Source: Lachnospiraceae bacterium A4 (GTDB lineage Bacteria; Bacillota; Clostridia; Lachnospirales; Lachnospiraceae). From it: a DNA stretch of 64,000 nt. Location: NCBI GenBank assembly GCA_000403215.2, contig KE159532.1:15846-79845 (forward strand), read 5' to 3'. Shown in pieces: positions 1 to 64,000 of the stretch (position 1 is the stretch's first letter; the number at the start of each line of letters is the position of its first letter). A model generated the notes under the pieces. The model searched no databases and was not told the origin of the DNA. It saw only the letters and a list, made by a program, of their open reading frames with translations. Both the position numbers and the translations under genes were made by a program.

Positions 1-110
1 CATCTGCGTCATCAGAAAATCTTGACATAGCCCGCTATGCCTGCGATTTTCTTCTTTGCAACTGAACATTTATACGGCGTACTTGTCACAAGTAATTTCA
101 TCACAGTTCC
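1..110. repeat. Palindromic MITE-like element, copy A (partial, right part)
   Basis: These 110 bases match positions 9468-9577 of the complete copy nearly base for base, including the central ATAGCCCGCTAT hairpin and the terminal CAGTTCC. The element ends at 110 and is followed by TTA (111-113), which fits the TNA target duplication of the complete copies. The left arm lies outside the window. It abuts the 5'-truncated coding remnant that follows. No transposase is encoded, so any movement must have been in trans (inference). Confidence 0.85.
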
Positions 111-112
111 TT

Positions 113-574
113 AGATTTGATGATTGCGGGAATTTATTATTTAGATTTGTGACAAGCGATATACGGGATGCGGAAATATTTGTGGATGAAACAGTTAATA
201 AATACTATATACAAACCAGACTGCATATTGCCGCTAATCATGATGTAACACTATATCAAGAAATTTCCTATAATAAAAACTGGAATATGGAAATAATGTT
301 TGCAGAATGGGACTGTAGACCTGGACAAGAACGAATTGAAGATAAAAAAGAAGGATATTCTATTTATGAAAGTTTTACACAAGTTGAAAAAGAAGATATT
401 TTAAAAACTGGATATGAAAATATGTTAAATATTTTTCAGATGAAGGAAGCAAATGGCACTGTCGGACAGCTAGAAAAATATGTTCAAGGTTATGATAAAC
501 AAGCAAAAGAAAAGGTGGTGTTGATTGGAGAAATTTATCCCAAGACTGAGGATATAAATTGGATATCAGAATAG
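113..574 (+). pseudogene. 5'-truncated hypothetical gene, remnant
   Basis: An open frame of about 153 residues emerges directly from the repeat element. Its apparent first 19 residues would be encoded by the repeat, so the true start is lost or lies beyond the window. The product is acidic, soluble-looking and lysine/glutamate rich, with no signal peptide or membrane segment and no motif I recognise. It stops 31 bases before the start region of the PAAR-like gene, so it was probably the upstream member of the same operon. Function unknown; the truncation is seen, the cause (element insertion) is inferred. Confidence 0.55.
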
Positions 575-605
575 TAATATTGAAATAAAACAGAAAGGAT
601 ATTCA

Positions 606-1318
606 ATGAGGAAAAAGTAACAGACGAGAGATTCGAGGAATTAATGAGAAACTATATTAATGAGGACAAATACCATCAATATCTTGTTGATGGCGCAGTC
701 TTGAAGTGTACAGCTGCTACAACAGATGATTTCACCTACGCAGAGGGAGAGACAGTAGTTTTGGAAAATAAAGATGATGAGGTGTGTAATATTACCTTGG
801 ATGTCCATGAAAATCCCATGAACATAAATGGTTTGACATATGCAACAATTAAGGATACCATACAAAATGTCAATATAGTCGCGCCCAAATGCAACTGTTG
901 TTTAGCGGCTGACAGGGATGCAGAAAGAAATAGTATTTTTGAAGTAGATGGAACGACCTATTTGACTAAAACAAATATTGCACAAGCACCGTTTACAGCA
1001 GGAGTTGGAAAGATATTGGATGTTGTTATTGAGGAGTCAGAGGGGATTACAATGACCTCGGTATTGTTTTGTAAGCATGGCGGGTTGATTATGCCGGTTA
1101 CGTCAGGGCAGGAAGATAGTGCTAATACATTGGAATTTATATGCAATTTCTTAAATAAAAATACAAAAAGTTACTCTGAAAATATGTCTGGATCCCAAGG
1201 CAGTGATGCGAATCTTGGGAAAGCATATACGATAACAGAAGGTGCCTCAATATCTGAAATAGACTTGCTGATTGGTAAAGAAATAGAATGGGAGGAGTAT
1301 TTTGAATACAAAAATTAA
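606..1318 (+). CDS. PAAR-like (DUF4280-type) protein, possible N-terminal frameshift
   Basis: The reading frame is open from ATG 644 (224 residues). Two patterns recall PAAR-like/DUF4280 proteins: an early VDGAVLKCTAA segment and a later SVLFCKHGGLIMPVT segment, with a CNCC cluster between them. In that family the protein caps a VgrG-type spike or marks a secreted toxin. A better start with ribosome binding site AAAGGA is ATG 606, but it meets a stop at once. One extra A in the five-A run at 612-616 would join it to the long frame and add MRKKVTDERFEEL. So the gene is either frameshifted or starts internally at 644. It overlaps the next gene by 17 bases, indicating one operon. Family call is moderately sure. 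Confidence 0.55.
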
Positions 1319-2171
1319 GATAATTGCAATCATACTGATAGGTATTGTTCTAGGGGGCATCATGTTATTCGAAGATCAAACACATTCAGAACTTCAAAGC
1401 GAGAAAGATACAGCTGTTAACGCGTATCTTACCGTTAACTGGACATCAAGAGAGATATTGTGGGAACATGATATAATGCCGAATGATAGCGGAAGAGGCT
1501 GGGAGTTTTGGTTAGCAGATATTGATTTAGATGGGATTGAAGAAATGCTGATTTCTTTTTTGGCAAACCATTGCGGTCAAAATTCGCTGTATGTATATCA
1601 ATATGAGAATAACAGCGTGACCCTATATGGGGATATGATTGCAGCACCGGATAAAGATGTCATTACATTCATAGATTACAAGAAAATATCACCTTTTATG
1701 GATGTCGAGTTGGTTGATGTGTATGTCAATCGGCAAAATGAATACAGGTATCTTTCGATAGACTGCTTTAGTATTGGTGGCATGGATCAGATATTTTTAT
1801 ATGAAACAGTGCCAGAGAATAATTTCAGGCAGGAAGAGCTTGCAAATATTATCTATGAGTACAATGATACAGAGCAATGGGAAATTTATTTTCAGGGAGA
1901 GAGGCTGGCCTCAACAAAGGATCTAAATGATATGATTTCGCGGCATATGGAAGGCTATGAGAAACAGGAAATTTGTTACACACATTTAGAGAAAACATTT
2001 TCTAGGGACATTTTTGGCATGAGTGCAGATCAACAGAAAAAAGAACTGGAAGAATTGTACGAATCACTTCTGTATTGCAGACAGACTGGATGTCGTGGAG
2101 GGCTTCCTGCGGCACAGAGTATATTCAGTAAAGAACCACAAACAGAGGAAAAAAAGTGGGATGACCACTGA
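1302..2171 (+). CDS. Secreted/anchored hypothetical protein with EF-hand-like loop
   Basis: 289 residues. An N-terminal hydrophobic segment (residues 5-23) after MNTKIK looks like a signal anchor. Around residues 73-80 the stretch DIDLDGIEEM resembles the Asp-rich calcium loop of VCBS/FG-GAP-like secreted proteins. The last ~40 residues overlap the start of the next gene. Position directly behind a PAAR-like gene, and the presence of similar secreted proteins downstream, suggests an accessory or immunity role for an effector (inference). No named family recognised. Confidence 0.6.
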   Translation: MNTKIKIIAIILIGIVLGGIMLFEDQTHSELQSEKDTAVNAYLTVNWTSREILWEHDIMPNDSGRGWEFWLADIDLDGIEEMLISFLANHCGQNSLYVYQYENNSVTLYGDMIAAPDKDVITFIDYKKISPFMDVELVDVYVNRQNEYRYLSIDCFSIGGMDQIFLYETVPENNFRQEELANIIYEYNDTEQWEIYFQGERLASTKDLNDMISRHMEGYEKQEICYTHLEKTFSRDIFGMSADQQKKELEELYESLLYCRQTGCRGGLPAAQSIFSKEPQTEEKKWDDH

Positions 2172-2628
2172 TACAGATGGAATGGCTGAATATTATGGTT
2201 ATTATCAGATTACACAGTTTTATCCAACAATCTATTATGGCAAAATAAAATATGACTGTCTGCCTGAACAGGAAGCGGATATGATGATTGGACAGGAAAT
2301 AACAATAAAAGAAGATTTTTTCAATACATACGATAATAACCGTCGGCCAAATTCCAGGATTGCAGACCGGTTAGAGGATGGTTTCTGGATTGGAGAGGTG
2401 AAAATAGAGCATACAGAGTATTGCATAGAGCGAAAATACCGGAAAGACATATATGGTTTACGTGATAATATGCTGCCAGATCAGATTACGCAGCAGGAAT
2501 ATATTGAGATTGATGTATATCCTGGTTATTATGCAGGTGACAATACACTGCCACAGTTATTTGTAACAGAAGATGGGAAAATAATATTGTATGCAATGGG
2601 GGAATATTTTCTGTTGAAAAAAAGTTAA
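2161..2628 (+). CDS. Hypothetical protein, translationally coupled
   Basis: 155 residues from ATG 2161, chosen because it overlaps the end of the previous gene by 11 bases and follows a GAGG sequence; the frame is open further upstream, but that part is just the other gene in another frame. The product is soluble-looking, rich in Tyr and Asp, with no signal peptide. It contains YYGKIKYDCLPEQEAD and a C-terminal TEDGKIILYAMGEYFLLKK, a beta-strand end often seen in small intracellular partner proteins. Not recognised as a named family; operon position suggests a paired function with the secreted protein before it. Confidence 0.6.
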   Translation: MTTDTDGMAEYYGYYQITQFYPTIYYGKIKYDCLPEQEADMMIGQEITIKEDFFNTYDNNRRPNSRIADRLEDGFWIGEVKIEHTEYCIERKYRKDIYGLRDNMLPDQITQQEYIEIDVYPGYYAGDNTLPQLFVTEDGKIILYAMGEYFLLKKS

Positions 2629-2656
2629 TAAGCATTACAATCTTAGGAGAATCATA

Positions 2657-3424
2657 ATGAAAAAGATAAAACGTATGTATATCATTATCATTTTAATATT
2701 CATAAGCATCATAAGCAGATATAAATTCAGAAATATTGAGAGAGAAGAAACAGGACAAACTGCAAAGAAGGAAAATGACGGTGCCTTACAAAATTTTGAA
2801 GCTGGACTTAATGCCATGCCAATGTCTGAGATGGAAATGGAGGAACATGAGGAGCAAAATGAACTTACAGGGCGATTGGAAGCATATTATAAAACTTTTT
2901 TGCAGCCGAATGAAACACCTATTTGTATTTATGAGGGAATGAATAAATTCGCGGTATACAAAAAGACTTTGGAGAAGAATATAATTTTTGTTGATGTAGT
3001 TTTCGTTGAGAAAGAAACGAATCGTATTTTCACATGGCAAGAAGATGAAATGATTCCAATAGGAAACTTAGAAGATGGGAAAGTAAATTTTTCAGAAATG
3101 CAGGATTTTTCAAACAAGTCCTATATTCTAATGAAAAAAATGGCAGGGGATGAATTGTTGGTAAATGTTATGAGTAAACTGGAACAAAACGGGTTGAATC
3201 ACTTAAACTTGATATATGATGGTACAATCAAATTTTTAAACAGGAATTATTATATGATTAGTTCATTTGAATCTTTTGAGGATCATATTATAAGAAATCA
3301 GGGATATTATATTGACAGCACAAATGGTGATATATATTGTGTAGCAGAAGATGCGGAGTCTTTAAGAACAGAATTGTTTTATATTGATAATTTATATCTT
3401 GAAAAGTTTCCTGATTTTAGTTGA
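2657..3424 (+). CDS. Membrane-anchored hypothetical protein
   Basis: 255 residues. Residues 4-20 (KRMYIIIILIFISIISR) form an N-terminal hydrophobic anchor, followed by an acidic Met/Glu-rich linker (about 45-65) and a mixed alpha/beta extracytoplasmic domain. A ribosome binding site TTAGGAGAAT precedes ATG 2657. Its stop is immediately followed by the next ATG (TGAATG). No family recognised; composition and context match the other anchored proteins of this island. Confidence 0.6.
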   Translation: MKKIKRMYIIIILIFISIISRYKFRNIEREETGQTAKKENDGALQNFEAGLNAMPMSEMEMEEHEEQNELTGRLEAYYKTFLQPNETPICIYEGMNKFAVYKKTLEKNIIFVDVVFVEKETNRIFTWQEDEMIPIGNLEDGKVNFSEMQDFSNKSYILMKKMAGDELLVNVMSKLEQNGLNHLNLIYDGTIKFLNRNYYMISSFESFEDHIIRNQGYYIDSTNGDIYCVAEDAESLRTELFYIDNLYLEKFPDFS

Positions 3425-3610
3425 ATGAAAGATTCGGACATTACAATTAATGTTGCTGGCCATCTAGTCGGTACAGGAAGTTTGCATAAGGGATTTACAG
3501 GTGAAAAATCATGGAAAGACATATATGATGGCAATAAAACGAAAGCAACGACTTACATGGATGAGATGGGAGGTCTAGATTTAAGTGGAATATTGGGTGG
3601 AATCCAATAA
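3425..3610 (+). CDS. Short ORF, possible C-terminal fragment of an effector
   Basis: 61 residues starting on the base after the previous stop. It has no ribosome binding site of its own and no hydrophobic start; the sequence is Gly/Thr rich (AGHLVGTGSLHKGFTG) and ends in GLDLSGILGGIQ. It could be a small coupled gene or the tail of a larger effector whose body was lost in the rearrangements of this region. I do not recognise it. Confidence 0.3.
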   Translation: MKDSDITINVAGHLVGTGSLHKGFTGEKSWKDIYDGNKTKATTYMDEMGGLDLSGILGGIQ

Positions 3611-3623
3611 TAAATTTTCAAAA

Positions 3624-4277
3624 ATGATGAAAGTCCTATTTTTAGGAATGTGTATACTGTTGACAGGATGTTCTGCCAGTCAGGAAGAAAAACAAATGGA
3701 TAAGACAGAAGAATCGTTTGTTTTGAAGGAAGAGCAAGAAAGCGGCATTGAATCGAAAAGTTCAAAATATCAGCCCGAAAGAAGCAGGACAGGACCTTAT
3801 AATTTTACCGAACACATAGAAAAAAAACATAAGATACTAACATATGACATCTGCTCAAATCCCCAATATGACTATGAAAATACTTTATTAAAAGAGTATT
3901 TGGCAGAAGATCTGGAATTAAACAGACAGTTGCGCGAGAAACTTCCAGACAATACATCGCTTAGTATAGATTACCACATTTTTGATTTCAATGATGATGG
4001 ACTGGAAGACTATGTGGTATGTCTGGCTTCATCAGAGTATTGTGGAAGTGCTGGGAATAATGTACGAATTTATATACAGGAATCAAATGGAAAATTAAGA
4101 CGGGTATTGGATATAACCATGCGTCTTCTTAATGCAAATAATCCAAATGGTCATGAAGCTTTTACTGTTCTGGATGAGAAAACAGATGGGTACTATGCCA
4201 TTGTATCAATATTTTATAATCGTATATTAAGGTATGACAAGCAGACAGAACAGTATGAATTTCATGAAGGAGAATAA
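3624..4277 (+). CDS. Lipoprotein with calcium-loop-like motif
   Basis: 217 residues if started at ATG 3624 (ATG 3627 is equally possible; both give a proper lipoprotein signal). The signal MMKVLFLGMCILLTGC has a good lipobox (L-T-G-C), so the mature protein should be attached to the outer face of the membrane. After a charged, disordered linker, a domain contains DFNDDGLEDYVV, an Asp-rich loop as in VCBS/EF-hand-like repeats, and a pair of cysteines. It resembles in plan the secreted protein encoded at 1302-2171. Function unknown; an immunity or accessory role is inference from context only. Confidence 0.65.
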   Translation: MMKVLFLGMCILLTGCSASQEEKQMDKTEESFVLKEEQESGIESKSSKYQPERSRTGPYNFTEHIEKKHKILTYDICSNPQYDYENTLLKEYLAEDLELNRQLREKLPDNTSLSIDYHIFDFNDDGLEDYVVCLASSEYCGSAGNNVRIYIQESNGKLRRVLDITMRLLNANNPNGHEAFTVLDEKTDGYYAIVSIFYNRILRYDKQTEQYEFHEGE

Positions 4278-4280
4278 TAT

Positions 4281-4445
4281 ATGAAGAGATTGGGAGCATT
4301 AATGCAACTGGAAATACTAAATTTGGGGGAATATATGATCATAAAAGACGGAATGACAGCAGTATTGGTAAAGGGAGAATATATCTATCATGTAAAGCGG
4401 ATATCAGATCCTGAGAAAGATTGTATCTATGAGGAATTTGGTTAA
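4281..4445 (+). CDS. Small 54-residue ORF
   Basis: ATG 4281 follows AAGGAGAATAATAT, a clear ribosome binding site, four bases after the lipoprotein stop. The 54-residue product (MKRLGALMQLEILNLG... ending CIYEEFG) has no signal peptide and looks like a compact beta-rich piece. It could be a genuine small gene or the N-terminal remnant of a longer one. Not recognised. Confidence 0.4.
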   Translation: MKRLGALMQLEILNLGEYMIIKDGMTAVLVKGEYIYHVKRISDPEKDCIYEEFG

Positions 4446-4468
4446 ATTTAAACAATGGAAGAAAATCA

Positions 4469-4843
4469 ATGGAAAAAGTACAACCGCAAAGAACAGAACT
4501 ATACGCATATTTACAATTTTATATGGAAGAACTATTTCAGGATTCATGCAGGGCAGTTCAGACAATCCTTGATACAGATTCCGGGAAAATCTGGAAGAAC
4601 TTTCATGCTGTTCTCCAGGAATGTCTGGAAAAAACCAGAATCTTGCAGCAGCAGAAACAAAAAGGACTCTTGCACTATCTGGCATTCAGTCCGATGCAGT
4701 ATGCGTCCTTTTACAGCCTTCTATTTATGTTTCAGGCACAGGCACAGTCAGTACTGGGGAACTTTCATTGCAGTTTTCAAATATATGATATCTGGAAATC
4801 CGTGATAATAAAATTACTGACAACAATACAGGCAGAAACATAG
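4469..4843 (+). CDS. Hypothetical protein, possibly truncated
   Basis: 124 residues, mostly helical, with several Gln-rich and aromatic stretches. GGAAGAAAATCA precedes ATG 4469. A second frame opens at 4455 but its content is less protein-like. The C-terminus (WKSVIIKLLTTIQAET) looks unrelated to the body, so the gene may have lost its natural end. It is similar in style to the broken helical gene at 7908, both lying next to spike-gene debris. Function not recognised. Confidence 0.35.
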   Translation: MEKVQPQRTELYAYLQFYMEELFQDSCRAVQTILDTDSGKIWKNFHAVLQECLEKTRILQQQKQKGLLHYLAFSPMQYASFYSLLFMFQAQAQSVLGNFHCSFQIYDIWKSVIIKLLTTIQAET

Positions 4844-4995
4844 ATAGAAAACTGTGAAAAATATGAAAGTATAAAAGCTTTCATTATCATTTATGCCGCC
4901 ACAGCCGGCATAGGAACCACCTTGATAACTTCATATACATATTAGAAAGAGAACCTTATTTAATCAAATCCATTCAGGAAAATATTTTCTTAATC

Positions 4996-5024
4996 TTGAC
5001 GAAAATATGTTTGCACTCTATAAT
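4996..5024 (+). promoter_or_regulatory. Sigma-A type promoter of the PD-(D/E)XK gene
   Basis: TTGACG (4996-5001), 17-base spacer, TATAAT (5019-5024). It places transcription start near 5031 and so rules out the earlier in-frame ATG at 5007, supporting ATG 5058 with its AGGAGG site. Confidence 0.75.
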
Positions 5025-5057
5025 AAAATAAAAACACCCATTCGAACAGGAGGAGAC

Positions 5058-6098
5058 ATGGATAAAATACAGGGACATATGGATACATTAAGCAGTATGC
5101 AGCTTACAGCCAGAATGGAAGGACTGGACGCAGAGTGCAAGTTACTGCTCAGCAGCCGGGAAATACTGGCTGTGATTTTAAAGGAAACGGTTGACGAATA
5201 CAAGGAATACAGCAGAGAAGAGATCATAGGCTTCATCGAGCCGGATTCCATTGAGTCGGACAGGGAGGTATCACCGGGGCGGACAAACTCACAGATACAG
5301 GGAGATACGCAGGAATTTGCGGCCCTGAATGAGAAAGTGTCCCGGTTCGATATCCGTCTGAGGGCAAAAAATCCAAGACTGTCAAAGGAAAACATCGTCA
5401 TTAAACTCCACATAGACGTAGAACCGCAAAAGTCCTACTATCCCGGCTATCCTATTGAGAAGCGGGGAATGTATTATCTGTCGCGAGAGCTGTCCTCCCA
5501 GTTGTCGCTTGTCACGGACAGTACAGATTATGGACAACTGGAAAAATGTTACAGTATATGGATTTGTCTGGACGATATCCCAAAGAGCGAGCAAAACAGC
5601 GTATCCTTTTATGAGATGGCAAACACGAAAAACATCGGAAACTGCATCACCAAAAAAGAAGATTACGATTTGTTGACATTGGTGATTATCAGACTGGGCA
5701 AAAAGGAGTATAATGGAGAAAAGAAAGACGAAGGTTACGATCTTCTGCGTTTTCTGAACACAATCATGTATCCGCATGGAGATGATTTTATGGAGATCGT
5801 ATCAGATTATATTGACTTTTCACAGAACAGCGAACTGAGTGAGGAGGTGAAGAAAGTGATGGGTATCGGACAGATCATGCTGGAAACGGGAATTGAACAG
5901 GGAATTGAGCAAGGAATCGAACAAGGAATCGAACAAGGAATCGAGCAGGGGATCGAAGTATTCATTTTAGATAACGAGGAGGAAGGAATACCAAGAGAAC
6001 GCGTAGTTGAAAAACTGCAAAGGAGATTCAGGCTTACGGAGGACAGGGCAGTGCATTATTATGACAGGTTTGCTTCCACAGGCAAGCTTACTTTGTGA
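5058..6098 (+). CDS. PD-(D/E)XK nuclease family transposase-like protein (Rpn/PDDEXK_2 type)
   Basis: 346 residues from ATG 5058, behind AACAGGAGGAGAC. The family is the Rpn/PD-(D/E)XK group often labelled putative transposase; Rpn members act as recombination-promoting nucleases. Visible core: RFDIRLRA (Asp), LHIDVEPQK (Glu-x-Gln-Lys type active-site strand) and YPIEKRGMYYLSRELSSQ. The C-terminal third has a helical region with about 5.5 GIEQ tetrapeptides in tandem. It has its own promoter and sits inside the decayed spike island; a truncated, frameshifted copy lies at 9578-9905. Mobility or host-conflict role is inference; the family call is sure. Confidence 0.85.
   Translation: MDKIQGHMDTLSSMQLTARMEGLDAECKLLLSSREILAVILKETVDEYKEYSREEIIGFIEPDSIESDREVSPGRTNSQIQGDTQEFAALNEKVSRFDIRLRAKNPRLSKENIVIKLHIDVEPQKSYYPGYPIEKRGMYYLSRELSSQLSLVTDSTDYGQLEKCYSIWICLDDIPKSEQNSVSFYEMANTKNIGNCITKKEDYDLLTLVIIRLGKKEYNGEKKDEGYDLLRFLNTIMYPHGDDFMEIVSDYIDFSQNSELSEEVKKVMGIGQIMLETGIEQGIEQGIEQGIEQGIEQGIEVFILDNEEEGIPRERVVEKLQRRFRLTEDRAVHYYDRFASTGKLTL
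5889..5957 (+). repeat. 12-bp tandem repeat encoding GIEQ units
   Basis: Five complete 12-base units (GGAATCGAACAA and variants) and one partial unit encode GIEQ-GIEQ-GIEQ-GIEQ-GIEQ-GIE. Unit number could change by slippage without breaking the frame. Such repeats are common between catalytic domain and tail in this protein family. Confidence 0.9.
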
Positions 6099-6200
6099 AA
6101 TTGAATCAAAAAAAGAAGAGAAATGAATCACCCAGTTTTTAACAAGACATCAGCTTAACGGGTTCAAGGACACAGATGCTGTAATGAAAAATCTTTTACA

Positions 6201-6419
6201 GGATGCCGAAAGAATAAAGGATTAAATTGGGAGGGTAAAGATATTAATGGATTTAAAATTTCAGTAGGACCGGGTTATGGTATCGATGTTCATCTGGCAA
6301 AGCCTTATACACAAGAATTAGGTAGATGGAATATATTTAATTTCATTTTGAATGCTTTAGGAAGGAGTGAATATGCCAATAGAACTGTATATAATGGCAG
6401 CTGTCTGTCTGCTGATTGA
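6201..6419 (+). pseudogene. Degenerate coding remnant
   Basis: The 270 bases between the nuclease and the next gene hold one frame that reads like protein: NWEGKDINGFKISVGPGYG followed by IDVHLAKPYTQELGRW, continuing to a stop at 6417 inside the next gene. No start codon or ribosome binding site precedes it. It probably is the end of a larger effector or spike-associated gene whose start was removed. Not recognised as a named family. Confidence 0.4.
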
Positions 6420-7323
6420 TCTGGTATGCAGATTTATGTTGAAGAGAAATTTATATCAGTTATATATGAAAAAAGAAAATGGAAGGGTTCAGCTGGCAGA
6501 AATAAAAAAATGGAGAGCAATCTATTATACACGTCCTGTACGATATGAGGTAATAATTGAATATATGACAGGTAGTGGAAAAAAGACCGTGACAATTGCA
6601 ACAAGCAGTTCCTTCCTCAAAAAATATAAGGATGAGAAAAGTATACAGATCGTAACAGTATCTGGTACAAATTTTGTTTTTCTTGCAGAGGAGAAATGGA
6701 CAGTACAGAATATAGAATTATGGGTAGTGATATTCGTTCTCTCTATCTTTATAGCAATATTCTTGCTGATGGGATTTTTACAGGCATGGTCAATGGGAAT
6801 GCTGCAGGGTGTCATATTTTTATCTTTTTTGTCCATTTATCTGAAACTGCGGCATATAGTACGTCCGCGGATGCGCTGTAAACACAAAGCGAGAATGAAG
6901 TATGTTACAGACCTTTCATGTGAAGAGGTAATGGAAAAGCTCAGGCAGGAAGCGCATAATGATTTTCAATTTGCAAAGGAGAATGAGGATGAAAAAGACA
7001 ATATGTATATATTTTCTATTGATTGGAAAGCTCCATTTTATCAGAAATATTTGTGTGCAGGAGCCAGGTACCGTGTAATGGTGACGCCGTCACAGACAGG
7101 CAGTACAGTTTGGTTTTATTTATCTGAGTGCAGTGATGATTATGCACTGGATCACTTTGCAGAAAAACTGAGAGGATTTATGATAAAGTGCAGGTGTCGA
7201 TCATGGGTGATGAGAACGCACATCAGACCATCAATATCTGGTATCCTTATGCCATGGTGTATTCTACACCGGATGGTACAGGCTGGTACTGTATGCCAGA
7301 ACCAGGTGACATGGTGCGTCTGA
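6373..7323 (+). CDS. Membrane protein with C-terminus replaced by out-of-frame spike-gene sequence
   Basis: 316 residues from ATG 6373 behind GGAAGGAGTGAAT. Hydrophobic segments near residues 4-20, 116-137 and 140-158 mark an integral membrane protein with cytosolic and outer loops. Up to about residue 268 (DHFAEKL) the sequence looks native. From about 7176 on, the same DNA encodes the VgrG-like OB domain in another frame, so the last ~45 residues (Arg/Cys/Trp/Met rich) are an artefact of a deletion junction. It is therefore probably a truncated gene. Possible immunity protein by position; function not recognised. Confidence 0.5.
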   Translation: MPIELYIMAAVCLLIDLVCRFMLKRNLYQLYMKKENGRVQLAEIKKWRAIYYTRPVRYEVIIEYMTGSGKKTVTIATSSSFLKKYKDEKSIQIVTVSGTNFVFLAEEKWTVQNIELWVVIFVLSIFIAIFLLMGFLQAWSMGMLQGVIFLSFLSIYLKLRHIVRPRMRCKHKARMKYVTDLSCEEVMEKLRQEAHNDFQFAKENEDEKDNMYIFSIDWKAPFYQKYLCAGARYRVMVTPSQTGSTVWFYLSECSDDYALDHFAEKLRGFMIKCRCRSWVMRTHIRPSISGILMPWCILHRMVQAGTVCQNQVTWCV

Positions 7324-7857
7324 CGATACCGCAGCATCAGGAAAGAGATGCATTTGTGGTAAGGAACTGTAGAAAATAACTGACGCATCTTGACTTGGAT
7401 ATTTCTCCGAGGATGCATGCCCAAAAGCCTCGCCGTAGCCCGCTACGCCTACATTTTTTGTCATGCATCCTCGAAGAAATATCCTACGCAATCTGCATCA
7501 CTTATTTTCCTACAATTCCTAAGTTCCGTGCATGTGGAAACAGACAACCCAGATCGAAAAGATCCTTTACACAAAGTATTTAAGAGCAGGTATCAGAAGG
7601 AAGTGCGTTTTACGCCTGATTCCATCGTGATCACCAACAACAAGGGAACAAGAATCGAGCTGACAGATGCGGAGGGAATCCACATCGTAAGTGCGCATTC
7701 TATTATGCTGGAAACAGCAGAGGATCTGACGATTGCCAGTGATGCCGTATCGCTGATCGTCGCGGGAGATTCCTTTGTAAATTTCAGGCAGATAGGGACA
7801 AGCTTACAGCTTGATAACGGAATCTCATTTATCGGCGGGAATCTGAAGATACAGTAA
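7176..7857 (+). pseudogene. VgrG / gp5-like spike protein, 5'-truncated and split by a repeat element
   Basis: Two pieces of one protein are seen. 7176-7360 encodes IYDKVQVSIMGDEN... GWYCMPEPGDMVRLTIP, the OB-fold of VgrG/phage gp5-type spikes. 7522-7857 encodes HVETDNPDRKDPLHKV ... RFTPDSIVITNNKGTRIELT and a row of short strands ending in GNLKIQ, the beginning of the triple-stranded beta-helix. A 157-bp palindromic element sits between. Removing it and one TAA duplicate restores GCA TTT GTG GTA AGT TCC GTG (AFVVSSV), a continuous frame. The N-terminal gp27-like part is missing and replaced by the membrane gene upstream. VgrG proteins form the tip of contractile injection machines; here the gene cannot make a full product. 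Confidence 0.75.
7363..7519. repeat. Palindromic MITE-like element, copy B (complete)
   Basis: 157 bp, starting GGAACTGTAGAAAATAAC and ending in its imperfect inverse, flanked on both sides by TAA (7360-7362 and 7520-7522). Inside, a ~23-bp stem (GATATTTCTCCGAGGATGC with its inverse GCATCCTCGAAGAAATATC) surrounds a small central hairpin GTAGC-CC-GCTAC. The whole element can fold into one long hairpin. No coding capacity. It interrupts the VgrG-like gene and gives the left fragment the tail RNCRK-stop. Confidence 0.9.
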
Positions 7858-7907
7858 TAAAACGAATAATCACGACAGGGGGGATATGCAATGGCATACA
7901 GGAAGCA

Positions 7908-8306
7908 ATGATAGCAGATGCCAGGAAATGGGGCAAAGCAGTATTTTCCGGCAGTATCAGGATGCTGGAAGCCGAATACCAGAAAACAGCCAGAAGGGAT
8001 GCAGTCCTGCAGGCAGGCGGGATACGGCTGGCATTATTCGGCAGGGAATTTTACCTGGATGAGAACCAGCTGGAAAAGACTTGGCAGCCGCCCTGTTTTT
8101 TCCAGCAGTATGAGCAGGATATATCAGCAGTAATGGACAGACTCAGGAAGGAGTATCCCTGAATATATCCATATGAGGAAGATGCTGTCCGTTTCTGGTA
8201 TGCCGAATATTATTATGCGGCGCTGGAAACCCTGTGCAGGGATATGATGGGGGAGATAAGGGAGAGCAGGGAATACCGCATGCTCAATAAAACAGAGGAT
8301 TTTTGA
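7908..8306 (+). pseudogene. Broken helical protein gene with in-frame TGA
   Basis: The frame reads MIADARKWGKAVFSGSIR ... RLALFGREFYLDENQLE ... RLRKEYP, stops at TGA 8160-8162, then continues in the same frame as IYPYEEDAVRFWYAEYYYA ... MLNKTEDF to a second stop at 8304. A CGA-to-TGA type change would explain it, giving an original protein of about 132 residues. A possible earlier start (ATG 7891, MAYRKQ) is out of frame and ends after six codons, suggesting a further frameshift. It directly follows the VgrG-like gene and may be a small structural or adaptor partner (inference). Confidence 0.55.
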
Positions 8307-8348
8307 CATTTATGGAGAAAGGAAAGAAGAGAATTGTGGTTTACTGCG

Positions 8349-9257
8349 TTATATTTTAATACCTGCATCAGTAAGCATTTTTTTTAGTTTTGCTATTTCA
8401 GCATCCTTATCAGCGAGCCTGGCATCCTTATCAGCGAGCCTAGCATCCTTATCAGCGAGCTTGGCATCCTTATCAGCCAGACGTATTTTAAATTCCATAA
8501 TTTCAGGTGCCAGCATCTCCTTTAATTCTTCACACATTTGATCACCCTCCTGTATCATTCTCTTAAATAGTTCTATATTTGCTTCTGACGTGACATTTAC
8601 AACGGAATCCGCATTTCGTCTGTCTTCGTCATCCTCAAGTTCTGAGCAGCTGTTAAGAAGTCTCTGTGTCCGTATCCTGTCTATGGTCCGTGTCAGGGAT
8701 GTAACCCATACATGGGTCTTTGGATCAAGCTCCCCTGTTGCAAGAATCTGTATGGGGAATAACAGGCCGCTGATCCGATAGATGCCATCGGATTTTTTGA
8801 TAACCTCATATTTTTCCGCCAGCTGTTCTAACAGTATCACAGGTTTCTGTTCCCTGACAAGTGAAACTGTGATATCCATGTTAAGGATTTCACTGACATT
8901 TCCTGCCTCAGACTTATACAGACATGCATAGGACAGTGCTTTGTAAAATGTACCAATGTTCATGTCATCTCCCGGTGATTTATATTCAAAGATATTATTC
9001 CCGAGGAAGAAATCACCAATGTCATTTTTGATCGTGACGCTGGGGTTTTTCCTGATGACAAGGAAATCAATCTTTAACGGCATTTTGCCCAGATTGTGTT
9101 CACGTTCATATCTTAAGTATTTTTTATATTCCCGCAGTTCCAGCTCCATGGCAGAACAGAATGCTGGATGCCACTGTATTTTATCTTCAATCTCCAATAT
9201 AATAATCGTGTTATTGTTCACTCTGCTTTGCAAATAGATTTTATCCGCTGCTGGCAC
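8349..9257 (-). CDS. PD-(D/E)XK-like protein (family often mislabelled 3-isopropylmalate dehydrogenase)
   Basis: 302 residues if GTG 9257 is used. The fold features KIDFLVIRK (Asp) and NNIFEYKSPGD (Glu-x-Lys) fit a PD-(D/E)XK core; this Lachnospiraceae-type family carries a wrong dehydrogenase label in many databases. The C-terminus has four seven-residue LADKDA(R/K/E) units and ends in a coiled coil. The start is uncertain: GTG 9257 has no ribosome binding site, while an ATG at 9298 with GAAGGGAAA leads a 26-codon overlapping frame, so a frameshift or leader peptide is possible. Function unknown; nuclease activity is inference from the fold. Confidence 0.65.
   Translation of the reverse strand: MPAADKIYLQSRVNNNTIIILEIEDKIQWHPAFCSAMELELREYKKYLRYEREHNLGKMPLKIDFLVIRKNPSVTIKNDIGDFFLGNNIFEYKSPGDDMNIGTFYKALSYACLYKSEAGNVSEILNMDITVSLVREQKPVILLEQLAEKYEVIKKSDGIYRISGLLFPIQILATGELDPKTHVWVTSLTRTIDRIRTQRLLNSCSELEDDEDRRNADSVVNVTSEANIELFKRMIQEGDQMCEELKEMLAPEIMEFKIRLADKDAKLADKDARLADKDARLADKDAEIAKLKKMLTDAGIKI
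8401..8482 (-). repeat. 21-bp tandem repeat encoding LADKDA(R) units
   Basis: Four near-identical 21-base units (plus strand GCATCCTTATCAGCGAGCCT with one more base) encode the heptad LADKDAR/K/E. The period of seven residues suits a coiled coil, and unit number may vary by slippage. Confidence 0.9.
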
Positions 9258-9298
9258 TTTTTCATATGGCTTAGAAAGTCATACATGGACAGTAACAT
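9218..9298 (-). CDS. Possible leader ORF overlapping the start of the PD-(D/E)XK-like gene
   Basis: ATG 9298 follows GAAGGGAAA, the only good ribosome binding site below the promoter at 9320-9348. It encodes 26 residues (MLLSMYDFLSHMKKCQQR...) and stops 39 bases inside the longer gene, in another frame. It may be a true leader peptide for coupled translation, or the displaced original N-terminus after a one-base change. Confidence 0.3.
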   Translation of the reverse strand: MLLSMYDFLSHMKKCQQRIKSICKAE

Positions 9299-9319
9299 TT
9301 TCCCTTCATTTATTGTTTC

Positions 9320-9348
9320 AGTATATCATACCAGACAGTAGTGTGCAA
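9320..9348 (-). promoter_or_regulatory. Promoter for the minus-strand PD-(D/E)XK-like gene
   Basis: On the minus strand TTGCAC (9348-9343), 17-base spacer, TATACT (9325-9320). Transcription would start near 9313, just before the GAAGGGAAA-ATG at 9298. Confidence 0.6.
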
Positions 9349-9422
9349 TAAGATTGTGTGATATCAGAAAAGCCTGAAAAATTCCTGATACTGTTCACAC
9401 AGGACTTAGCATTTACTACTAA

Positions 9423-9577
9423 GGAACTGTTCAGAAATTACTCATGATAATTACTTGTCTAAATGTCCATCTGCGTCATCAGAAAATCTTGACATAGCCC
9501 GCTATGCCTGCGATTTTCTTCTTTGCAGCTGAACATTTATACGGCGTACTTGTCACAAGTAATTTCTGAACAGTTCC
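9423..9577. repeat. Palindromic MITE-like element, copy C (complete)
   Basis: 155 bp with perfect 20-bp terminal inverted repeats (GGAACTGTTCAGAAATTACT), flanked by TAA at 9420-9422 and 9578-9580. The centre holds ATAGC-CC-GCTAT, which differs from copy B (GTAGC-CC-GCTAC) by a paired change that keeps the stem. Its right flank continues into a copy of the nuclease gene at a TAA that also exists in the intact gene (5091-5093 region), but the left flank does not match that gene. Confidence 0.92.
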
Positions 9578-9905
9578 TAAGCAGTATGCAGCTTACAGCC
9601 AGAATGGAAGGACTGGACGCAGAGTGCAAGTTACTGCTCAGCAACCGGGAAATACTGGCTGTGATTCTAAAGGAAACGATTGACGAATACAAGGAATACA
9701 GCAGAGAAGAGATTATAGGCTTCATCGAGCCGGATTCCATTCGGACAGGGAGGTATCACCGGGGCGGACAAACTCACAGATACAGGGAGATACGCAGGAA
9801 TTTGCGGCCCTGAATGAGAAAGTGTCCCGGTTCGATATCCGTCTGAGGGCAAAAAATCCAAGACTGTCAAAGGAAAGCATCGTCATTAAACTCCACATAG
9901 ACATT
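9578..9905 (+). pseudogene. Truncated, frameshifted copy of the PD-(D/E)XK transposase-like gene
   Basis: From TAAGCAGTATGCAGC on, the sequence is nearly identical to about 5091-5413 of the intact gene. It lacks the first ~12 codons, has a 4-base deletion (GAGT after GATTCCATT) that shifts the frame, and stops matching after CTCCACATAGACATTGA near 9908, just before another repeat arm. It is bounded by element copies on both sides. High identity implies a recent duplication or recombination. Confidence 0.85.
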
Positions 9906-9922
9906 GAAGAAATAACAGGTTA

Positions 9923-9946
9923 GGAACTGTAGAAAAATAACTGACG
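9923..9946 (+). repeat. Single arm of the palindromic element (copy D, truncated)
   Basis: GGAACTGTAGAAAAATAACTGACG preceded by TTA (9920-9922) matches the left arm of copy B. No inner stem or right arm follows; instead GGGGGTGTCAGTTTAAGTG begins, which may be the end of another mobile element. It marks a rearrangement junction. Confidence 0.7.
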
Positions 9947-9997
9947 GGGGGTGTCAGTTTAAGTGTGTAAGTTGTTTTCAAAATACTACCTCTTAAC

Positions 9998-10846
9998 ATG
10001 GCAGGGCTGCTGGTGGGATGTATCACCAACATCATCCTTGACCCGATCTTTATTTTTGTTTTCCACTGGGGCGTAAAGGGAGCAGCATGGGCGACGATCG
10101 CGGGACAGATCCTGAATGCTTTCCTGTACCTTGCCTACATCTGGAAATTTAAGAGCATCCGGCTGGATAAGGAGTGTTTCCGTATCTCCGGCAAAGTTAT
10201 GGCAAAGGTCAGCAGCCTTGGCATATCCAGTTTCATCACACAGATTGCCATTGTGCTGGTGATGGCAGTTACAAACAACATACTGGTATCCTATGGTGCG
10301 GAGTCCAAATACGGTGCAGAAATCCCGCTGACGACGATCGGCATTACCATGAAGGTAAACCAGGTTGTCTCGGCAGTCCTGCTTGAACTGGCAACAGGGG
10401 CGCAGCCCATCTTCGGCTACAATTACGGAAGCGGGCAGAAGGACAGGGCAAAGCAGGCATACCGCATCATACTGACCGCATCAACAATCATGTTGATTCT
10501 GGCGTTTTTTGTGTTCCAGTTTGCGCCCATGAGCATTGTCAGGCTCTTTGGCTCGGAGTCAGAGCTGTACAACGAGTTTGCGGTGAAATGCTTCCGTATC
10601 TTCCTTCTGGCGTGTCCGATTAACGGGCTGCAGATGGCAACAGGTGTCTTCTTCCAGTCCATTGGCAGACCTACACAGGCAACGATCCTTTCGTTGTCCA
10701 GACAGGTCGTGTACCTGCTCCCGGCGACAATCCTGCTCCCGATGGCATTAGGGGTAGAAGGCGCGCTGTGGGCAGGTCCGCTGGCAGATGTGCTGGCATT
10801 TATAACAACTCTGGTCATGTTGAAATTATATTGGAAAAAAATTTAG
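9998..10846 (+). pseudogene. MATE family efflux transporter, N-terminally truncated
   Basis: The 282-residue frame begins at MAGLLVGCITNIILDPI, which corresponds to the middle of a MATE protein (usual length about 450); roughly the first 165 residues are missing. The remaining six or so membrane segments and the motifs LELATGAQPIFGYNYGSG and GVFFQSIGRPTQA are typical of the second half. No ribosome binding site precedes 9998. MATE proteins expel drugs and other cations by H+ or Na+ exchange, but a half transporter should be inactive. The left border coincides with a repeat arm and possible IS end. Confidence 0.8.
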
Positions 10847-10860
10847 GAGGAAGTTAATCT

Positions 10861-11484
10861 ATGCAGGGAAGAGTCATTACAATCAGCAGGCAATGTGGAA
10901 GCGGTGGACACAGTATCGGGAGCGAGCTGGCAAAAAGACTGGATGTTCCGTTCTATGATAAAGAGATCATAGAAATGACGGCTGAGGAAAGCGGTTTTCA
11001 CCCGCATTTTGTGGAGGAAAAGGGGGAGCATATGGAAAGCGGTATGCTCTCCAACCTGGCAAGGCATCTCTCCTATGCGGGACGGGGAGGTTATGAGGAG
11101 TACCAGCCATTACAGGACCAGCTTTATTTTGCGCAGGCAAAGATTATAAAAGAGCTGGCAGAAAAAGGACCATGCGTGATTGTGGGAAGATGCGCGGACT
11201 ATATTCTGCGTGACAGAAAGGATGTTTTGAATGTCTTTATCCATGCGGATATGAAATTTAAAAAGAAACACTGTGTGGAGAGAGGGCAGTTTACAGAGGG
11301 AAATACAGAAGATTTGATTACCCGGAGGGACAAACTGCGTGCGGACCATTACCGGTACTATACAGACCGGAAATGGGGGAATTCATTCAATTACCACTTA
11401 TGTCTGGACAGCAGCGTGTTTGGTATTGAAAAATGTGTTTCCATGATTCAGGATGCTTTGATAAGTATGCATCAGGATTCGTAA
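10861..11484 (+). CDS. Cytidylate kinase-like family protein
   Basis: 207 residues starting behind TTAGGAGGAAGTTAATCT. The N-terminus RVITISRQCGSGGHSIGSEL is the phosphate-binding loop of the cytidylate-kinase-like family, followed by PFYDKEIIE and a VIVGRCADYIL core strand; the C-terminal half has the LID-like Arg-rich region (TRRDKLRADHYRYYTDRKWG). The family is related to CMP kinase but its substrate is not established. It lies 14 bases after the MATE remnant and 44 bases before the ABC exporter genes, a common arrangement for accessory efflux operons. Confidence 0.85.
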   Translation: MQGRVITISRQCGSGGHSIGSELAKRLDVPFYDKEIIEMTAEESGFHPHFVEEKGEHMESGMLSNLARHLSYAGRGGYEEYQPLQDQLYFAQAKIIKELAEKGPCVIVGRCADYILRDRKDVLNVFIHADMKFKKKHCVERGQFTEGNTEDLITRRDKLRADHYRYYTDRKWGNSFNYHLCLDSSVFGIEKCVSMIQDALISMHQDS

Positions 11485-11528
11485 GGCAGGAAATGTGTTT
11501 TAAGAATGATTGAAAACAGGAGGCATTT

Positions 11529-13190
11529 ATGTTTAAGACACTTTTGAAACAGGTTGGGGATTATAAAAGGGATACCATCCTTACTCCAGTACTGGTCATT
11601 CTGGAAGTTATCATGGAGGTCATAATCCCGATGATGATGGCGGCGGTCATAGATTACGGGCTGAGAGGGCAGGATCTGAAAACAGTATGCCTGATCGGTA
11701 TTGGAATGATCGTGATGGCAGGACTGGCATTATTTTTCGGCGTGGAATCCGGGAAGACGGCATCCAGCGCCAGCTCCGGTTTTGCCATGAATCTGAGGCA
11801 GGCAATGTATGAGCGGATTCAGACTTTTTCCTTTTCCAACATAGATAAGTTTTCCACGGCAGGGCTCGTGACCAGAATGACCACGGACGTGATGAACGTG
11901 CAGCAGGCGTTCCAGATGTCCATCCGCATCTGTGTGAGGGCGCCGATCATGCTGGTCAGCGCAATGGTGATGACATTTGTAATTCATCCCCGCTTTGCCC
12001 TGATTTTTCTGGCAGTCATTCTTTGTCTGGCTGTGGTGCTTGCCCTGATTTCATCAAAGGCCAACCCGACTTTAAGGAAGGTGTTCCATGAATATGATGA
12101 GCTGAATGCGAAGGTGCAGGAGAATGTGAACGGGATGCGGGTAGTGAAATCCTTTGTGCGGGAGGATTATGAGACCCGGCGGTTTCAAACGGAAAGCGAA
12201 AAGATCCGCAGCCTGTTTGTAAGCGCGGAAAAGCTGCTTGCCCTCAATTCTCCGGTCATGCAGTTCTCCATGTACTCCTGTATCCTGCTGATTTCATGGA
12301 TGGGCGCCAAAATGATTATTGCGGGGAGCCTGACGGAAGGGCAGCTTATGAGTATGTTTACATACGTTATCAATATCCTGATCAGTCTGATGATGGTATC
12401 CATGACTTTTGTGATGCTCATTATGTCAAGGGCATCGGGGGAGCGGATTGCAGAGGTTTTGACGGAAGAACCGGATTTATATAATGTTCCCCATGCGATA
12501 AAAGAGGTTGCGGACGGTTCCATTGATTTTGAACAGGTAGGTTTTGCCTATCCGTCCAACCCCGGAAAAGAAGTGATCAGCGATCTGGATATCCATATTA
12601 AGCCAGGGGAGACCATAGGTGTCCTCGGCGGCGTCCCGGTGAAGGATTATGACATGGCCAGCCTGCGGGACAACGTGGCGATGGTTCTTCAGAAGAATGT
12701 ATTGTTTTCCGGAACAATTAAGGAAAATCTGCGGTGGGGAAAAGAAGACGCCACGGATGAGGAAATCATAAATGCGTGCCGTCTTGCACAGGCGGACGAA
12801 TTTATCCGGGATTTTCCGGCAGGATATGACACCCATATTGAACGGGGCGGGGCAAATGTATCTGGCGGGCAGCAACAGAGGCTCTGTATTGCAAGGGCGC
12901 TTTTGAAGAAGCCGAAGATATTGATTTTGGACGATTCCACCAGCGCTGTGGACACCAAAACGGATGCGCTGATCCGCAAGGCATTCCGGGAGCAGATACC
13001 CGACACCACAAAGATTATCATAGCCCAGCGGATTTCCTCCATCCAGGACGCCGACAGGATTCTGGTATTTGACAATGGCAGGATGGAATCTGTGGGAACA
13101 CACGAAGAACTGCTGGAAAGCAGCCCGATCTACAGGGAAATTTATGAGTCACAGACAAAGGAGGGCGGCAGTGATGAGGGCAGGGAATAA
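11529..13190 (+). CDS. ABC exporter half-transporter lacking Walker A
   Basis: 553 residues. Six membrane segments (about 20-300) are followed by a nucleotide-binding domain. Present: Q-loop region MVLQKN, ABC signature NVSGGQQQR, Walker B LILDDSTSAVD with Asp in place of the catalytic Glu, and IIIAQR with Gln in place of the switch His. Absent: the whole P-loop. GETIGVLGG runs straight into VPVKDYDM, where relatives have about 27 more residues including GxGKST. The gap is in frame, around 12627-12632. Degenerate Walker B and H-loop are normal for one partner of heterodimeric exporters; the missing P-loop is not. The partner gene overlaps the end. Confidence 0.85.
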   Translation: MFKTLLKQVGDYKRDTILTPVLVILEVIMEVIIPMMMAAVIDYGLRGQDLKTVCLIGIGMIVMAGLALFFGVESGKTASSASSGFAMNLRQAMYERIQTFSFSNIDKFSTAGLVTRMTTDVMNVQQAFQMSIRICVRAPIMLVSAMVMTFVIHPRFALIFLAVILCLAVVLALISSKANPTLRKVFHEYDELNAKVQENVNGMRVVKSFVREDYETRRFQTESEKIRSLFVSAEKLLALNSPVMQFSMYSCILLISWMGAKMIIAGSLTEGQLMSMFTYVINILISLMMVSMTFVMLIMSRASGERIAEVLTEEPDLYNVPHAIKEVADGSIDFEQVGFAYPSNPGKEVISDLDIHIKPGETIGVLGGVPVKDYDMASLRDNVAMVLQKNVLFSGTIKENLRWGKEDATDEEIINACRLAQADEFIRDFPAGYDTHIERGGANVSGGQQQRLCIARALLKKPKILILDDSTSAVDTKTDALIRKAFREQIPDTTKIIIAQRISSIQDADRILVFDNGRMESVGTHEELLESSPIYREIYESQTKEGGSDEGRE

Positions 13191-15048
13191 GAAAAATATG
13201 GGCGCAGTCTTAAAGCGTCTGATGACGTATATCCTGAAAAAATATAAATGGCAGTGCCTGCTTGTGGCATTGTGTATTCTGGTCAGTACCGCTGCGAATA
13301 TTGGCGGCACCCTGTTTATGAGGAATCTGATTGATGATTACATTCTGCCTTTTGTGAACCGGACACAGCCTGACCTGACGCCGCTTTTAAGGGCGCTGCT
13401 GATGATGGCGGCAGTTTATTATATCGGTGTATTCTGCACATGGGCTTATAACTTTATGATGATTTATGTATCACAGGGAATGTTAAAGACCGTGAGGGAT
13501 GACCTGTTCTGCCATATGGAACGGCTTCCGGTCCGTTATTTTGACACAAAATCCCACGGGGACATTATGAGTATCTACACCAATGATACAGATACCCTGC
13601 GGCAGGTGATCAGCCAGAGTATGCCGCAGATGCTGTCCGCAGTGATCACGATTGCAGGGGTGTTTGCTTCCATGCTGGTATTAAGCCTTCCGCTGACACT
13701 GATCACGGTGGTAATGATTCTCTGCATGGTGTTTGCGACGAGGATCATATCCTCGAAGAGTGGGCATTATTTTGTAAAACAGCAGACGGATGTTGGAAAT
13801 CTGAACGGTTACATAGAGGAAATGATGGAAGGGCAGAAGGTGGTAAAGGTGTTTTGCCATGAGACTGCCTGCATAAAGGATTTTAAGGATCTGAACGGAA
13901 AACTGCGTGACAGCGCAAATAATGCCAATCGGTATGCCAGTATGCTGATGCCGGTGCTCGGTAATCTTGGGTATGTCAGCTATGCGGTGATCGCCATGGC
14001 GGGGGCGTGCCTGTCCATCTTTGGCGGACAGATGACCCTTGGGACGCTGGCATCCTTCCTGCAGTTTTCCCGTTCCTTTAACCAGCCGATCTCACAGCTT
14101 TCCCAGCAGTTAAATTCCATCATCATGGCGGCTGCAGGCGCGGAGCGGATATTCGGGCTGCTGGATGAGGAAGCGGAACAGGACAATGGATATGTAAAAC
14201 TTGTGAATGCGAAATACGATGCACAGGGAAACCTGACAGAAGTGTCAGAGGGGACAGGAATCTGGGCATGGAAGCATTACCATAAGGCGGACAATACCAC
14301 CACCTACCAGCTCATGGAGGGGGATGTGGTATTTGACCATGTGGATTTTGGCTATACGGAGGAAAAGGAGGTTCTGCACGATATTGAGATATATGCAAGG
14401 CCGGGGCAGAAGGTTGCCTTTGTGGGAGCCACCGGCGCCGGGAAAACAACGGTCACCAATCTGATCAACCGCTTTTATGATGTGCAGGACGGCAAGATTC
14501 GTTACGACGGGATCAATATCAATAAGATTAAAAAAGACGACCTGCGGCATTCCCTTGGGCTGGTACTGCAGGATACACACCTGTTCACAGGCACTGTCAT
14601 GGATAATATCCGTTATGGAAAGCTGGATGCCACGGAGGAGGAGGTAATCCGGGCGGCAAAGCTGGCAAATGCCCATGATTTCATTATGAAACTTCCCGAC
14701 GGGTATCAGACGCAGTTAAAGGGCAGCGGGAATACTCTTTCCCAGGGGCAGAGGCAGCTTCTGGCAATCGCAAGGGTGGCGGTGGCGGACCCGCCGGTGC
14801 TGATTCTGGATGAGGCCACGTCAAGCATTGACACCCGCACGGAAAAGATCGTGCAGGACGGCATGGATCGGCTGATGAAAGGCAGGACGGTATTTGTGAT
14901 CGCCCACAGGCTTTCCACCATCAGGAACTCAGATGTGATCATGGTGCTGGATCACGGACGGATTGTGGAACGGGGGAACCATGAAAGCCTGCTGGCAAAG
15001 AAAGGAATGTATTACCAGCTTTATACCGGGAAACTGGAACAGGAATGA
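13174..15048 (+). CDS. ABC exporter half-transporter, catalytic partner
   Basis: 624 residues from ATG 13174, chosen for the AAAGGAGGG site and the usual 17-base overlap with the first subunit. Membrane domain with six segments (about 25-340), a charged insert near 360-395 typical of this MsbA/MdlB-like group, then a complete ATP-binding domain: Walker A GATGAGKTT, Q-loop LVLQDTH, signature NTLSQGQRQ, Walker B LILDEATSS and H-loop VIAHRLST. Together with the previous gene it should form a heterodimeric multidrug or lipid exporter in which only this subunit supplies a full catalytic core. Substrate not deducible. Confidence 0.9.
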   Translation: MRAGNKKNMGAVLKRLMTYILKKYKWQCLLVALCILVSTAANIGGTLFMRNLIDDYILPFVNRTQPDLTPLLRALLMMAAVYYIGVFCTWAYNFMMIYVSQGMLKTVRDDLFCHMERLPVRYFDTKSHGDIMSIYTNDTDTLRQVISQSMPQMLSAVITIAGVFASMLVLSLPLTLITVVMILCMVFATRIISSKSGHYFVKQQTDVGNLNGYIEEMMEGQKVVKVFCHETACIKDFKDLNGKLRDSANNANRYASMLMPVLGNLGYVSYAVIAMAGACLSIFGGQMTLGTLASFLQFSRSFNQPISQLSQQLNSIIMAAAGAERIFGLLDEEAEQDNGYVKLVNAKYDAQGNLTEVSEGTGIWAWKHYHKADNTTTYQLMEGDVVFDHVDFGYTEEKEVLHDIEIYARPGQKVAFVGATGAGKTTVTNLINRFYDVQDGKIRYDGININKIKKDDLRHSLGLVLQDTHLFTGTVMDNIRYGKLDATEEEVIRAAKLANAHDFIMKLPDGYQTQLKGSGNTLSQGQRQLLAIARVAVADPPVLILDEATSSIDTRTEKIVQDGMDRLMKGRTVFVIAHRLSTIRNSDVIMVLDHGRIVERGNHESLLAKKGMYYQLYTGKLEQE

Positions 15049-15175
15049 TAGGAGAAGATAGGAAAATTCAAAAATCTTTTCCCATTTTTCACTCTCCCCT
15101 CCTCGATTACCTTTTTATATCTATTTTGTAGCTTTTTGACATGTTATATTGTATTCATAGTGAAGGAGGTACAAA

Positions 15176-15751
15176 ATGGATTCAATGCGCAGAGAAAAAA
15201 GAGTAAAGAAAATGAATACAATAAAAAGAATGAAAAGACCAAAAGCACAATATGCAGAAGCTATATATGAGGAGGTTATCAGAAGAAATTCCGATATGGT
15301 CTACAGGCTTGCGTATTCCCTCGTCAAAACCCGTGCCGATGCAGATGATATTTTTCAGGAGGTTTTTCTGCGGTATATGCAGAATGAGCCAGTGTTTCAG
15401 GGTGAAGAGCATGAGAAAGCATGGTTTTTGCGGGTGACGATGAACTGCTGTAAAAACTTCTGGAAATCGCCGTGGATGCGTAGAAGGGTGGCGCTGGAAC
15501 GTGAAGAAATGGAGCAGTGCGGATTTTTTTGTGAGCTGGACGACGACAGTGCGGCGCTGGTCGATGCTGTCAAGCAGCTCTCAAAAAAGTACCGTATTGT
15601 GATTCATTTGTTTTATTATGAGGAGTTGTCCATCGAGGAAATCGCAAAGCTCACGAATGCAAAAGCTTCGACGGTGCGGACAAGGCTGACTAGAGCAAGG
15701 CGGCAGCTTAGAAGTTTACTGAAGGAGGAACTGAGGACGTTTGCCGAGTAA
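15176..15751 (+). CDS. RNA polymerase sigma factor, sigma-70 (ECF-like) family
   Basis: 191 residues behind GAAGGAGGTACAAA. Region 2 spans roughly residues 35-100 (SDMVYRLAYSLVKTRADAD, DIFQEVFLRYM), region 4 the end (LSIEEIAKLTNAKASTVRTRLTRARRQL), a helix-turn-helix that reads the -35 element. It is followed after 30 bases by a DUF4179 membrane protein that should act as its anti-sigma factor. A TTGACA lies at 15138 upstream, possibly part of its promoter. Target genes are unknown. Confidence 0.9.
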   Translation: MDSMRREKRVKKMNTIKRMKRPKAQYAEAIYEEVIRRNSDMVYRLAYSLVKTRADADDIFQEVFLRYMQNEPVFQGEEHEKAWFLRVTMNCCKNFWKSPWMRRRVALEREEMEQCGFFCELDDDSAALVDAVKQLSKKYRIVIHLFYYEELSIEEIAKLTNAKASTVRTRLTRARRQLRSLLKEELRTFAE

Positions 15752-15781
15752 GAGCTATAACATGAGAAAGGAGAGGTTTGA

Positions 15782-16861
15782 ATGTTTGAAAACAAATATA
15801 AGGAAGCATATGATGCCATCGTGCCATCACAAGAGCTTGTGGAAAAGCTGATTGGGCAGGCAAGGGCGGGAAAACTTAAAAGAAAAAAAAGCTGGTTTGT
15901 GCCTAAGGCAGCCGTTGCGGCTGCGGCTGTTGTGGTGTGTCTCGTGACAGCAGTTCCTGTGTGCGCGGCACATATTCCAGCGTTCTACAGAATTGTGGAG
16001 TATCTCTCGCCCGCGCTGGCAGATCATCTGGTTCCCGTCGAGAAGAGTTGTACCAGTCAGGGGATCACGATGCAGGTGGAAGCCATTAACTTAGTAGAAA
16101 ATGAGGCACAAATCATTATTTCAATGCAGGATGTGCAAGATAGTACGCAGGATTTGATACATGGGGAGATAGATTTATTTGACAGTTATGGATTGTCTGA
16201 TTATGTGAATGACAGCGTTGTTGGCGGGTGCCAATTTCTGACTTATGACGCAGTGGAGGGTAAGGCGTATTTTCAGGTGTCTGTCCAGTCAGACCATGCG
16301 TATGAAGCCGGAAAATTAAAGTTTTGGGTAAATTCAGTACTGTGTGATAAATCCGAGGAAACCAGAGATGTTGACTTGTCAGAGACAGTTTATTCCGCGA
16401 ATACAAAGCAGGTAAAACCGAGCGGCAGCGGCGGTCTGATATCGGAGGAGATGCTGCCTGATTCCATGTGGGTATTACCTGCCACAGACGAGAATCCAAT
16501 ACCCGAGACAAATGTTTTAGACGGGTTAGTGGCTGCAAACTGCGCGGCGGATGATTTTACTGTGACAGGCATGGCGTATATGGAGGGGGTGCTGCGCGTT
16601 CAGATATGTATGGGGGACACTTGGAAATCAGACAGACATGTTGAGTTATTTTTAAGAGACCCGGACGGCAATGAGCGTTATTCAGACCGCAGTGTGAGCT
16701 GGCATGAGGAGGTAGGCGAAACAAGCTATCATTTTTATGAGTTTTGGTATATTGAGGACATTGAGGAAATCTCAGATTATTCCATGTATGGCATTTTTCA
16801 CAATGCAGGGCAGCTCATAGAAGGGGACTGGAATGTGACTTTTCGGCTGGAATCGTATTGA
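15782..16861 (+). CDS. DUF4179 domain membrane protein, putative anti-sigma factor
   Basis: 359 residues. A short cytosolic N-terminus (MFENKYKEAYDAIVPSQEL) is followed by one membrane segment (about residues 40-62, AAVAAAAVVVCLVTAVPV) and a long outer domain with IPAFYRIVEYLSPALADHL directly after the membrane, as in DUF4179 proteins. Paired with an ECF-like sigma factor, such proteins hold the sigma factor at the membrane until a signal is sensed (known for the family). The signal is not deducible here. Confidence 0.85.
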   Translation: MFENKYKEAYDAIVPSQELVEKLIGQARAGKLKRKKSWFVPKAAVAAAAVVVCLVTAVPVCAAHIPAFYRIVEYLSPALADHLVPVEKSCTSQGITMQVEAINLVENEAQIIISMQDVQDSTQDLIHGEIDLFDSYGLSDYVNDSVVGGCQFLTYDAVEGKAYFQVSVQSDHAYEAGKLKFWVNSVLCDKSEETRDVDLSETVYSANTKQVKPSGSGGLISEEMLPDSMWVLPATDENPIPETNVLDGLVAANCAADDFTVTGMAYMEGVLRVQICMGDTWKSDRHVELFLRDPDGNERYSDRSVSWHEEVGETSYHFYEFWYIEDIEEISDYSMYGIFHNAGQLIEGDWNVTFRLESY

Positions 16862-16915
16862 CAAACAGGGATAGTGTGGTAAAATAAAGTATATTTTTGG
16901 AAAGGAGGGTGCAGT

Positions 16916-17023
16916 ATGAACGGAATGGGTTATGTGCCAGTTTGCAGCAGCAGTTCTATGTCAAAAACGTACAGAAAATCGCATTTACGGGATTACTGCG
17001 CCTTTTTTGAAGTGTTATCATAA
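16916..17023 (+). CDS. Small 35-residue ORF with strong ribosome binding site
   Basis: ATG 16916 follows AAAGGAGGGTGCAGT, one of the strongest ribosome binding sites in the window. The product MNGMGYVPVCSSSSMSKTY continues to RKSHLRDYCAFFEVLS and stops at TAA 17021. It has a Ser cluster and two cysteines, no signal peptide or membrane helix. It is followed by a terminator, so it forms the last short gene of a transcript. Not recognised; the translation signal argues it is real. Confidence 0.5.
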   Translation: MNGMGYVPVCSSSSMSKTYRKSHLRDYCAFFEVLS

Positions 17024-17061
17024 ACATTTGTGTAGATAATGATGAAAATTGCAGTGATTCC

Positions 17062-17098
17062 AAAACAGTTTAACAAGTAAAAGGTTAAGCTGTTTTTT
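17062..17098 (+). terminator. Rho-independent terminator after the small ORF
   Basis: AACAGTTTAAC pairs with GTTAAGCTGTT around the loop AAGTAAAAG, followed by TTTTTTG. One G-T pair is in the stem. Confidence 0.75.
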
Positions 17099-17257
17099 GT
17101 TTGCGTTTTGATAAGAAAAAATACGTGGGATTGTAATTTGGTGTGCGGGCAAGGACGCCGCGTTATGCTCAGGAAGAGAGGAATTATAGATGATTTTCAG
17201 AGCAGGTCAACAGTTTACGTCCAAATTCGCAGACTTTGGCAGGAATGGGGGATTAAG

Positions 17258-18472
17258 ATGAAGAGGAAACGATGGAATCACAGATTAAAAAGTATAAAGC
17301 ACAAAGACAGCTATTTGAAAAATATTACTTTAGATTACATGAGCACATTTATAACAAACTTAAACATGCAGAGTTCGATCTGGGTGCTCTATCTGGCATA
17401 CTGCGGATTAAATCTGGCACAGATTGGTCTTGTCGAGGGAATTTACCATGCGACGAGTATTATATTCGAAATTCCATCGGGGGCAGTGGCAGATTTGCTT
17501 GGAAGGAAAAAGAGCATGGTTTTGAGCAGGATTTGCATTGCGTTATCCTGTATGATTATGCTTTTTGCGCAGAACTTTTGGTATTTCGCGCTGGGGTTTA
17601 TGGTGCAGGCGCTGGGCAATAATTTAAACTCTGGCTCGGAGGAGGCGCTTGTGTATGACAGTATGAAGGCTGCCGGGCAGGAAGCGCGCTATATGAGTGT
17701 GTGCGGCAGGCTGAATGTGATTATCGAAGTGTCGCAGGGCATTGCGACAGTTGCGGGCGGCATTCTTGCGGAGTTTTCCTATTTTTGGTGTTATAGTGCC
17801 TGTCTGGTAATTGCAGCGCTCGCATTGCTTCCAGTGATCTTGATGGTGGAAGCGCCCTATGTGGAGGAACGGGGCAGACAGCGTTCCGTTTGGGAGGTAG
17901 TGGCTGTGCATTTTCGGACATGTTTTGAGATTTTGCGTTCAGACCGCCGGATATTGAAACTGATTAGTTATTATTCAGTTATTTTTGCGGCGGAAACTGT
18001 GCTGTTTTTTTACAGCCAGAAGTATTACTATGAATTAGGATATAATAAGATTCAGATTAGCTTTATTTTGCTGGTGATGGGCGGTGTATCCTGCATTGGA
18101 GCGGTGTTGAGCGAGCGGATTTATGCAGCGCTTGGAAAAAAGACTGCTCAGACGGGGGCGTGTGTAATCGCGGCAGCATTTCTGATATATGGGTTGCAAA
18201 ATTTGTTTGTGTCCATCGTAGCATTTACAGCCGCCGGATTTTTTAACGCGGTGCTCTATCCAGTACAGTCAGAGCAGCTCAACAGCCTGATTCCGTCAGG
18301 ACAGCGGGCGACGCTCATTTCCGTGAACAGCATGTTCTTTTCGATTGCGATGATTCTGCTGTTCCCGCTTGCCGGATTTTTGGCAGACCTGTGGGGACTT
18401 ACGGCGGTTCTTGTGGGAATGGGGGGCGTACTGCTGGGAGGCCTTGGCGTCTGGCAGTTTGCAACCTCGTAA
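17258..18472 (+). CDS. MFS family transporter
   Basis: 404 residues from ATG 17258 (after GGGGGATTAAG); an in-frame extension upstream to 17108 lacks a ribosome binding site and protein-like character. About twelve membrane segments. The loop between segments 2 and 3 has VADLLGRKKSM, the MFS motif A pattern, which supports a drug- or small-molecule exporter. It stands alone between the sigma-factor group and argC. Substrate unknown. Confidence 0.85.
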   Translation: MKRKRWNHRLKSIKHKDSYLKNITLDYMSTFITNLNMQSSIWVLYLAYCGLNLAQIGLVEGIYHATSIIFEIPSGAVADLLGRKKSMVLSRICIALSCMIMLFAQNFWYFALGFMVQALGNNLNSGSEEALVYDSMKAAGQEARYMSVCGRLNVIIEVSQGIATVAGGILAEFSYFWCYSACLVIAALALLPVILMVEAPYVEERGRQRSVWEVVAVHFRTCFEILRSDRRILKLISYYSVIFAAETVLFFYSQKYYYELGYNKIQISFILLVMGGVSCIGAVLSERIYAALGKKTAQTGACVIAAAFLIYGLQNLFVSIVAFTAAGFFNAVLYPVQSEQLNSLIPSGQRATLISVNSMFFSIAMILLFPLAGFLADLWGLTAVLVGMGGVLLGGLGVWQFATS

Positions 18473-18513
18473 AATGTAGTATGAATACACGTCATAGAGG
18501 ATTTGGATATTAT

Positions 18514-18542
18514 TTGACATTTGTCCCAAATCGCCTTATGAT
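18514..18542 (+). promoter_or_regulatory. Sigma-A promoter upstream of argC
   Basis: TTGACA (18514-18519), exact 17-base spacer, TATGAT (18537-18542). It leaves an untranslated leader of about 90 bases before ATG 18638. No arginine-repressor box was evident. Confidence 0.75.
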
Positions 18543-18637
18543 AGTTAATGATGAGTACAGGAACTGGCTATTACAGTGCGATCTACAGTATGGTATACAA
18601 TTGTGATATCAAAAGTTTCGGAAAGAGGAGTATCCAA

Positions 18638-19582
18638 ATGAAAAAAGTTTTTATTGATGGAAGTGAAGGAACAACAGGGCTGCGCATTTTTGAGCGGTTT
18701 GAGGGGCGGGAGGACATAGAAATCCTAAAAATTCCTTCTGAGCTTCGCAAGGACCCGGCAGAAATTAAAAAATATATCAACGCGTCAGATATTACCTTCC
18801 TTTGCCTGCCGGATGCGGCAGCGCGGGAGGCGGTGGCGATGGTTGAGAATGACAACACCATTATTATTGACACCTCGACGGCACACCGCACAGAGGCGGG
18901 CTGGGCGTATGGCTATCCAGAGCTTTCCAAGGCGCACCGCGACGCGATTCGAACCGGAAAGCGCATTGCAGTTCCGGGCTGTTATGCGACGGGCTTTATC
19001 ACGATTGCCTATCCGATGGTGGCGGAGGGAATCCTGCCAAAAGATTATCCCGTCACGGCCTTTGCCATGTCGGGCTACAGCGGGGCAGGCAAGAAAACGA
19101 TTGCGGTGTACGAGGCGCAGGGACGTGACAGCGAGCTTGACGCGCCGCGGGAGTATGCGCTGAACCAGAAGCACAAGCATTTGAAAGAAATGCAGGCAGT
19201 CACGGGGCTTTCGAGAATGCCGCTCTTCTCGCCGTTCATCTGTGACTATTACAGCGGCATGGTGGTGACACTGCAATTTTACACGGATTTGTTAAAGGAC
19301 AAGCCGTCGCCGGAGAAGGTGCACGCGATGTTTGCCAAATATTTTGAAGGAGAGCCGTTTGTGAAGGTGATGCCGTTTGGCAAGGAGGCGGATTACAATG
19401 GCTTTCTGGCTGGAAACACATGTGCTGGCTGGGACGGCATTGAACTCTATGTGACGGGAAATGAGGACAGGCTGCTTGTCAGCACGCGCTTTGACAATCT
19501 TGGAAAAGGGGCGTCGGGTGCGGCAGTGCAGTGTCTCAATATTATTCTTGGCTGTGATGAAAATAAGGGGCTGGTATTGTAA
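18638..19582 (+). CDS. argC: N-acetyl-gamma-glutamyl-phosphate reductase
   Basis: 314 residues from ATG 18638 with GAAAGAGGAG before it. It reduces N-acetylglutamyl phosphate to the semialdehyde with NADPH in arginine synthesis. Seen: N-terminal GSEGTTGLRIFERF dinucleotide-binding loop, catalytic Cys115 in VPGCYATGF, and the SGYSGAGKK segment. The length fits the shorter ArgC subclass (about 310 residues). It is separated from the usual arg cluster: neighbours are a transporter and an RNA methyltransferase. The promoter upstream suggests it is expressed on its own or with the methyltransferase, which starts 48 bases later. Confidence 0.93.
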   Translation: MKKVFIDGSEGTTGLRIFERFEGREDIEILKIPSELRKDPAEIKKYINASDITFLCLPDAAAREAVAMVENDNTIIIDTSTAHRTEAGWAYGYPELSKAHRDAIRTGKRIAVPGCYATGFITIAYPMVAEGILPKDYPVTAFAMSGYSGAGKKTIAVYEAQGRDSELDAPREYALNQKHKHLKEMQAVTGLSRMPLFSPFICDYYSGMVVTLQFYTDLLKDKPSPEKVHAMFAKYFEGEPFVKVMPFGKEADYNGFLAGNTCAGWDGIELYVTGNEDRLLVSTRFDNLGKGASGAAVQCLNIILGCDENKGLVL

Positions 19583-19630
19583 AAACAGGTTCTATAGCGG
19601 CTGCCTGACGGCACGGAGGAAGGGGGCAAT

Positions 19631-21112
19631 ATGAGACAATTACCACAGGAGTTTATGTGCAGAATGCAGGATATGCTAAAGGAGGCGTATCCTGCTTTCC
19701 TGCGTAGTTATGAGGAAGAAAAAGTTCAGGCGCTTCGGGTGAATGCTTTAAAAGGCACAAGAGAGGAATTTTTAGAAAAGGCGTCTTTTGGCAGTTTAAA
19801 ACAAGTCCCGTGGGAAAAGGACGGACTCTATTATACGGGAAATGACGGCTGTGCACCCGGCAAACATCCCTTTCATGAGGCAGGGGTGTACTACATACAA
19901 GAGCCTAGCGCGATGGCGCCGGCGGCGTACCTAGAAGCGGCGCCGGGGGAGTGTGTTCTTGACTTGTGCGCGGCGCCGGGCGGAAAGACGACGCAGATTG
20001 CTTCTTATATGCAGAATCAGGGGCTTCTTGTCTGCAATGAGCTTTACCCGGCACGGGCTAAAATTCTCTCGGAGAACGTCGAGCGCATGGGAATTCGCAA
20101 TGCGCTTGTCACCAATGAGGCGCCGCAGCGTCTGGCGGAGGTGTTTGACGGCTATTTTGACCGTATTTTAGTAGATGCGCCTTGCTCCGGCGAGGGAATG
20201 TTTCGGAAAAATGAGGAGGCGTGTGACGAGTGGAGTCCTGCGAACGTCCAGCTCTGTGCAGACAGGCAAGATGAGATTCTCGACTGCGCGGACAGAATGC
20301 TGCGCCCGGGCGGGCGGCTGGTGTACGCGACCTGTACGTTTGCGCCCGACGAGAATGAGGGGAGTATTGCGCGGTTTCTGGAACGCCATTCGGCATATCG
20401 GATTATAGAGATAAAGAAATACGACGGCATGTCGGCAGGGGTTCCAGCATGGGCGTATAAGGACAGTTCTTGTGACAGTACGGCAGCGGCACATAAGGCA
20501 GATTATGACATGGGTGTCAGAATGGATACAGACAGTGAGAAAAGCAGTTTGGACAGCCTCCGGCACACGGTTCGCTTGTTCCCGCATCTGGTTCGGGGAG
20601 AGGGGCATTATCTGGCGGTACTGCAAAAGCAGGGAGAAGTGCCCGAGGGATACCGCGCACTTCCTGTCAATGGTCTGCAAAAAGGCATGGGCGCAAAAGA
20701 CGCCAAAGAATTTATACAGTTTCAACAGGAGTCGCTGCAAGTAGATTTGCTGGAAAATGCACAGAATCGTCTACTGAAATTCGGGGAACAGCTCTATCTG
20801 ATGCCGGAGGGTATGCCGTCCATAGACAAACTGAAGGTTTTGCGCGCGGGCCTGCACCTTGGTACCCTCAAGAAAAACCGTTTTGAGCCGTCTCACGCAC
20901 TGGCGCTCGCCCTCAAAAAAGAGGAGGCAAAGCGTTCGCTCGAGCTTGGGACAGAGGAAAACGCAAGGGCATATCTGGGCGGAATGACTTTGCAGCATGA
21001 GGGAGAGAAGGGCTGGTATCTGATGACATATAACGGGTACAGCATCGGCTGGGGAAAGCTTGCCGGTCAAGTTGTGAAAAACCATTATCCCAAGGGACTT
21101 AGGAAAGTGTGA
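19631..21112 (+). CDS. RsmF/RsmB-type rRNA (cytosine-C5) methyltransferase
   Basis: 493 residues behind GGAGGAAGGGGGCAAT. The SAM-binding core has LDLCAAPGGKTTQIAS; the two family cysteines are Cys185 in DAPCSGEGMFRK and the nucleophile Cys235 in TCTFAPDENE. The N-terminal substrate domain and the C-terminal ~170 residues (a PUA-like RNA-binding tail as in RsmF) are present, so it most resembles enzymes methylating C1407-type sites in 16S rRNA. It ends five bases before the next start, so it is co-transcribed with the MATE genes. Confidence 0.9.
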   Translation: MRQLPQEFMCRMQDMLKEAYPAFLRSYEEEKVQALRVNALKGTREEFLEKASFGSLKQVPWEKDGLYYTGNDGCAPGKHPFHEAGVYYIQEPSAMAPAAYLEAAPGECVLDLCAAPGGKTTQIASYMQNQGLLVCNELYPARAKILSENVERMGIRNALVTNEAPQRLAEVFDGYFDRILVDAPCSGEGMFRKNEEACDEWSPANVQLCADRQDEILDCADRMLRPGGRLVYATCTFAPDENEGSIARFLERHSAYRIIEIKKYDGMSAGVPAWAYKDSSCDSTAAAHKADYDMGVRMDTDSEKSSLDSLRHTVRLFPHLVRGEGHYLAVLQKQGEVPEGYRALPVNGLQKGMGAKDAKEFIQFQQESLQVDLLENAQNRLLKFGEQLYLMPEGMPSIDKLKVLRAGLHLGTLKKNRFEPSHALALALKKEEAKRSLELGTEENARAYLGGMTLQHEGEKGWYLMTYNGYSIGWGKLAGQVVKNHYPKGLRKV

Positions 21113-21117
21113 ACTAG

Positions 21118-22473
21118 ATGAAAACATCAAAAACTGCATTAAATCTCACGGAGGGCAGACCAGTGAAGCTTATTTTACTGTTTGCCATTCCAGTGTTTCT
21201 GGGCAATCTGTTCCAGATTTGTTACAGCCTTGTTGATACGAAAATTGTGGGCAGGATTCTGGGAGAGACAGCGCTGGCGGCGGTTGGCAGTGTGTCTGTT
21301 TTGTACACGCTGCTCACTGGATTTTTTAATGGGCTGAGTCTTGGCTTTAGCGTATTGACGGCACGATATTATGGGAGCGGTGACGAGCGCAAGCTAAAGG
21401 AAAACGTGGCGGGCGCTATTGTGCTGGGATTTTTGACAGCAGGTGTGCTCATCACTGGCATTGCAATCTGGATCCAGCCGATTCTGAGACTGCTGCATGT
21501 GCCGCCCAAGCAGCATGAGATGGCGTTGTCGTATATCACGCTCTTGGTGTGGGGAATGTTTGTCACGCTGGCGTACAACCTCTGCGCCAACACGCTGCGG
21601 GCGATTGGCGATTCGGTTACGCCGCTTATTTTTCTGGTGATTGCGGCGGTGACAAATGTTGCGCTGGACTATCTGTTTATCCTTGTTTTTCATATGGGCG
21701 TGCGGGGCGCAGCGGTGGCGACACTCGTGTCGCAGATGTTGTCGGTCGTGTTGTGTCTGCTTCGGATTCGGCAGGCATTTCCAATACTGCATCTTGCCAG
21801 AGCGCATTTTGCGCTTTCGAGAGAGCAGGTGCTTTCTTTATATAAGAGCGGTCTGTCAATGGGACTGATGTCGAGCCTTGTGAATTTCGGTTCGCTGGTG
21901 CTTCAGAGCGGCATCAACCAGCTTGGGACGAATATCATCGTGGCGCACACCGCAGCGCGCAAGGTATTTGAAATCTGGGGACTGCCTGTGAGTGTGCTCG
22001 GCTCCTCCATGGCAACGTACTGCGGACAAAATTACGGTGCAGGCAGGTATGACAGGATTCGGCAGGGAATGAAAAGCGTATTGATTCTGGGGGCTGCGTG
22101 GGACGGGATTGTCTTTGTTCTTGCACATACCATTTCGCCGTATCTGATTGGCTTTATCACAAGCTCTCAAAATGAGGAGATTCTTTATTGGGGGACGATG
22201 TACCTGCGGGTGGATATGTCTTTTTTGCTGGTCTGTCTGTTTATTGTGATTCTGCGAAACTGTATGCAGGGATTTGGGGACTACAGGACACCGATTTTAT
22301 CCAGCTTTATTGAGCTTGTCGGAAAACTGGTGTTCACATTTGTGTTTGTGCGGCTGTTTGGCTACTGGGGAATCATCTGGACAGAGCCAGTCATATGGTT
22401 TTTGATGGTTATTCCGCTGATTGTCATGACGCTCAAAAGCCCTGTTGTCAAAATGCGGCAGCCGGAAGCATGA
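21118..22473 (+). CDS. MATE family efflux transporter
   Basis: 451 residues, about twelve membrane segments in two halves. Starts TALNLTEGRPVKLILLFAIPVFLGNLFQ and has SLVDTKIVGRILGETALAAVGSV, the substrate-pathway segment of MATE proteins, and YCGQNYGAGRYDRIR in the second half. Expels drugs or metabolites by cation exchange at the membrane. It starts five bases after the methyltransferase stop without a strong ribosome binding site, implying coupling. A second MATE gene follows 25 bases later. Confidence 0.9.
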   Translation: MKTSKTALNLTEGRPVKLILLFAIPVFLGNLFQICYSLVDTKIVGRILGETALAAVGSVSVLYTLLTGFFNGLSLGFSVLTARYYGSGDERKLKENVAGAIVLGFLTAGVLITGIAIWIQPILRLLHVPPKQHEMALSYITLLVWGMFVTLAYNLCANTLRAIGDSVTPLIFLVIAAVTNVALDYLFILVFHMGVRGAAVATLVSQMLSVVLCLLRIRQAFPILHLARAHFALSREQVLSLYKSGLSMGLMSSLVNFGSLVLQSGINQLGTNIIVAHTAARKVFEIWGLPVSVLGSSMATYCGQNYGAGRYDRIRQGMKSVLILGAAWDGIVFVLAHTISPYLIGFITSSQNEEILYWGTMYLRVDMSFLLVCLFIVILRNCMQGFGDYRTPILSSFIELVGKLVFTFVFVRLFGYWGIIWTEPVIWFLMVIPLIVMTLKSPVVKMRQPEA

Positions 22474-22498
22474 ATTGATGAAAAGAGGAGGGGTTCGC

Positions 22499-23857
22499 AT
22501 GAACAAAAAGTATGAGATTGATATGTGCAGCGGTTCCGTATTTGGCAAGATGCTTCTCTTTGCACTGCCGTTAATGTGCTCAAGCATTTTGCAGTTGTTG
22601 TTTAACGCCGCAGATATTGTGGTGGTGGGGCGGTTTGCAGGAGATAATGCGCTGGCGGCAGTGGGGTCGAACACGGCGCTCATCAATCTGCTCACCAACC
22701 TGTTTGTGGGGTTATCCGTCGGGACAAACGTGCTGACGGCACAGTACTATGGTGCAAAAAGAGAGCGTGATTTAAAAGAGACAGTACATACCTCTATGCT
22801 GCTAAGTCTGTACAGCGGTCTGCTGCTCACGGTGGTCGGATTGATCGGTGCGCCAAAGCTGCTTGAACTAATGCAGGCGCCGCCGGAGGTGCTGAACCTT
22901 GCCGTGTTGTATCTGCGCATTTATTTTCTCGGAATGGCTTCGATGATGGTGTACAACTTTGGCAGTGCGATTCTGAGGGCGGTCGGTGACACGAAAAGAC
23001 CACTGTATTATCTGCTGGGCGCCGGGATTGTGAATGTGGTGCTGAATCTGTTTTTTGTCATTGTCTGTCATCTGGGTGTGGCAGGCGTGGCGATGGCGAC
23101 AGTGATCTCGCAGACGATTTCTGCTTTTCTGGTGGTGCGCTGTCTCGTGAGAGAGCAGGGCGGCATTCACCTTGATTTAAAAGCGCTCGCCATCACCAAG
23201 GAAAAACTTGGAAAGATTATGCAGATCGGACTTCCGGCAGGTTTTCAGGGAACAGTATTTTCGCTGTCAAATGTCGTGATTCAGTCTGCGGTCAACTCCT
23301 TTGGCAATATTGCGGTGGCAGGAAATTCCGCAGCCGCAAATATCGAGGGTTTTGTCTATATGGCGATGAATGCCTTTCATCAGGCAACCATATCGTTTAC
23401 CAGTCAGAATTATGGCGCGCGGGCGTACAAGCGCATTTATAAGATTCTGTTTGCAGGAGAGCTTTTTGTCATTGTGACCGGCGTGGTGCTTGGCAATCTG
23501 GCAGTACTTTTGGGGGAGTCCCTGTTGGGAATCTACTCGCCAAGTGCAGAGGTCATCACAGCGGGTATGGCACGATTAAAAATCATCTGCACGCTGTATG
23601 CGCTGTGCGGCGTGATGGATGTGCTGGTGGGGGCGCTTAGGGGAATCGGATATTCTGTTATCCCGATGATTGTGTCGCTGGTGGGCGCATGCGGGCTGCG
23701 GCTTTTGTGGATAGCGACCGTGTTTCAGATTCCAGAGTATCACAGCCTGACGACCGTATATTTGTCGTATCCAATCACATGGACGATCACACTTACTGTA
23801 CATGCAATCACTTTTGCACTGGCGGCGCGCAAGGTGCTTGTACACCACGAAAAATAA
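22499..23857 (+). CDS. MATE family efflux transporter
   Basis: 452 residues from ATG 22499, behind AAGAGGAGGGGTTCGC; the earlier ATG at 22445 lies inside the previous gene and is not used. About twelve membrane segments; motifs NAADIVVVGRFAGDNALAAVG and FTSQNYGARAYKR. It is a divergent tandem partner of the previous gene, not a recent duplicate. Both probably act separately as exporters. Substrate unknown. Confidence 0.9.
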   Translation: MNKKYEIDMCSGSVFGKMLLFALPLMCSSILQLLFNAADIVVVGRFAGDNALAAVGSNTALINLLTNLFVGLSVGTNVLTAQYYGAKRERDLKETVHTSMLLSLYSGLLLTVVGLIGAPKLLELMQAPPEVLNLAVLYLRIYFLGMASMMVYNFGSAILRAVGDTKRPLYYLLGAGIVNVVLNLFFVIVCHLGVAGVAMATVISQTISAFLVVRCLVREQGGIHLDLKALAITKEKLGKIMQIGLPAGFQGTVFSLSNVVIQSAVNSFGNIAVAGNSAAANIEGFVYMAMNAFHQATISFTSQNYGARAYKRIYKILFAGELFVIVTGVVLGNLAVLLGESLLGIYSPSAEVITAGMARLKIICTLYALCGVMDVLVGALRGIGYSVIPMIVSLVGACGLRLLWIATVFQIPEYHSLTTVYLSYPITWTITLTVHAITFALAARKVLVHHEK

Positions 23858-23965
23858 ATGTACAAAAAGACCATATATGAACCGATACCCGAATACGAAT
23901 TTTGTAAGATGGAACAATACAAGAGATACCGTTGTTTTACAAAATTTTTATTGAGGTGAAGGGAA

Positions 23966-24208
23966 TTGAAAACGCAGGAAGCTGTAGTGATGAGAATCAA
24001 AGGATTATGTACAGAGAGGGAGATGAGGATATCACAGTTGGCATATGTCGCTGGGATGCCGCCCTCAACGCTCAAAAATATTATGAAGGGGAACAGCAGG
24101 AATACAGGAATCGTCACAATCAAGATGATCTGTGACGGGCTGAATATATCCCTGGATGAGTTTTTCCACTGTGGACTGTTTCAGGATTTGGAACAGGAGA
24201 TCGACTAA
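23966..24208 (+). CDS. Small XRE family DNA-binding regulator
   Basis: 80 residues from TTG 23966, chosen because GAGGTGAAGGG sits just upstream; ATG 23990 is the alternative. The whole protein is one helix-turn-helix domain: LCTEREMRISQLAYVAGM then PPSTLKNIMKGNSRNTG and KMICDGLNISLDEFF. Such minimal repressors commonly control a neighbouring gene. The closest neighbour is ferritin downstream, which has its own promoter with an inverted repeat. A link between them is only inference. Confidence 0.8.
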   Translation: MKTQEAVVMRIKGLCTEREMRISQLAYVAGMPPSTLKNIMKGNSRNTGIVTIKMICDGLNISLDEFFHCGLFQDLEQEID

Positions 24209-24246
24209 ACTGGCAGGCGCATTTTATTAAATTTTCAGAAACTAAC

Positions 24247-24294
24247 TTGACAGCGCCCGCGTCATCATTGATAATGAACAGGTAACAATGATGA
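24247..24294 (+). promoter_or_regulatory. Ferritin promoter with overlapping inverted repeat
   Basis: TTGACA (24247-24252), 17-base spacer, GATAAT (24270-24275). A perfect 9-bp inverted repeat, TCATCATTG (24262-24270) and CAATGATGA (24286-24294), brackets the -10 element and start point, an ideal operator position. The TGATAATGA stretch vaguely resembles a Fur box, but the spacing differs. Confidence 0.7.
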
Positions 24295-24312
24295 TACGAC
24301 GAGGAGGAAAAG

Positions 24313-24822
24313 ATGGACAGAAAAGTAGCAGTGTTATTAAACGAACAGATCAACAAAGAGTTTTATTCTGCGTATCTGTATCTTGATATAGCAAATTTTT
24401 ATACCAAAAAAGGACTGGACGGTTTTGCAAACTGGTATGAGGTTCAGGCGAAGGAGGAGCAGGATCATGCGATGCTGATGTACCGGTATCTGCAAAATAA
24501 TGGGGAGGAAGTGACGCTCGAGGCGATTGACAAGCCCGATAAAATCTTTGATACCCTGATGGACCCGCTCAAGGCAGCGCTCTCGCATGAGCGGTATGTG
24601 ACATCGCTGATCAACACAATCTATGGCGTGGCGCAGGAGGAGAAGGATTTCCGCACGACACAGTTTCTGGATTGGTTTGTCAAGGAGCAGGGCGAAGAGG
24701 AGAAAAACTCTATGGACCAGATTACCAAGATGGAGCTTTACGGCGATGACGCACGCAGTTTGTATATGCTCAACAGCGAGCTTGGGGCGCGGGTCTACTC
24801 GGCACCGTCGCTGGTATTATAA
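24313..24822 (+). CDS. ftnA: Ferritin
   Basis: 169 residues behind GACGAGGAGGAAAAG. It stores iron as ferric mineral in a 24-mer shell in the cytosol. The ferroxidase-site pattern is visible: NEQINKEFYSAYLYLDIA (first Glu), KEEQDHAMLMYRYL (Glu-x-x-His), and the later HERYVTSLINTIYGVAQEE and KEQGEEEKNS segments. Bacterial-type non-heme ferritin length. It has its own promoter with an operator-like repeat and its own terminator, so it is a single-gene unit. Confidence 0.95.
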   Translation: MDRKVAVLLNEQINKEFYSAYLYLDIANFYTKKGLDGFANWYEVQAKEEQDHAMLMYRYLQNNGEEVTLEAIDKPDKIFDTLMDPLKAALSHERYVTSLINTIYGVAQEEKDFRTTQFLDWFVKEQGEEEKNSMDQITKMELYGDDARSLYMLNSELGARVYSAPSLVL

Positions 24823-24843
24823 CATATAAAGCATTTGTTAAAA

Positions 24844-24885
24844 AACAGGAAAGGCATGGTTTTCAAACTGCCTTTCCTGTTTTTT
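24844..24885 (+). terminator. Strong terminator after ferritin
   Basis: AACAGGAAAGGCA pairs with TGCCTTTCCTGTT around TGGTTTTCAAAC, followed by TTTTT. Perfect 12-13 bp stem. Confidence 0.9.
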
Positions 24886-25047
24886 ATGCACACAGGCAGC
24901 GGAACTATGGAAAAAACTTCTCTGTTCGATTGCATAATTAAAGTTCCCCCGCACATTTTAAGTGCCAGATTCGTTATACATTGTGTAGGGACTGTTTGAA
25001 GGAAAGCATGGGTTTTTGGGACACGGCAGATGAGGGGGTGATGCAGA

Positions 25048-25536
25048 ATGCTTGGAGATTGTTTTGTCGATATGGAGGAGCAGTATGACAAAATTTACCG
25101 CTACTGTTATTTCCGGCTGCGAAGCCGGCAGGCAGCGGAGGATATCACACAGGAAACCTTTCTGCGCTATTTCGAAAGATACCAGTGCACGACATCGGAG
25201 CAGCCTTTGCGGTGTCTGTATACGATTGCCAGAAATCTGTGTGTGGACGAATACCGGAGGGATTCAAGGGAGGCTGCGTGGGCGCAGCCGTATCCGTATC
25301 CAGAGGAGGAGAAAGGTGAGGGCGATGAGCAGGTGCTTACAGGCCTTTTGGTCAGGGCGGCGGTGGCGTCGCTTGAGCAGGACGAGCAGGAGCTTTTGCT
25401 GCTGCGCTATGTGAATGAAGTTCCGATACAGAGCATTGCTCAGTTCTATGGAATTTCGAGATTTGCAGTGTACCGGAGACTGGCCGCAGTGACCAAGAGA
25501 TTTCAGGCGGCATTGAGGAAGGAGGGATTTGGATGA
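25048..25536 (+). CDS. ECF-type RNA polymerase sigma factor
   Basis: 162 residues, preceded by GAGGGGGTGATGCAGA. Region 2 has YDKIYRYCYFRLRSRQAAED and ITQETFLRYFERY; region 4 has VPIQSIAQFYGISRFAVYRRL. Its stop overlaps the start of the next gene (ATGA), and the following membrane protein and ABC-2 type transporter appear to form one operon. It likely controls that operon; no classical anti-sigma domain is recognised in the neighbour, whose N-terminus could still serve that role. Confidence 0.88.
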   Translation: MLGDCFVDMEEQYDKIYRYCYFRLRSRQAAEDITQETFLRYFERYQCTTSEQPLRCLYTIARNLCVDEYRRDSREAAWAQPYPYPEEEKGEGDEQVLTGLLVRAAVASLEQDEQELLLLRYVNEVPIQSIAQFYGISRFAVYRRLAAVTKRFQAALRKEGFG

Positions 25537-26234
25537 GACGGGAGGTACGAGAGGAATTAAAGAGGGTATTTGAGCCGCCCAAGCCACAAGGCAAAAGGGC
25601 ATTTTTGCGCGCGCTTGCACAGCCTAGAATCAGCATTCTGCGGTTTGCCCTGACGCAGCTAGGCTATATTCGGAGATGGAGCTGGGCAGTGTCTGTCATG
25701 ATTTTTGCAGGCTCGGTTGCAGCTTCGGTGTGGAGTCCGTCAAGGATTCTTGGGATTGTCTCGGCATTTGCGCCGCTGCTTGCGCTGACTGTCGTGACGG
25801 AGAGTGGACGCTCGGAAAACTATGAGATGGCAGAGCTGGAGACGGCGACGCGCTTTTCGCTCAGAAGCGTGCTTCTGGCAAGGCTTGGGCTTCTTGGACT
25901 GGCAAATCTGGTGATGTTTTTCCTGCTGCTGCCAGTGGTGGTGTGGCGGCAGGAGCTGGGCGTGCTGCGGGCAGGGCTTTATATACTGCTGCCCTATCTG
26001 TTGACGGCTTTTGCAGGGCTTTGGGTTCTCCGCCGGTTTCGGGGGCGCGAGGCCGTGTACTGCTGTGTGGGCATCGCAGCCTGTATCAGTTTTCTGGCGG
26101 CAATGCTTTTTGAGACGGTGCCGCAATTGTACCAGCCGGATATGGTTTCATGGTGGTTTGCCGGTGTGCTTGCGTTCGGCGTGGGGACAGTGAGACAGTG
26201 TACAGGGATTGTCCGCGACAGTCTCGCAGCATAA
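25533..26234 (+). CDS. Hypothetical multi-pass membrane protein
   Basis: 233 residues, overlapping the sigma-factor gene by four bases. An N-terminal cytosolic segment of about 45 residues (VREELKRVFEPPKPQGKRAF) is followed by some six hydrophobic segments. Its place between a sigma factor and an ABC-2 transporter suggests it either senses for the sigma factor or belongs to the transporter. No named family recognised. Confidence 0.7.
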   Translation: MRREVREELKRVFEPPKPQGKRAFLRALAQPRISILRFALTQLGYIRRWSWAVSVMIFAGSVAASVWSPSRILGIVSAFAPLLALTVVTESGRSENYEMAELETATRFSLRSVLLARLGLLGLANLVMFFLLLPVVVWRQELGVLRAGLYILLPYLLTAFAGLWVLRRFRGREAVYCCVGIAACISFLAAMLFETVPQLYQPDMVSWWFAGVLAFGVGTVRQCTGIVRDSLAA

Positions 26235-26281
26235 ATTATCGAACAGACTGTAGCGTCTGTTCAAGAAAATGGAGGATTCGT

Positions 26282-26989
26282 ATGAAGCTTGTCATAGACC
26301 GTGTATCAAAACAATATCAGAACCGGATTGCAGTGGACCGTGTTTCTGCAACGTTACAAAAGGGCGTGTATGGGTTACTCGGCGCAAACGGCGCCGGAAA
26401 GACTACATTGATGCGGATGCTCTGCGGGATTTTGAAGCCGACAGGAGGGACGATCACATTTGACGGCATGGATGTGAGTGAGGAGGCTTACCGCGCAGTC
26501 CTTGGCTATCTGCCGCAGGATTTTGGCTATTATCCTGAGTTTAGTGCGCTGGATTTTCTGCTGTATCTGGCGGCGTTGAAGGGAATCCCCAAGGCGCAGG
26601 CAAAGTGTAGGGCAAGAGAGCTGCTTGCGCTGGTATCCTTGCAGGAGGCTGAAAAAAAGAAGATTAAGACCTTTTCAGGAGGAATGAAGCAGCGGCTTGG
26701 CATCGCGCAGGCACTCTTAAATGACCCCAAACTGCTGATTTTGGACGAACCGACAGCAGGGCTCGACCCAAAGGAGCGCGTGCGCTTTCGGAACCTCATT
26801 CAAACGCTTGGCAAGGACAGCATTGTGCTGCTGTCCACGCATATCGTCTCGGACATAGAGCATATCGCCGATGAGATTCTGATGATGAAGGCAGGGCAGC
26901 TTATTTACCGGGGCAATTGGGAACATGAACAAGGCGATTTGGAGGAATTTTACCTGCAACAGTTTGAGGAGGAGGGGACACATGAATAA
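26282..26989 (+). CDS. ABC transporter ATP-binding protein
   Basis: 235 residues from ATG 26282 with TGGAGG before it. Walker A GANGAGKTTL, Q-loop LPQDFGYY, signature TFSGGMKQR, Walker B LLILDEPTAGLDP and the His switch LSTHIVSD are all intact. It resembles the bacitracin/lantibiotic-type ABC-2 ATPases. It overlaps its permease gene by eight bases and probably energises it. Confidence 0.93.
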   Translation: MKLVIDRVSKQYQNRIAVDRVSATLQKGVYGLLGANGAGKTTLMRMLCGILKPTGGTITFDGMDVSEEAYRAVLGYLPQDFGYYPEFSALDFLLYLAALKGIPKAQAKCRARELLALVSLQEAEKKKIKTFSGGMKQRLGIAQALLNDPKLLILDEPTAGLDPKERVRFRNLIQTLGKDSIVLLSTHIVSDIEHIADEILMMKAGQLIYRGNWEHEQGDLEEFYLQQFEEEGTHE

Positions 26990-28208
26990 TTTTGGGACAC
27001 TCTATTATTATGAAGTGAAAAAGATTTTGAGCCGGAAGCTGGTCTGGAGTGTTTTTTTTATAAATGTATGCTGCATTGTCATGTTTACATGTGCAGATTT
27101 GATGGGAAAGTATTATGTGGACGGCGAGGTGGCTGACACGCATTACCATATGTTTCAGGTCGATCAGGACTACCGGCGCGCATTGTCCGGCAGGCAGCTC
27201 GACACGGCGCTGCTGGAGGAGATGCAGGAGGCGTACAGCAAAATTCCCGATACGCAGGAGCGGTATATGCTCACAGACGAATACCAGACCTATGCGCGCC
27301 CGTACAGCGAGATTTATAACTTGTTTCGGAGATGGACGCAGAAAAAGGAGCTGGAAGAGCTGCGTGCATGGCAGCCGGACGAGGAGGCGCTCTACGCGGC
27401 AAGACTTGAGACGATGGAACAGCTATGGCGTGAGCAGCAGCTAACCGATGCGGAGAAGGCGCTATGGCGTGAGAAGGAGGCGCAGGAGCAAGAGAACAGG
27501 CCGCTTACGTATCTGTACCACGAAGGCTATACGAAGCTGCTTGCCAATGGCTTAAACACGCTGAGTATCTTGGTGCAGATGTTTGTCTGTATCTGTATGG
27601 CAGGCGTTTTTACGGACGAGCACACACGCAGGACCGATCAGCTTATTTTGTCAGGCGCAAAGGGAAAAGAGATGGTATACTGGGCAAAAATAGCAGCCGG
27701 CGCCAGTGTCTCCGCAGCGTGTGCCGCGCTCTTGTCAGCGATTACCTTTATGCTGGTCTTTGCAGTATATGGGGCGGAGGGATTTGGGACTTCCCTGCGC
27801 TTTAGCGCCTATCTGTGCTCCTCGTCCGAGCGGTTTTCGGTAGGGCAGGTGTGTCTGATAGAATACGGCATTTTGATTCTTACCGCGGTCTTTGTCAGTG
27901 TGCTGGTGCTGGTGGTATCAGAGCTGCTGCACAGCAGTATTGCGACGCTGGCAGTCAGCGTGGGCTTGCTCATGGCAGGCATACTTGCAAGGATACCAGA
28001 ACAGTACCGTGTGCTCTCTCAGCTCTGGGACTGGCTTCCCGCGCGGTTTCTCAATGCAGTCTACATCTTTGACAACAGAACGGTTCCGCTGGCAGGATAC
28101 TGTCTGGTCTCATGGATTGCAGTTCCGCTGTGTTACATGCTGGCAGGGCTTGTGATGGTCCTCGCCGGGAAACGGATTTACCGGAATTATCAGGTGTTAA
28201 ACCGCTGA
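26982..28208 (+). CDS. ABC-2 type permease
   Basis: 408 residues from ATG 26982 inside the end of the ATPase gene (GAGGAGGGGACAC precedes). One membrane segment near residues 20-40, a large outer helical domain (about 45-190) and five more segments at the C-terminal half, the usual ABC-2 plan for exporters of peptides or for membrane-stress resistance. The large extracytoplasmic helical insert (rich in QEE/REQ) might bind the transported molecule. Substrate unknown. Confidence 0.85.
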   Translation: MNNFGTLYYYEVKKILSRKLVWSVFFINVCCIVMFTCADLMGKYYVDGEVADTHYHMFQVDQDYRRALSGRQLDTALLEEMQEAYSKIPDTQERYMLTDEYQTYARPYSEIYNLFRRWTQKKELEELRAWQPDEEALYAARLETMEQLWREQQLTDAEKALWREKEAQEQENRPLTYLYHEGYTKLLANGLNTLSILVQMFVCICMAGVFTDEHTRRTDQLILSGAKGKEMVYWAKIAAGASVSAACAALLSAITFMLVFAVYGAEGFGTSLRFSAYLCSSSERFSVGQVCLIEYGILILTAVFVSVLVLVVSELLHSSIATLAVSVGLLMAGILARIPEQYRVLSQLWDWLPARFLNAVYIFDNRTVPLAGYCLVSWIAVPLCYMLAGLVMVLAGKRIYRNYQVLNR

Positions 28209-28233
28209 TTAACAAAAGTAAAGTGAAATTAAG

Positions 28234-28262
28234 TTGCTATATCTTCCTCTTAATGATATAAT
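28234..28262 (+). promoter_or_regulatory. Promoter of the LytTR response-regulator operon
   Basis: TTGCTA (28234-28239), 17-base spacer, TATAAT (28257-28262), followed by a 45-base leader. Confidence 0.7.
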
Positions 28263-28306
28263 GTCAAAGGTCATGAGAAGTTAAAAGGAAAGTAAGGCGC
28301 ATACTT

Positions 28307-29041
28307 ATGAAAATAGTAATCTGCGATGATTGTGTCGAAGATTTACAATATATAGAGCAATTGCTTGGGCAATACACAGAAGCGGCTCCGGGCGCCGATT
28401 TTGTGGTGGAAAAATATTTGGATGCTGCCGTCTTGTACGACAGAATCCAAGAGGGCAGGCAGGCCGAGATTTATATACTGGATATGATTATGGCAAAACG
28501 TACAGGCATTGACCTTGGCAGCCTGATTCGAAAAGTGGGAGGGGACAGCGTGATTATCTATATCACGTCCTCCGACGAGTACGCAATGGAGGCATACGGG
28601 GTTCATGCAGTGCGTTATTTGCTAAAGCCCGTGAGCAGTGAGAGCTTTTTTGAGGCGATGGATTCTGCGCGCTCGTCTGTCAGAGGACGGCGCAAACTGA
28701 TGTTTATGGTAAAGACGAAGGCAGGAACCGTGGGGGTGCCTTATTCGGAGATTGAATATATAGAGAATTATTCTAGGACACTCAGTATCAGACTGGCGGA
28801 TGGAGAGCAGATCAGAAGTATTTTTATCAGAAAGTCGTTTGACGAGGAGATCCGCGAGATTGCAGGGGACAGAAGTTTCCTGCAGGTTCACAAATCTTTC
28901 CTCATTAATATGGAGCATGTAAAAAGGCTTGAGCAGGGAGAAGTCGTGATGGATAGCGGAAAACACATTCCTGTCAGCAAGACGAGGGCAGCCGATGTGA
29001 AAAAGGCGTATCTGCTGTTTTTGTCAGTGTGCTACAGATAA
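28307..29041 (+). CDS. LytTR family response regulator
   Basis: 244 residues. Receiver domain (about 1-120): KIVICDDCVEDLQYIE with the acidic pair, phosphorylated Asp in AEIYILDMIMAKRTG, Thr/Ser in YITSSDEY and Lys in RYLLKPV. The C-terminal LytTR DNA-binding domain (about 138-240) has VPYSEIEYIENYSRT and FLQVHKSFLINMEHVKRL. Such regulators control peptide signalling, bacteriocin or cell-surface genes. Ten bases before the paired sensor kinase. Targets may include the ABC-2 transporter just upstream (inference). Confidence 0.93.
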   Translation: MKIVICDDCVEDLQYIEQLLGQYTEAAPGADFVVEKYLDAAVLYDRIQEGRQAEIYILDMIMAKRTGIDLGSLIRKVGGDSVIIYITSSDEYAMEAYGVHAVRYLLKPVSSESFFEAMDSARSSVRGRRKLMFMVKTKAGTVGVPYSEIEYIENYSRTLSIRLADGEQIRSIFIRKSFDEEIREIAGDRSFLQVHKSFLINMEHVKRLEQGEVVMDSGKHIPVSKTRAADVKKAYLLFLSVCYR

Positions 29042-29051
29042 GGAGTTGTCC

Positions 29052-30338
29052 ATGAATTATAAAAATTTATCCTATACCATCAGCCATGTGTTTTTGATGC
29101 TGTTCATGTATCTTTTTATCGTGCACCGGTATTCGAAGAAAAAGACGGCAGGAATCTGTATCTTTTCGTTTTGGACATTGAGGCTTACCGACTATCTGAA
29201 GTTAGACCTTTATCCAGACAGTCAGATGTGTTATGCCGTTGTGACGATGTTTCAGATTTTCGTGACGCAGTTTACGGGGATATTCATTGCAAAGCACCGG
29301 GACGGTAAACTTTTGTTTGCAGGACTCAGCGCATCGAATTATGTGATTGCCGGGAGTGTCGCGGCAACAATTTTGTATATGTGGACGCAGGATCTGGTGA
29401 TTTCCATGCTGGGAAGCGTTGTGGTCCATACAGTCATACTTTGGATCTTATACGGCCGTATCCGCGCAATATGGCTTCGGTATCAGGAAAAGGAGACAGA
29501 GAAAAACTGGTGGGAGCTGTGCCTGATACCAGTGTTTTTTTATTGCGGTTTTTGCACACTGGCGTTTTTCCCGATCACGCTGGAGGACAATCCGCAGAAT
29601 ATTCCGGCAGTCCTGTCATTTATCATCACAATGTTTGTCGCATATGTGGTGGTGATACGATATATGGAAAGTGAGTCCGAGCGGGCAGGAATTTACTGGA
29701 AGAATGTCTTTTTTGAGTCGTATATCAAGGGACTGGAGGACCAGTATTACTTGGTGCAGCGCTCAGAGCAGAATCTCAAGATACTCCGTCATGACATGCG
29801 GCATTATTCTGGTATGATTGACACGCTGTTAAACCAGGGTGCCTATGATGAGATTCGGAATGTGACAGCACATATCAAGGAGGTTTCGGATGAGAACCGG
29901 GTGGTCAAGTACTGCGAAAATCTGATGGCAAACTCGATACTCACACATATTATGGAGAGGGCGCGGCGGTGCGGCGCAGTGGTCCACCTCGAGGCAGCCG
30001 TTCCAAGGGAGCTGCCGTTTAACGACTACGAGTTTGCAACAGTGCTTGCGAATCTGTTAGAGAATGCAGTGCGGTGCGTGAGTGCGTTTCAGGAGAAGGA
30101 TAAGCGCGTGGAGGCGAGGATTGAGTGTGCGGACGGCCATGTGCTGATTCACATACAGAATGAATACGAGAATGAAATCCTGCTTGATGCGGCGACGGGA
30201 CTTCCGAGGAGTCAGGCGGGAGAGGGACATGGACTGGGAATGCAGAGCGTGCAGGCATTCTCTGATAAAATTGGCGGCAATATAGGATGCTACTGTGAGG
30301 ACGGGGTGTTTCATTTGATGCTTTTTGCGAAAATTTAG
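29052..30338 (+). CDS. GHKL-type sensor histidine kinase (AgrC-like)
   Basis: 428 residues from ATG 29052 with AAGGAGTTGTCC before it. Six hydrophobic segments in the first ~205 residues form the sensing part; the phosphorylated His is in LKILRHDMRHYSGMID (RHDMRHY is typical of AgrC-like kinases); the ATPase core has NLLENAVRC (N box) and GEGHGLGMQSV (G box). It should phosphorylate the LytTR regulator encoded just before it. The absence of a nearby autoinducer-peptide gene leaves the ligand open. Confidence 0.92.
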   Translation: MNYKNLSYTISHVFLMLFMYLFIVHRYSKKKTAGICIFSFWTLRLTDYLKLDLYPDSQMCYAVVTMFQIFVTQFTGIFIAKHRDGKLLFAGLSASNYVIAGSVAATILYMWTQDLVISMLGSVVVHTVILWILYGRIRAIWLRYQEKETEKNWWELCLIPVFFYCGFCTLAFFPITLEDNPQNIPAVLSFIITMFVAYVVVIRYMESESERAGIYWKNVFFESYIKGLEDQYYLVQRSEQNLKILRHDMRHYSGMIDTLLNQGAYDEIRNVTAHIKEVSDENRVVKYCENLMANSILTHIMERARRCGAVVHLEAAVPRELPFNDYEFATVLANLLENAVRCVSAFQEKDKRVEARIECADGHVLIHIQNEYENEILLDAATGLPRSQAGEGHGLGMQSVQAFSDKIGGNIGCYCEDGVFHLMLFAKI

Positions 30339-30426
30339 GCTTTTTTTGTGCAAAAAAGGAAATATGGCATACCAGTTTGCATGATATAATGAAGGAAGCG
30401 GGACAGAAGGAAAGGCGGAGATTGGT

Positions 30427-32337
30427 ATGCAGAAGATTTTTATAAAATACGTGGCAGTCATTATGACAGCAGCAATATTCTTGATTCTTTTTATCAATGG
30501 ATTATTTACCAGCCATACGATGAGAAACCAGCAGTATAAGACATTTCAGGCAAAAATAGACCAGATGATACATACCTTGGAGAATAACCGGATGGAGTTG
30601 GCACTGCTCAACGAAAATCTGGACGCGGATTATCTGACGCGTGCGCGTGCGGCGGCTTATGTGATGGACCGTCAGGAGGATGTGCTGATGGATGTCTCCA
30701 AGATGCAGTATCTTGCAGATCTGCTCAATGTCGATGAGCTGCATGTTATTGATGAAAACGGTTTTATCGCGTATGGCTCTGTATCCCAGTATGTTGGTAT
30801 TGATATGGCGGACCATGAGCAGACGCGTGCGTTTCTGGCACTGCTTGACAGCGACGAAGAGGATGCGTACTTGATTCAGGAGCCGCAGCCCAATGCCGCA
30901 GAGGCGAGGATGATGCAGTATGTCGGTGTGGCGAGACAGGGGCGCAAGGGTGTTGTGCAGGTCGGGTTTGAGCCCAAGAGACAGATGGAAGCGCAGTCAA
31001 GAAATACGTATGACTATATATTTTCAAGATTTCCGACAGATATCGGCGAAGAGCTTTTTGTGGTGGACTGCACTACTGGGGAAGTGCTCGGACATTCGGA
31101 GGATATTGACCGTGATTTTGGCAGGGAGTACTATCAACTGGATTCACTGCTGGCGTGCACGGAGGGCGCGTACTTACCGGGGGCAGAGGGCAGAAGCATG
31201 TATGTTGTCAGCAAAAAGTACGAGGATACATTGATTTGTGCAGCGCTGCCCCGGGAGGTGCTGCTCCAGAAACTGCTGACCAACACGCTGCTGACCTTTA
31301 TTTATTTGTTTGTGATTGAGCTTGCGGCGGTGGTGGTGTTAAATTATCTTGTCAAACGCAAGGTGATTGACGGGATTCATCGTATTATAAGAAGTCTGTC
31401 TGCGATAACGGACGGGAATCTGGGCACGACGGTAGATGTGGGCGGAAACCGCGAGTTTGAGGAGTTGAGCAGTGGAATCAACACGATGGTATCGAGTATT
31501 ATAAATATATCAGACAGAATCTCTGCGATTATCGACATGAGCGGCTTCCCGCTGGCAGCTTTTGAGTATGAAAGCGGGGCGAATGCGATGTTTGTCACTT
31601 CGGGTCTGGGCGCGCTGATGGACATTTCGGACAGGGCAGTCACAGAATTTTGCAGGAATGCAAAACGCTTTGACGCTTATATTCAGCGGGTTACGGCGTC
31701 GCCCATCGAGGGAGAGACTGAAGTATACCAGATACACAATGACCGCTATGTCAAAATCCACATGTCTGAGACCCCGACAGGGAAACTTGGCGTGATTACG
31801 GATGTGACGCAGGATATCATGGAGAAAAACAGAATGCGTTATGAAAACACGCATGATCCGCTCACAGGACTTTACAAGTACCAGTATTTCCGCCAGCTTG
31901 CACAGGATATGCTGCGCAAGCTGCCAGACGGGGAGGTATGCGCGTTTGTCATGCTGGATCTGGATTATTTCAAGGGCATCAATGACACCTATGGACATGA
32001 CACGGGCGACCGGTATCTGCAAAGTTTTTCGGCAGTGATGAGCGCGATGCCCCAAGAGCATTTTCTGGCGGCGAGACGCTCAGGAGATGAATTTAGCATG
32101 ATGATCTTTGGGTGCGCAAACCGGGAGGAGATTCAAAGCTTGCTGCATGATTTTTATGAGCAGCTTGGTCAGAACCAGATCTTTTTGTCTGACACGGAGT
32201 CAAGGACAATCAGCGCCTCCGCAGGCTATGCGTGGACGGACAATGCGGAGGCGGAGATAGCGGTGCTGCTGAGCCATGCGGACGAAGCCTTATATAAAGT
32301 GAAGCGGGACACCAAAGGAAACTATCGTGAGTATTGA
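30427..32337 (+). CDS. Diguanylate cyclase with extracytoplasmic sensor and HAMP
   Basis: 636 residues. Membrane segments at about 9-29 and 285-306 flank an outer sensory domain of roughly 250 residues; a HAMP linker follows (to about 360), then a PAS-like stretch and a GGDEF domain (about 475-636) with DPLTGLYKYQYF, LDLDYFKGINDTYGH and catalytic SGDEF at residues 552-556. It makes cyclic di-GMP from two GTP. SGDEF is an accepted active variant of GGDEF. Single gene with a weak extended -10 (TGATATAAT) upstream. Signal unknown. Confidence 0.92.
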   Translation: MQKIFIKYVAVIMTAAIFLILFINGLFTSHTMRNQQYKTFQAKIDQMIHTLENNRMELALLNENLDADYLTRARAAAYVMDRQEDVLMDVSKMQYLADLLNVDELHVIDENGFIAYGSVSQYVGIDMADHEQTRAFLALLDSDEEDAYLIQEPQPNAAEARMMQYVGVARQGRKGVVQVGFEPKRQMEAQSRNTYDYIFSRFPTDIGEELFVVDCTTGEVLGHSEDIDRDFGREYYQLDSLLACTEGAYLPGAEGRSMYVVSKKYEDTLICAALPREVLLQKLLTNTLLTFIYLFVIELAAVVVLNYLVKRKVIDGIHRIIRSLSAITDGNLGTTVDVGGNREFEELSSGINTMVSSIINISDRISAIIDMSGFPLAAFEYESGANAMFVTSGLGALMDISDRAVTEFCRNAKRFDAYIQRVTASPIEGETEVYQIHNDRYVKIHMSETPTGKLGVITDVTQDIMEKNRMRYENTHDPLTGLYKYQYFRQLAQDMLRKLPDGEVCAFVMLDLDYFKGINDTYGHDTGDRYLQSFSAVMSAMPQEHFLAARRSGDEFSMMIFGCANREEIQSLLHDFYEQLGQNQIFLSDTESRTISASAGYAWTDNAEAEIAVLLSHADEALYKVKRDTKGNYREY

Positions 32338-32374
32338 CAGGAGTATTGTCAAGCGCCCTTCAACGTGCTATAAT
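32334..32374 (+). promoter_or_regulatory. recQ promoter with inverted repeat at -35
   Basis: TTGTCA (32346-32351), 17-base spacer, TATAAT (32369-32374). TTGACA (32334-32339) and TGTCAA (32347-32352) form an inverted repeat across the -35 element. It does not match the Gram-positive LexA box. Confidence 0.65.
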
Positions 32375-32406
32375 TTTTTATTACAAAGCCGTTGGAAGGA
32401 GATGCA

Positions 32407-34272
<1,866 letters not shown>

Positions 34273-34288
34273 GAGGGGAGAACGCCTT

Positions 34289-34657
34289 ATGAGATATACG
34301 TGGCTGGATGAATATTTACTGGCAAAAACTGGCGTGACAAAGGACCACAAGAAAGAGTGGAACTGGATTCGCTACCAAATAGGAGGCAAGATGTTTGCGG
34401 CAGTCTGCCTGAATGAACAGAATGAAGCCTGTTATATTAATCTGAAATTAGAGCCGGAGGAGGGGGCGTTTTTGAGGACGCAGTATGAAGATATCATTCC
34501 GGGATATTATTCAAACAAAGTGCACTGGAATTCTGTGAAGCCAGATGGAGCAGTGCCAGATGATCTGCTCAAAGATCTGCTGGACAAATCCTATCAGTTG
34601 GTGTTTGGCGGACTGAGCAAGAAAAAACAGCGGGAAATTTTGGAGACAGCGGGATAG
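34289..34657 (+). CDS. MmcQ/YjbR family protein
   Basis: 122 residues from ATG 34289 with GAGAGGGGAG upstream. The whole chain matches the compact CyaY-like fold of YjbR/MmcQ proteins: EWNWIRYQIGGKMFAAV, YINLKLEPEEGAFLR and GYYSNKVHWNSVKPDG. These are small single-domain proteins proposed to bind DNA; the exact role is unknown. Likely co-transcribed with recQ (16-base gap). Confidence 0.9.
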   Translation: MRYTWLDEYLLAKTGVTKDHKKEWNWIRYQIGGKMFAAVCLNEQNEACYINLKLEPEEGAFLRTQYEDIIPGYYSNKVHWNSVKPDGAVPDDLLKDLLDKSYQLVFGGLSKKKQREILETAG

Positions 34658-34762
34658 ACAAATACAAGGCGGCGGTCGTGGAGACTTCCAAGCTGGGAAT
34701 CTACGACTATGTGCTCAAACCATTTAAGGGTGAAGACCTGCACCAGCGGATTAACCGTGTAC
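34658..34762 (+). pseudogene. Response-regulator receiver fragment
   Basis: One frame reads DKYKAAVVETSKLGIYDYVLKPF then KGEDLHQRINRVL, the last third of a receiver domain with the conserved Lys-Pro. There is no start codon, Asp region or output domain. The fragment ends exactly where the element arm begins (TAAGGAACTG), which would add RNCRK as in the split VgrG-like gene. It is a relic of a gene once here. Confidence 0.6.
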
Positions 34763-34765
34763 TAA

Positions 34766-34783
34766 GGAACTGTAGAAAAATAA
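34766..34783 (+). repeat. Single arm of the palindromic element (copy E, truncated)
   Basis: GGAACTGTAGAAAAATAA preceded by TAA (34763-34765) matches the arms at 7363 and 9923. No inner stem or second arm follows; the next gene's ribosome binding site (GGGAGGAAG) begins within ten bases. Confidence 0.65.
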
Positions 34784-34799
34784 TAGGGAGGAAGAAAAG

Positions 34800-35531
34800 A
34801 TGGCAGTACAGTATGATGTATCGGCAATGGAACTCATTCGGCTGTTTGGCTGCGACAAGCCAGCCAGCGGGGCGCTGTGGGAGGTAAAAATGCCCGCTCT
34901 GCTGGAGGAATTTCTGCGTCTGGCAAAGGACCAGCCACTGTTTGAAACGTCAGATTTCTGGTCAGGAGGACCTTATTTCTTCTATGAAGATATCGAAGAG
35001 CGGATTGAAGATGATGAGGAATACTGGGAGGAGGATCCAGAAGAGTACGAAGAGGATGAGTACTATCAAATGTCAAAGATTCCCAGAGAGCAGTGGGGAG
35101 AGCATATGCCAGACTACTTGCAGATTGGCAGTGATTACGGTGTGGGCTGTGTGACGTATGGAATCTGTGAGACGGATCTGGAGAAGGAGGACCCGCCTGT
35201 TTATATTTGGAATGAAGCCGATTCATTAAAGGACTGGCGGGTGCTGACGGATTCGCTGTCCGTGTTTCTTGGCGGGATTGTGTGTGATATCTTGTCAGGC
35301 ATGAACTATCCGACAGCGAAGAGGGTTCTGGAGAAAGACGCATGGACGTTTGAGGAGCTGAACCATTTTGATCTGCTGGCTCAGCGGCAGATTGAACTTT
35401 CAAGTATGAAAAAATATCCGTCACTTTACGGCGTGGAAGTTTTTTACCGCGTCTGTGTAGATGTGGAGGCAAAGACGCTGTATCTGGTAAGAGATGACAA
35501 AGAACTGCTGGTGATTCAGAAAGCAGAATAA
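34800..35531 (+). CDS. SUKH/SMI1-KNR4-like protein
   Basis: 243 residues behind AGGGAGGAAGAAAAG. LLEEFLRLAKDQPLFETSD and LQIGSDYGVGCVTYGICE recall SMI1/KNR4 (SUKH) proteins, many of which are immunity proteins in polymorphic toxin systems. A very acidic insert (about 62-85, Glu/Asp/Tyr rich) separates two parts of the fold. No toxin gene is adjacent; its position right behind a rearrangement junction suggests one could have been lost. Family call moderate. Confidence 0.5.
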   Translation: MAVQYDVSAMELIRLFGCDKPASGALWEVKMPALLEEFLRLAKDQPLFETSDFWSGGPYFFYEDIEERIEDDEEYWEEDPEEYEEDEYYQMSKIPREQWGEHMPDYLQIGSDYGVGCVTYGICETDLEKEDPPVYIWNEADSLKDWRVLTDSLSVFLGGIVCDILSGMNYPTAKRVLEKDAWTFEELNHFDLLAQRQIELSSMKKYPSLYGVEVFYRVCVDVEAKTLYLVRDDKELLVIQKAE

Positions 35532-35545
35532 GCATAAAAAAGGGA

Positions 35546-35574
35546 TTGCATTCAGAACAGATGTGTGATAAGAT
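35546..35574 (+). promoter_or_regulatory. Promoter of the radical-SAM/DUF4130 pair
   Basis: TTGCAT (35546-35551), 17-base spacer, TAAGAT (35569-35574), 80 bases before ATG 35655. Confidence 0.55.
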
Positions 35575-35654
35575 AAAACAAACATAGATTTGGAAAATTT
35601 GTTTGATTTTTCTTGCCACACATTTTTATTTTAGAGGAAGCTGAGGGGAACTAC

Positions 35655-37055
35655 ATGAGTTTGATTCATCAAAACAATCAAAAACCAATACATTCTAGTG
35701 ATGAACACGGCGTGGCGGCAAACACAGATGTCAATATTGAGCTGCACACAACCTCAGCACAGACGATTATGGAGAAGCTGGCAGTGCTGACAGATGCCGC
35801 CAAGTATGATGTGGCGTGCACCAGCTCTGGCGTTGACAGAAAAGGAAATGGCAGGGATATGGGAAACTGTGTGGCAGCAGGCATCTGCCACAGCTTTTCG
35901 GCGGACGGCAGGTGTATCTCGCTGTTAAAGATATTGATGTCAAACGAGTGTATCTATGACTGTAAATACTGTATCAACCGCAGAAGCAATGACGTGCCGC
36001 GGGCGACCTTCACGCCTGACGAGATCTGTGAGCTGACGATGAATTTTTACAGGAGAAATTATATTGAGGGGCTGTTTTTAAGCTCTGGCATTATCCATAA
36101 TCCAAGTTATACGATGGAGCTGCTTTACCAGACACTGTACAAACTCAGAAAAGTCTACCGCTTTCAGGGCTATGTGCATGTGAAAGGAATCCCGGGCGCA
36201 GACCCGCTCCTCATCCAGCAAACGGGGTATTTGACAGACAGAATGAGCGTTAATTTAGAGCTTCCCACAGCGGAGGGGCTTGAAAAACTTGCGCCGAATA
36301 AGCACAGGAAAACAATTCTGACACCGATGCGCCAGCTACAGAATGGCATCGCGCAGGGGAAGAAAGAGCTTGTTCAGTACCGCAATGCGCCCGCATTTGT
36401 GCCGGCGGGACAGTCCACGCAGATGATTATCGGCGCGACGCCGGAGAGCGACTATCAAATCATGTCTGTCGCGGAGGGGCTGTATGATAAATTTGGCATG
36501 AAGCGCGTGTTTTATTCTGCCTATGTGGGGGTCAATGAGGACAAAGCACTGCCGTCGGTGCAGACCGCCTCACCGCTCTTGCGCGAGCACAGGCTGTATC
36601 AGGCGGACTGGCTGCTGCGGTTTTACCAATTTCGGGTAGAGGAGCTCTTGAATGAAACGCACCAGAATTTTAATGTGCTGCTGGACCCCAAATGTGACTG
36701 GGCATTGCAGCACTTAGAGCAGTTTCCAGTGGAGATCAACCGGGCAGACTACGCGATGCTTCTGCGCGTGCCCGGCATTGGCGTCAAGAGCGCCCAGCGC
36801 ATTTGTAAGGCGAGAAAGAGCGGGGCACTGGATTTTGAGCATCTCAAAAAAATCGGCGTGGTCTTAAAACGTGCGCTGTACTTTATTACCTGCAATGGAA
36901 AGATGATGTACCGCACAAAGCTTGAGGAGGACTACATCACAAGGAATCTGCTGGCGGAACATGAGAAACTGCCGTTTGACAAGGACGGCGTTACGTACAG
37001 GCAGTTGTCGCTGTTTGACGATACGCAGGAGAATGCAGTGTTATTTGGCGGTTAA
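35655..37055 (+). CDS. Putative DNA modification/repair radical SAM protein (TIGR03916 type)
   Basis: 466 residues from ATG 35655 after GCTGAGGGGAACTAC. The [4Fe-4S] cluster motif is Cys99-x3-Cys103-x2-Cys106 (CIYDCKYC). The N-terminus KLAVLTDAAKYDVACTSSG and the C-terminal helix-hairpin-helix VPGIGVKSAQRICKAR are typical of the family linked with uracil-DNA glycosylase-like partners. The HhH points to nucleic acid as substrate. It is followed after 53 bases by its usual partner. The reaction is not established. Confidence 0.9.
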   Translation: MSLIHQNNQKPIHSSDEHGVAANTDVNIELHTTSAQTIMEKLAVLTDAAKYDVACTSSGVDRKGNGRDMGNCVAAGICHSFSADGRCISLLKILMSNECIYDCKYCINRRSNDVPRATFTPDEICELTMNFYRRNYIEGLFLSSGIIHNPSYTMELLYQTLYKLRKVYRFQGYVHVKGIPGADPLLIQQTGYLTDRMSVNLELPTAEGLEKLAPNKHRKTILTPMRQLQNGIAQGKKELVQYRNAPAFVPAGQSTQMIIGATPESDYQIMSVAEGLYDKFGMKRVFYSAYVGVNEDKALPSVQTASPLLREHRLYQADWLLRFYQFRVEELLNETHQNFNVLLDPKCDWALQHLEQFPVEINRADYAMLLRVPGIGVKSAQRICKARKSGALDFEHLKKIGVVLKRALYFITCNGKMMYRTKLEEDYITRNLLAEHEKLPFDKDGVTYRQLSLFDDTQENAVLFGG

Positions 37056-37108
37056 CGTTTTTCATTTGTATTTGAGCTGCCCAAGGGCGGCATGGGGGAG
37101 TTGATGAA

Positions 37109-37897
37109 ATGTGTACGGGGATAGAATACTATGTGTTAATCTGCGAGGACAGCATGGAAGGAATCCTCACAGGGGTCTATGAGGCATACCAGATAAAAAA
37201 AGACAAGGGCATAGAAAGCCATGACAGTATCCGCCTTGCGGTAAAAGAGCCGGCTACGCAGTGTTTTTTTACGCAGTATGAGCATATACAGACAGACCAT
37301 GAGAAGGCTGCAAAAGTGACAGACACCATCGCAAGGCAGCTTGGAGACGAGACATGGTACAGAATCAGTATGGCGATGGTGTCTGATTTTGAGGATAAGG
37401 CAGATGCGGTGTATCATACGATTGTTCTTGGGCTGAAGCTGCACGACAAACGGATCACAGACCGCTTGCAGGAGGATTGTGTGCAGCGCACGTTCAAGTG
37501 CGCGCGGGCATCTGAAAATGAGCTGTGCCATCTGAAACAGTTTTCGCGCTTTGCTGAGCTGCAAAATGGTATGCTGTATGCCAAAATCAACGCGAAGCAT
37601 CATGTACTGCCGTTTCTGATGCCGCACTTTGCCGACCGCCTGCCCGCAGATAATTTTGTAATCTATGATGAGAACACGCAGACCTTCGGGCTTCACGCCA
37701 GCTATAAAAAGTGGTATCTCATGCAGGGTGCTGCGTTTGACGAGGACCGCATTGTGTATTCCGAAGTCGAGGCGGTATACCAAGAGCTGTTCAAGCGTTT
37801 TTGTGACAGCATTGCCATCGAGTCGCGCATCAATCCCAAGTTGCAGATGAATATGCTGCCACTGCGTTTCAGACCGAATATGACGGAGTTTCAATAG
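37109..37897 (+). CDS. TIGR03915/DUF4130 family DNA metabolism protein
   Basis: 262 residues. YYVLICEDSMEGILTGVYEAY at the start and the tail RFRPNMTEFQ-like end with YSEVEAVYQELFKRFCDS match the DUF4130 partner always found next to the radical SAM protein encoded before it. In many genomes this protein is fused to a uracil-DNA glycosylase domain; here it stops before any such domain, so the glycosylase is either absent or elsewhere. Role in DNA repair or base modification is the family's prediction, not proven. Confidence 0.88.
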   Translation: MCTGIEYYVLICEDSMEGILTGVYEAYQIKKDKGIESHDSIRLAVKEPATQCFFTQYEHIQTDHEKAAKVTDTIARQLGDETWYRISMAMVSDFEDKADAVYHTIVLGLKLHDKRITDRLQEDCVQRTFKCARASENELCHLKQFSRFAELQNGMLYAKINAKHHVLPFLMPHFADRLPADNFVIYDENTQTFGLHASYKKWYLMQGAAFDEDRIVYSEVEAVYQELFKRFCDSIAIESRINPKLQMNMLPLRFRPNMTEFQ

Positions 37898-37908
37898 CAT
37901 GACAAGTC

Positions 37909-38931
37909 TTAAATATTCTCCAAGATCCGAATATCTACCGCGGTATAATGATACTCTTTGTCAGGGAGTTCGCCGGAGGTAAGATAGTGAAAGAGCAGGT
38001 CAAGCGGTTTTTTGCCTTGGGTGCGCGGCTGCTGGCAGATGACGGCAGAGAGCACGCCGTCCCGCAGGAACTGTTCTGTCGTGTCTGCTTTGTCGAAGGC
38101 GATCACGCACAGTTTTCCGGCGAGCCCGAGCGCCGTTATGGCACGGCACCCGCCGTAGACGCCGCCGGCAGCAAAAAACAGCGCATTGGTCTTAGGATAT
38201 TCTTTTAACAGTCGCAGGGTCTGTTCATAACTTTCAATCTCATCGTCCTGTGTCTCTGCAATGGACACGATCTGCATATGCGCCTGACAGGGAGTCAGCG
38301 CTTCCATAAATCCCGCGATACGTTCTGTATGGCAGAGAATTTCTGATGAACCAGTGATAATGCCAATCTGAACATCGCCGTGCGTCATCAGCCGCAGCAG
38401 TCCGGCGGCAGTCCTGCCGCTCTTGGTATAATTGCTGCCGACATAGGCGATGCGGGTGGAGTTTTCAATGTCTGTATTGAAGGTCACGACAGGGATTCCC
38501 TGTTTGGACAGTTCATTGATGCGCGTGCGGATGCGCTCGTCGTTCTGCGGCGCGATGGCAATGCCGTTTACTTCTTGGGCGAGCAGTTCATCTATGGCGC
38601 TTAGCTGGGCATCGACATTGATTGGAATTTGTTTCACGAGAACAGCACAATTGTATCCGGCTAAGTCGTCTGCCTTTTCATAGATGCCTTTTAACACGTC
38701 AGCAAAAAAGGGGTTGTCCGTGGAAAAAAGGACTACGCCTAGTTTTAGTTTCTTTTTTTGAGCGGCAAGCGCCAGCCCGGCTTTGTTTGGCTTGTAGTCG
38801 AGCGCCTTTGCGATTTCGTTAATTTTTTCGGCAGTAGCAGGATTGACAGAACCCCGGTTGTTGAGAACCCGGTCTACGGTTCCGCGGGAAACCCCGGCAA
38901 GTGCGGCAATATCTTTGATGGTTGTTGCCAT
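37909..38931 (-). CDS. LacI family transcriptional regulator
   Basis: 340 residues from ATG 38931 (GGAGGATGCT precedes on the minus strand); an upstream extension lacks protein character. N-terminal helix-turn-helix TTIKDIAALAGVSRGTVDRVL then NNRGSVNPATAEKI, hinge LGYKPN-like DYKPNKAGLALA, then a periplasmic-binding-like sugar domain (about 60-335). It lies divergent to the fucose-isomerase-like gene, with GTGCAC-core palindromes in its own promoter and in that of the isomerase. It should repress both until a sugar binds. Ligand unknown. Confidence 0.93.
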   Translation of the reverse strand: MATTIKDIAALAGVSRGTVDRVLNNRGSVNPATAEKINEIAKALDYKPNKAGLALAAQKKKLKLGVVLFSTDNPFFADVLKGIYEKADDLAGYNCAVLVKQIPINVDAQLSAIDELLAQEVNGIAIAPQNDERIRTRINELSKQGIPVVTFNTDIENSTRIAYVGSNYTKSGRTAAGLLRLMTHGDVQIGIITGSSEILCHTERIAGFMEALTPCQAHMQIVSIAETQDDEIESYEQTLRLLKEYPKTNALFFAAGGVYGGCRAITALGLAGKLCVIAFDKADTTEQFLRDGVLSAVICQQPRTQGKKPLDLLFHYLTSGELPDKEYHYTAVDIRILENI

Positions 38932-39004
38932 AGCATCCTCCAGTGTTAGCGTGTTGAATTGATACCAGTATATCGTTTCCATGCCGAAAAAGCAAGTACA
39001 TAGT

Positions 39005-39016
39005 TGCACGTGCACA
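39005..39016. promoter_or_regulatory. Operator candidate O1 (LacI-type)
   Basis: TGCACGTGCACA contains the palindrome TGCACGTGCA. It lies about 40-50 bases downstream of the predicted start of the regulator transcript and about 75 bases upstream of its ATG. Confidence 0.55.
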
Positions 39017-39061
39017 AGAAATCTGTGTTCTCTTTTTTTTAGATATAAGCGCAAAGATTGA

Positions 39062-39091
39062 AGTATAATGTTGCACGTGCACGAAAATCAA
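39062..39091 (-). promoter_or_regulatory. Promoter of the LacI-family gene
   Basis: On the minus strand TTGATT (39091-39086), 18-base spacer, TATACT (39067-39062). The spacer is occupied by operator candidate O2, a classic self-repression layout. Confidence 0.65.
39072..39083. promoter_or_regulatory. Operator candidate O2 (LacI-type)
   Basis: TGCACGTGCACG; palindrome TGCACGTGCA (39072-39081) overlapping CGTGCACG (39076-39083). It lies inside the spacer of the regulator's promoter. Confidence 0.65.
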
Positions 39092-39213
39092 AGCTGTTTC
39101 ATGTTAAGCCGCTGAAATTTTAGTGTGGGACGCCGGGAAGGCGCTGTGAATTATTACCAGAATAAATCTTGATATTTGTTGTATTTTGACGAAATTTAAA
39201 TATCTTCAAAGAT

Positions 39214-39243
39214 TTGCTTGATTTTTAGAGTGACTCCTACTAT
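39214..39243 (+). promoter_or_regulatory. Promoter of the fucose-isomerase-like gene
   Basis: TTGCTT (39214-39219), 18-base spacer, TACTAT (39238-39243). Operator candidate O3 lies just after the expected start point, where a bound repressor would block transcription. Confidence 0.5.
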
Positions 39244-39262
39244 CATGAAGATAGTTGTTGTG

Positions 39263-39270
39263 CGTGCACG
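39263..39270. promoter_or_regulatory. Operator candidate O3 (LacI-type)
   Basis: CGTGCACG, same core as O1 and O2, within GTGCGTGCACGAGCAC, about 13-20 bases past the predicted transcription start of the isomerase gene. Confidence 0.5.
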
Positions 39271-39420
39271 AGCACAGTCGCAGCGGATAACAGACTATTT
39301 TCAGAAGAATGCAAACTGGACAGAGTACTGTTCGATACAGAAACGCTGAGATGGTCAAAATTTAGCAGGACAGCGGGCAATGGCGCTGGCTGCTGTATTA
39401 TAATGAAGGAGGATTTCAAA

Positions 39421-40905
39421 ATGAACAATTTACCACAGGTAAAAGTAGGGATTGTGGCGGTGAGCCGTGACTGTTTTCCAGAGAGCTTGTCTGTAGACAG
39501 GAGAAAGGCACTGGTCAAGGCATATGCGGACAAATATGGTATGGACGGAATCTATGAGTGTCCGGTCTGCATTGTGGAGAGTGAAATACATATGGTACAG
39601 GCGCTCGAGGATATCAAGAAGGCAGGCTGTAATGCACTCTGCGTATATCTTGGAAACTTTGGGCCGGAGATCTCAGAGACACTGCTCGCAAAGCATTTTG
39701 ATGGTCCTGCAATGTTTATTGCGGCAGCGGAGGAGACACAGAACAATCTTGTCGGCGGACGCGGTGACGCATACTGCGGTATGTTAAATGCAAGCTATAA
39801 TTTAAAACTGCGCAATATCAAGGCGTATATTCCTGAATATCCAGTTGGAACAGCAGAGGAATGCGCCGATATGCTCAATGAGTTCCTGCCGATTGCAAGG
39901 GCAGTCATTGGACTTGCGGACTTAAAGATTATCTCTTTTGGCCCAAGACCCCTTAATTTCCTTGCGTGCAATGCGCCAATCAAGCAGCTTTACAACATTG
40001 GCGTTGAGATTGAGGAGAACTCCGAGCTTGACCTCTTTGAAGCTTTCAAGAAGCATGAGGGAGATGAGAGAATCCCGGCAAAGGTGAAGGAGATGGAGGC
40101 AGAGCTTGGCGAGGGCAATATGAAGCCAGAAGTGCTTCCCAAACTGGCACAGTATGAGCTGACACTGCTCGACTGGGTTGAGGCGCACAGAGGCTACCGC
40201 AAATATGTTGCGATTGCCGGAAAATGCTGGCCGGCATTCCAGACACAGTTTGGCTTTGTGCCCTGCTATGTAAACAGCCGTCTGACTGGTATGGGGATTC
40301 CGGTATCCTGTGAGGTGGACATTTATGGCTGTCTGAGTGAGTTTATCGGCACATGCGTGAGTCAGGACGCCGTGACGCTGCTTGACATCAACAATACTGT
40401 ACCGGCAGATATGTACAGCGAGTCCATTAAGGACAAGTTCAGCTATACGCACAATGATACATTCATGGGCTTCCACTGCGGCAATACAAACACCAAGAAG
40501 CTCAGCTTTTGCAGCATGAAGTATCAGATGATTATGGCAAGAACACTCCCGGAGGAGGTTACGCAGGGAACGCTCGAGGGCGACATCATTCCGGGCGATA
40601 TCACATTTTACCGCTTACAGTCCACAGCAGACTGCAAGCTGCGCGCATACATTGCGCAGGGCGAGGTGCTTCCTGTGGCGACAAAGTCTTTCGGAAGTAT
40701 CGGTGTGTTTGCAATCCCTGAGATGCAGCGTTTTTACCGTCATGTATTGATTGAGAAGAATTATCCGCACCATGGAGCGGTTGCGTTTGGACACTTTGGA
40801 AAAGCATTGTTTGAGGTATTTAAATATATCGGTGTGCCTGTTGAGGACTTAAACTACAATCAGCCAAAGTCCCTGCCATATCCGACAGAGAATCCGTTTG
40901 CGTAA
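39421..40905 (+). CDS. L-fucose/L-arabinose isomerase family protein
   Basis: 494 residues from ATG 39421 with GAAGGAGGATTTCAAA upstream. VKVGIVAVSRDCFPESLS at the start, SFGPRPLNFLACNAPI, the central LTGMGIPVSCEVDIYGCLS segment with the metal-ligand acidic residues, and HHGAVAFGHFGKALFEV (metal-binding His) match fucose-isomerase-like proteins, which interconvert aldoses and ketoses using Mn2+. The sugar is not fixed by sequence; location next to a xylan locus makes a pentose possible. Controlled by the divergent LacI protein (inference from operators). Own terminator follows. Confidence 0.85.
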   Translation: MNNLPQVKVGIVAVSRDCFPESLSVDRRKALVKAYADKYGMDGIYECPVCIVESEIHMVQALEDIKKAGCNALCVYLGNFGPEISETLLAKHFDGPAMFIAAAEETQNNLVGGRGDAYCGMLNASYNLKLRNIKAYIPEYPVGTAEECADMLNEFLPIARAVIGLADLKIISFGPRPLNFLACNAPIKQLYNIGVEIEENSELDLFEAFKKHEGDERIPAKVKEMEAELGEGNMKPEVLPKLAQYELTLLDWVEAHRGYRKYVAIAGKCWPAFQTQFGFVPCYVNSRLTGMGIPVSCEVDIYGCLSEFIGTCVSQDAVTLLDINNTVPADMYSESIKDKFSYTHNDTFMGFHCGNTNTKKLSFCSMKYQMIMARTLPEEVTQGTLEGDIIPGDITFYRLQSTADCKLRAYIAQGEVLPVATKSFGSIGVFAIPEMQRFYRHVLIEKNYPHHGAVAFGHFGKALFEVFKYIGVPVEDLNYNQPKSLPYPTENPFA

Positions 40906-40918
40906 TCTGCGGTCACAA

Positions 40919-40932
40919 CAGCGTGCACGCTG
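40919..40932. promoter_or_regulatory. Operator candidate O4, perfect 14-bp palindrome
   Basis: CAGCGTGCACGCTG is a perfect palindrome with the CGTGCACG core of O2/O3. It lies 14 bases after the isomerase stop and about 120 bases upstream of the promoter of the sensor-kinase gene. Confidence 0.5.
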
Positions 40933-40983
40933 GGCAAGAGACAATACAGAATGAAACAATAACATAGAATGAAGGACAAGAGG

Positions 40984-41025
40984 AACAAGGGTGGATGATG
41001 CATGTGAAGTTCACCCTTGTTTTTG
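40984..41025 (+). terminator. Terminator after the isomerase gene
   Basis: AACAAGGGTG pairs with CACCCTTGTT, separated by 18 bases, followed by TTTG. It separates the isomerase from the sensor operon. Confidence 0.8.
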
Positions 41026-41050
41026 TCTGTTCGCAGGTGGTTTTCTGCAC

Positions 41051-41079
41051 TTGTTAAATCCTGCCGGTTCACATATAAT
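41051..41079 (+). promoter_or_regulatory. Promoter of the sensor kinase/regulator pair
   Basis: TTGTTA (41051-41056), 17-base spacer, TATAAT (41074-41079). Confidence 0.7.
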
Positions 41080-41170
41080 AATAGATAGCAAAGAAGCGTG
41101 GTAAAATATATGTGGATAAGACAAAGCTGATTGCAGTAAAACAGCACACCAAATAGGAGTTGAAAGTACA

Positions 41171-42961
41171 TTGACGAAACAGACAAGCAAGGATAAACTA
41201 TATCAATATATGAACCATATGAAGCTCAGCCGGAAGCTGACGCTGTTGTATGTGTTCTGCGTGCTGCTGCCGCTGGTGGTAACAGACAGCATTCTGCTGT
41301 ATATTGTGCTGAACAATGAGAGTGTGAAGCAAAAGCACGCGATGGAAAATGAGGCGAGAGCGATACAGTACAGCTTGACAAATGACATTGACTATGCCGC
41401 GGCAGTGGCAAAACAGATTTATATGAATGAGTATATTGAGAACTATCTAAACCGCGCGTATGTCGATGCACTTGCGTATGTTGTGTCTTATCAGGAGTTT
41501 GTCAAGACCACGCTCTTTAAGGGTGGGGCGGGCATGGACAACACGATTATCACAATGTACGCAGACAATGCAACGATCGTGAACGGGGGAGAATTTTCAC
41601 AGCTCTCGGCGATCGAGGATACCGGCTGGTACCGCAGCTTTGAGGCGTCCGGACAGGACACTATGTTAGCATTTTATTATGATGATGAGAGACTGCCCGC
41701 AGTCAGTGCCAAGCGCAAAGTCTTATTTATGAAGAAACTGGATTTTTTTACAGGAAACAGATGCGAGAAATTTTTAAAAATCGAGCTGGATTACAGCAAT
41801 ATGGTGCGGGGGCTTGTCAAACTGGGATACGAGTTTCCAGTGTATATCTGTCAGGGGGACACGGTACTGCTGGCAAACGACGGTCATAGCAGCATCAACC
41901 AGCGCTTTGAAGCATTCACACTCAAAAAAAAGGCTGGCGTGTGCAAGGAGATCAGTCTGTATGGCTGCGATATGCAGATTTATATTTTAGAGCCGGAGAC
42001 GAATATTCTAAAAACAATATGGGAAAATCTGCCGCTGATAGCGCTGCTTATTTTTTCCAACGCGATTCTTCCGTGGCTGCTGATGAAAGAACTGAACCGT
42101 TCTCTCACCATGAGAATCGAGCAGCTCAGCCAAGTGTTTGACAAGGTGGAGGATGAGGAGCTCAGCCAGATTGACACAATCAGCGGCAGTGATGAGATTG
42201 GCAGGCTGATGGAAAACTATAACAGAATGGCGGCGAGGACAAACGAGCTGATTCAGACAGTCTACAAGGACCGTATCCGAGAGCAGGAGATGGATATCGC
42301 AAGACAGAATGCAGAGCTTCTGGCACTTCATAGCCAGATTAATCCCCATTTTCTGTTTAATGCGCTGGAAAGTATACGAATGCACTGTATACTCAGGAAT
42401 GAGCATGAGATCGCACAGATGGTAGAAAAACTTGCCATCATGGAGCGGCAGAATGTCGATTGGGCGACGGATACGGTGGAGATTGGCAAGGAGATGGAGT
42501 TTGTGGAGGCGTATCTGGGGCTGCAAAAATACCGTTTTGGGGACAGGCTGTCGTATGAGCTTGAGGTGGAGGCGTCCTGTGAAAGCATCAATATTCCCAA
42601 ACTCACCGTGGTCACGTTTGTGGAGAATGCCTGTATCCATGGCATTGAGAGCAAGACGACACAGGGGTGGATATTCGTCCGTATCTACAAAGAAAAAACA
42701 GCGCCGTTAGACGGTGGCGTGTGTGAGGAATTGTGCATCGAAGTGGAGGATACGGGCAGCGGCATGGAGAAGGAAGAGCAGCAGCGGCTCTTGGAGACAA
42801 TGCAGAATGCAAAGATTGAACGGCTCAAGGAAAAGGGCAGAGTCGGCATGTTAAATGCCTGTCTGCGGCTGAAAATGGTGACAGACAATCAGGTAAAGTT
42901 TGCGCTGGACAGTGAGAAGGGAATCGGTACGATGGTACAAATCCGGATTCCGATGAAGTAA
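41171..42961 (+). CDS. YesM-type sensor histidine kinase
   Basis: 596 residues from TTG 41171 (TAGGAGTTGAAAGTACA precedes); ATG 41210 is an alternative that keeps the first membrane segment. Segments at about 23-44 and 285-303 enclose an outer sensory domain; HAMP follows (to about 360); the phosphorylated His is in LHSQINPHFLFNALESI; the ATPase part has TFVENACIHGIE and EDTGSGM. YesM/YesN-type pairs govern polysaccharide-derived sugar uptake. It pairs with the AraC-type regulator 40 bases downstream and should sense xylan fragments (inference). Confidence 0.92.
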   Translation: MTKQTSKDKLYQYMNHMKLSRKLTLLYVFCVLLPLVVTDSILLYIVLNNESVKQKHAMENEARAIQYSLTNDIDYAAAVAKQIYMNEYIENYLNRAYVDALAYVVSYQEFVKTTLFKGGAGMDNTIITMYADNATIVNGGEFSQLSAIEDTGWYRSFEASGQDTMLAFYYDDERLPAVSAKRKVLFMKKLDFFTGNRCEKFLKIELDYSNMVRGLVKLGYEFPVYICQGDTVLLANDGHSSINQRFEAFTLKKKAGVCKEISLYGCDMQIYILEPETNILKTIWENLPLIALLIFSNAILPWLLMKELNRSLTMRIEQLSQVFDKVEDEELSQIDTISGSDEIGRLMENYNRMAARTNELIQTVYKDRIREQEMDIARQNAELLALHSQINPHFLFNALESIRMHCILRNEHEIAQMVEKLAIMERQNVDWATDTVEIGKEMEFVEAYLGLQKYRFGDRLSYELEVEASCESINIPKLTVVTFVENACIHGIESKTTQGWIFVRIYKEKTAPLDGGVCEELCIEVEDTGSGMEKEEQQRLLETMQNAKIERLKEKGRVGMLNACLRLKMVTDNQVKFALDSEKGIGTMVQIRIPMK

Positions 42962-43001
42962 GAATGAAATCAAAAACAGTTTTGGAGGGAAGTGGTGAAG
43001 T

Positions 43002-44609
43002 ATGTTGAAAGTGTTACTTGTCGATGATGAACCGTTGATCGTGCAGGGATTGTCCCTGCTGTTAGACTGGGAGAAGGAGGGGTATGAGATTGCCGCGACG
43101 GCGCAGAATGGCAAAGAGGCGCTGTCTTATCTGCGGGAGAATAAAGTAGATTTGATCATTGCGGATATCAAGATGCCGGAGATGACCGGGTTGGAGCTTC
43201 TTGAAACCATACGCAGGGAGCAGGTTTCTGACGCGTACTTTGTCATACTCAGCGGCTACAGCGATTTTTCGTATGCACAGCAGGCGATACACTATGCCTG
43301 CATGGACTATGTGTTAAAGCCTGTGGAGAAGGAGGTGCTGACAGAGATTATCCGCAAGGCAGCAAATATGTCCGCGACGGAGATCCAGCGGCAGGAGGAC
43401 AAGAATCAAATGGAGCAGGCATATATGGCAAGAAATGTTATTGCATTATTATTGGGGAAATACGATGCCATTAATCTAAAGTATGTCATGGACCATATGC
43501 ATCTTTCTGACGGCGTCCGGTATATTGACATACAACTCATGAATGCCGCAGATCCCGAGGACTTGGAGGACTTGGAGATGCGCTCGTGGCAAAGGAAGCT
43601 CTACCAGAATTGCAGCGAGTATCTCAAGGAGGACGAGGCACACTGCATACTCGATGTGTCCTCGGAGGAAAATATATATGATGTCGGGTTCATCTACTGT
43701 GACTATATGGCGGCAAAAAATGACTGTTCTGAGAAGGAGTATCTGGAAAAGCTGCTGAGTTATCTCAATGTGGCATTAAAGCAAAAGCTGGTGATGATGG
43801 TGGGGAAGAAGGTTGCGGATATTGCTTCGATATCGAAGTCTTATGGTACGGCGTGTATGTTAAACTCCCTACAGGCATTTCATGACAGGAAGGAAATCTA
43901 TTTCTATGAGGAGGAAATACAGGTAAATCATGATGGAATCCTGCTGTGCAAGACAGAACTTGACAATCTGATTTCTGTAATCGAACAGAATGACAAGCTG
44001 CGCATCCATGAGGCTGTGGATAAGCTCTATGAGGAGCTGCGCCGGATGGGGGCGATGGGAGAGATGATCAATCTGAATATCAACTATCTGCTGTTCCAGT
44101 TGATTCATGTCGCCACCAAACAGGATGACTGCGTAAATCAGGAGGAAATTCTTCATCTGATCAGTGAGAGTGCCTTCGAGGACGGCGCGATGCGCGGGAG
44201 CAAGATTCATCTGGCAAGATTTGCATGTGAGTATGCGGAGTATCTGGCGCAGCTTCGCAAAAATGTGTCGCGCGGCGTGCTGGCAATGATTGAGCAGGAG
44301 GTGAAAGCGCGTTTTGCGGAGAATCTCACGCTGCGGGATTTAGGGCAGAAGTACTTTATCAACAATGCCTATCTCGGTCAGGTATTTCGGAAAAAATACA
44401 ATCAGTCGTTTAAGGATTATCTGAACAATTACCGCATCGAGCAGGCGGCGCAGATGCTTCTTCGGACGGACGACAAGATCTATAAGATTGCGGAGGACGT
44501 AGGCTACAAGAATACCGACTATTTTATAAACAAATTTATCGCTGCAAAAGGGTGCACGCCTTCCAAATTTAGGAAACAGTCTCTGAGCATTGCAAAAAGT
44601 ATAGATTAA
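43002..44609 (+). CDS. YesN-type response regulator with AraC domain
   Basis: 535 residues. Receiver at 1-120: VLLVDDEPLIVQGL, phosphorylated Asp in LIIADIKMPEMTG, Lys in DYVLKPVEKE. A long middle region (about 130-430) is typical of this class. The C-terminal AraC domain has NLTLRDLGQKYFINNAYLG and two helix-turn-helix units ending in KIAEDVGYKNTDYFINKF. It should activate the importer and glycosidase genes that follow. Terminator overlaps its stop. Confidence 0.93.
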   Translation: MLKVLLVDDEPLIVQGLSLLLDWEKEGYEIAATAQNGKEALSYLRENKVDLIIADIKMPEMTGLELLETIRREQVSDAYFVILSGYSDFSYAQQAIHYACMDYVLKPVEKEVLTEIIRKAANMSATEIQRQEDKNQMEQAYMARNVIALLLGKYDAINLKYVMDHMHLSDGVRYIDIQLMNAADPEDLEDLEMRSWQRKLYQNCSEYLKEDEAHCILDVSSEENIYDVGFIYCDYMAAKNDCSEKEYLEKLLSYLNVALKQKLVMMVGKKVADIASISKSYGTACMLNSLQAFHDRKEIYFYEEEIQVNHDGILLCKTELDNLISVIEQNDKLRIHEAVDKLYEELRRMGAMGEMINLNINYLLFQLIHVATKQDDCVNQEEILHLISESAFEDGAMRGSKIHLARFACEYAEYLAQLRKNVSRGVLAMIEQEVKARFAENLTLRDLGQKYFINNAYLGQVFRKKYNQSFKDYLNNYRIEQAAQMLLRTDDKIYKIAEDVGYKNTDYFINKFIAAKGCTPSKFRKQSLSIAKSID

Positions 44610-44623
44610 ATTCTATACTTTTT
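44594..44623 (+). terminator. Terminator after the AraC-type regulator
   Basis: AAAAAGTATAGA pairs with TCTATACTTTTT around TTAAAT; the stop codon lies in the loop region. It uncouples the regulator from the importer genes. Confidence 0.8.
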
Positions 44624-44710
44624 TATGTTATTAACTATTCTTTATCGGGTTTTTTTAGTCGCAAAATAAAGTAGAATTGACTTATCCAATAACGAAAGGG
44701 AGGCATTCAT

Positions 44711-46462
44711 ATGAGAAAGAAAAAAATACTATCCGTTTTACTGGCGACAGCGATGATGTCAGCAATGTTTACCGGCTGCGGCGGCGGTGGGGACGATGCG
44801 GCGTCAACGAACACAAATTCAGGAGACAACACAAGCGCAGACGTTTCATCTTCAAATTCAGGAGACAGCGCAAACAGCGGGTCATCTGACTCAGGTGAGA
44901 TCAAGGAGTTTACAGCATTCTTTGCAGTACCCGGCTCAGAGATTAACGACGACAATGAGATCCAGCAGCTCATTGCGGAAAAGACCGGCGTGAAGGTAAA
45001 GGAGACATGGCTCACAGGGCAGACCGCACAGGAGGCAGTCGGCACACTGATTGCAGGAGGCGAGTATCCTGATTTTATTGATGGCGGTGACGGATGTGCA
45101 CAGCTCTATGATGCAGGCGCGCTGGTAGCGCTGGACGACTATATTGACAAATATCCCAATATTAAGGAATTTTTGACAGAACAGGAATGGGACAAACTCC
45201 GTCAGGAGGATGGACATATCTACTGGATTAACCAGTTCGGCAATATCTATGGTGAGGAGAAAGCGACGACACACAACGATGAGGCATTCTGGATTCAGAC
45301 AAGAGTGCTTGAGTGGGCAGGATATCCAGAGGTTCACACCATGGACCAGTACTTTGATCTGATTGAGCGCTACAATGAAGCCAATCCGACGATGGAGGAC
45401 GGAACAGCAAATATCCCGTACACGATCCTGTGTGATGACTGGCGGTACTTCTGTCTTGAGAACGCACCAGAGTTCCTTGATGGATATCCGAATGACGGAA
45501 GCTGTATCGTAGACCCTGAGACACTCACCATCATTGACTACAACACGACACCAACGGCAAAGAGATATTTCCAGAAGCTGAACGAAGAGTTCAAGAAAGG
45601 CATTGTGGACCCTGAGTCTTTCACACAGACTTATGATGAATACATTGCGAAACTTTCTACAGGACGTGTGCTTGGCATGATTGATCAGTGGTGGGATTTT
45701 GCATACACTGTAAGAGATTCGCTCAAACAGCAGGGACTTGATCTCAAGGGCTGTGATTATGTACCGCTTCCAATCACGATTGAGGAAGGTATCAAGAACC
45801 AGTGGCACAATTCAGGCGGCGTATTAAATGTTGCAAGCGGAATTGCCATCACAACAAGCTGTAAAGATGTTGAGGGTGCAATGCAGTTTATCAATGACCT
45901 GTTAGATCAGGATGTACATGACCTTCGGTTCTGGGGTGTCAAAGATGTAGATTACAACGTGGATGAAAACGGTGAATTCTCACGTACAGAGGAGATGAGA
46001 ATGCAGTCCTCTGATACGGCGTACAAGGCTTCACACAGTTGTACATATTCTTATTTCCCACAGTATGCAGGCACAAGCAGAGACGGCATCAATGCTATGA
46101 AACCAGAGAATCAGCCCAAAGAGTTCTATGATGCTTTGAGCAAGAATGTACAGGAATGCTTTGATGCATACGGCGCACAGACTTATGTAGATATGCTGGG
46201 CACCAGCGAGGCACCAGGTCCTTGGTATCCGATGTACTCCTACTCGAACAACATGACGACAGCCACAGAGGGTGGTACAGCATGGGCAAAGATGGGCGAG
46301 ATCAAGCATGAGTATCTGCCAAAGGTTGTTATGGCGGACGACTTTGAGGGTGCTTGGGAAGAGTACATGGAAGTGTACGACGGTTGCAATCCGCAGGCAT
46401 TTATTGATGAGATGCAGGCAGAGCTCGACCGCAGAATGGAAGAAGCTGCAAAGTACAATTAA
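44711..46462 (+). CDS. Extracellular sugar-binding lipoprotein of ABC importer
   Basis: 583 residues behind AACGAAAGGGAGGCATTCAT. Signal MRKKKILSVLLATAMMS with lipobox ending T-G-C (Cys23), then a Gly/Ser/Asp-Asn linker and a two-lobed binding domain (LplA/LipO-like family). It captures oligosaccharides, likely xylo-oligosaccharides from the secreted xylanase, and delivers them to the two permeases downstream. The ATPase is not encoded here; such importers usually share a common MsmK-like ATPase. A hairpin follows the stop and probably keeps this gene's mRNA more abundant than the permease part. Confidence 0.92.
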   Translation: MRKKKILSVLLATAMMSAMFTGCGGGGDDAASTNTNSGDNTSADVSSSNSGDSANSGSSDSGEIKEFTAFFAVPGSEINDDNEIQQLIAEKTGVKVKETWLTGQTAQEAVGTLIAGGEYPDFIDGGDGCAQLYDAGALVALDDYIDKYPNIKEFLTEQEWDKLRQEDGHIYWINQFGNIYGEEKATTHNDEAFWIQTRVLEWAGYPEVHTMDQYFDLIERYNEANPTMEDGTANIPYTILCDDWRYFCLENAPEFLDGYPNDGSCIVDPETLTIIDYNTTPTAKRYFQKLNEEFKKGIVDPESFTQTYDEYIAKLSTGRVLGMIDQWWDFAYTVRDSLKQQGLDLKGCDYVPLPITIEEGIKNQWHNSGGVLNVASGIAITTSCKDVEGAMQFINDLLDQDVHDLRFWGVKDVDYNVDENGEFSRTEEMRMQSSDTAYKASHSCTYSYFPQYAGTSRDGINAMKPENQPKEFYDALSKNVQECFDAYGAQTYVDMLGTSEAPGPWYPMYSYSNNMTTATEGGTAWAKMGEIKHEYLPKVVMADDFEGAWEEYMEVYDGCNPQAFIDEMQAELDRRMEEAAKYN

Positions 46463-46468
46463 TCAGAC

Positions 46469-46500
46469 AGGGCGGACTGATCGAAACGGTCCGCCCTTTG
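46469..46500 (+). terminator. Intercistronic hairpin (attenuator or mRNA-stabilising stem)
   Basis: AGGGCGGAC (46469-46477) pairs with GTCCGCCCT (46489-46497), followed by TTTG. The short U tract suggests partial termination between binding protein and permeases. Confidence 0.7.
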
Positions 46501-46516
46501 TATAAGGAGGGAGATT

Positions 46517-47446
46517 ATGGCTTCACAGGATAAAAAGAGAACAATAACGTGGAAAGAAGTTAAAAAGCAAAAAGTATTGATCATATGGTCTTTGATCATT
46601 GTTGTTTACGGTGTCATCTTTTGCTACCTTCCACTGGCAGGCTGGATGATGGCATTTCAGGATTATAAGCCCAAGAACGGGCTGTTTCACTCTGCATTTA
46701 TTGGATTGGCAAAATTCGAGCAGTTGTTCTCGGATTCCACTTTTATCCGCGTAATCCGAAATACGCTCGGCATGGGTGTGATCAATCTGGTTGTCACCTT
46801 TGTGGCGGCGATTGTGTTTGCGATTTTATTAAATGAGGTGAAATCAAATGGCGGCAAAAAGACAGTACAGACGATTTCGTATCTGCCCCATTTCCTTTCA
46901 TGGATTATCGTTACAGGTATTCTTCACGATGCGCTGTCCAGCACAGGAATTATCAATGAGCTGCTGCTGAAATTCCATATTTTAGACCAGCCTTTGAATT
47001 TCTTTGCACATCCGAAGTATTTCTGGCCAATTGTCGCGTTTGCAAATGTGTGGAAGGAGACAGGCTGGAATGCAATCATCTATCTGTCCGCCATCACGGC
47101 GATTGACCCATCGCTCTATGAGGCGGCAAACATGGACGGCGCCGGGCGCTGGGCGCGCATCCGCTATGTGACGCTCCCCGGCATCAAGCCGACGATCATG
47201 ATTCTTCTGCTCATGAATGTTGGTAATGTATTGAACGCAGGCTTTGAAATCCAGTATCTGCTTGGAAACGGTCTGGTAAAGAGTGTGTCCGAGACAATTG
47301 ATATCTATGTGTTGAAGTGGGGTATCAGCCAGAACGATTTCTCCATCGGTACAGCGGCAGGTATCTTTAAGAGCTTTGTAAGTATCGTGCTGATTGTGAT
47401 TGCAAATCAGATTGCAAAGAAAAATGGTGAAGAACGGCTGTTCTAG
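46517..47446 (+). CDS. Sugar ABC transporter permease (LplB type)
   Basis: 309 residues behind ATAAGGAGGGAGATT. About six membrane segments; the cytosolic EAA loop that docks the ATPase is YEAANMDGAGRWARIRYVTLPGIK. Starts with a short charged N-terminus and VLIIWSLIIVVYGVIFCYLP. Partner of the next gene; together they form the membrane channel for the binding lipoprotein's sugar. Confidence 0.93.
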   Translation: MASQDKKRTITWKEVKKQKVLIIWSLIIVVYGVIFCYLPLAGWMMAFQDYKPKNGLFHSAFIGLAKFEQLFSDSTFIRVIRNTLGMGVINLVVTFVAAIVFAILLNEVKSNGGKKTVQTISYLPHFLSWIIVTGILHDALSSTGIINELLLKFHILDQPLNFFAHPKYFWPIVAFANVWKETGWNAIIYLSAITAIDPSLYEAANMDGAGRWARIRYVTLPGIKPTIMILLLMNVGNVLNAGFEIQYLLGNGLVKSVSETIDIYVLKWGISQNDFSIGTAAGIFKSFVSIVLIVIANQIAKKNGEERLF

Positions 47447-47461
47447 AAAGGAGATGCAGAA

Positions 47462-48364
47462 ATGAATAAGATGAAAGGTACGAAGATAAAAACCTCTGCG
47501 TGGGACAAAGTGTTTGTTGTGTGCAACACGCTGTTTATGATTGCGTTTGTAGTCGTTACACTGTACCCGGTATTGAATACGCTTGCCATTTCGTTTAACG
47601 ATGGTACAGATGCGTTGAGAGGCGGCATTTATCTGTGGCCGCGTAAATGGACACTCAAGAATTATATCACAGTGCTTCAGAAGCAGAACTTAATCACAGG
47701 TGCGTACATCACTGTGGCAAGAACAGTTTCAGGCACACTGCTTGCACTGGCGGCAAATGCGATTCTTGCGTTTATCGTGAGCAGGAAGAACTTTTTGTTC
47801 AAGCGTGAGCTCTCCCTGTTCTGGGTAATCACCATGTATGTAAACGGCGGTATGATTCCGACTTTCCTGTTGTACAGAGGTCTGCATCTGACAAACAGCT
47901 TTTGGGTTTATATTATCCCGGGAATGTTCAGCGCATTTAACATGCTGGTCATTCGTACATACATGGCTGGAATACCAGACAGCCTTGAGGAGTCTGCACA
48001 GCTTGACGGCGCAGGCTACACCACAATTTTTTTGAAAATTATATCACCGCTCTGCAAACCAGTGTATGCAACCGTCGCGCTCTTTGTGGCAGTGGGACAG
48101 TGGAACTCATGGTTTGATGCCATGCTGTACAACAGAATGAGCTCTCATCTGACCACCTTGCAGTACGAGCTGATGAAGCTGTTATCCTCCGTCACCAATC
48201 AGGGAACTTCTGCGGAGGCGATGAAGAATGCGGCTGGAACGGTCACGCCGACTTCCGTCCGCGCAGCAGCGACAATTCTCACCATGCTTCCGATTATCTG
48301 TCTGTATCCGTTTTTGCAGCGGTATTTCGTGACAGGTCTTACGATTGGCGGTGTGAAGGAGTAA
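47462..48364 (+). CDS. Sugar ABC transporter permease (LplC/YtcP type)
   Basis: 300 residues from ATG 47462 behind AAAGGAGATGCAGAA. Six segments and an EAA loop LEESAQLDGAGYTTIFLKIISPLCK. The N-terminal cytosolic part and the Asn/Gly-rich loop TLAISFNDGTDALRGGIYLWP are typical of the second permease of this importer group. Ends GGVKE, the usual terminus. Confidence 0.93.
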   Translation: MNKMKGTKIKTSAWDKVFVVCNTLFMIAFVVVTLYPVLNTLAISFNDGTDALRGGIYLWPRKWTLKNYITVLQKQNLITGAYITVARTVSGTLLALAANAILAFIVSRKNFLFKRELSLFWVITMYVNGGMIPTFLLYRGLHLTNSFWVYIIPGMFSAFNMLVIRTYMAGIPDSLEESAQLDGAGYTTIFLKIISPLCKPVYATVALFVAVGQWNSWFDAMLYNRMSSHLTTLQYELMKLLSSVTNQGTSAEAMKNAAGTVTPTSVRAAATILTMLPIICLYPFLQRYFVTGLTIGGVKE

Positions 48365-48413
48365 CTTTTATATAGTTCCTTAGAAATTAGATAAAAAGAA
48401 GCGGTTGCGCATA

Positions 48414-48442
48414 TTGCTGGCAAATGTCAAAATGGATATAAT
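48414..48442 (+). promoter_or_regulatory. Promoter of the second binding-protein gene
   Basis: TTGCTG (48414-48419), 17-base spacer, TATAAT (48437-48442). It allows expression separate from the permeases. Confidence 0.7.
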
Positions 48443-48475
48443 AAGTGGCAGAAACAGACAAAAAGGAGTCAGCAG

Positions 48476-50113
48476 ATGAAGAAAAAGAACGTGACGGCAT
48501 GTATTTTGGCGGTGGCTGCGTTGTCTATTGTATGTGTGGCAGCAAGTATCGCAAATGGCAGCAGAGACAAAAAAATAAAGGAATTTACTGCTTTCTTTGA
48601 TGTTCAAGGCGAGGAAATTGATGAGGATAACGAGATTCGGGAGCTCATCGCGCAGAAGACCGGCGCGCGCTGTATTGAACAGTGGCTTTCCGGGAAATCC
48701 GCGGAGGATGCAGTTGCATCCTTTATCGCAAGCGGAGAATACACGGATTTTATCTCGGGAAGCACGATACTCTATGAGGCGCGCGCGCTGGTACCGATTG
48801 ATGCGTACTGGGACAATTACCCGAATATCAAGAATTTTCTGCCGGCAGAACTGTGGGACAGATTCCGCCAGCCGGACGGACATATCTATTGGATTCCGCA
48901 GTTTGGTGTCGTGCATGGCAAGTCGGCGGAGGTGCTGCATGAGGGTGAGGCGTTCTGGATACAGACGCGGGTGCTCAAATGGGCAGGGTATCCCCAAATC
49001 CGCACGGTGGACGAGTATTTTGACTTGATTGAAGCGTATGTGGCGGCAAATCCTATGATGGGAGATGAGAAGAATATACCGTTTACCATACTCTGTGACG
49101 ACTGGCGGGATTTCTGTCTGGAGAATCCGCCGCAGTTTCTCGACGGGTATCCCAATGACGGCAGTTGCATGGTGGATGCAGAGACGCAGACGGTGCTGGA
49201 CTACAACACGACCGAGACTGCCAGAAGGTATTTTCAAAAATTAAATGAGGAGTACAAGAAAGGAATCATCGATCAGGAATTTTTTACACAGAACTATAAA
49301 GAATATCTTGAGAAGCTTGCAAGCGGCAGGGTGCTTGGCATGGTGGATCAGTGGTGGCAGTTCTCGTATGCGGTCAACAATTCACTCGAACGGCTGGCTG
49401 ATCATGGCTGTAGTTATGTGCCGCTGCCGATCACAATTGACAGGAGTGTCACAAACCAGTGGCATGTGAAGCGGGGGGCGGAGCTGAGTGTTGCAGACGG
49501 CATTGCGATCACGGTAAGCTGCGAGGACATAGCTGGGGCGATGCAGTTTCTCAATGATATTCTGGACGAGGAGATTATAAAGCTCAGATATTGGGGCATC
49601 GAGGGCGTGGATTACGAAGTCAGTGAAAATGGTATGTATTTCAGGACGCCTGAGCAGAGAGTGAAGTCGAGAGATATCGAATACAAAAACGCGCATTTTT
49701 GTATATATTCTCATTTTCCGCGGATAGAGGGAATGCTCGGCGACGGGATGAATGCTTTTTCGCCGGAATATCAGGAGGAGGAATTTCTCAATGGATTAGT
49801 TTCAGATGTGCGGGAGTGTCTGGCTGCCTATGGATGTAGGACCTATGTGGAGATGCTTGGCACGAATGAAGCGCCGGGACCTTGGTTTCCGATGTACTCG
49901 TTCTCGGAGATGCTCACACAGGAATCAATGGCAGGAAGAGTGTGGGACTGCATGAAAAGCGTCAAAAATGAGTATCTGCCGCGGGTTGTCATGACAGAGG
50001 ATTTTGATGCGATGTGGCAGCAGTATATGCAGAGCTATAAGGCGTGCCAGCCTGAAATATTTTTCGATGCGATGCAGCAGGAATTGGAACGCAGAATAAA
50101 CATTTCCAAATGA
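48476..50113 (+). CDS. Second sugar-binding protein paralogue without standard lipobox
   Basis: 545 residues behind AAAAAGGAGTCAGCAG. It is clearly paralogous to the binding lipoprotein at 44711 along its length (EFTAFF, GHIYWI-QFG, DWRDFCLENPPQFLDGYPND, DQWWQFSYAV, LGTNEAPGPWFPMYS). The N-terminus MKKKNVTACILAVAALSIVC has a hydrophobic signal but S-I-V-C instead of a proper lipobox, and the Gly/Ser linker is missing. It may be anchored by the uncleaved signal or act as a co-sensor for the YesM kinase (inference). Own promoter and terminator. Confidence 0.85.
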   Translation: MKKKNVTACILAVAALSIVCVAASIANGSRDKKIKEFTAFFDVQGEEIDEDNEIRELIAQKTGARCIEQWLSGKSAEDAVASFIASGEYTDFISGSTILYEARALVPIDAYWDNYPNIKNFLPAELWDRFRQPDGHIYWIPQFGVVHGKSAEVLHEGEAFWIQTRVLKWAGYPQIRTVDEYFDLIEAYVAANPMMGDEKNIPFTILCDDWRDFCLENPPQFLDGYPNDGSCMVDAETQTVLDYNTTETARRYFQKLNEEYKKGIIDQEFFTQNYKEYLEKLASGRVLGMVDQWWQFSYAVNNSLERLADHGCSYVPLPITIDRSVTNQWHVKRGAELSVADGIAITVSCEDIAGAMQFLNDILDEEIIKLRYWGIEGVDYEVSENGMYFRTPEQRVKSRDIEYKNAHFCIYSHFPRIEGMLGDGMNAFSPEYQEEEFLNGLVSDVRECLAAYGCRTYVEMLGTNEAPGPWFPMYSFSEMLTQESMAGRVWDCMKSVKNEYLPRVVMTEDFDAMWQQYMQSYKACQPEIFFDAMQQELERRINISK

Positions 50114-50140
50114 GGCTATTGCGTATGCGATAGCCTTTTT
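50113..50140 (+). terminator. Terminator-like hairpin after the second binding protein
   Basis: AGGCTATTGC pairs with GCGATAGCCT around GTAT, with a T6 tract. It overlaps the stop codon. Confidence 0.8.
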
Positions 50141-50175
50141 TGGAGGCAGCTTTACAGAGGAGGGAGTCAGCAGGA

Positions 50176-51606
50176 ATGACACTAAGACAAGGATATAAGA
50201 AACAGGGCGAACACAATCCAGTCATGACGCAGCGGTTTGGGGCAGACCCGTATGCGCTGGTGTACGAGGGGAGAGTTTACCTGTATATGACAGGAGACAC
50301 TTTTATCCGTGATGAAAATGGCGAGGTGATGGAGAATGTATATTCCCAGATTGATAGGATAAATGTCATATCCTCGGAAGATTTGGTGAACTGGACAGAT
50401 CACGGTACCGTGTATGCGGCAGGGGCAAATGGCGCAGCGCCGTGGGGGAAAAATTCATGGGCGCCCGCGGCAGCCTGCAAAGAGATTGACGGCGTGATGA
50501 AGTTTTTCCTGTATTTTGCAAACGGTGGCAATGGCATCGCAGTGCTAGAGGCGGACAGTCCGACAGGCCCGTTTACAGACAGGCTGGTGAAACCCTTGAT
50601 TTCAAGGCAGACGCCGGCATGCAGCGATGTGACATGGCTGTTTGATCCGGCTGTGCTGGTGGACGATGACGGAGAGGCATATCTTTATTTTGGCGGCGGT
50701 ATTCCGAATGCGGACATGGCGGCGAATCCGGGGACTGCAAGAGTCGTGCAGCTTGGCGGGGACATGCAGAGCCTGCGGGGGACGCCGGTGGTGATTGCAG
50801 ATGTGCCGTATTTATTTGAAGATTCCGGCATCAACAAGATCAACGGCAGGTATTACTATTCCTATTGCTCGAATTTTTCAATACCCGAAGAGCAGGTTTC
50901 CTCACTTGGATTTGACAAGGGGGAGATTCTGGTTATGACCAGTACAAATCCGATGGGACCCTTTGAGCTTGTTGGACCGATCTTAAAAAATCCCGGTTGG
51001 TTTTTTGGGCTGGAAGGCAATAACCATCATTGCATGTTTCAGTTTATGGATCAGTGGTATATGGCGTATCATACAAGGATTCTTGAGGAGAGAATGGGAA
51101 TTTTGCAAAATTACAGAAGCACGAGCATTGACAGCGTGCAGATTGACGGGAATGGCAGAATCAGCAGCATACAGGCGACAAGGGAAGGTGTTGCGCAGAC
51201 CCAGCCGTTTTATCCTTATTGTAAGCATAAAGCAGTCACAATGGCAGCGATGGGCGGCATTACCACAACACAGTACGGAGAGGACGCTGTCAAATATGGT
51301 TCCGGGGAGATGCTTTTGACAGGGATATCAGACGGAAGCTGGATCCAGCTCTGCGGGGTGGACTTTGGAGAAAAAATGGTTCAGTGCCTGGAAATGACAG
51401 TGCGGGGAACACAGGGAGGCTGTGTGAAAGCATATCTGGACAGTCCTCATGGCACATGCTTGTGCGAGACAGCGCTCATACCCGGAGATACGCAGGAGTT
51501 TACTGTCTGCAAGGGCATAGTCAACAGGCGGTTAAATGGGATTCATGACCTCTATTTTGTATTTCAGGGAGAGGGCTATGAAGTGTATGATTGGAGGTTT
51601 GTATGA
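50176..51606 (+). CDS. GH43 family glycoside hydrolase (beta-xylosidase/arabinofuranosidase)
   Basis: 476 residues from ATG 50176, behind GAGGAGGGAGTCAGCAGG; no signal peptide, so it acts on imported sugars in the cytosol. The five-bladed propeller catalytic domain (1-~330) shows the base Asp in GADPYALVY, the pKa-modulating Asp in FDPAVLVDDDG and the acid Glu in LFEDSGINKING. The C-terminal ~130 residues (about 345-476) form a CBM6-like beta-sandwich. It should release arabinose or xylose from xylo-oligosaccharides. It overlaps the GH8 gene by four bases, so both are made together. Confidence 0.9.
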   Translation: MTLRQGYKKQGEHNPVMTQRFGADPYALVYEGRVYLYMTGDTFIRDENGEVMENVYSQIDRINVISSEDLVNWTDHGTVYAAGANGAAPWGKNSWAPAAACKEIDGVMKFFLYFANGGNGIAVLEADSPTGPFTDRLVKPLISRQTPACSDVTWLFDPAVLVDDDGEAYLYFGGGIPNADMAANPGTARVVQLGGDMQSLRGTPVVIADVPYLFEDSGINKINGRYYYSYCSNFSIPEEQVSSLGFDKGEILVMTSTNPMGPFELVGPILKNPGWFFGLEGNNHHCMFQFMDQWYMAYHTRILEERMGILQNYRSTSIDSVQIDGNGRISSIQATREGVAQTQPFYPYCKHKAVTMAAMGGITTTQYGEDAVKYGSGEMLLTGISDGSWIQLCGVDFGEKMVQCLEMTVRGTQGGCVKAYLDSPHGTCLCETALIPGDTQEFTVCKGIVNRRLNGIHDLYFVFQGEGYEVYDWRFV

Positions 51607-52733
51607 AAGAGACATACCGTAATATATTTGCGGAAATGGGCATAGCGCAGCAGCAGATTGATAAGCGTCTGCGGGAAATCCGCGATTTTTATTTTGACGG
51701 AAAGGACGACGAGCGTGTCTATTACCCGGTGGGCGATGACATGGCATATATCATGGACACAGGAAACAATGACGCGCGCACGGAAGGCATGTCCTACGGA
51801 ATGATGCTCTGTGTGCAGCTCGATCTGCGCGAAGCGTTTGACCGCCTCTGGAAGTGGACAAAGACGTATATGTGGATGCCAGACGGCGAAAACGAAGGAT
51901 ATTTTGCATGGTCCTGCGCTACGGACGGGACGAAAAATGCCGAGAGCCCTGCACCGGACGGCGAAGAGTTTTTTGCGATGGCGCTGTTTTTTGCATCGCA
52001 CCGGTGGGGCGACGGCGAGGGGATTTTCAATTATTCCCATGAGGCAAAGGAGATACTGCGCGCGTGTCTCCATAAGGGAGAGAACGGCAGGGCCGGTGCA
52101 CCGATGTGGAACCGGGAAAATTACCAGATTTTATTTGTGCCGGGGTGCGGCTTCACAGACCCGTCGTATCATCTGCCGCATTTTTATGAGTTGTTTGCGC
52201 AGTGGGCATATGAGGAGGACAGACCCTTCTGGGCACGGGCGGCGCTTGAGAGCCGCAGGTATCTTGCGGCTGCCTGTCATCCGGAGACAGGGTTTTCGGC
52301 AGAGTACGCTGAATTTGACGGAAGCCCGATGAGCAGGCGGCTGCCGTGGACAGACGAACGGCACGACTGGTTCTACAGTGATTCCTATCGCACTGTGGCA
52401 AACATCGGACTGGACTATGAGTGGTTTGGAATGGACGAGGGCCAGTGTCAGGCGGCACAAAAAATACAGGAATTTCTGCTGGAGGATGGCAGGAAAAATA
52501 CCTATCACATCTATGAGACAGACGGAAGGATTGCCGGGGAGCAGGCGCTTCATCCAGTGGCAGTCACCGCGACGGTGGCAATGTCTGTGCTTGCGGCGGA
52601 TACACCCTACAGCAAGGAGTGGGTAGAGCGGTTCTGGAACCTTCCGATGCGCACAGGCGGCAGGAGGTATTATGACAATTGTCTGTATTTCTTTGCATTT
52701 TTAGCGCTCAGTGGAAATTATAGAATCTGGTAG
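51603..52733 (+). CDS. GH8 reducing-end xylose-releasing exo-oligoxylanase (Rex-like)
   Basis: 376 residues from ATG 51603, coupled to GH43 by ATGA. No signal peptide. The GH8 (alpha/alpha)6 barrel shows the catalytic acid Glu in NDARTEGMSYGMM and the base Asp region DWFYSDSYRTVANIGLD, as in Bacillus Rex enzymes that remove xylose from the reducing end of xylo-oligosaccharides (EC 3.2.1.156). The reducing-end specificity is the family's known activity; the loop that sets it cannot be checked by eye. Terminator follows. Confidence 0.9.
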   Translation: MKETYRNIFAEMGIAQQQIDKRLREIRDFYFDGKDDERVYYPVGDDMAYIMDTGNNDARTEGMSYGMMLCVQLDLREAFDRLWKWTKTYMWMPDGENEGYFAWSCATDGTKNAESPAPDGEEFFAMALFFASHRWGDGEGIFNYSHEAKEILRACLHKGENGRAGAPMWNRENYQILFVPGCGFTDPSYHLPHFYELFAQWAYEEDRPFWARAALESRRYLAAACHPETGFSAEYAEFDGSPMSRRLPWTDERHDWFYSDSYRTVANIGLDYEWFGMDEGQCQAAQKIQEFLLEDGRKNTYHIYETDGRIAGEQALHPVAVTATVAMSVLAADTPYSKEWVERFWNLPMRTGGRRYYDNCLYFFAFLALSGNYRIW

Positions 52734-52745
52734 GAATGTGTTCAT

Positions 52746-52797
52746 AAAAAACAGGGATAAGATGTTTAGTTTGACGGGTAACATCGTCCCTGTTTTT
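52746..52797 (+). terminator. Terminator after the glycosidase operon
   Basis: AAACAGGGA (52749-52757) pairs with TCCCTGTTT (52787-52795), with an inner ATGTT/AACAT pairing, followed by TTTT. Confidence 0.8.
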
Positions 52798-52863
52798 CAT
52801 ACAATAAGGATAGCAGAATGGCGGCAGAAGATAAAATGAAAAAATAAAGGAGGTACAAAGAGG

Positions 52864-55293
52864 ATGGGAATCAAGGCTAAGCTTTTGTTGATGGGGATAT
52901 TTTCTATTGTTGTGGCAGTATGCATCGGTGTTCTTGGCATTAACTCGATCAACAGGAATGGAAGAAACAGTGAGATTGAATCGATCGTCAATGAGATGGA
53001 TGTGCTACAGGCCAAAAATCTCGCACTGGAGGCGCAGTATCAATACTATATTGACCAGAGCTATCTTGCGCAAATCTGCAGCAATTTAGAGCAGATGACG
53101 GCAAATGCTGAGCTGCTGCAGCGTCAGGCGGGAGGAAAGTACAAAGAGGACGTTGACATGATGCTGGACAGGCTGACGAGAAGCAGGGAAAATTACAGCA
53201 ATATCAGTGAGTACAGCAGCACACGGGGATTTGACGGCGAGAGTGGCTTATACCAGCAGTACCTTGAAGCGGGCAGTGCGCTGACTGAAAGCTTTAAGGG
53301 GCTGGTGGACAAGCAGGAATGGCTTGAAATCAAATGGATAGACGCCCAGATGTGGTCGAGCGGCGAGCGTGTGGTGATAGATGACAAGGACTATGTAAAA
53401 CTGGTTTACACAGGCCCTGTGCCGGAGAAGGTGAAGCGCAACTCGATGGCGTTTCGTATCGGAGGAACACTGACGTATCATAATAACAGCTACATAACAG
53501 ACATTAAACTGACCAATGGCACCGACGAGATGAACATTGATCTGGGTACGGTTGAGAGCGTCAGCGGTTCCGGGCTTGCCTATGTGGACAGTGAACTTAC
53601 CACTTTTGACGGCCAGCCTGCGATTCGTGTGGGCTGTAATTTCAATGCGGCAAATGAGGGCTGGGAGGAGTTTGCGGTGCAGATTTCTGTCAAAGAGTAT
53701 CCAGTACAGGATTATCATACGATTGTATACACGCTTTATCTGGAACCCACCGATCTGTCCTTTGACTATAAATACGGCGGGTCTTACTCTGGCGTCTACA
53801 GTTTTGAAACCAGCCATGAACAGCTTGACAGCATGGTAAATGCCTACAGCAAACTCGTGGTGGAAGGAAAAGCTGTGCCGGAGGATTATGCAAAGATAGA
53901 GGCGCTTGCGGCGGAGCTGGCAGAGAATATTCCGCTGTACACATCAAGCGGAGATCTTGCACAGGACTCTATTGCCAAGCTGAACGCAAAGAAGGAATTT
54001 CTCCAGCAGATGAAGGCGCTCGACGACAAGATTCTTGCCTTGAAGGCAGAGAATGTAGTGTTAAACAATGAGCTGAGCGCATTGTGCACCACGGTCAAGG
54101 ACAAGACTTCTGCGGATATGGCGCAGGTAAAAGCTACTGTACAGCGCGTAAGTATTATAGTGATTGTATTGGCGTCAATGGTACTAGTGGGCATGACGGT
54201 GCTGATCGGTACCGGCATTGACCGGACAGTCATGCTGTTCCGGCAGGCATTGGACAAGATTACACAGGGACAAATATCTGTTCGAATCAAAGCGGACGGA
54301 CGCGATGAATTTTCGCAGTTTGGCAGGAGTCTGAATGTGTTCTTAGACAAACTCGAGGGCAGCATCACCCATTTACAGGGAATTTCGACAAATCTTGCGG
54401 AGACAGGCGGCAAACTCGAGCAGAAGGCAAACCAGACGAAAGGGGCGGCGTCGGTGGTGAGCACTGCGCTCGATGAGATTGCAAGAGGCGCGGCGACGCA
54501 GGCAAGTGACCTTGCGGCTTCCTCACAGCAGGTATCGGGTATGCAGGAAAATATGGTTCACATCAGTCAGAGTGTGGATGTCTTGTCAGAGACTGCCAAG
54601 GGAATGAACGAAAAAGGGACACAGGCGACCAGAATCGTCCAAGAGCTGAGCAGTACGAGCGACAAGACAACAGATGCCTTCCTGAGAATTTCAGAACAGA
54701 TTCATAAGACGGATGCGTCTGTTGTAAAGATTCAGGAGGTGGTGAATCTCATCGCCCAGATTGCGACCCAGACCAACCTGCTGTCACTCAATGCCAGCAT
54801 AGAAGCAGCGCGGGCAGGAGAGGCAGGAAAAGGCTTTGCTGTCGTGGCGAGTGAGATTCAGAAGCTGGCAGAGCAGACCAATTCCTCCGCAAAGGTAATT
54901 GATGAGATTATTTTGTCTTTGTCGAATGAGTCCCAGCAGACAGTACAGTCGATCAATGAGGTCACAGATATGATCGTGAACCAGAAGGCAAAACTCGACG
55001 AGACCAAAGCGAAATTCGAGGTTGTGGAGGAGGGGATCCTGTCCACTGGCAAAGGAATGAAAACAGTGCTGGAGCAGGCAGATGTGTGCGGCAGGGCAGG
55101 CGAGCATGTCGTCAGCCTGATGACAAATCTCTCTGCCATAGCAGAGGAGAATGCCGCGACGACAGAACAGACAAATACCTCGATGAATGAGCTCAATGAT
55201 GCCACGGCGTCGCTTGCGCGGACTGCAATGGAGTTAAAGCAGTTATCGGCATCAGTTGAGGAGAGCCTGAACTATTTCCATACCGAAAAATAA
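52864..55293 (+). CDS. Methyl-accepting chemotaxis protein with beta-rich insert
   Basis: 809 residues from ATG 52864 behind AAAGGAGGTACAAAGAGG. Membrane segments at about 7-28 and 425-446; HAMP about 447-500; signalling domain about 510-805 with the conserved tip [16 protein letters not shown] then [16 protein letters not shown]. The outer domain starts and ends helical but contains about 140 residues of beta-strand character (about 158-297, [14 protein letters not shown] ... LYLEPTDL), which resembles a carbohydrate-binding-like sandwich placed into a four-helix sensor. Location between xylan-degrading genes suggests movement toward xylan or its fragments (inference). Confidence 0.9.
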
Positions 55294-55419
55294 TATCTAT
55301 AAATAGTAGTGATAGTTTGTAAACTTTAGTAGGTTTTAAAAAATGCTAAAAAAGGCTAAAATGTACCTACAGATTTACGATGCACGAACATTATTTTTTG
55401 AGTATGGAGGAGGGAAAAC

Positions 55420-58400
55420 ATGATTCGGTACAAAAGCAAAAAAATTCTGGCATTGATTTTGTCAGGGGTGCTGATCGCGGGAAGTGTTCCGGTCACGTCC
55501 AATGCTGCGGAGCAATCGGGTGAAAGCACCGAGGAATATGCAGAAAGCACAGACGGGCAGTATACGGACAGCACAGAGGAGAACCGTGCAGCCGGGAAGG
55601 ACACGCCCGAAGAAAGTACTGACGAGGAGAGCAAGCCAGAGAGCAGTGCAGCGCATACCGATGAGGAGAGCAAGCCAGAGGAAAGCACTGTTGAAGGAAG
55701 TACTGACGAGGAAAATGCTGCTGAGGAAAATACTAATGAAGAAAATGCTGCTGATGAAAATTCAACAAAAGAAAATACGACGGAGATAAACAGCAGCGAA
55801 GAGAGTACAGCTTCGGAGACGACAGAGAATGTGACAGAAACAGAGACAGATACAACGGAAACGGATACGAAAGAGACAGAAACGGAAAGCGAAACTGAGA
55901 CGGAGGAAACAGAAGAAGATTTTAAGGTATTATTGAGCGACAGACAGATTGCGGAGACGGATAATATTCTATCAGGCTACAATACAAGCTTTGAAGGAAC
56001 AGATGAGAACGGGAAACTGCACTGGTGGAATCACGAAGCAGAAACAGGGGCAAAAGGTTCTATCGCTCAGGGAAAATATGAAGAGAACCAAAAACCATCA
56101 TCGGAATGTGGAAACAATTATTTACAGGTTCAGGCAGAAAGTGGTAAGAATAAGGCTTATATTTGTGATTCCAATATAACGGGAAGCATGAAACCCCAAG
56201 TAACGTATGAATTTACTTATTATGCAAAATTAGCAGAGGGAACTGACAGTGGGGAAGTTCAGTTTCAAGTTACCAGCGTCAGCAAAGATTGGAGTTCCCA
56301 AAAACCAGCTTCAATAGAATTAGACAATGAAATTACACTTGACGCTGCTCAATGGAAGCAGGTAAGCGGAACCTTTAAATTGCCAGCACATGACCAGCAT
56401 GAGCAAGTAAAAGTAGAATTTTCAGGTTCAGAGGGCGTTTCCTTCTGTATTGATGACTTGAGAATCGCAGCAGTAGAGGATGGAAATGCTGGAGGTGACA
56501 GGGTAATTTCTAACAATATCCTCTCAGACTACAATACAAGCTTTGAAGGAGTAGATGAGAAAGGAAAACTGTATTGGTGGAATGGGCCGTCATGGAGTCA
56601 GGACGGAATCGCACGGAAATCATATGAGGATAACAAAGCACCGACATCAGACTGCGGCGCATACTATGTAGAGGTCAGTCCATATGACGGAAAAAGTGAA
56701 GCACAAGTGAAGCATGACAACATCGGCGCAATCATTCAGCCGGAAATTACCTATGAGTTCACATATATCGCAAAGCTTTCAGAAGGGCAGGAGAGTGGTC
56801 AAGTCCAGTTGGAAATCAGCAGTGACGATACCAAAAAAGCTGAAATAAAATTAGATAAAGAAGTAACACTGAATGCTGCACAGTGGCAAAAAGTAAGCGG
56901 AACCTTTAAACTGCCAGCCAATAGCAGTCATAAAGCGGTAAAAATAAAGTTCACAGGTTCAGAAAATCTTTCCTTCTGCGTCGATGACCTGCGCGTGGCA
57001 GCCACCGACCAAGGGAATGCAGAACACAGCGATAATCTGGTGAAGAATCCATATTTCGCAGAATCTGATCTCTCTATGTGGGAGAAGGCAAAAGGAGAGG
57101 CATCAATATCAACGGCAACGGCAGACAAGGCAATATTCGATGATATTGCTACCTATGGTGTCATCGAAAACAGGACAAGCAACTATGACTGTTTTGCACA
57201 GGACATGACAGGAATCCTCAAATCAGGCAGCTCGTATGAATATTCTTTCTATGTTAAGCTCGATGCTGAAGATTACAAAGATGCACCAGAAGAGCAAAGA
57301 GAGGTATGCTTTGGACCATATGTGACTGTTAATGGAACAAGCACTTACTGGGGTTCATATTCTTCAGGCGTGCTGGATAACGGGTGCAGCAAAAAGATTC
57401 CAGCAGGAGAATGGGTCAAGTTCGAGGGAACCTTCAATCCCAAATTTGAAGGTGAGGCGGATGAACTGATTATTCGAATCCTTGAGCAGGGAACCGATAA
57501 TGGAAGCGGCGCAGGCATAAAAGGCAAGTATTATGTTACAGGTGTCTCTATCCATGAAGTCAAGAAACCCATCAAAGAGATTGAGTGGGAAATCCCCAAT
57601 CTCAAGGATACAGTTTCCAGCAACGATAAGGGAATCGGTACAGATGCCTACACAGGCGCGCTCCTCACGGTTTCAGATTTGTCAGACCAGCCGTTGATGG
57701 ACTTGGTTCAAAAACATTTCAATGCAGTGACCTTTGAGAATGAGATGAAAATGGACGCCATGTTTGGCTATCATGACAACAATAACTCGGCACCGGGGTT
57801 TGATACAATCACATGGACGCGTGCGGACGGTACAGAGATGAAAGACTACAAAGTTCCGCAACTGGATTACAGCAGGGCGGACAAGATACTGGATGCACTC
57901 AAAGAATGGAATACCAATCATCCAGACAGCGTTATCAAGGTCAGAGGGCATGTGCTTGTATGGCATTCACAGGCGCCGGAGTGGTTTTTCCATGAGGACT
58001 GGGATATCAATAAACCTGATGCCAGCGCAGAGGTGATGGATGCACGTCAGGAGTGGTATATCAAAACAGTACTTGAGCATTATACAGGGGACAGCAGCCC
58101 TTATAAGGGAATGTTTTATGGCTGGGATGTCGTCAATGAGGCAGTCAGCGACAGCAGCGGAGATTACAGACATGAAGATGAGAAATCCAGCTGGTGGCGG
58201 GTATACAAAAGCGAGGATTTTATCGTCAATGCATTCCGCTATGCCAATCATTATGCGCCGTCAGATCTTGAGCTTTATTACAATGATTACAATGAGTGCA
58301 TGGGAAATAAAGTATCCGGTATCGAAAAGCTGTTAAGAGAAGTAAAATCCCATGAAACGGATGAAAAGCTTCCTACAAGGATCGATGCGATGGGAATGCA

Positions 58401-61400
58401 GTCGCACCATACAATTTCTTCTCCGACAGTCAGCCAGATCAGGGATGCAGCGGTAAGGTATGGCAAGATCGTCGGAAAGATACAGCTTACAGAGCTGGAT
58501 CTCAAAGCAAGTGATGATTTTGATGGCACAGATGCCACACTTCAGAATGAGTATACCAAGCAGGCGTACAGATACAAAGAAATCTATGATGTGATGCGTG
58601 AAGTTGACGCGATGGAGGACATTGATGTCAACGGAATTACTGTGTGGGGTGTGATCGACGGCAATTCATGGCTCCAGGACAGCAGTGATGTCGGAGGCGG
58701 AGCAGACGGAAGCAAGAAGCAGGTACCATTGCTTTTTGATGATGATTATAAAGCAAAGCCATCATTCTATGCGTTTGTGAATGCAGATAAATTAGAGCCG
58801 TACATTCGCAGCATCACAGTGATGCAGGCTGCGGATGACAATCCATATGCAAACGGAAAAAGCTATGAGATTCAGGGAATCAATGCGAAGTTTATTCCAG
58901 TTTGGACAGATACGGAATTAAAAGTACAGGTGACTGTACCCGATACAACTGTTGATGCAGGCGACGAAGTTATATTGTATATTGACTGGGATAAATCTGC
59001 GTCGGAGAATGCAGCGATCACGACTGTTCAAATGACAAGAGCAGAGTGTCAGGCTCAGGAAGACGGCTATATTGCAGAATTTGCATTGCCTAGAGAATGC
59101 AGAACAGCGATGAACTTTAGCATGGATGTTGTCGTTTCGGACAATGGCAAGACATATGCTTTTAATGATATGACGATGAGCCAGGGAACGAGCAGCAAAT
59201 ATTATGCCTGGGCGATCACCAAACCTTATATGACGATCGCCCAGGTCGGCAATGGCATCATCGCGGTGGATGGTCAAAAGGAAACGGTGTGGGATCAGGC
59301 AAAGGATGTACAGTTGCAGATTCGTACAGGGACGACTACGGCAGCAGTTACAGCAAAGCTTTTATGGGATGAGCAATACCTGTATGTGCTTGCGGATGTG
59401 ACGGATGCAGCGCTTGATAAAACGTCTTCGGAAACGCATGAGCAGGATTCTCTCGAAGTATTTATCGATGAGAACAACCACAAGTCAGATTCTTATGAGG
59501 ACGACGACAAGCAGTATCGAATCAACTATGAGAATGCACAGAGTTTTAGCGGACTGAACTGCAATGAAGAGAATGTGGTGTCTGCGGCAGTTGTGACAGA
59601 CAAAGGGTATATGATTGAAGCGGCATTCAAGTGGACAGAAATTGCGCCGGCAGTGGGAGATACGATTGGCGTAGAGTTACAGATCAATGATGCAGAAGGC
59701 GGAAAGCGCATTGGTACAGTGAGCTGGTATGATGAGTCCGGACAGGGCTGGTCCTCACCGGGCGTATTTGGCACGGCGACGCTGGGCGGCTTGATCGAAG
59801 TTGAGAGAGAAGGACTGTGGGCGTTAGAGATAGCAGATGTAACTTACACCGGAAAAGCATTGAAACCTCCAGTAACAGTATATGACGGCAAAACACTGCT
59901 GACATTAGGCAGGGATTACACTGTAAGCTACAAGAAAAATACAAAACCGACAGAACAGGCAGAGGCAGTCATTAAAGGAAAAGGAAACTATGCTGGAAGC
60001 ACTACAAAGAAGTTTAAAATTGTACCGAAGAATATCGCAGACGAAGATATTCTCATTCCGAATCTCTATGTCAAGGCACCCAAGGCAGGCAAAAGCGTGA
60101 CCGTAGCGCCAGTCGCGACAAGAAACGGCAAGAAACTGACCAAGAAGGATTTTATTGTAGAGAGTATTCAGGACAATGCAGGCAGCAAGGTAGACCGCGT
60201 GACACAACCGGGGACATACACGGTGGCAGTCAAAGGTGTGGACGCAAACGGATACACCGGAACCAAAGAGATTCAGCTCGTGGTGCTAAACAGCAGTCAG
60301 GTGCTCATGAGTGCGGTAAAGGTGACAGGCATTCAGAACAAAATATACACAGGCGATAAAGTTGTACCTGAATTTACCGTAAAATATGGACAGGAAACAC
60401 TGGAAGCAGATAAGGATTATAAAGTATTCTGTGACAGCGTAGAAGTCGGTACTGCGACAGCAGTTATCAAGGGCATCGGTGAAAAATATGTCGGCGAAAA
60501 AACCGTGACATTCAAAATTACAGGCACCGTGTTAAAGCCAGCAAATGTTCAGCTCGAAAATGCTTCGAATCTGTATTACACTGGAAATGCGATAGAACCC
60601 GTGGTAAAGATTTCAGACGCAGAGCAGGACCGTGATTTTACAGTGTCATATGACAAAAATGTAAAGGCAGGTACAGCCACGGTGACGGTAAAGGGCATCG
60701 GAAAATATACCGGAACCGTAAAGAAAACGTTTAAGATTGCACCGTTTGACATCCAGCAGAATCCGGAGGGCAAGCTCAGCTATCAAACTGCTGGTATGGA
60801 AGTACCTTATATGAAGGGCGGAAGCAAACTAAAAGCATCCGATCTGAAAGCAGTATTTAACGGTAAAAATCTGGTTGAAGGTACAGACTATACACTGGTT
60901 TATTCAGGAAACAAGAAGCTTGGAACAGCTACTGTTAAAATCAAGGGCAAAGGTAATTTCAAGGGAACGACAGCGCCAGTCAGCTTTACGATTCATGCAC
61001 AGGACCTTGCCAAGTTGACAAATGTTATCATATCCGATGTGGCAAATAAGAATGCAAGGAAATACACCAATGTAAGTCTGACGATCAAGGACTTTGACGA
61101 AAAACCTCTGAAAAAGGGAACGGATTACAGTGTTACCTTCACAAAGACGGACGGCACAACACCGATTACAGAGACGCCGAAGGCGGGCGATGTGATTCGC
61201 GCAACAATAGAGGGTAATAATTGTTATACAGGAGAAATTTATAAAGACTTTCGGATTATAGACGACAGTGCGGATATTTCCAAGGCAGAAGTAGAAGTGA
61301 CCCCGCAGTATTATACTGGAAAGGAAATTACATTGTCAGAGATCAATCCCGTCACAGGAAAACAGCAGATTTTCGTTACCATCAATGTCGGCGGCGAGAA

Positions 61401-61632
61401 GAAAACGCTCAGGGAAGGAACGGACTATGAGATTGTCAAGCATGGCTACACTAAGAATATCAACAAGGGCACCGGAAAAATGACAATTCGCGGAATCAAT
61501 CAATATGGCGGAATCCAGACTGTTTCCTTCAAGATTACAGCGCAGGCGCTCGACCATGTAGAATGGTATGAAAACCTGTATAAATCGTCAATGTCTGGCA
61601 TCATGAAAATTTTATCCAATAAATACAACTGA
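55420..61632 (+). CDS. Multimodular secreted GH10 endo-1,4-beta-xylanase
   Basis: 2,070 residues behind ATGGAGGAGGGAAAAC. Signal peptide 1-30 (VTSNAA end); Glu/Thr/Ser-rich linker 31-167; two similar CBM-like modules (about 181-350 and 366-530); a third, CBM22-like module (about 537-715); GH10 barrel (about 728-1128) with acid Glu907 in DVVNEAVSD and nucleophile Glu1025 in IQLTELDLKA; CBM9-like region (about 1140-1463); then seven Ig-like repeats of the YTG...V-KGKGNY-GT type to the end. No LPXTG or SLH anchor is visible, so how it stays at the surface is unclear. It should cut xylan outside the cell to feed the importer upstream. Confidence 0.92.
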   Translation: MIRYKSKKILALILSGVLIAGSVPVTSNAAEQSGESTEEYAESTDGQYTDSTEENRAAGKDTPEESTDEESKPESSAAHTDEESKPEESTVEGSTDEENAAEENTNEENAADENSTKENTTEINSSEESTASETTENVTETETDTTETDTKETETESETETEETEEDFKVLLSDRQIAETDNILSGYNTSFEGTDENGKLHWWNHEAETGAKGSIAQGKYEENQKPSSECGNNYLQVQAESGKNKAYICDSNITGSMKPQVTYEFTYYAKLAEGTDSGEVQFQVTSVSKDWSSQKPASIELDNEITLDAAQWKQVSGTFKLPAHDQHEQVKVEFSGSEGVSFCIDDLRIAAVEDGNAGGDRVISNNILSDYNTSFEGVDEKGKLYWWNGPSWSQDGIARKSYEDNKAPTSDCGAYYVEVSPYDGKSEAQVKHDNIGAIIQPEITYEFTYIAKLSEGQESGQVQLEISSDDTKKAEIKLDKEVTLNAAQWQKVSGTFKLPANSSHKAVKIKFTGSENLSFCVDDLRVAATDQGNAEHSDNLVKNPYFAESDLSMWEKAKGEASISTATADKAIFDDIATYGVIENRTSNYDCFAQDMTGILKSGSSYEYSFYVKLDAEDYKDAPEEQREVCFGPYVTVNGTSTYWGSYSSGVLDNGCSKKIPAGEWVKFEGTFNPKFEGEADELIIRILEQGTDNGSGAGIKGKYYVTGVSIHEVKKPIKEIEWEIPNLKDTVSSNDKGIGTDAYTGALLTVSDLSDQPLMDLVQKHFNAVTFENEMKMDAMFGYHDNNNSAPGFDTITWTRADGTEMKDYKVPQLDYSRADKILDALKEWNTNHPDSVIKVRGHVLVWHSQAPEWFFHEDWDINKPDASAEVMDARQEWYIKTVLEHYTGDSSPYKGMFYGWDVVNEAVSDSSGDYRHEDEKSSWWRVYKSEDFIVNAFRYANHYAPSDLELYYNDYNECMGNKVSGIEKLLREVKSHETDEKLPTRIDAMGMQSHHTISSPTVSQIRDAAVRYGKIVGKIQLTELDLKASDDFDGTDATLQNEYTKQAYRYKEIYDVMREVDAMEDIDVNGITVWGVIDGNSWLQDSSDVGGGADGSKKQVPLLFDDDYKAKPSFYAFVNADKLEPYIRSITVMQAADDNPYANGKSYEIQGINAKFIPVWTDTELKVQVTVPDTTVDAGDEVILYIDWDKSASENAAITTVQMTRAECQAQEDGYIAEFALPRECRTAMNFSMDVVVSDNGKTYAFNDMTMSQGTSSKYYAWAITKPYMTIAQVGNGIIAVDGQKETVWDQAKDVQLQIRTGTTTAAVTAKLLWDEQYLYVLADVTDAALDKTSSETHEQDSLEVFIDENNHKSDSYEDDDKQYRINYENAQSFSGLNCNEENVVSAAVVTDKGYMIEAAFKWTEIAPAVGDTIGVELQINDAEGGKRIGTVSWYDESGQGWSSPGVFGTATLGGLIEVEREGLWALEIADVTYTGKALKPPVTVYDGKTLLTLGRDYTVSYKKNTKPTEQAEAVIKGKGNYAGSTTKKFKIVPKNIADEDILIPNLYVKAPKAGKSVTVAPVATRNGKKLTKKDFIVESIQDNAGSKVDRVTQPGTYTVAVKGVDANGYTGTKEIQLVVLNSSQVLMSAVKVTGIQNKIYTGDKVVPEFTVKYGQETLEADKDYKVFCDSVEVGTATAVIKGIGEKYVGEKTVTFKITGTVLKPANVQLENASNLYYTGNAIEPVVKISDAEQDRDFTVSYDKNVKAGTATVTVKGIGKYTGTVKKTFKIAPFDIQQNPEGKLSYQTAGMEVPYMKGGSKLKASDLKAVFNGKNLVEGTDYTLVYSGNKKLGTATVKIKGKGNFKGTTAPVSFTIHAQDLAKLTNVIISDVANKNARKYTNVSLTIKDFDEKPLKKGTDYSVTFTKTDGTTPITETPKAGDVIRATIEGNNCYTGEIYKDFRIIDDSADISKAEVEVTPQYYTGKEITLSEINPVTGKQQIFVTINVGGEKKTLREGTDYEIVKHGYTKNINKGTGKMTIRGINQYGGIQTVSFKITAQALDHVEWYENLYKSSMSGIMKILSNKYN
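55509..55923 (+). repeat. Low-complexity Glu/Ser/Thr linker with short repeats
   Basis: Imperfect repeats such as TDEESKPE (twice), EENTNEENA and TETDT/ETETES encode a flexible, acidic, probably extended linker between the signal peptide and the first binding module of the xylanase. Confidence 0.85.
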
Positions 61633-61650
61633 ATCCATTCATTCAGATAA

Positions 61651-61690
61651 AAGAAAATCCCTCCATATAACGAGGGATTTTCTTGTGTAT
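61651..61690 (+). terminator. Terminator after the xylanase gene
   Basis: AAGAAAATCCCTC pairs perfectly with GAGGGATTTTCTT around CATATAAC. The symmetrical A/T ends make it likely bidirectional. Confidence 0.9.
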
Positions 61691-61801
61691 ACAAGTATGC
61701 GCCGCTGTCAATCAGTCCTGCTGGCATGAACTTTTGTCTGGTAAATTCGCAGAATAAATGTTAAAATAGGCAGTATCAAGACGGAACTGGAGGAGGAGTA
61801 T

Positions 61802-62638
61802 ATGCTGGATTTGGAAATAAAAGAATATCTTTCAAAGGTTGGTATCCGCAGACTTCATGCGCTGGACACGGCACTCATTGAAGCCTTTGGACAAGACGAG
61901 GGGGAGAGGCACATAGAACGGCTGACACATCTGTATGATCAATCAGAAAAACGGTTAGTCTATGGGGAAGATGGAATATCCTTTCTTCACCGTCAGGAGG
62001 AGATTGTCGATTACCTGAATCAAAGCTTGCAGATGAGCCTGCTTGCAGCATCGTTTTATGACCACGTGTTTTTCAAAAGAGTTCTGGAGTATCTTGTTAA
62101 GTATGACTCGTTTTGCGCGGGAGAGCTTGTGGATATTGGCTGTGGCAATGGGATACTGACCTGCTTTCTCGCACTGCGTCATCCCGAAGCGGTGATCACA
62201 GGAATCGAACTTTCGCAAAATGCAGTCTTGGCGGCAAGCGAGCTTGCCGCGCGCCTTCAAGTGGACAATGTGCAGTTTTACAGCGCGGACAGGCTGCGGC
62301 AAAAGAGCTGTGACACGCTGTTTTCGTGCCGTACAGTGCATGAAAATGTCATATGGAGAGCGCTCTGCGAAGAGCCAGAACCGGCATCGCTGTCCGTCGA
62401 GGAACACACCAGACGGCATAGCGCATATGCAACAGAGCTTGCGGCGTACATCAAGCCCAAAGGATATTTTATCAGTGTAGAGCGCTATGAGGAGGGCAAC
62501 GCTTACACCGGTCTGCTTCGTGCATTCGAGCGCGCGGGACTTTGTCAGATCAGGGGGACACATATGCAGTTTTCCTGCAAAAATGGAGAGAATACGGCAG
62601 TGTTTCAGGCGATGATTTTTCAGAAAACAGGCGTGTAG
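61802..62638 (+). CDS. Class I SAM-dependent methyltransferase
   Basis: 278 residues from ATG 61802 behind GGAGGAGTAT. The SAM-binding loop is LVDIGCGNGILTCFLA (about residues 108-123), followed by the acidic strand end TGIELSQNAV and LFSCRTVHEN. About 100 residues before the core form a helical cap. The target molecule cannot be told from sequence. It is not obviously part of the xylan locus; a strong terminator separates them. Confidence 0.8.
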   Translation: MLDLEIKEYLSKVGIRRLHALDTALIEAFGQDEGERHIERLTHLYDQSEKRLVYGEDGISFLHRQEEIVDYLNQSLQMSLLAASFYDHVFFKRVLEYLVKYDSFCAGELVDIGCGNGILTCFLALRHPEAVITGIELSQNAVLAASELAARLQVDNVQFYSADRLRQKSCDTLFSCRTVHENVIWRALCEEPEPASLSVEEHTRRHSAYATELAAYIKPKGYFISVERYEEGNAYTGLLRAFERAGLCQIRGTHMQFSCKNGENTAVFQAMIFQKTGV

Positions 62639-62724
62639 CAGTGCCGGACGTGGACGGCGCTGGCGGCATGTTCCTTTCCATGTCTGTGCGCAGAACCTGT
62701 GCAGAAAAAGAAAAGAGGTGCAGT

Positions 62725-64000
62725 ATGGACAGCAAACCATTACCGGTAGGGATTGATAATTTTGAGCATTTAATAACAAGGGGATATTATTTTATAGATA
62801 AGACATGCTTTATCAAAGAGCTGTTGGACAAAAAGGGAAGTGTCAATTTATTTACGCGCCCGCGCCGCTTTGGAAAAACGCTGAATATGAGTATGCTTCA
62901 GTATTTCTTTGAAGATATGCGCACGGACGATGACACGAAAAAAGACAACACGTATCTTTTTGAGAATATGAAAATTATGGAGGCGGGTGAGGAGTATCTT
63001 GCGCATATGGGAAGCTATCCTGTGATCAATCTGACATTGAAGGATGCCAAGCAGCCTGATTTCACACTTGCATATGAGGTGCTCAAGTGGCAGATTGCGG
63101 ACGAGTATGCAAGACACCAATACATTTTGCAGGATGAGCGGCTTGCTGCGGAGCGGGACACCTATATGGAGATTCGGATGCGCAGGGCAGACCGCAGCGC
63201 ATACAATAATTCCATCAAATTCCTGTCACAGTGCTTGCAAAAATATTACGGCAAAAAAGTGATTATCCTGATTGATGAATACGATGTGCCGCTTGAGAAT
63301 GCGTTTACCCAGAATTTCTATAATGAAATGACAGGGTTTATCCGCTCTTTGTTTGAGTCTGCCTTAAAAACAAACAGCAGTTTGGAATTTGCTGTGATAA
63401 CAGGGTGCCTTAGAATTTCAAAGGAGAGTATTTTTACCGGACTGAATAATCTTGAAGTGATATCCATTCTTGACTGGAATTATGGGGAGTATTTCGGATT
63501 TACAGAACAAGAAGTCCGTAAACTTTGCAATGACTATGAACTGGGGCAAAAATATGATCTAATTAAAGAATGGTATAATGGATATATATTCGGAAATACC
63601 AAGGTCTATAATCCGTGGAGTGTTATCCAGTATGTGAAGGCATTGACAACGCATGAGGAGGAGTTCCCGCGGTCATACTGGGCCAATACATCCTCGAATA
63701 CCGTAGTGCGCAGGCTGATTGAACTGGCGGATGACAGCGTAAAGAGTGAACTGGAAAATCTGATTGACGGAGGCACGGTGGAGAAGCCTGTCCATGAGGA
63801 CATCACTTACAGCGAAGTGTATGAGCGCATGGAGAATCTGTGGAATTTTATGTTTTTTACCGGATATTTCAAGAAAACAGGCGAGCGGATGGGAGAGGAT
63901 GATATGCGTTATCTGACGCTTGCGATACCCAATCGGGAAGTGCGCTATATTTTTCGTGAAAAGATTATGGCATGGTTTGAGCACAAAATGAAAACGCGGG
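62725..64000 (+). CDS. AAA-ATPase-like protein (PF09820 type), runs off the window
   Basis: 425 residues are visible from ATG 62725 (AAAAGAGGTGCAGT before it) and the frame is open at the end of the window. PVGIDNFEHLITRGYYFIDK then RPRRFGKTLNMSML (P-loop variant) and VIILIDEYDVPLENAF (Walker B-like) define the AAA-ATPase-like family, which usually ends in a PD-(D/E)XK nuclease-type domain of about 100-150 residues beyond the cut. These genes are common and often multicopy in gut anaerobes; function unproven, with mobile or defence roles proposed. Confidence 0.9.
   Translation, partial: MDSKPLPVGIDNFEHLITRGYYFIDKTCFIKELLDKKGSVNLFTRPRRFGKTLNMSMLQYFFEDMRTDDDTKKDNTYLFENMKIMEAGEEYLAHMGSYPVINLTLKDAKQPDFTLAYEVLKWQIADEYARHQYILQDERLAAERDTYMEIRMRRADRSAYNNSIKFLSQCLQKYYGKKVIILIDEYDVPLENAFTQNFYNEMTGFIRSLFESALKTNSSLEFAVITGCLRISKESIFTGLNNLEVISILDWNYGEYFGFTEQEVRKLCNDYELGQKYDLIKEWYNGYIFGNTKVYNPWSVIQYVKALTTHEEEFPRSYWANTSSNTVVRRLIELADDSVKSELENLIDGGTVEKPVHEDITYSEVYERMENLWNFMFFTGYFKKTGERMGEDDMRYLTLAIPNREVRYIFREKIMAWFEHKMKTR

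Follow-up and report, generated by a model that had tools for sequence, protein, structure and literature searches.

The window analysed here, a stretch of 64,000 nucleotides from Lachnospiraceae bacterium A4, carries several short palindromic elements with a small central hairpin, and the question that this locus raises is what moves these elements and why the hairpin is kept. Two of them are complete, with coordinates exactly as first described: a type A MITE at 7360..7522 on the minus strand, whose 157-bp element (7363-7519) lies between TAA at 7360-7362 and TAA at 7520-7522, and a type B MITE at 9420..9580, also on the minus strand, whose 155-bp element (9423-9577) lies between TAA at 9420-9422 and TAA at 9578-9580. 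The right part of another type B copy is present at the window start (1..113, minus strand), where the element runs to 110 and is followed by TTA at 111-113; the contig reads N directly upstream of the window, and the cut end is therefore not necessarily biological. The two single arms noted earlier were confirmed as solo type A ends on the plus strand, one at 9920..9946 (end at 9923, 24 bp in common, behind TTA) and one at 34763..34783 (end at 34766, 18 bp in common, behind TAA), neither of which is followed by the hairpin module described below.

Technically a MITE should be short, lack a transposase, have inverted ends, duplicate its target and be multicopy, and all of this was found. In the 6.96 Mb genome TNAGGAACTGT occurs 171 times against 32 for the reversed control, and the core TAGCCCGCTAYGCCTRCG, with at most two mismatches, 49 times against 1 for the control. 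A covariance-model scan of the same genome gave 53 matches representing 51 distinct module places, so that the multicopy family claimed in the preliminary description is real. Full-length matches were obtained at 22 places for type B (155 bp) and at 20 for type A (157 bp; one with an internal deletion), besides partial copies of both types. Among the 42 copies with both ends recognised, 36 have identical 3-bp flanks (27 TAA, 8 TTA and 1 TTG) and 6 have unlike flanks, while one further copy abuts N. The proposed TNA duplication can thus be narrowed to a 3-bp TWA duplication, with TAA or TTA in 35 of the 42 evaluable full copies. Searches outside chromosomes gave zero matches for type B in plasmids, two partial matches for type A in phages, and 2, 2, 0 and 0 places for four patterns in viral contigs.

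An IS with matching terminal repeats and a 3-bp duplication was found in the same genome. Copies with GGAACTGTTAATAAATAACT ends and TTA or TAA flanks belong to the ISAzo13 family, as judged from NF033519 (528 bits, cut-off 200) and PF07592 (376 bits, cut-off 26.9). The type B copies L011 and L021 start with TTAATAA, as does the ISAzo13 IS, and L021 shares 18 identical bases with the IS end. Using a script that demanded equal flanks, ends were paired in 11 of 17 loci, ten of them with TAA or TTA; in the remaining one, L073, which is close to the end of a contig, the pair was off-register, with AGG. The elements thus have GGAACTGT..AAATAACT-like ends and TWA flanks in common with an IS of their own genome, but they are only about 155-171 bp long, lack a transposase and have an interior unlike that of the IS. 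Judged from these ends, we infer that ISAzo13 transposases mobilise the MITEs in trans. An end of the TCAG, GATG or type A form was not seen on any IS of this genome. The earlier suggestion of an IS5-like (IS1031-group) transposase was not borne out and is scarcely credible: a 3-bp TNA duplication would be compatible with it, but these ends and TWA flanks are carried by the ISAzo13 copies, and no IS5/IS1031 element was present among the end pairs read, which covered the first 100 of the 171 end matches. An IS1182-family copy in L053, with IS5-model matches below the cut-offs, has other ends by eye. It was also discarded as a partner in its own right, since it is found within the hairpin of a MITE of a third type, flanked left and right by hairpin sequence, and in this one case looks like an insertion into that element.

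The central hairpin of the preliminary description turned out to be part of a much larger structure, a module of approximately 80 nt whose core is kept across elements with different ends. In the window the module lies at 7402..7481 in type A (minus strand; covariance-model match of 78.4 bits), at 9461..9540 in type B (minus strand; 60.2 bits) and at 1-73 in the partial copy, and the cores lie at 7436..7453 (minus strand; TAGCCCGCTACGCCTACA on the plus strand) and 9495..9512 (minus strand; TAGCCCGCTATGCCTGCG on the plus strand). The central hairpin was correctly described as co-varying, but the proposed 2-nt loop is too tight and the predicted fold gives a 4-nt loop, CCCG. The strand predicted to fold stably, which is the minus strand for the window copies, forms a long rod with the apical hairpin GGCRUAG-CGGG-CUAYGYC and a purine-rich internal loop, CGYA / RAGR, and the conserved mismatches read as tandem G.A and UG/GU pairs on this strand. 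Because the genome-wide scan required an exact core, the invariance of these 18 bases comes partly from the way in which the copies were selected.

For quantification of the covariation, 128 module stretches were reduced to 78 by removing near-duplicates as well as L140, L149 and L136 (chance or cut). Alignment A1 holds 54 of the 78 elements, chosen by hand, and shows double changes in 17 of 23 pairs. Alignment A2 omits seven elements more than the eight that are cut or coding (L127, L160, L163, L145, L201, L138, L046 and L179), and alignment A3, which includes opposite-strand self-hits and was fitted to the model, was kept out of the main evidence. Over 63 elements and 32 pairs, 84.6% of the cells are paired, compared to 69.6% after shuffling and 39-45% after sliding, and 285 cells carry double changes, compared to 100 when shuffled. 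The number of pairs with double changes is a weaker measure (24 against 20.0; 3 of 500 shuffles as high).

Covariation of this kind could in principle be a by-product, if template switching or conversion copied one arm of a quasi-palindrome onto the other and the fold had no function. The elements are indeed near-palindromes, with full-length opposite-strand self-hits of 72-75% (type B) and 63-77% (type A), and the end variants TCAG, GATG and TAAT at positions 9-12 occur in mixed combinations at the two ends of a copy. Arm copying should, however, clear mismatches evenly, while here one strand's kind persists. Of the 157 two-by-two loops on the folded strand 73 are GA/GA, a type found in zero elements on the other strand, and G.U exceeds A.C (247 against 70 cells), being more frequent in 53 of 63 rows and less frequent in 6. 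In 70 of 70 elements the same strand gives the more stable fold (59 Lachnospiraceae-like, 5 from Desulfobacterota, 5 from Bacteroidales and 1 from Geobacter), with a mean difference of 16 kcal/mol in the Lachnospiraceae-like group; these 70, and the loop tally, leave out the eight cut or coding elements named above. Among module matches, the folded strand is the more stable one in 43 of 44 that were held out and in 7 of 7 that resemble the training set; 13 of 64 matches had been removed as near-identical, and the strand was picked by the model itself. Since the elements are related, the 70 and the 44 are not independent events. With the asymmetry one-sided in 70/70 and 43/44, we regard arm copying without function as very improbable. 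A divergent Bacteroidota type has lost or reversed the asymmetry (L281, L285).

Which molecule is selected is a separate matter. Folded single-stranded DNA, exposed during replication or DNA transfer, could pair the element's own ends and thereby favour transposition or survival. The strand preference is the same with DNA energy parameters (59/59, 5/5, 5/5 and 1/1 in the four groups), so a folded DNA strand could account for it, and the module-less copies point in the same direction. These exist in 60-bp and 47-bp forms. In type B two GACAAGTA direct repeats bracket the hairpin at folded-strand positions 24 and 119, and the 60-bp form has the length expected from deletion between them, with end variants mirroring those of full copies, which hints at a hairpin forming in DNA. 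Against this stand the UG/GU stacks: of 104 elements, 44 have them on the folded strand and 1 has them on the other, in a tally that took in 34 hand-picked held-out matches. Tandem 5'-UG/3'-GU wobbles are a preferred RNA motif, and to our knowledge elements of the MITE kind need no single-stranded intermediate. Selection of folded DNA appears unlikely, although it deserves consideration. The module-less copies had been considered as proof that the module is dispensable, which was dropped as the GACAAGTA deletion accounts for the 60-bp form; they may be in-situ deletions between direct repeats, and consequently do not settle whether a transposase uses the structure.

The module is present in Lachnospiraceae, Desulfobacterota and Bacteroidales, with model matches in 26 of 200 genomes of the family, 7 of 391 of the class, 8 of 198 of Desulfobacterota and 2 of 296 of Bacteroidota. 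In more than 40 genomes 11-23 candidates per genome were scored under stricter filters, and copy numbers there are lower bounds. Taxon labels in L198-L231 (L204 and L228 Desulfobacterota, the rest Lachnospiraceae-like) rest on sequence likeness. The ends are exchanged. Bacteroidales elements have CCCAAATCGGTCATTAG ends, and the end GTGTACTGACATG, set inside CTA..TAG, was found in an IS630-family copy of G183 (L277), resembling the ends of the MITEs L137, L166 and L212 of other genomes. For the GTGTACTGAC subgroup, CTAG/TA insertion and IS630 ends are matched, but across different genomes, and these CTAG-group MITEs differ from the IS630 elements in carrying the module and no transposase. A partner was searched for the TACATCG, TATAACG and AGCGTGT ends of the CTAG group in other genomes, and none was found; of two larger CTAG-end pairs in G006, one resolves into a pair of short elements on either side of a 465-aa frame which, judged by eye, encodes no transposase, and the other was rejected for its unlike ends. 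In all, the module is found between ends that belong to two identified transposase families, and also between ends for which a 5-bp duplication points to a third kind; this speaks against its serving a single enzyme.

These findings suggest that the elements carry an undescribed structured RNA, or a folded single DNA strand, and are not mere debris. Our preferred reading, to which we assign a probability of roughly 60%, is a non-autonomous superfamily that borrows different transposases and carries a strand-specific structured RNA (or folded single-stranded DNA). ISAzo13-family transposases would recognise GGAACTGT-N4-AAATAACT-like ends, duplicate TWA and mobilise in trans MITEs whose body is a conserved module predicted to fold on just one of the two strands (in the window, the minus strand), and in Lachnospiraceae, Bacteroidales and Desulfobacterota this module has also been joined to the ends of other transposases. 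The selected form would be a transcript rather than folded single-stranded DNA, and the benefit would fall to the element as survival, spread or host tolerance, probably through recognition of the conserved loops by an RNA-binding factor of the host. More tentatively, and with somewhat less than even odds, this could be an undescribed class of mobile structured RNA, in which one module in at least three phyla takes the ends of available DDE transposases (ISAzo13, IS630 and a 5-bp-duplication kind in Bacteroidales), SINE-like in its logic but transposed as DNA. Bacterial MITEs are usually viewed as shrunken relics without content. That the fold, its loops and its strand persist across distant phyla, with ends being exchanged, implies that something reads the fold, and the covariance model and the many gut-anaerobe copies now available provide a handle on why small non-autonomous elements persist.

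A transcript has to be produced, and the surroundings of the elements bear on this. Between 7300 and 9650 there are 12 promoter-like sites against 5.8 expected; the scan of this region gave no internal promoter for the folded strand, the sole in-element site (7458-7485, type A) being on the plus strand. In the own genome both neighbouring genes are antisense to the folded strand for 17 of 45 copies and both sense for 7, and elsewhere for 20 and 12 of 53 copies (p 0.22), so that read-through from the host would more frequently yield the strand of lower stability. The module might instead make insertions tolerable by terminating transcription in both directions or by acting as an insulator. Terminator-like sites occur at both window copies (7434-7447, plus strand, in type A; 9508-9491, minus strand, in type B), with 4 in the region against 1.5 expected, but a T-run after the folded-strand hairpin is absent in L126, L137, L212, L152 and L154 and, where present, is predicted to pair with an A-run of the rod, which makes a terminator function improbable.

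The elements were also compared with described families. In 17 sources, no Rfam match over a module attained its family's gathering score: nine sources gave a sole match, tRNA-Sec elsewhere in L228 and outside the module, and the eight others gave 9 matches, each under its gathering score. Core and module are not named in the literature searched, and the 10-base core as a query returned only papers unrelated by title. A hammerhead-like CUGAUGA is confined to type B and was dropped. REPs are 20-40 bp long (PMC3733652); the GTAG-tagged REP/REPIN palindromes, as far as the parts of that source consulted go, resemble the present elements in the GYAG ahead of the apical hairpin on the folded strand, but these are 155-171 bp long and have terminal repeats and duplications. 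Type II bacterial MITEs are described in the consulted parts of PMC10969869 as shorter than 500 bp, with terminal and direct repeats, predicted stem-loop transcripts and likeness to an IS only in the ends, all of which applies here, whereas a conserved one-strand module common to several phyla and to different ends is unmentioned in those parts. The same source names the Chunjie MITE of Geobacter uraniireducens, and in the present set the module, with two GA/GA loops, was present in the Geobacter MAG locus L175.

The preliminary description had correctly placed the type A element (window 7363-7519), the type B element (9423-9577), a partial type B copy bordered by a run of N (1-110) and two solo ends (9923 and 34766). 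A multicopy distribution is borne out in the genome of origin (6.96 Mb in 40 contigs, the window being C6:15846-79845), with 22 full-length places for the 155-bp type B and 20, one with an internal deletion, for type A over 157 bp, partial copies of both types being additional. Type A elements measure 157-158 bp, and a 171-bp subtype is also present. The end motif TNAGGAACTGT occurs 171 times, against 32 for the control. Identical 3-bp flanks surround 36 of the 42 copies with both ends recognised (27 TAA, 8 TTA and 1 TTG), in agreement with the suggested TNA duplication; the flanks are unequal at loci L003, L016, L031, L038, L044 and L048, and one further copy, outside the 42, adjoins N. The repeats do form a genuine MITE family, present in many copies and bearing ISAzo13 ends, and MITEs as such are a kind already known.

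The mobiliser had tentatively been taken to be an IS5/IS1031-type element, and here the ends and the TTA/TAA flanks point to ISAzo13 instead. Pairing of the end matches among those listed revealed a 1334-bp element (L071 and L072, also L051 and L052) with ends GGAACTGTTAATAAATAACT and TTA or TAA flanks, which is the sought IS with matching ends and a 3-bp TNA duplication. It encodes a 414-aa transposase of the ISAzo13 family (NF033519, 528 bits with a cut-off of 200; PF07592, 376 bits). A protein search returned 17 ISAzo13 transposase matches from several lineages, some partial, in this genome, and end pairs were found at 11 of the 17 loci by a script that demanded equal flanks, ten with TAA or TTA and one off register (L073, near a contig end). 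The type B copy L021 matches the IS end without a difference for 18 bases, and the TTAATAA start recurs in the B copy L011. Neither TCAG, GATG nor the type A variant of the end was seen in any ISAzo13 copy read. We infer that ISAzo13 mobilises the MITEs in trans. One ISAzo13 copy (L051, C3:26229-27568) splits a reading frame whose product, on inspection by eye, resembles an IS200/IS605-type transposase.

The arms of types A and B are unlike, yet the two share the asymmetric core TAGCCCGCTAYGCCTRCG of the central hairpin module, which with up to two mismatches is found 49 times in the genome, compared with once in the control. A scan of wider genome contigs gave at least 114 core stretches, and the titles of 80 provided a taxonomic breakdown: the matches listed are mostly from Lachnospiraceae, and genomes of Bacteroidales and Desulfobacterales also have several matches each. 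Among these the sequences around the core make up near-palindromes with differing ends, namely TWA-GGAACTGT, CTAG-TACATCG, CTAG-TATAACG, CTAG-TGTACTGAC and other CTAG types, and TA-GTGYCCATCCGGAAATAG in Desulfobacterales; model matches added CTAG-AGCGTGTYTGAAAAA and CTAG-TGCATCCCGGCG. Desulfobacterota elements with GG- or GA-ends have equal TWA flanks in four of six checked (L290, L291, L298 and L299) and unequal ones in L294 and L296. In Bacteroidales, where the elements end in CCCAAATCGGTCATTAG, the 5-bp flanks agree fully at four of seven places (L280, L284, L287 and L134, the last in a register set by eye) and in four of five bases at L286, L288 and L138. An IS630-family copy in another genome (L277) has an end like CTAG-TGTACTGAC within CTA..TAG; in the genomes searched, neither the remaining CTAG ends nor those of Bacteroidales had a partner transposase, and an IS630 match at E <= 1e-10 was absent in five of eight. 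CTAGTAYANCG end pairs lie mostly 80-180 bp apart in seven genomes searched, and two larger pairs examined were not IS. Genome G006, that of locus L174, contains 75 such ends, 40 in forward and 35 in reverse orientation; many form pairs at 90-180 bp, and some abutting elements share a single CTAG.

The co-varying hairpin suspected in the window was a sound guess that extends far beyond it. RNAalifold on 54 elements gave a structure of 23 pairs, of which 17 show double changes that compensate each other. For 63 elements of all groups, read on the strand that folds more stably (32 pairs), 84.6% of the cells were paired versus 69.6% after shuffling, with 285 versus 100 double-change cells and a covariation score of 0.425 versus 0.184, each matched by 0 of 500 shuffles; the number of pairs with a double change (24 versus 20.0, 3 of 500 as high) is less telling. 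Sliding the partner left 39-45% paired. Since the structure was derived from these same, related sequences, the shuffle and slide controls are not to be read as probabilities.

The folded strand is opposite to CCCGCTA and is the minus strand in the window copies. Conserved mismatches become stabilising pairs on it (TC/TC to GA/GA, CA/CA to UG/GU), and it was the stabler of the two in all 70 elements, in 7 of 7 training-like matches and in 43 of 44 held-out model matches (exception L281), the two tests on model matches being partly circular because the model itself picked the strand. There are 247 G.U and 70 A.C cells. Of the 157 two-by-two loops on this strand, 73 are GA/GA, spread over 58 of 104 elements, whereas no element has GA/GA on the opposite strand; UG/GU stacks are seen in 44 of the 104, compared with one on the other strand. 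In L285, a divergent Bacteroidota copy, the asymmetry is reversed over the full length.

The computation gives a mobile element, a transposase (by the ends) and a conserved one-strand fold common to different ends and phyla. We infer that this fold functions in the form of RNA. In favour of this reading are the UG/GU stacks, the frequent G.U pairs and the tandem G.A, all of them typical RNA features. Against it count DNA energy parameters, which give a strand preference of the same sign, and the neighbouring genes from heuristic calls, which are somewhat more often antisense to the folded strand (17 antisense and 7 sense for 45 copies in the genome of origin; 20 and 12 for 53 elsewhere, p 0.22). 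The fold could also serve the transposase, but transposases of several types would then all have to make use of it.

At E <= 1e-4, and with the centre genome in each count, the module is present in 26 of 200 genomes from the family and 7 of 391 from the class, 5 of these lying outside the family, as well as in 8 of 198 Desulfobacterota and 2 of 296 Bacteroidota, with scored matches reaching at least 14-23 in single genomes, a patchy distribution as expected for a mobile element. No Rfam family exceeded its gathering score at a module from 17 sources. A conserved, strand-specific module common to several transposase types was found neither in the open-access literature searched nor in Rfam.

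At end positions 9-12 the type B copies (L001-L022) mostly read TCAG, GATG or TAAT, and the two ends of a single copy combine these variously; the variants look as though exchanged and might correspond to different ISAzo13 lineages. Short type B derivatives (L056-L063, L066-L068 and L070), mostly of 60 or 47 bp and one of 32 bp, retain both ends, and 7 of 12 module-less short copies examined have equal 3-bp flanks. As the 60-bp and 47-bp copies without the module show, shortened forms do persist; these copies resemble products of deletion between direct repeats, the 60-bp form being consistent with one between GACAAGTA repeats, and are no proof of module-free transposition. A further module-bearing type with ends GGAACTGTTAAGG and GGAACTGTCC occurs as identical 156-bp copies at L054 (C12) and L055 (C10), and C12:241157-241236, a model match with an equal score, is a candidate third place. 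Within the window, short tandem repeats (ATCCTTATCAGCGAGCC...) at 8396-8480 lie in a minus-strand open frame (8349-9257) that has no Pfam or PHROGs match. On contig C8 an IS1182-family element (L053:913-2691) lies within the central hairpin of a third MITE type, flanked on either side by AGGCGTACTGGGGTACGCCG, and was apparently inserted there.
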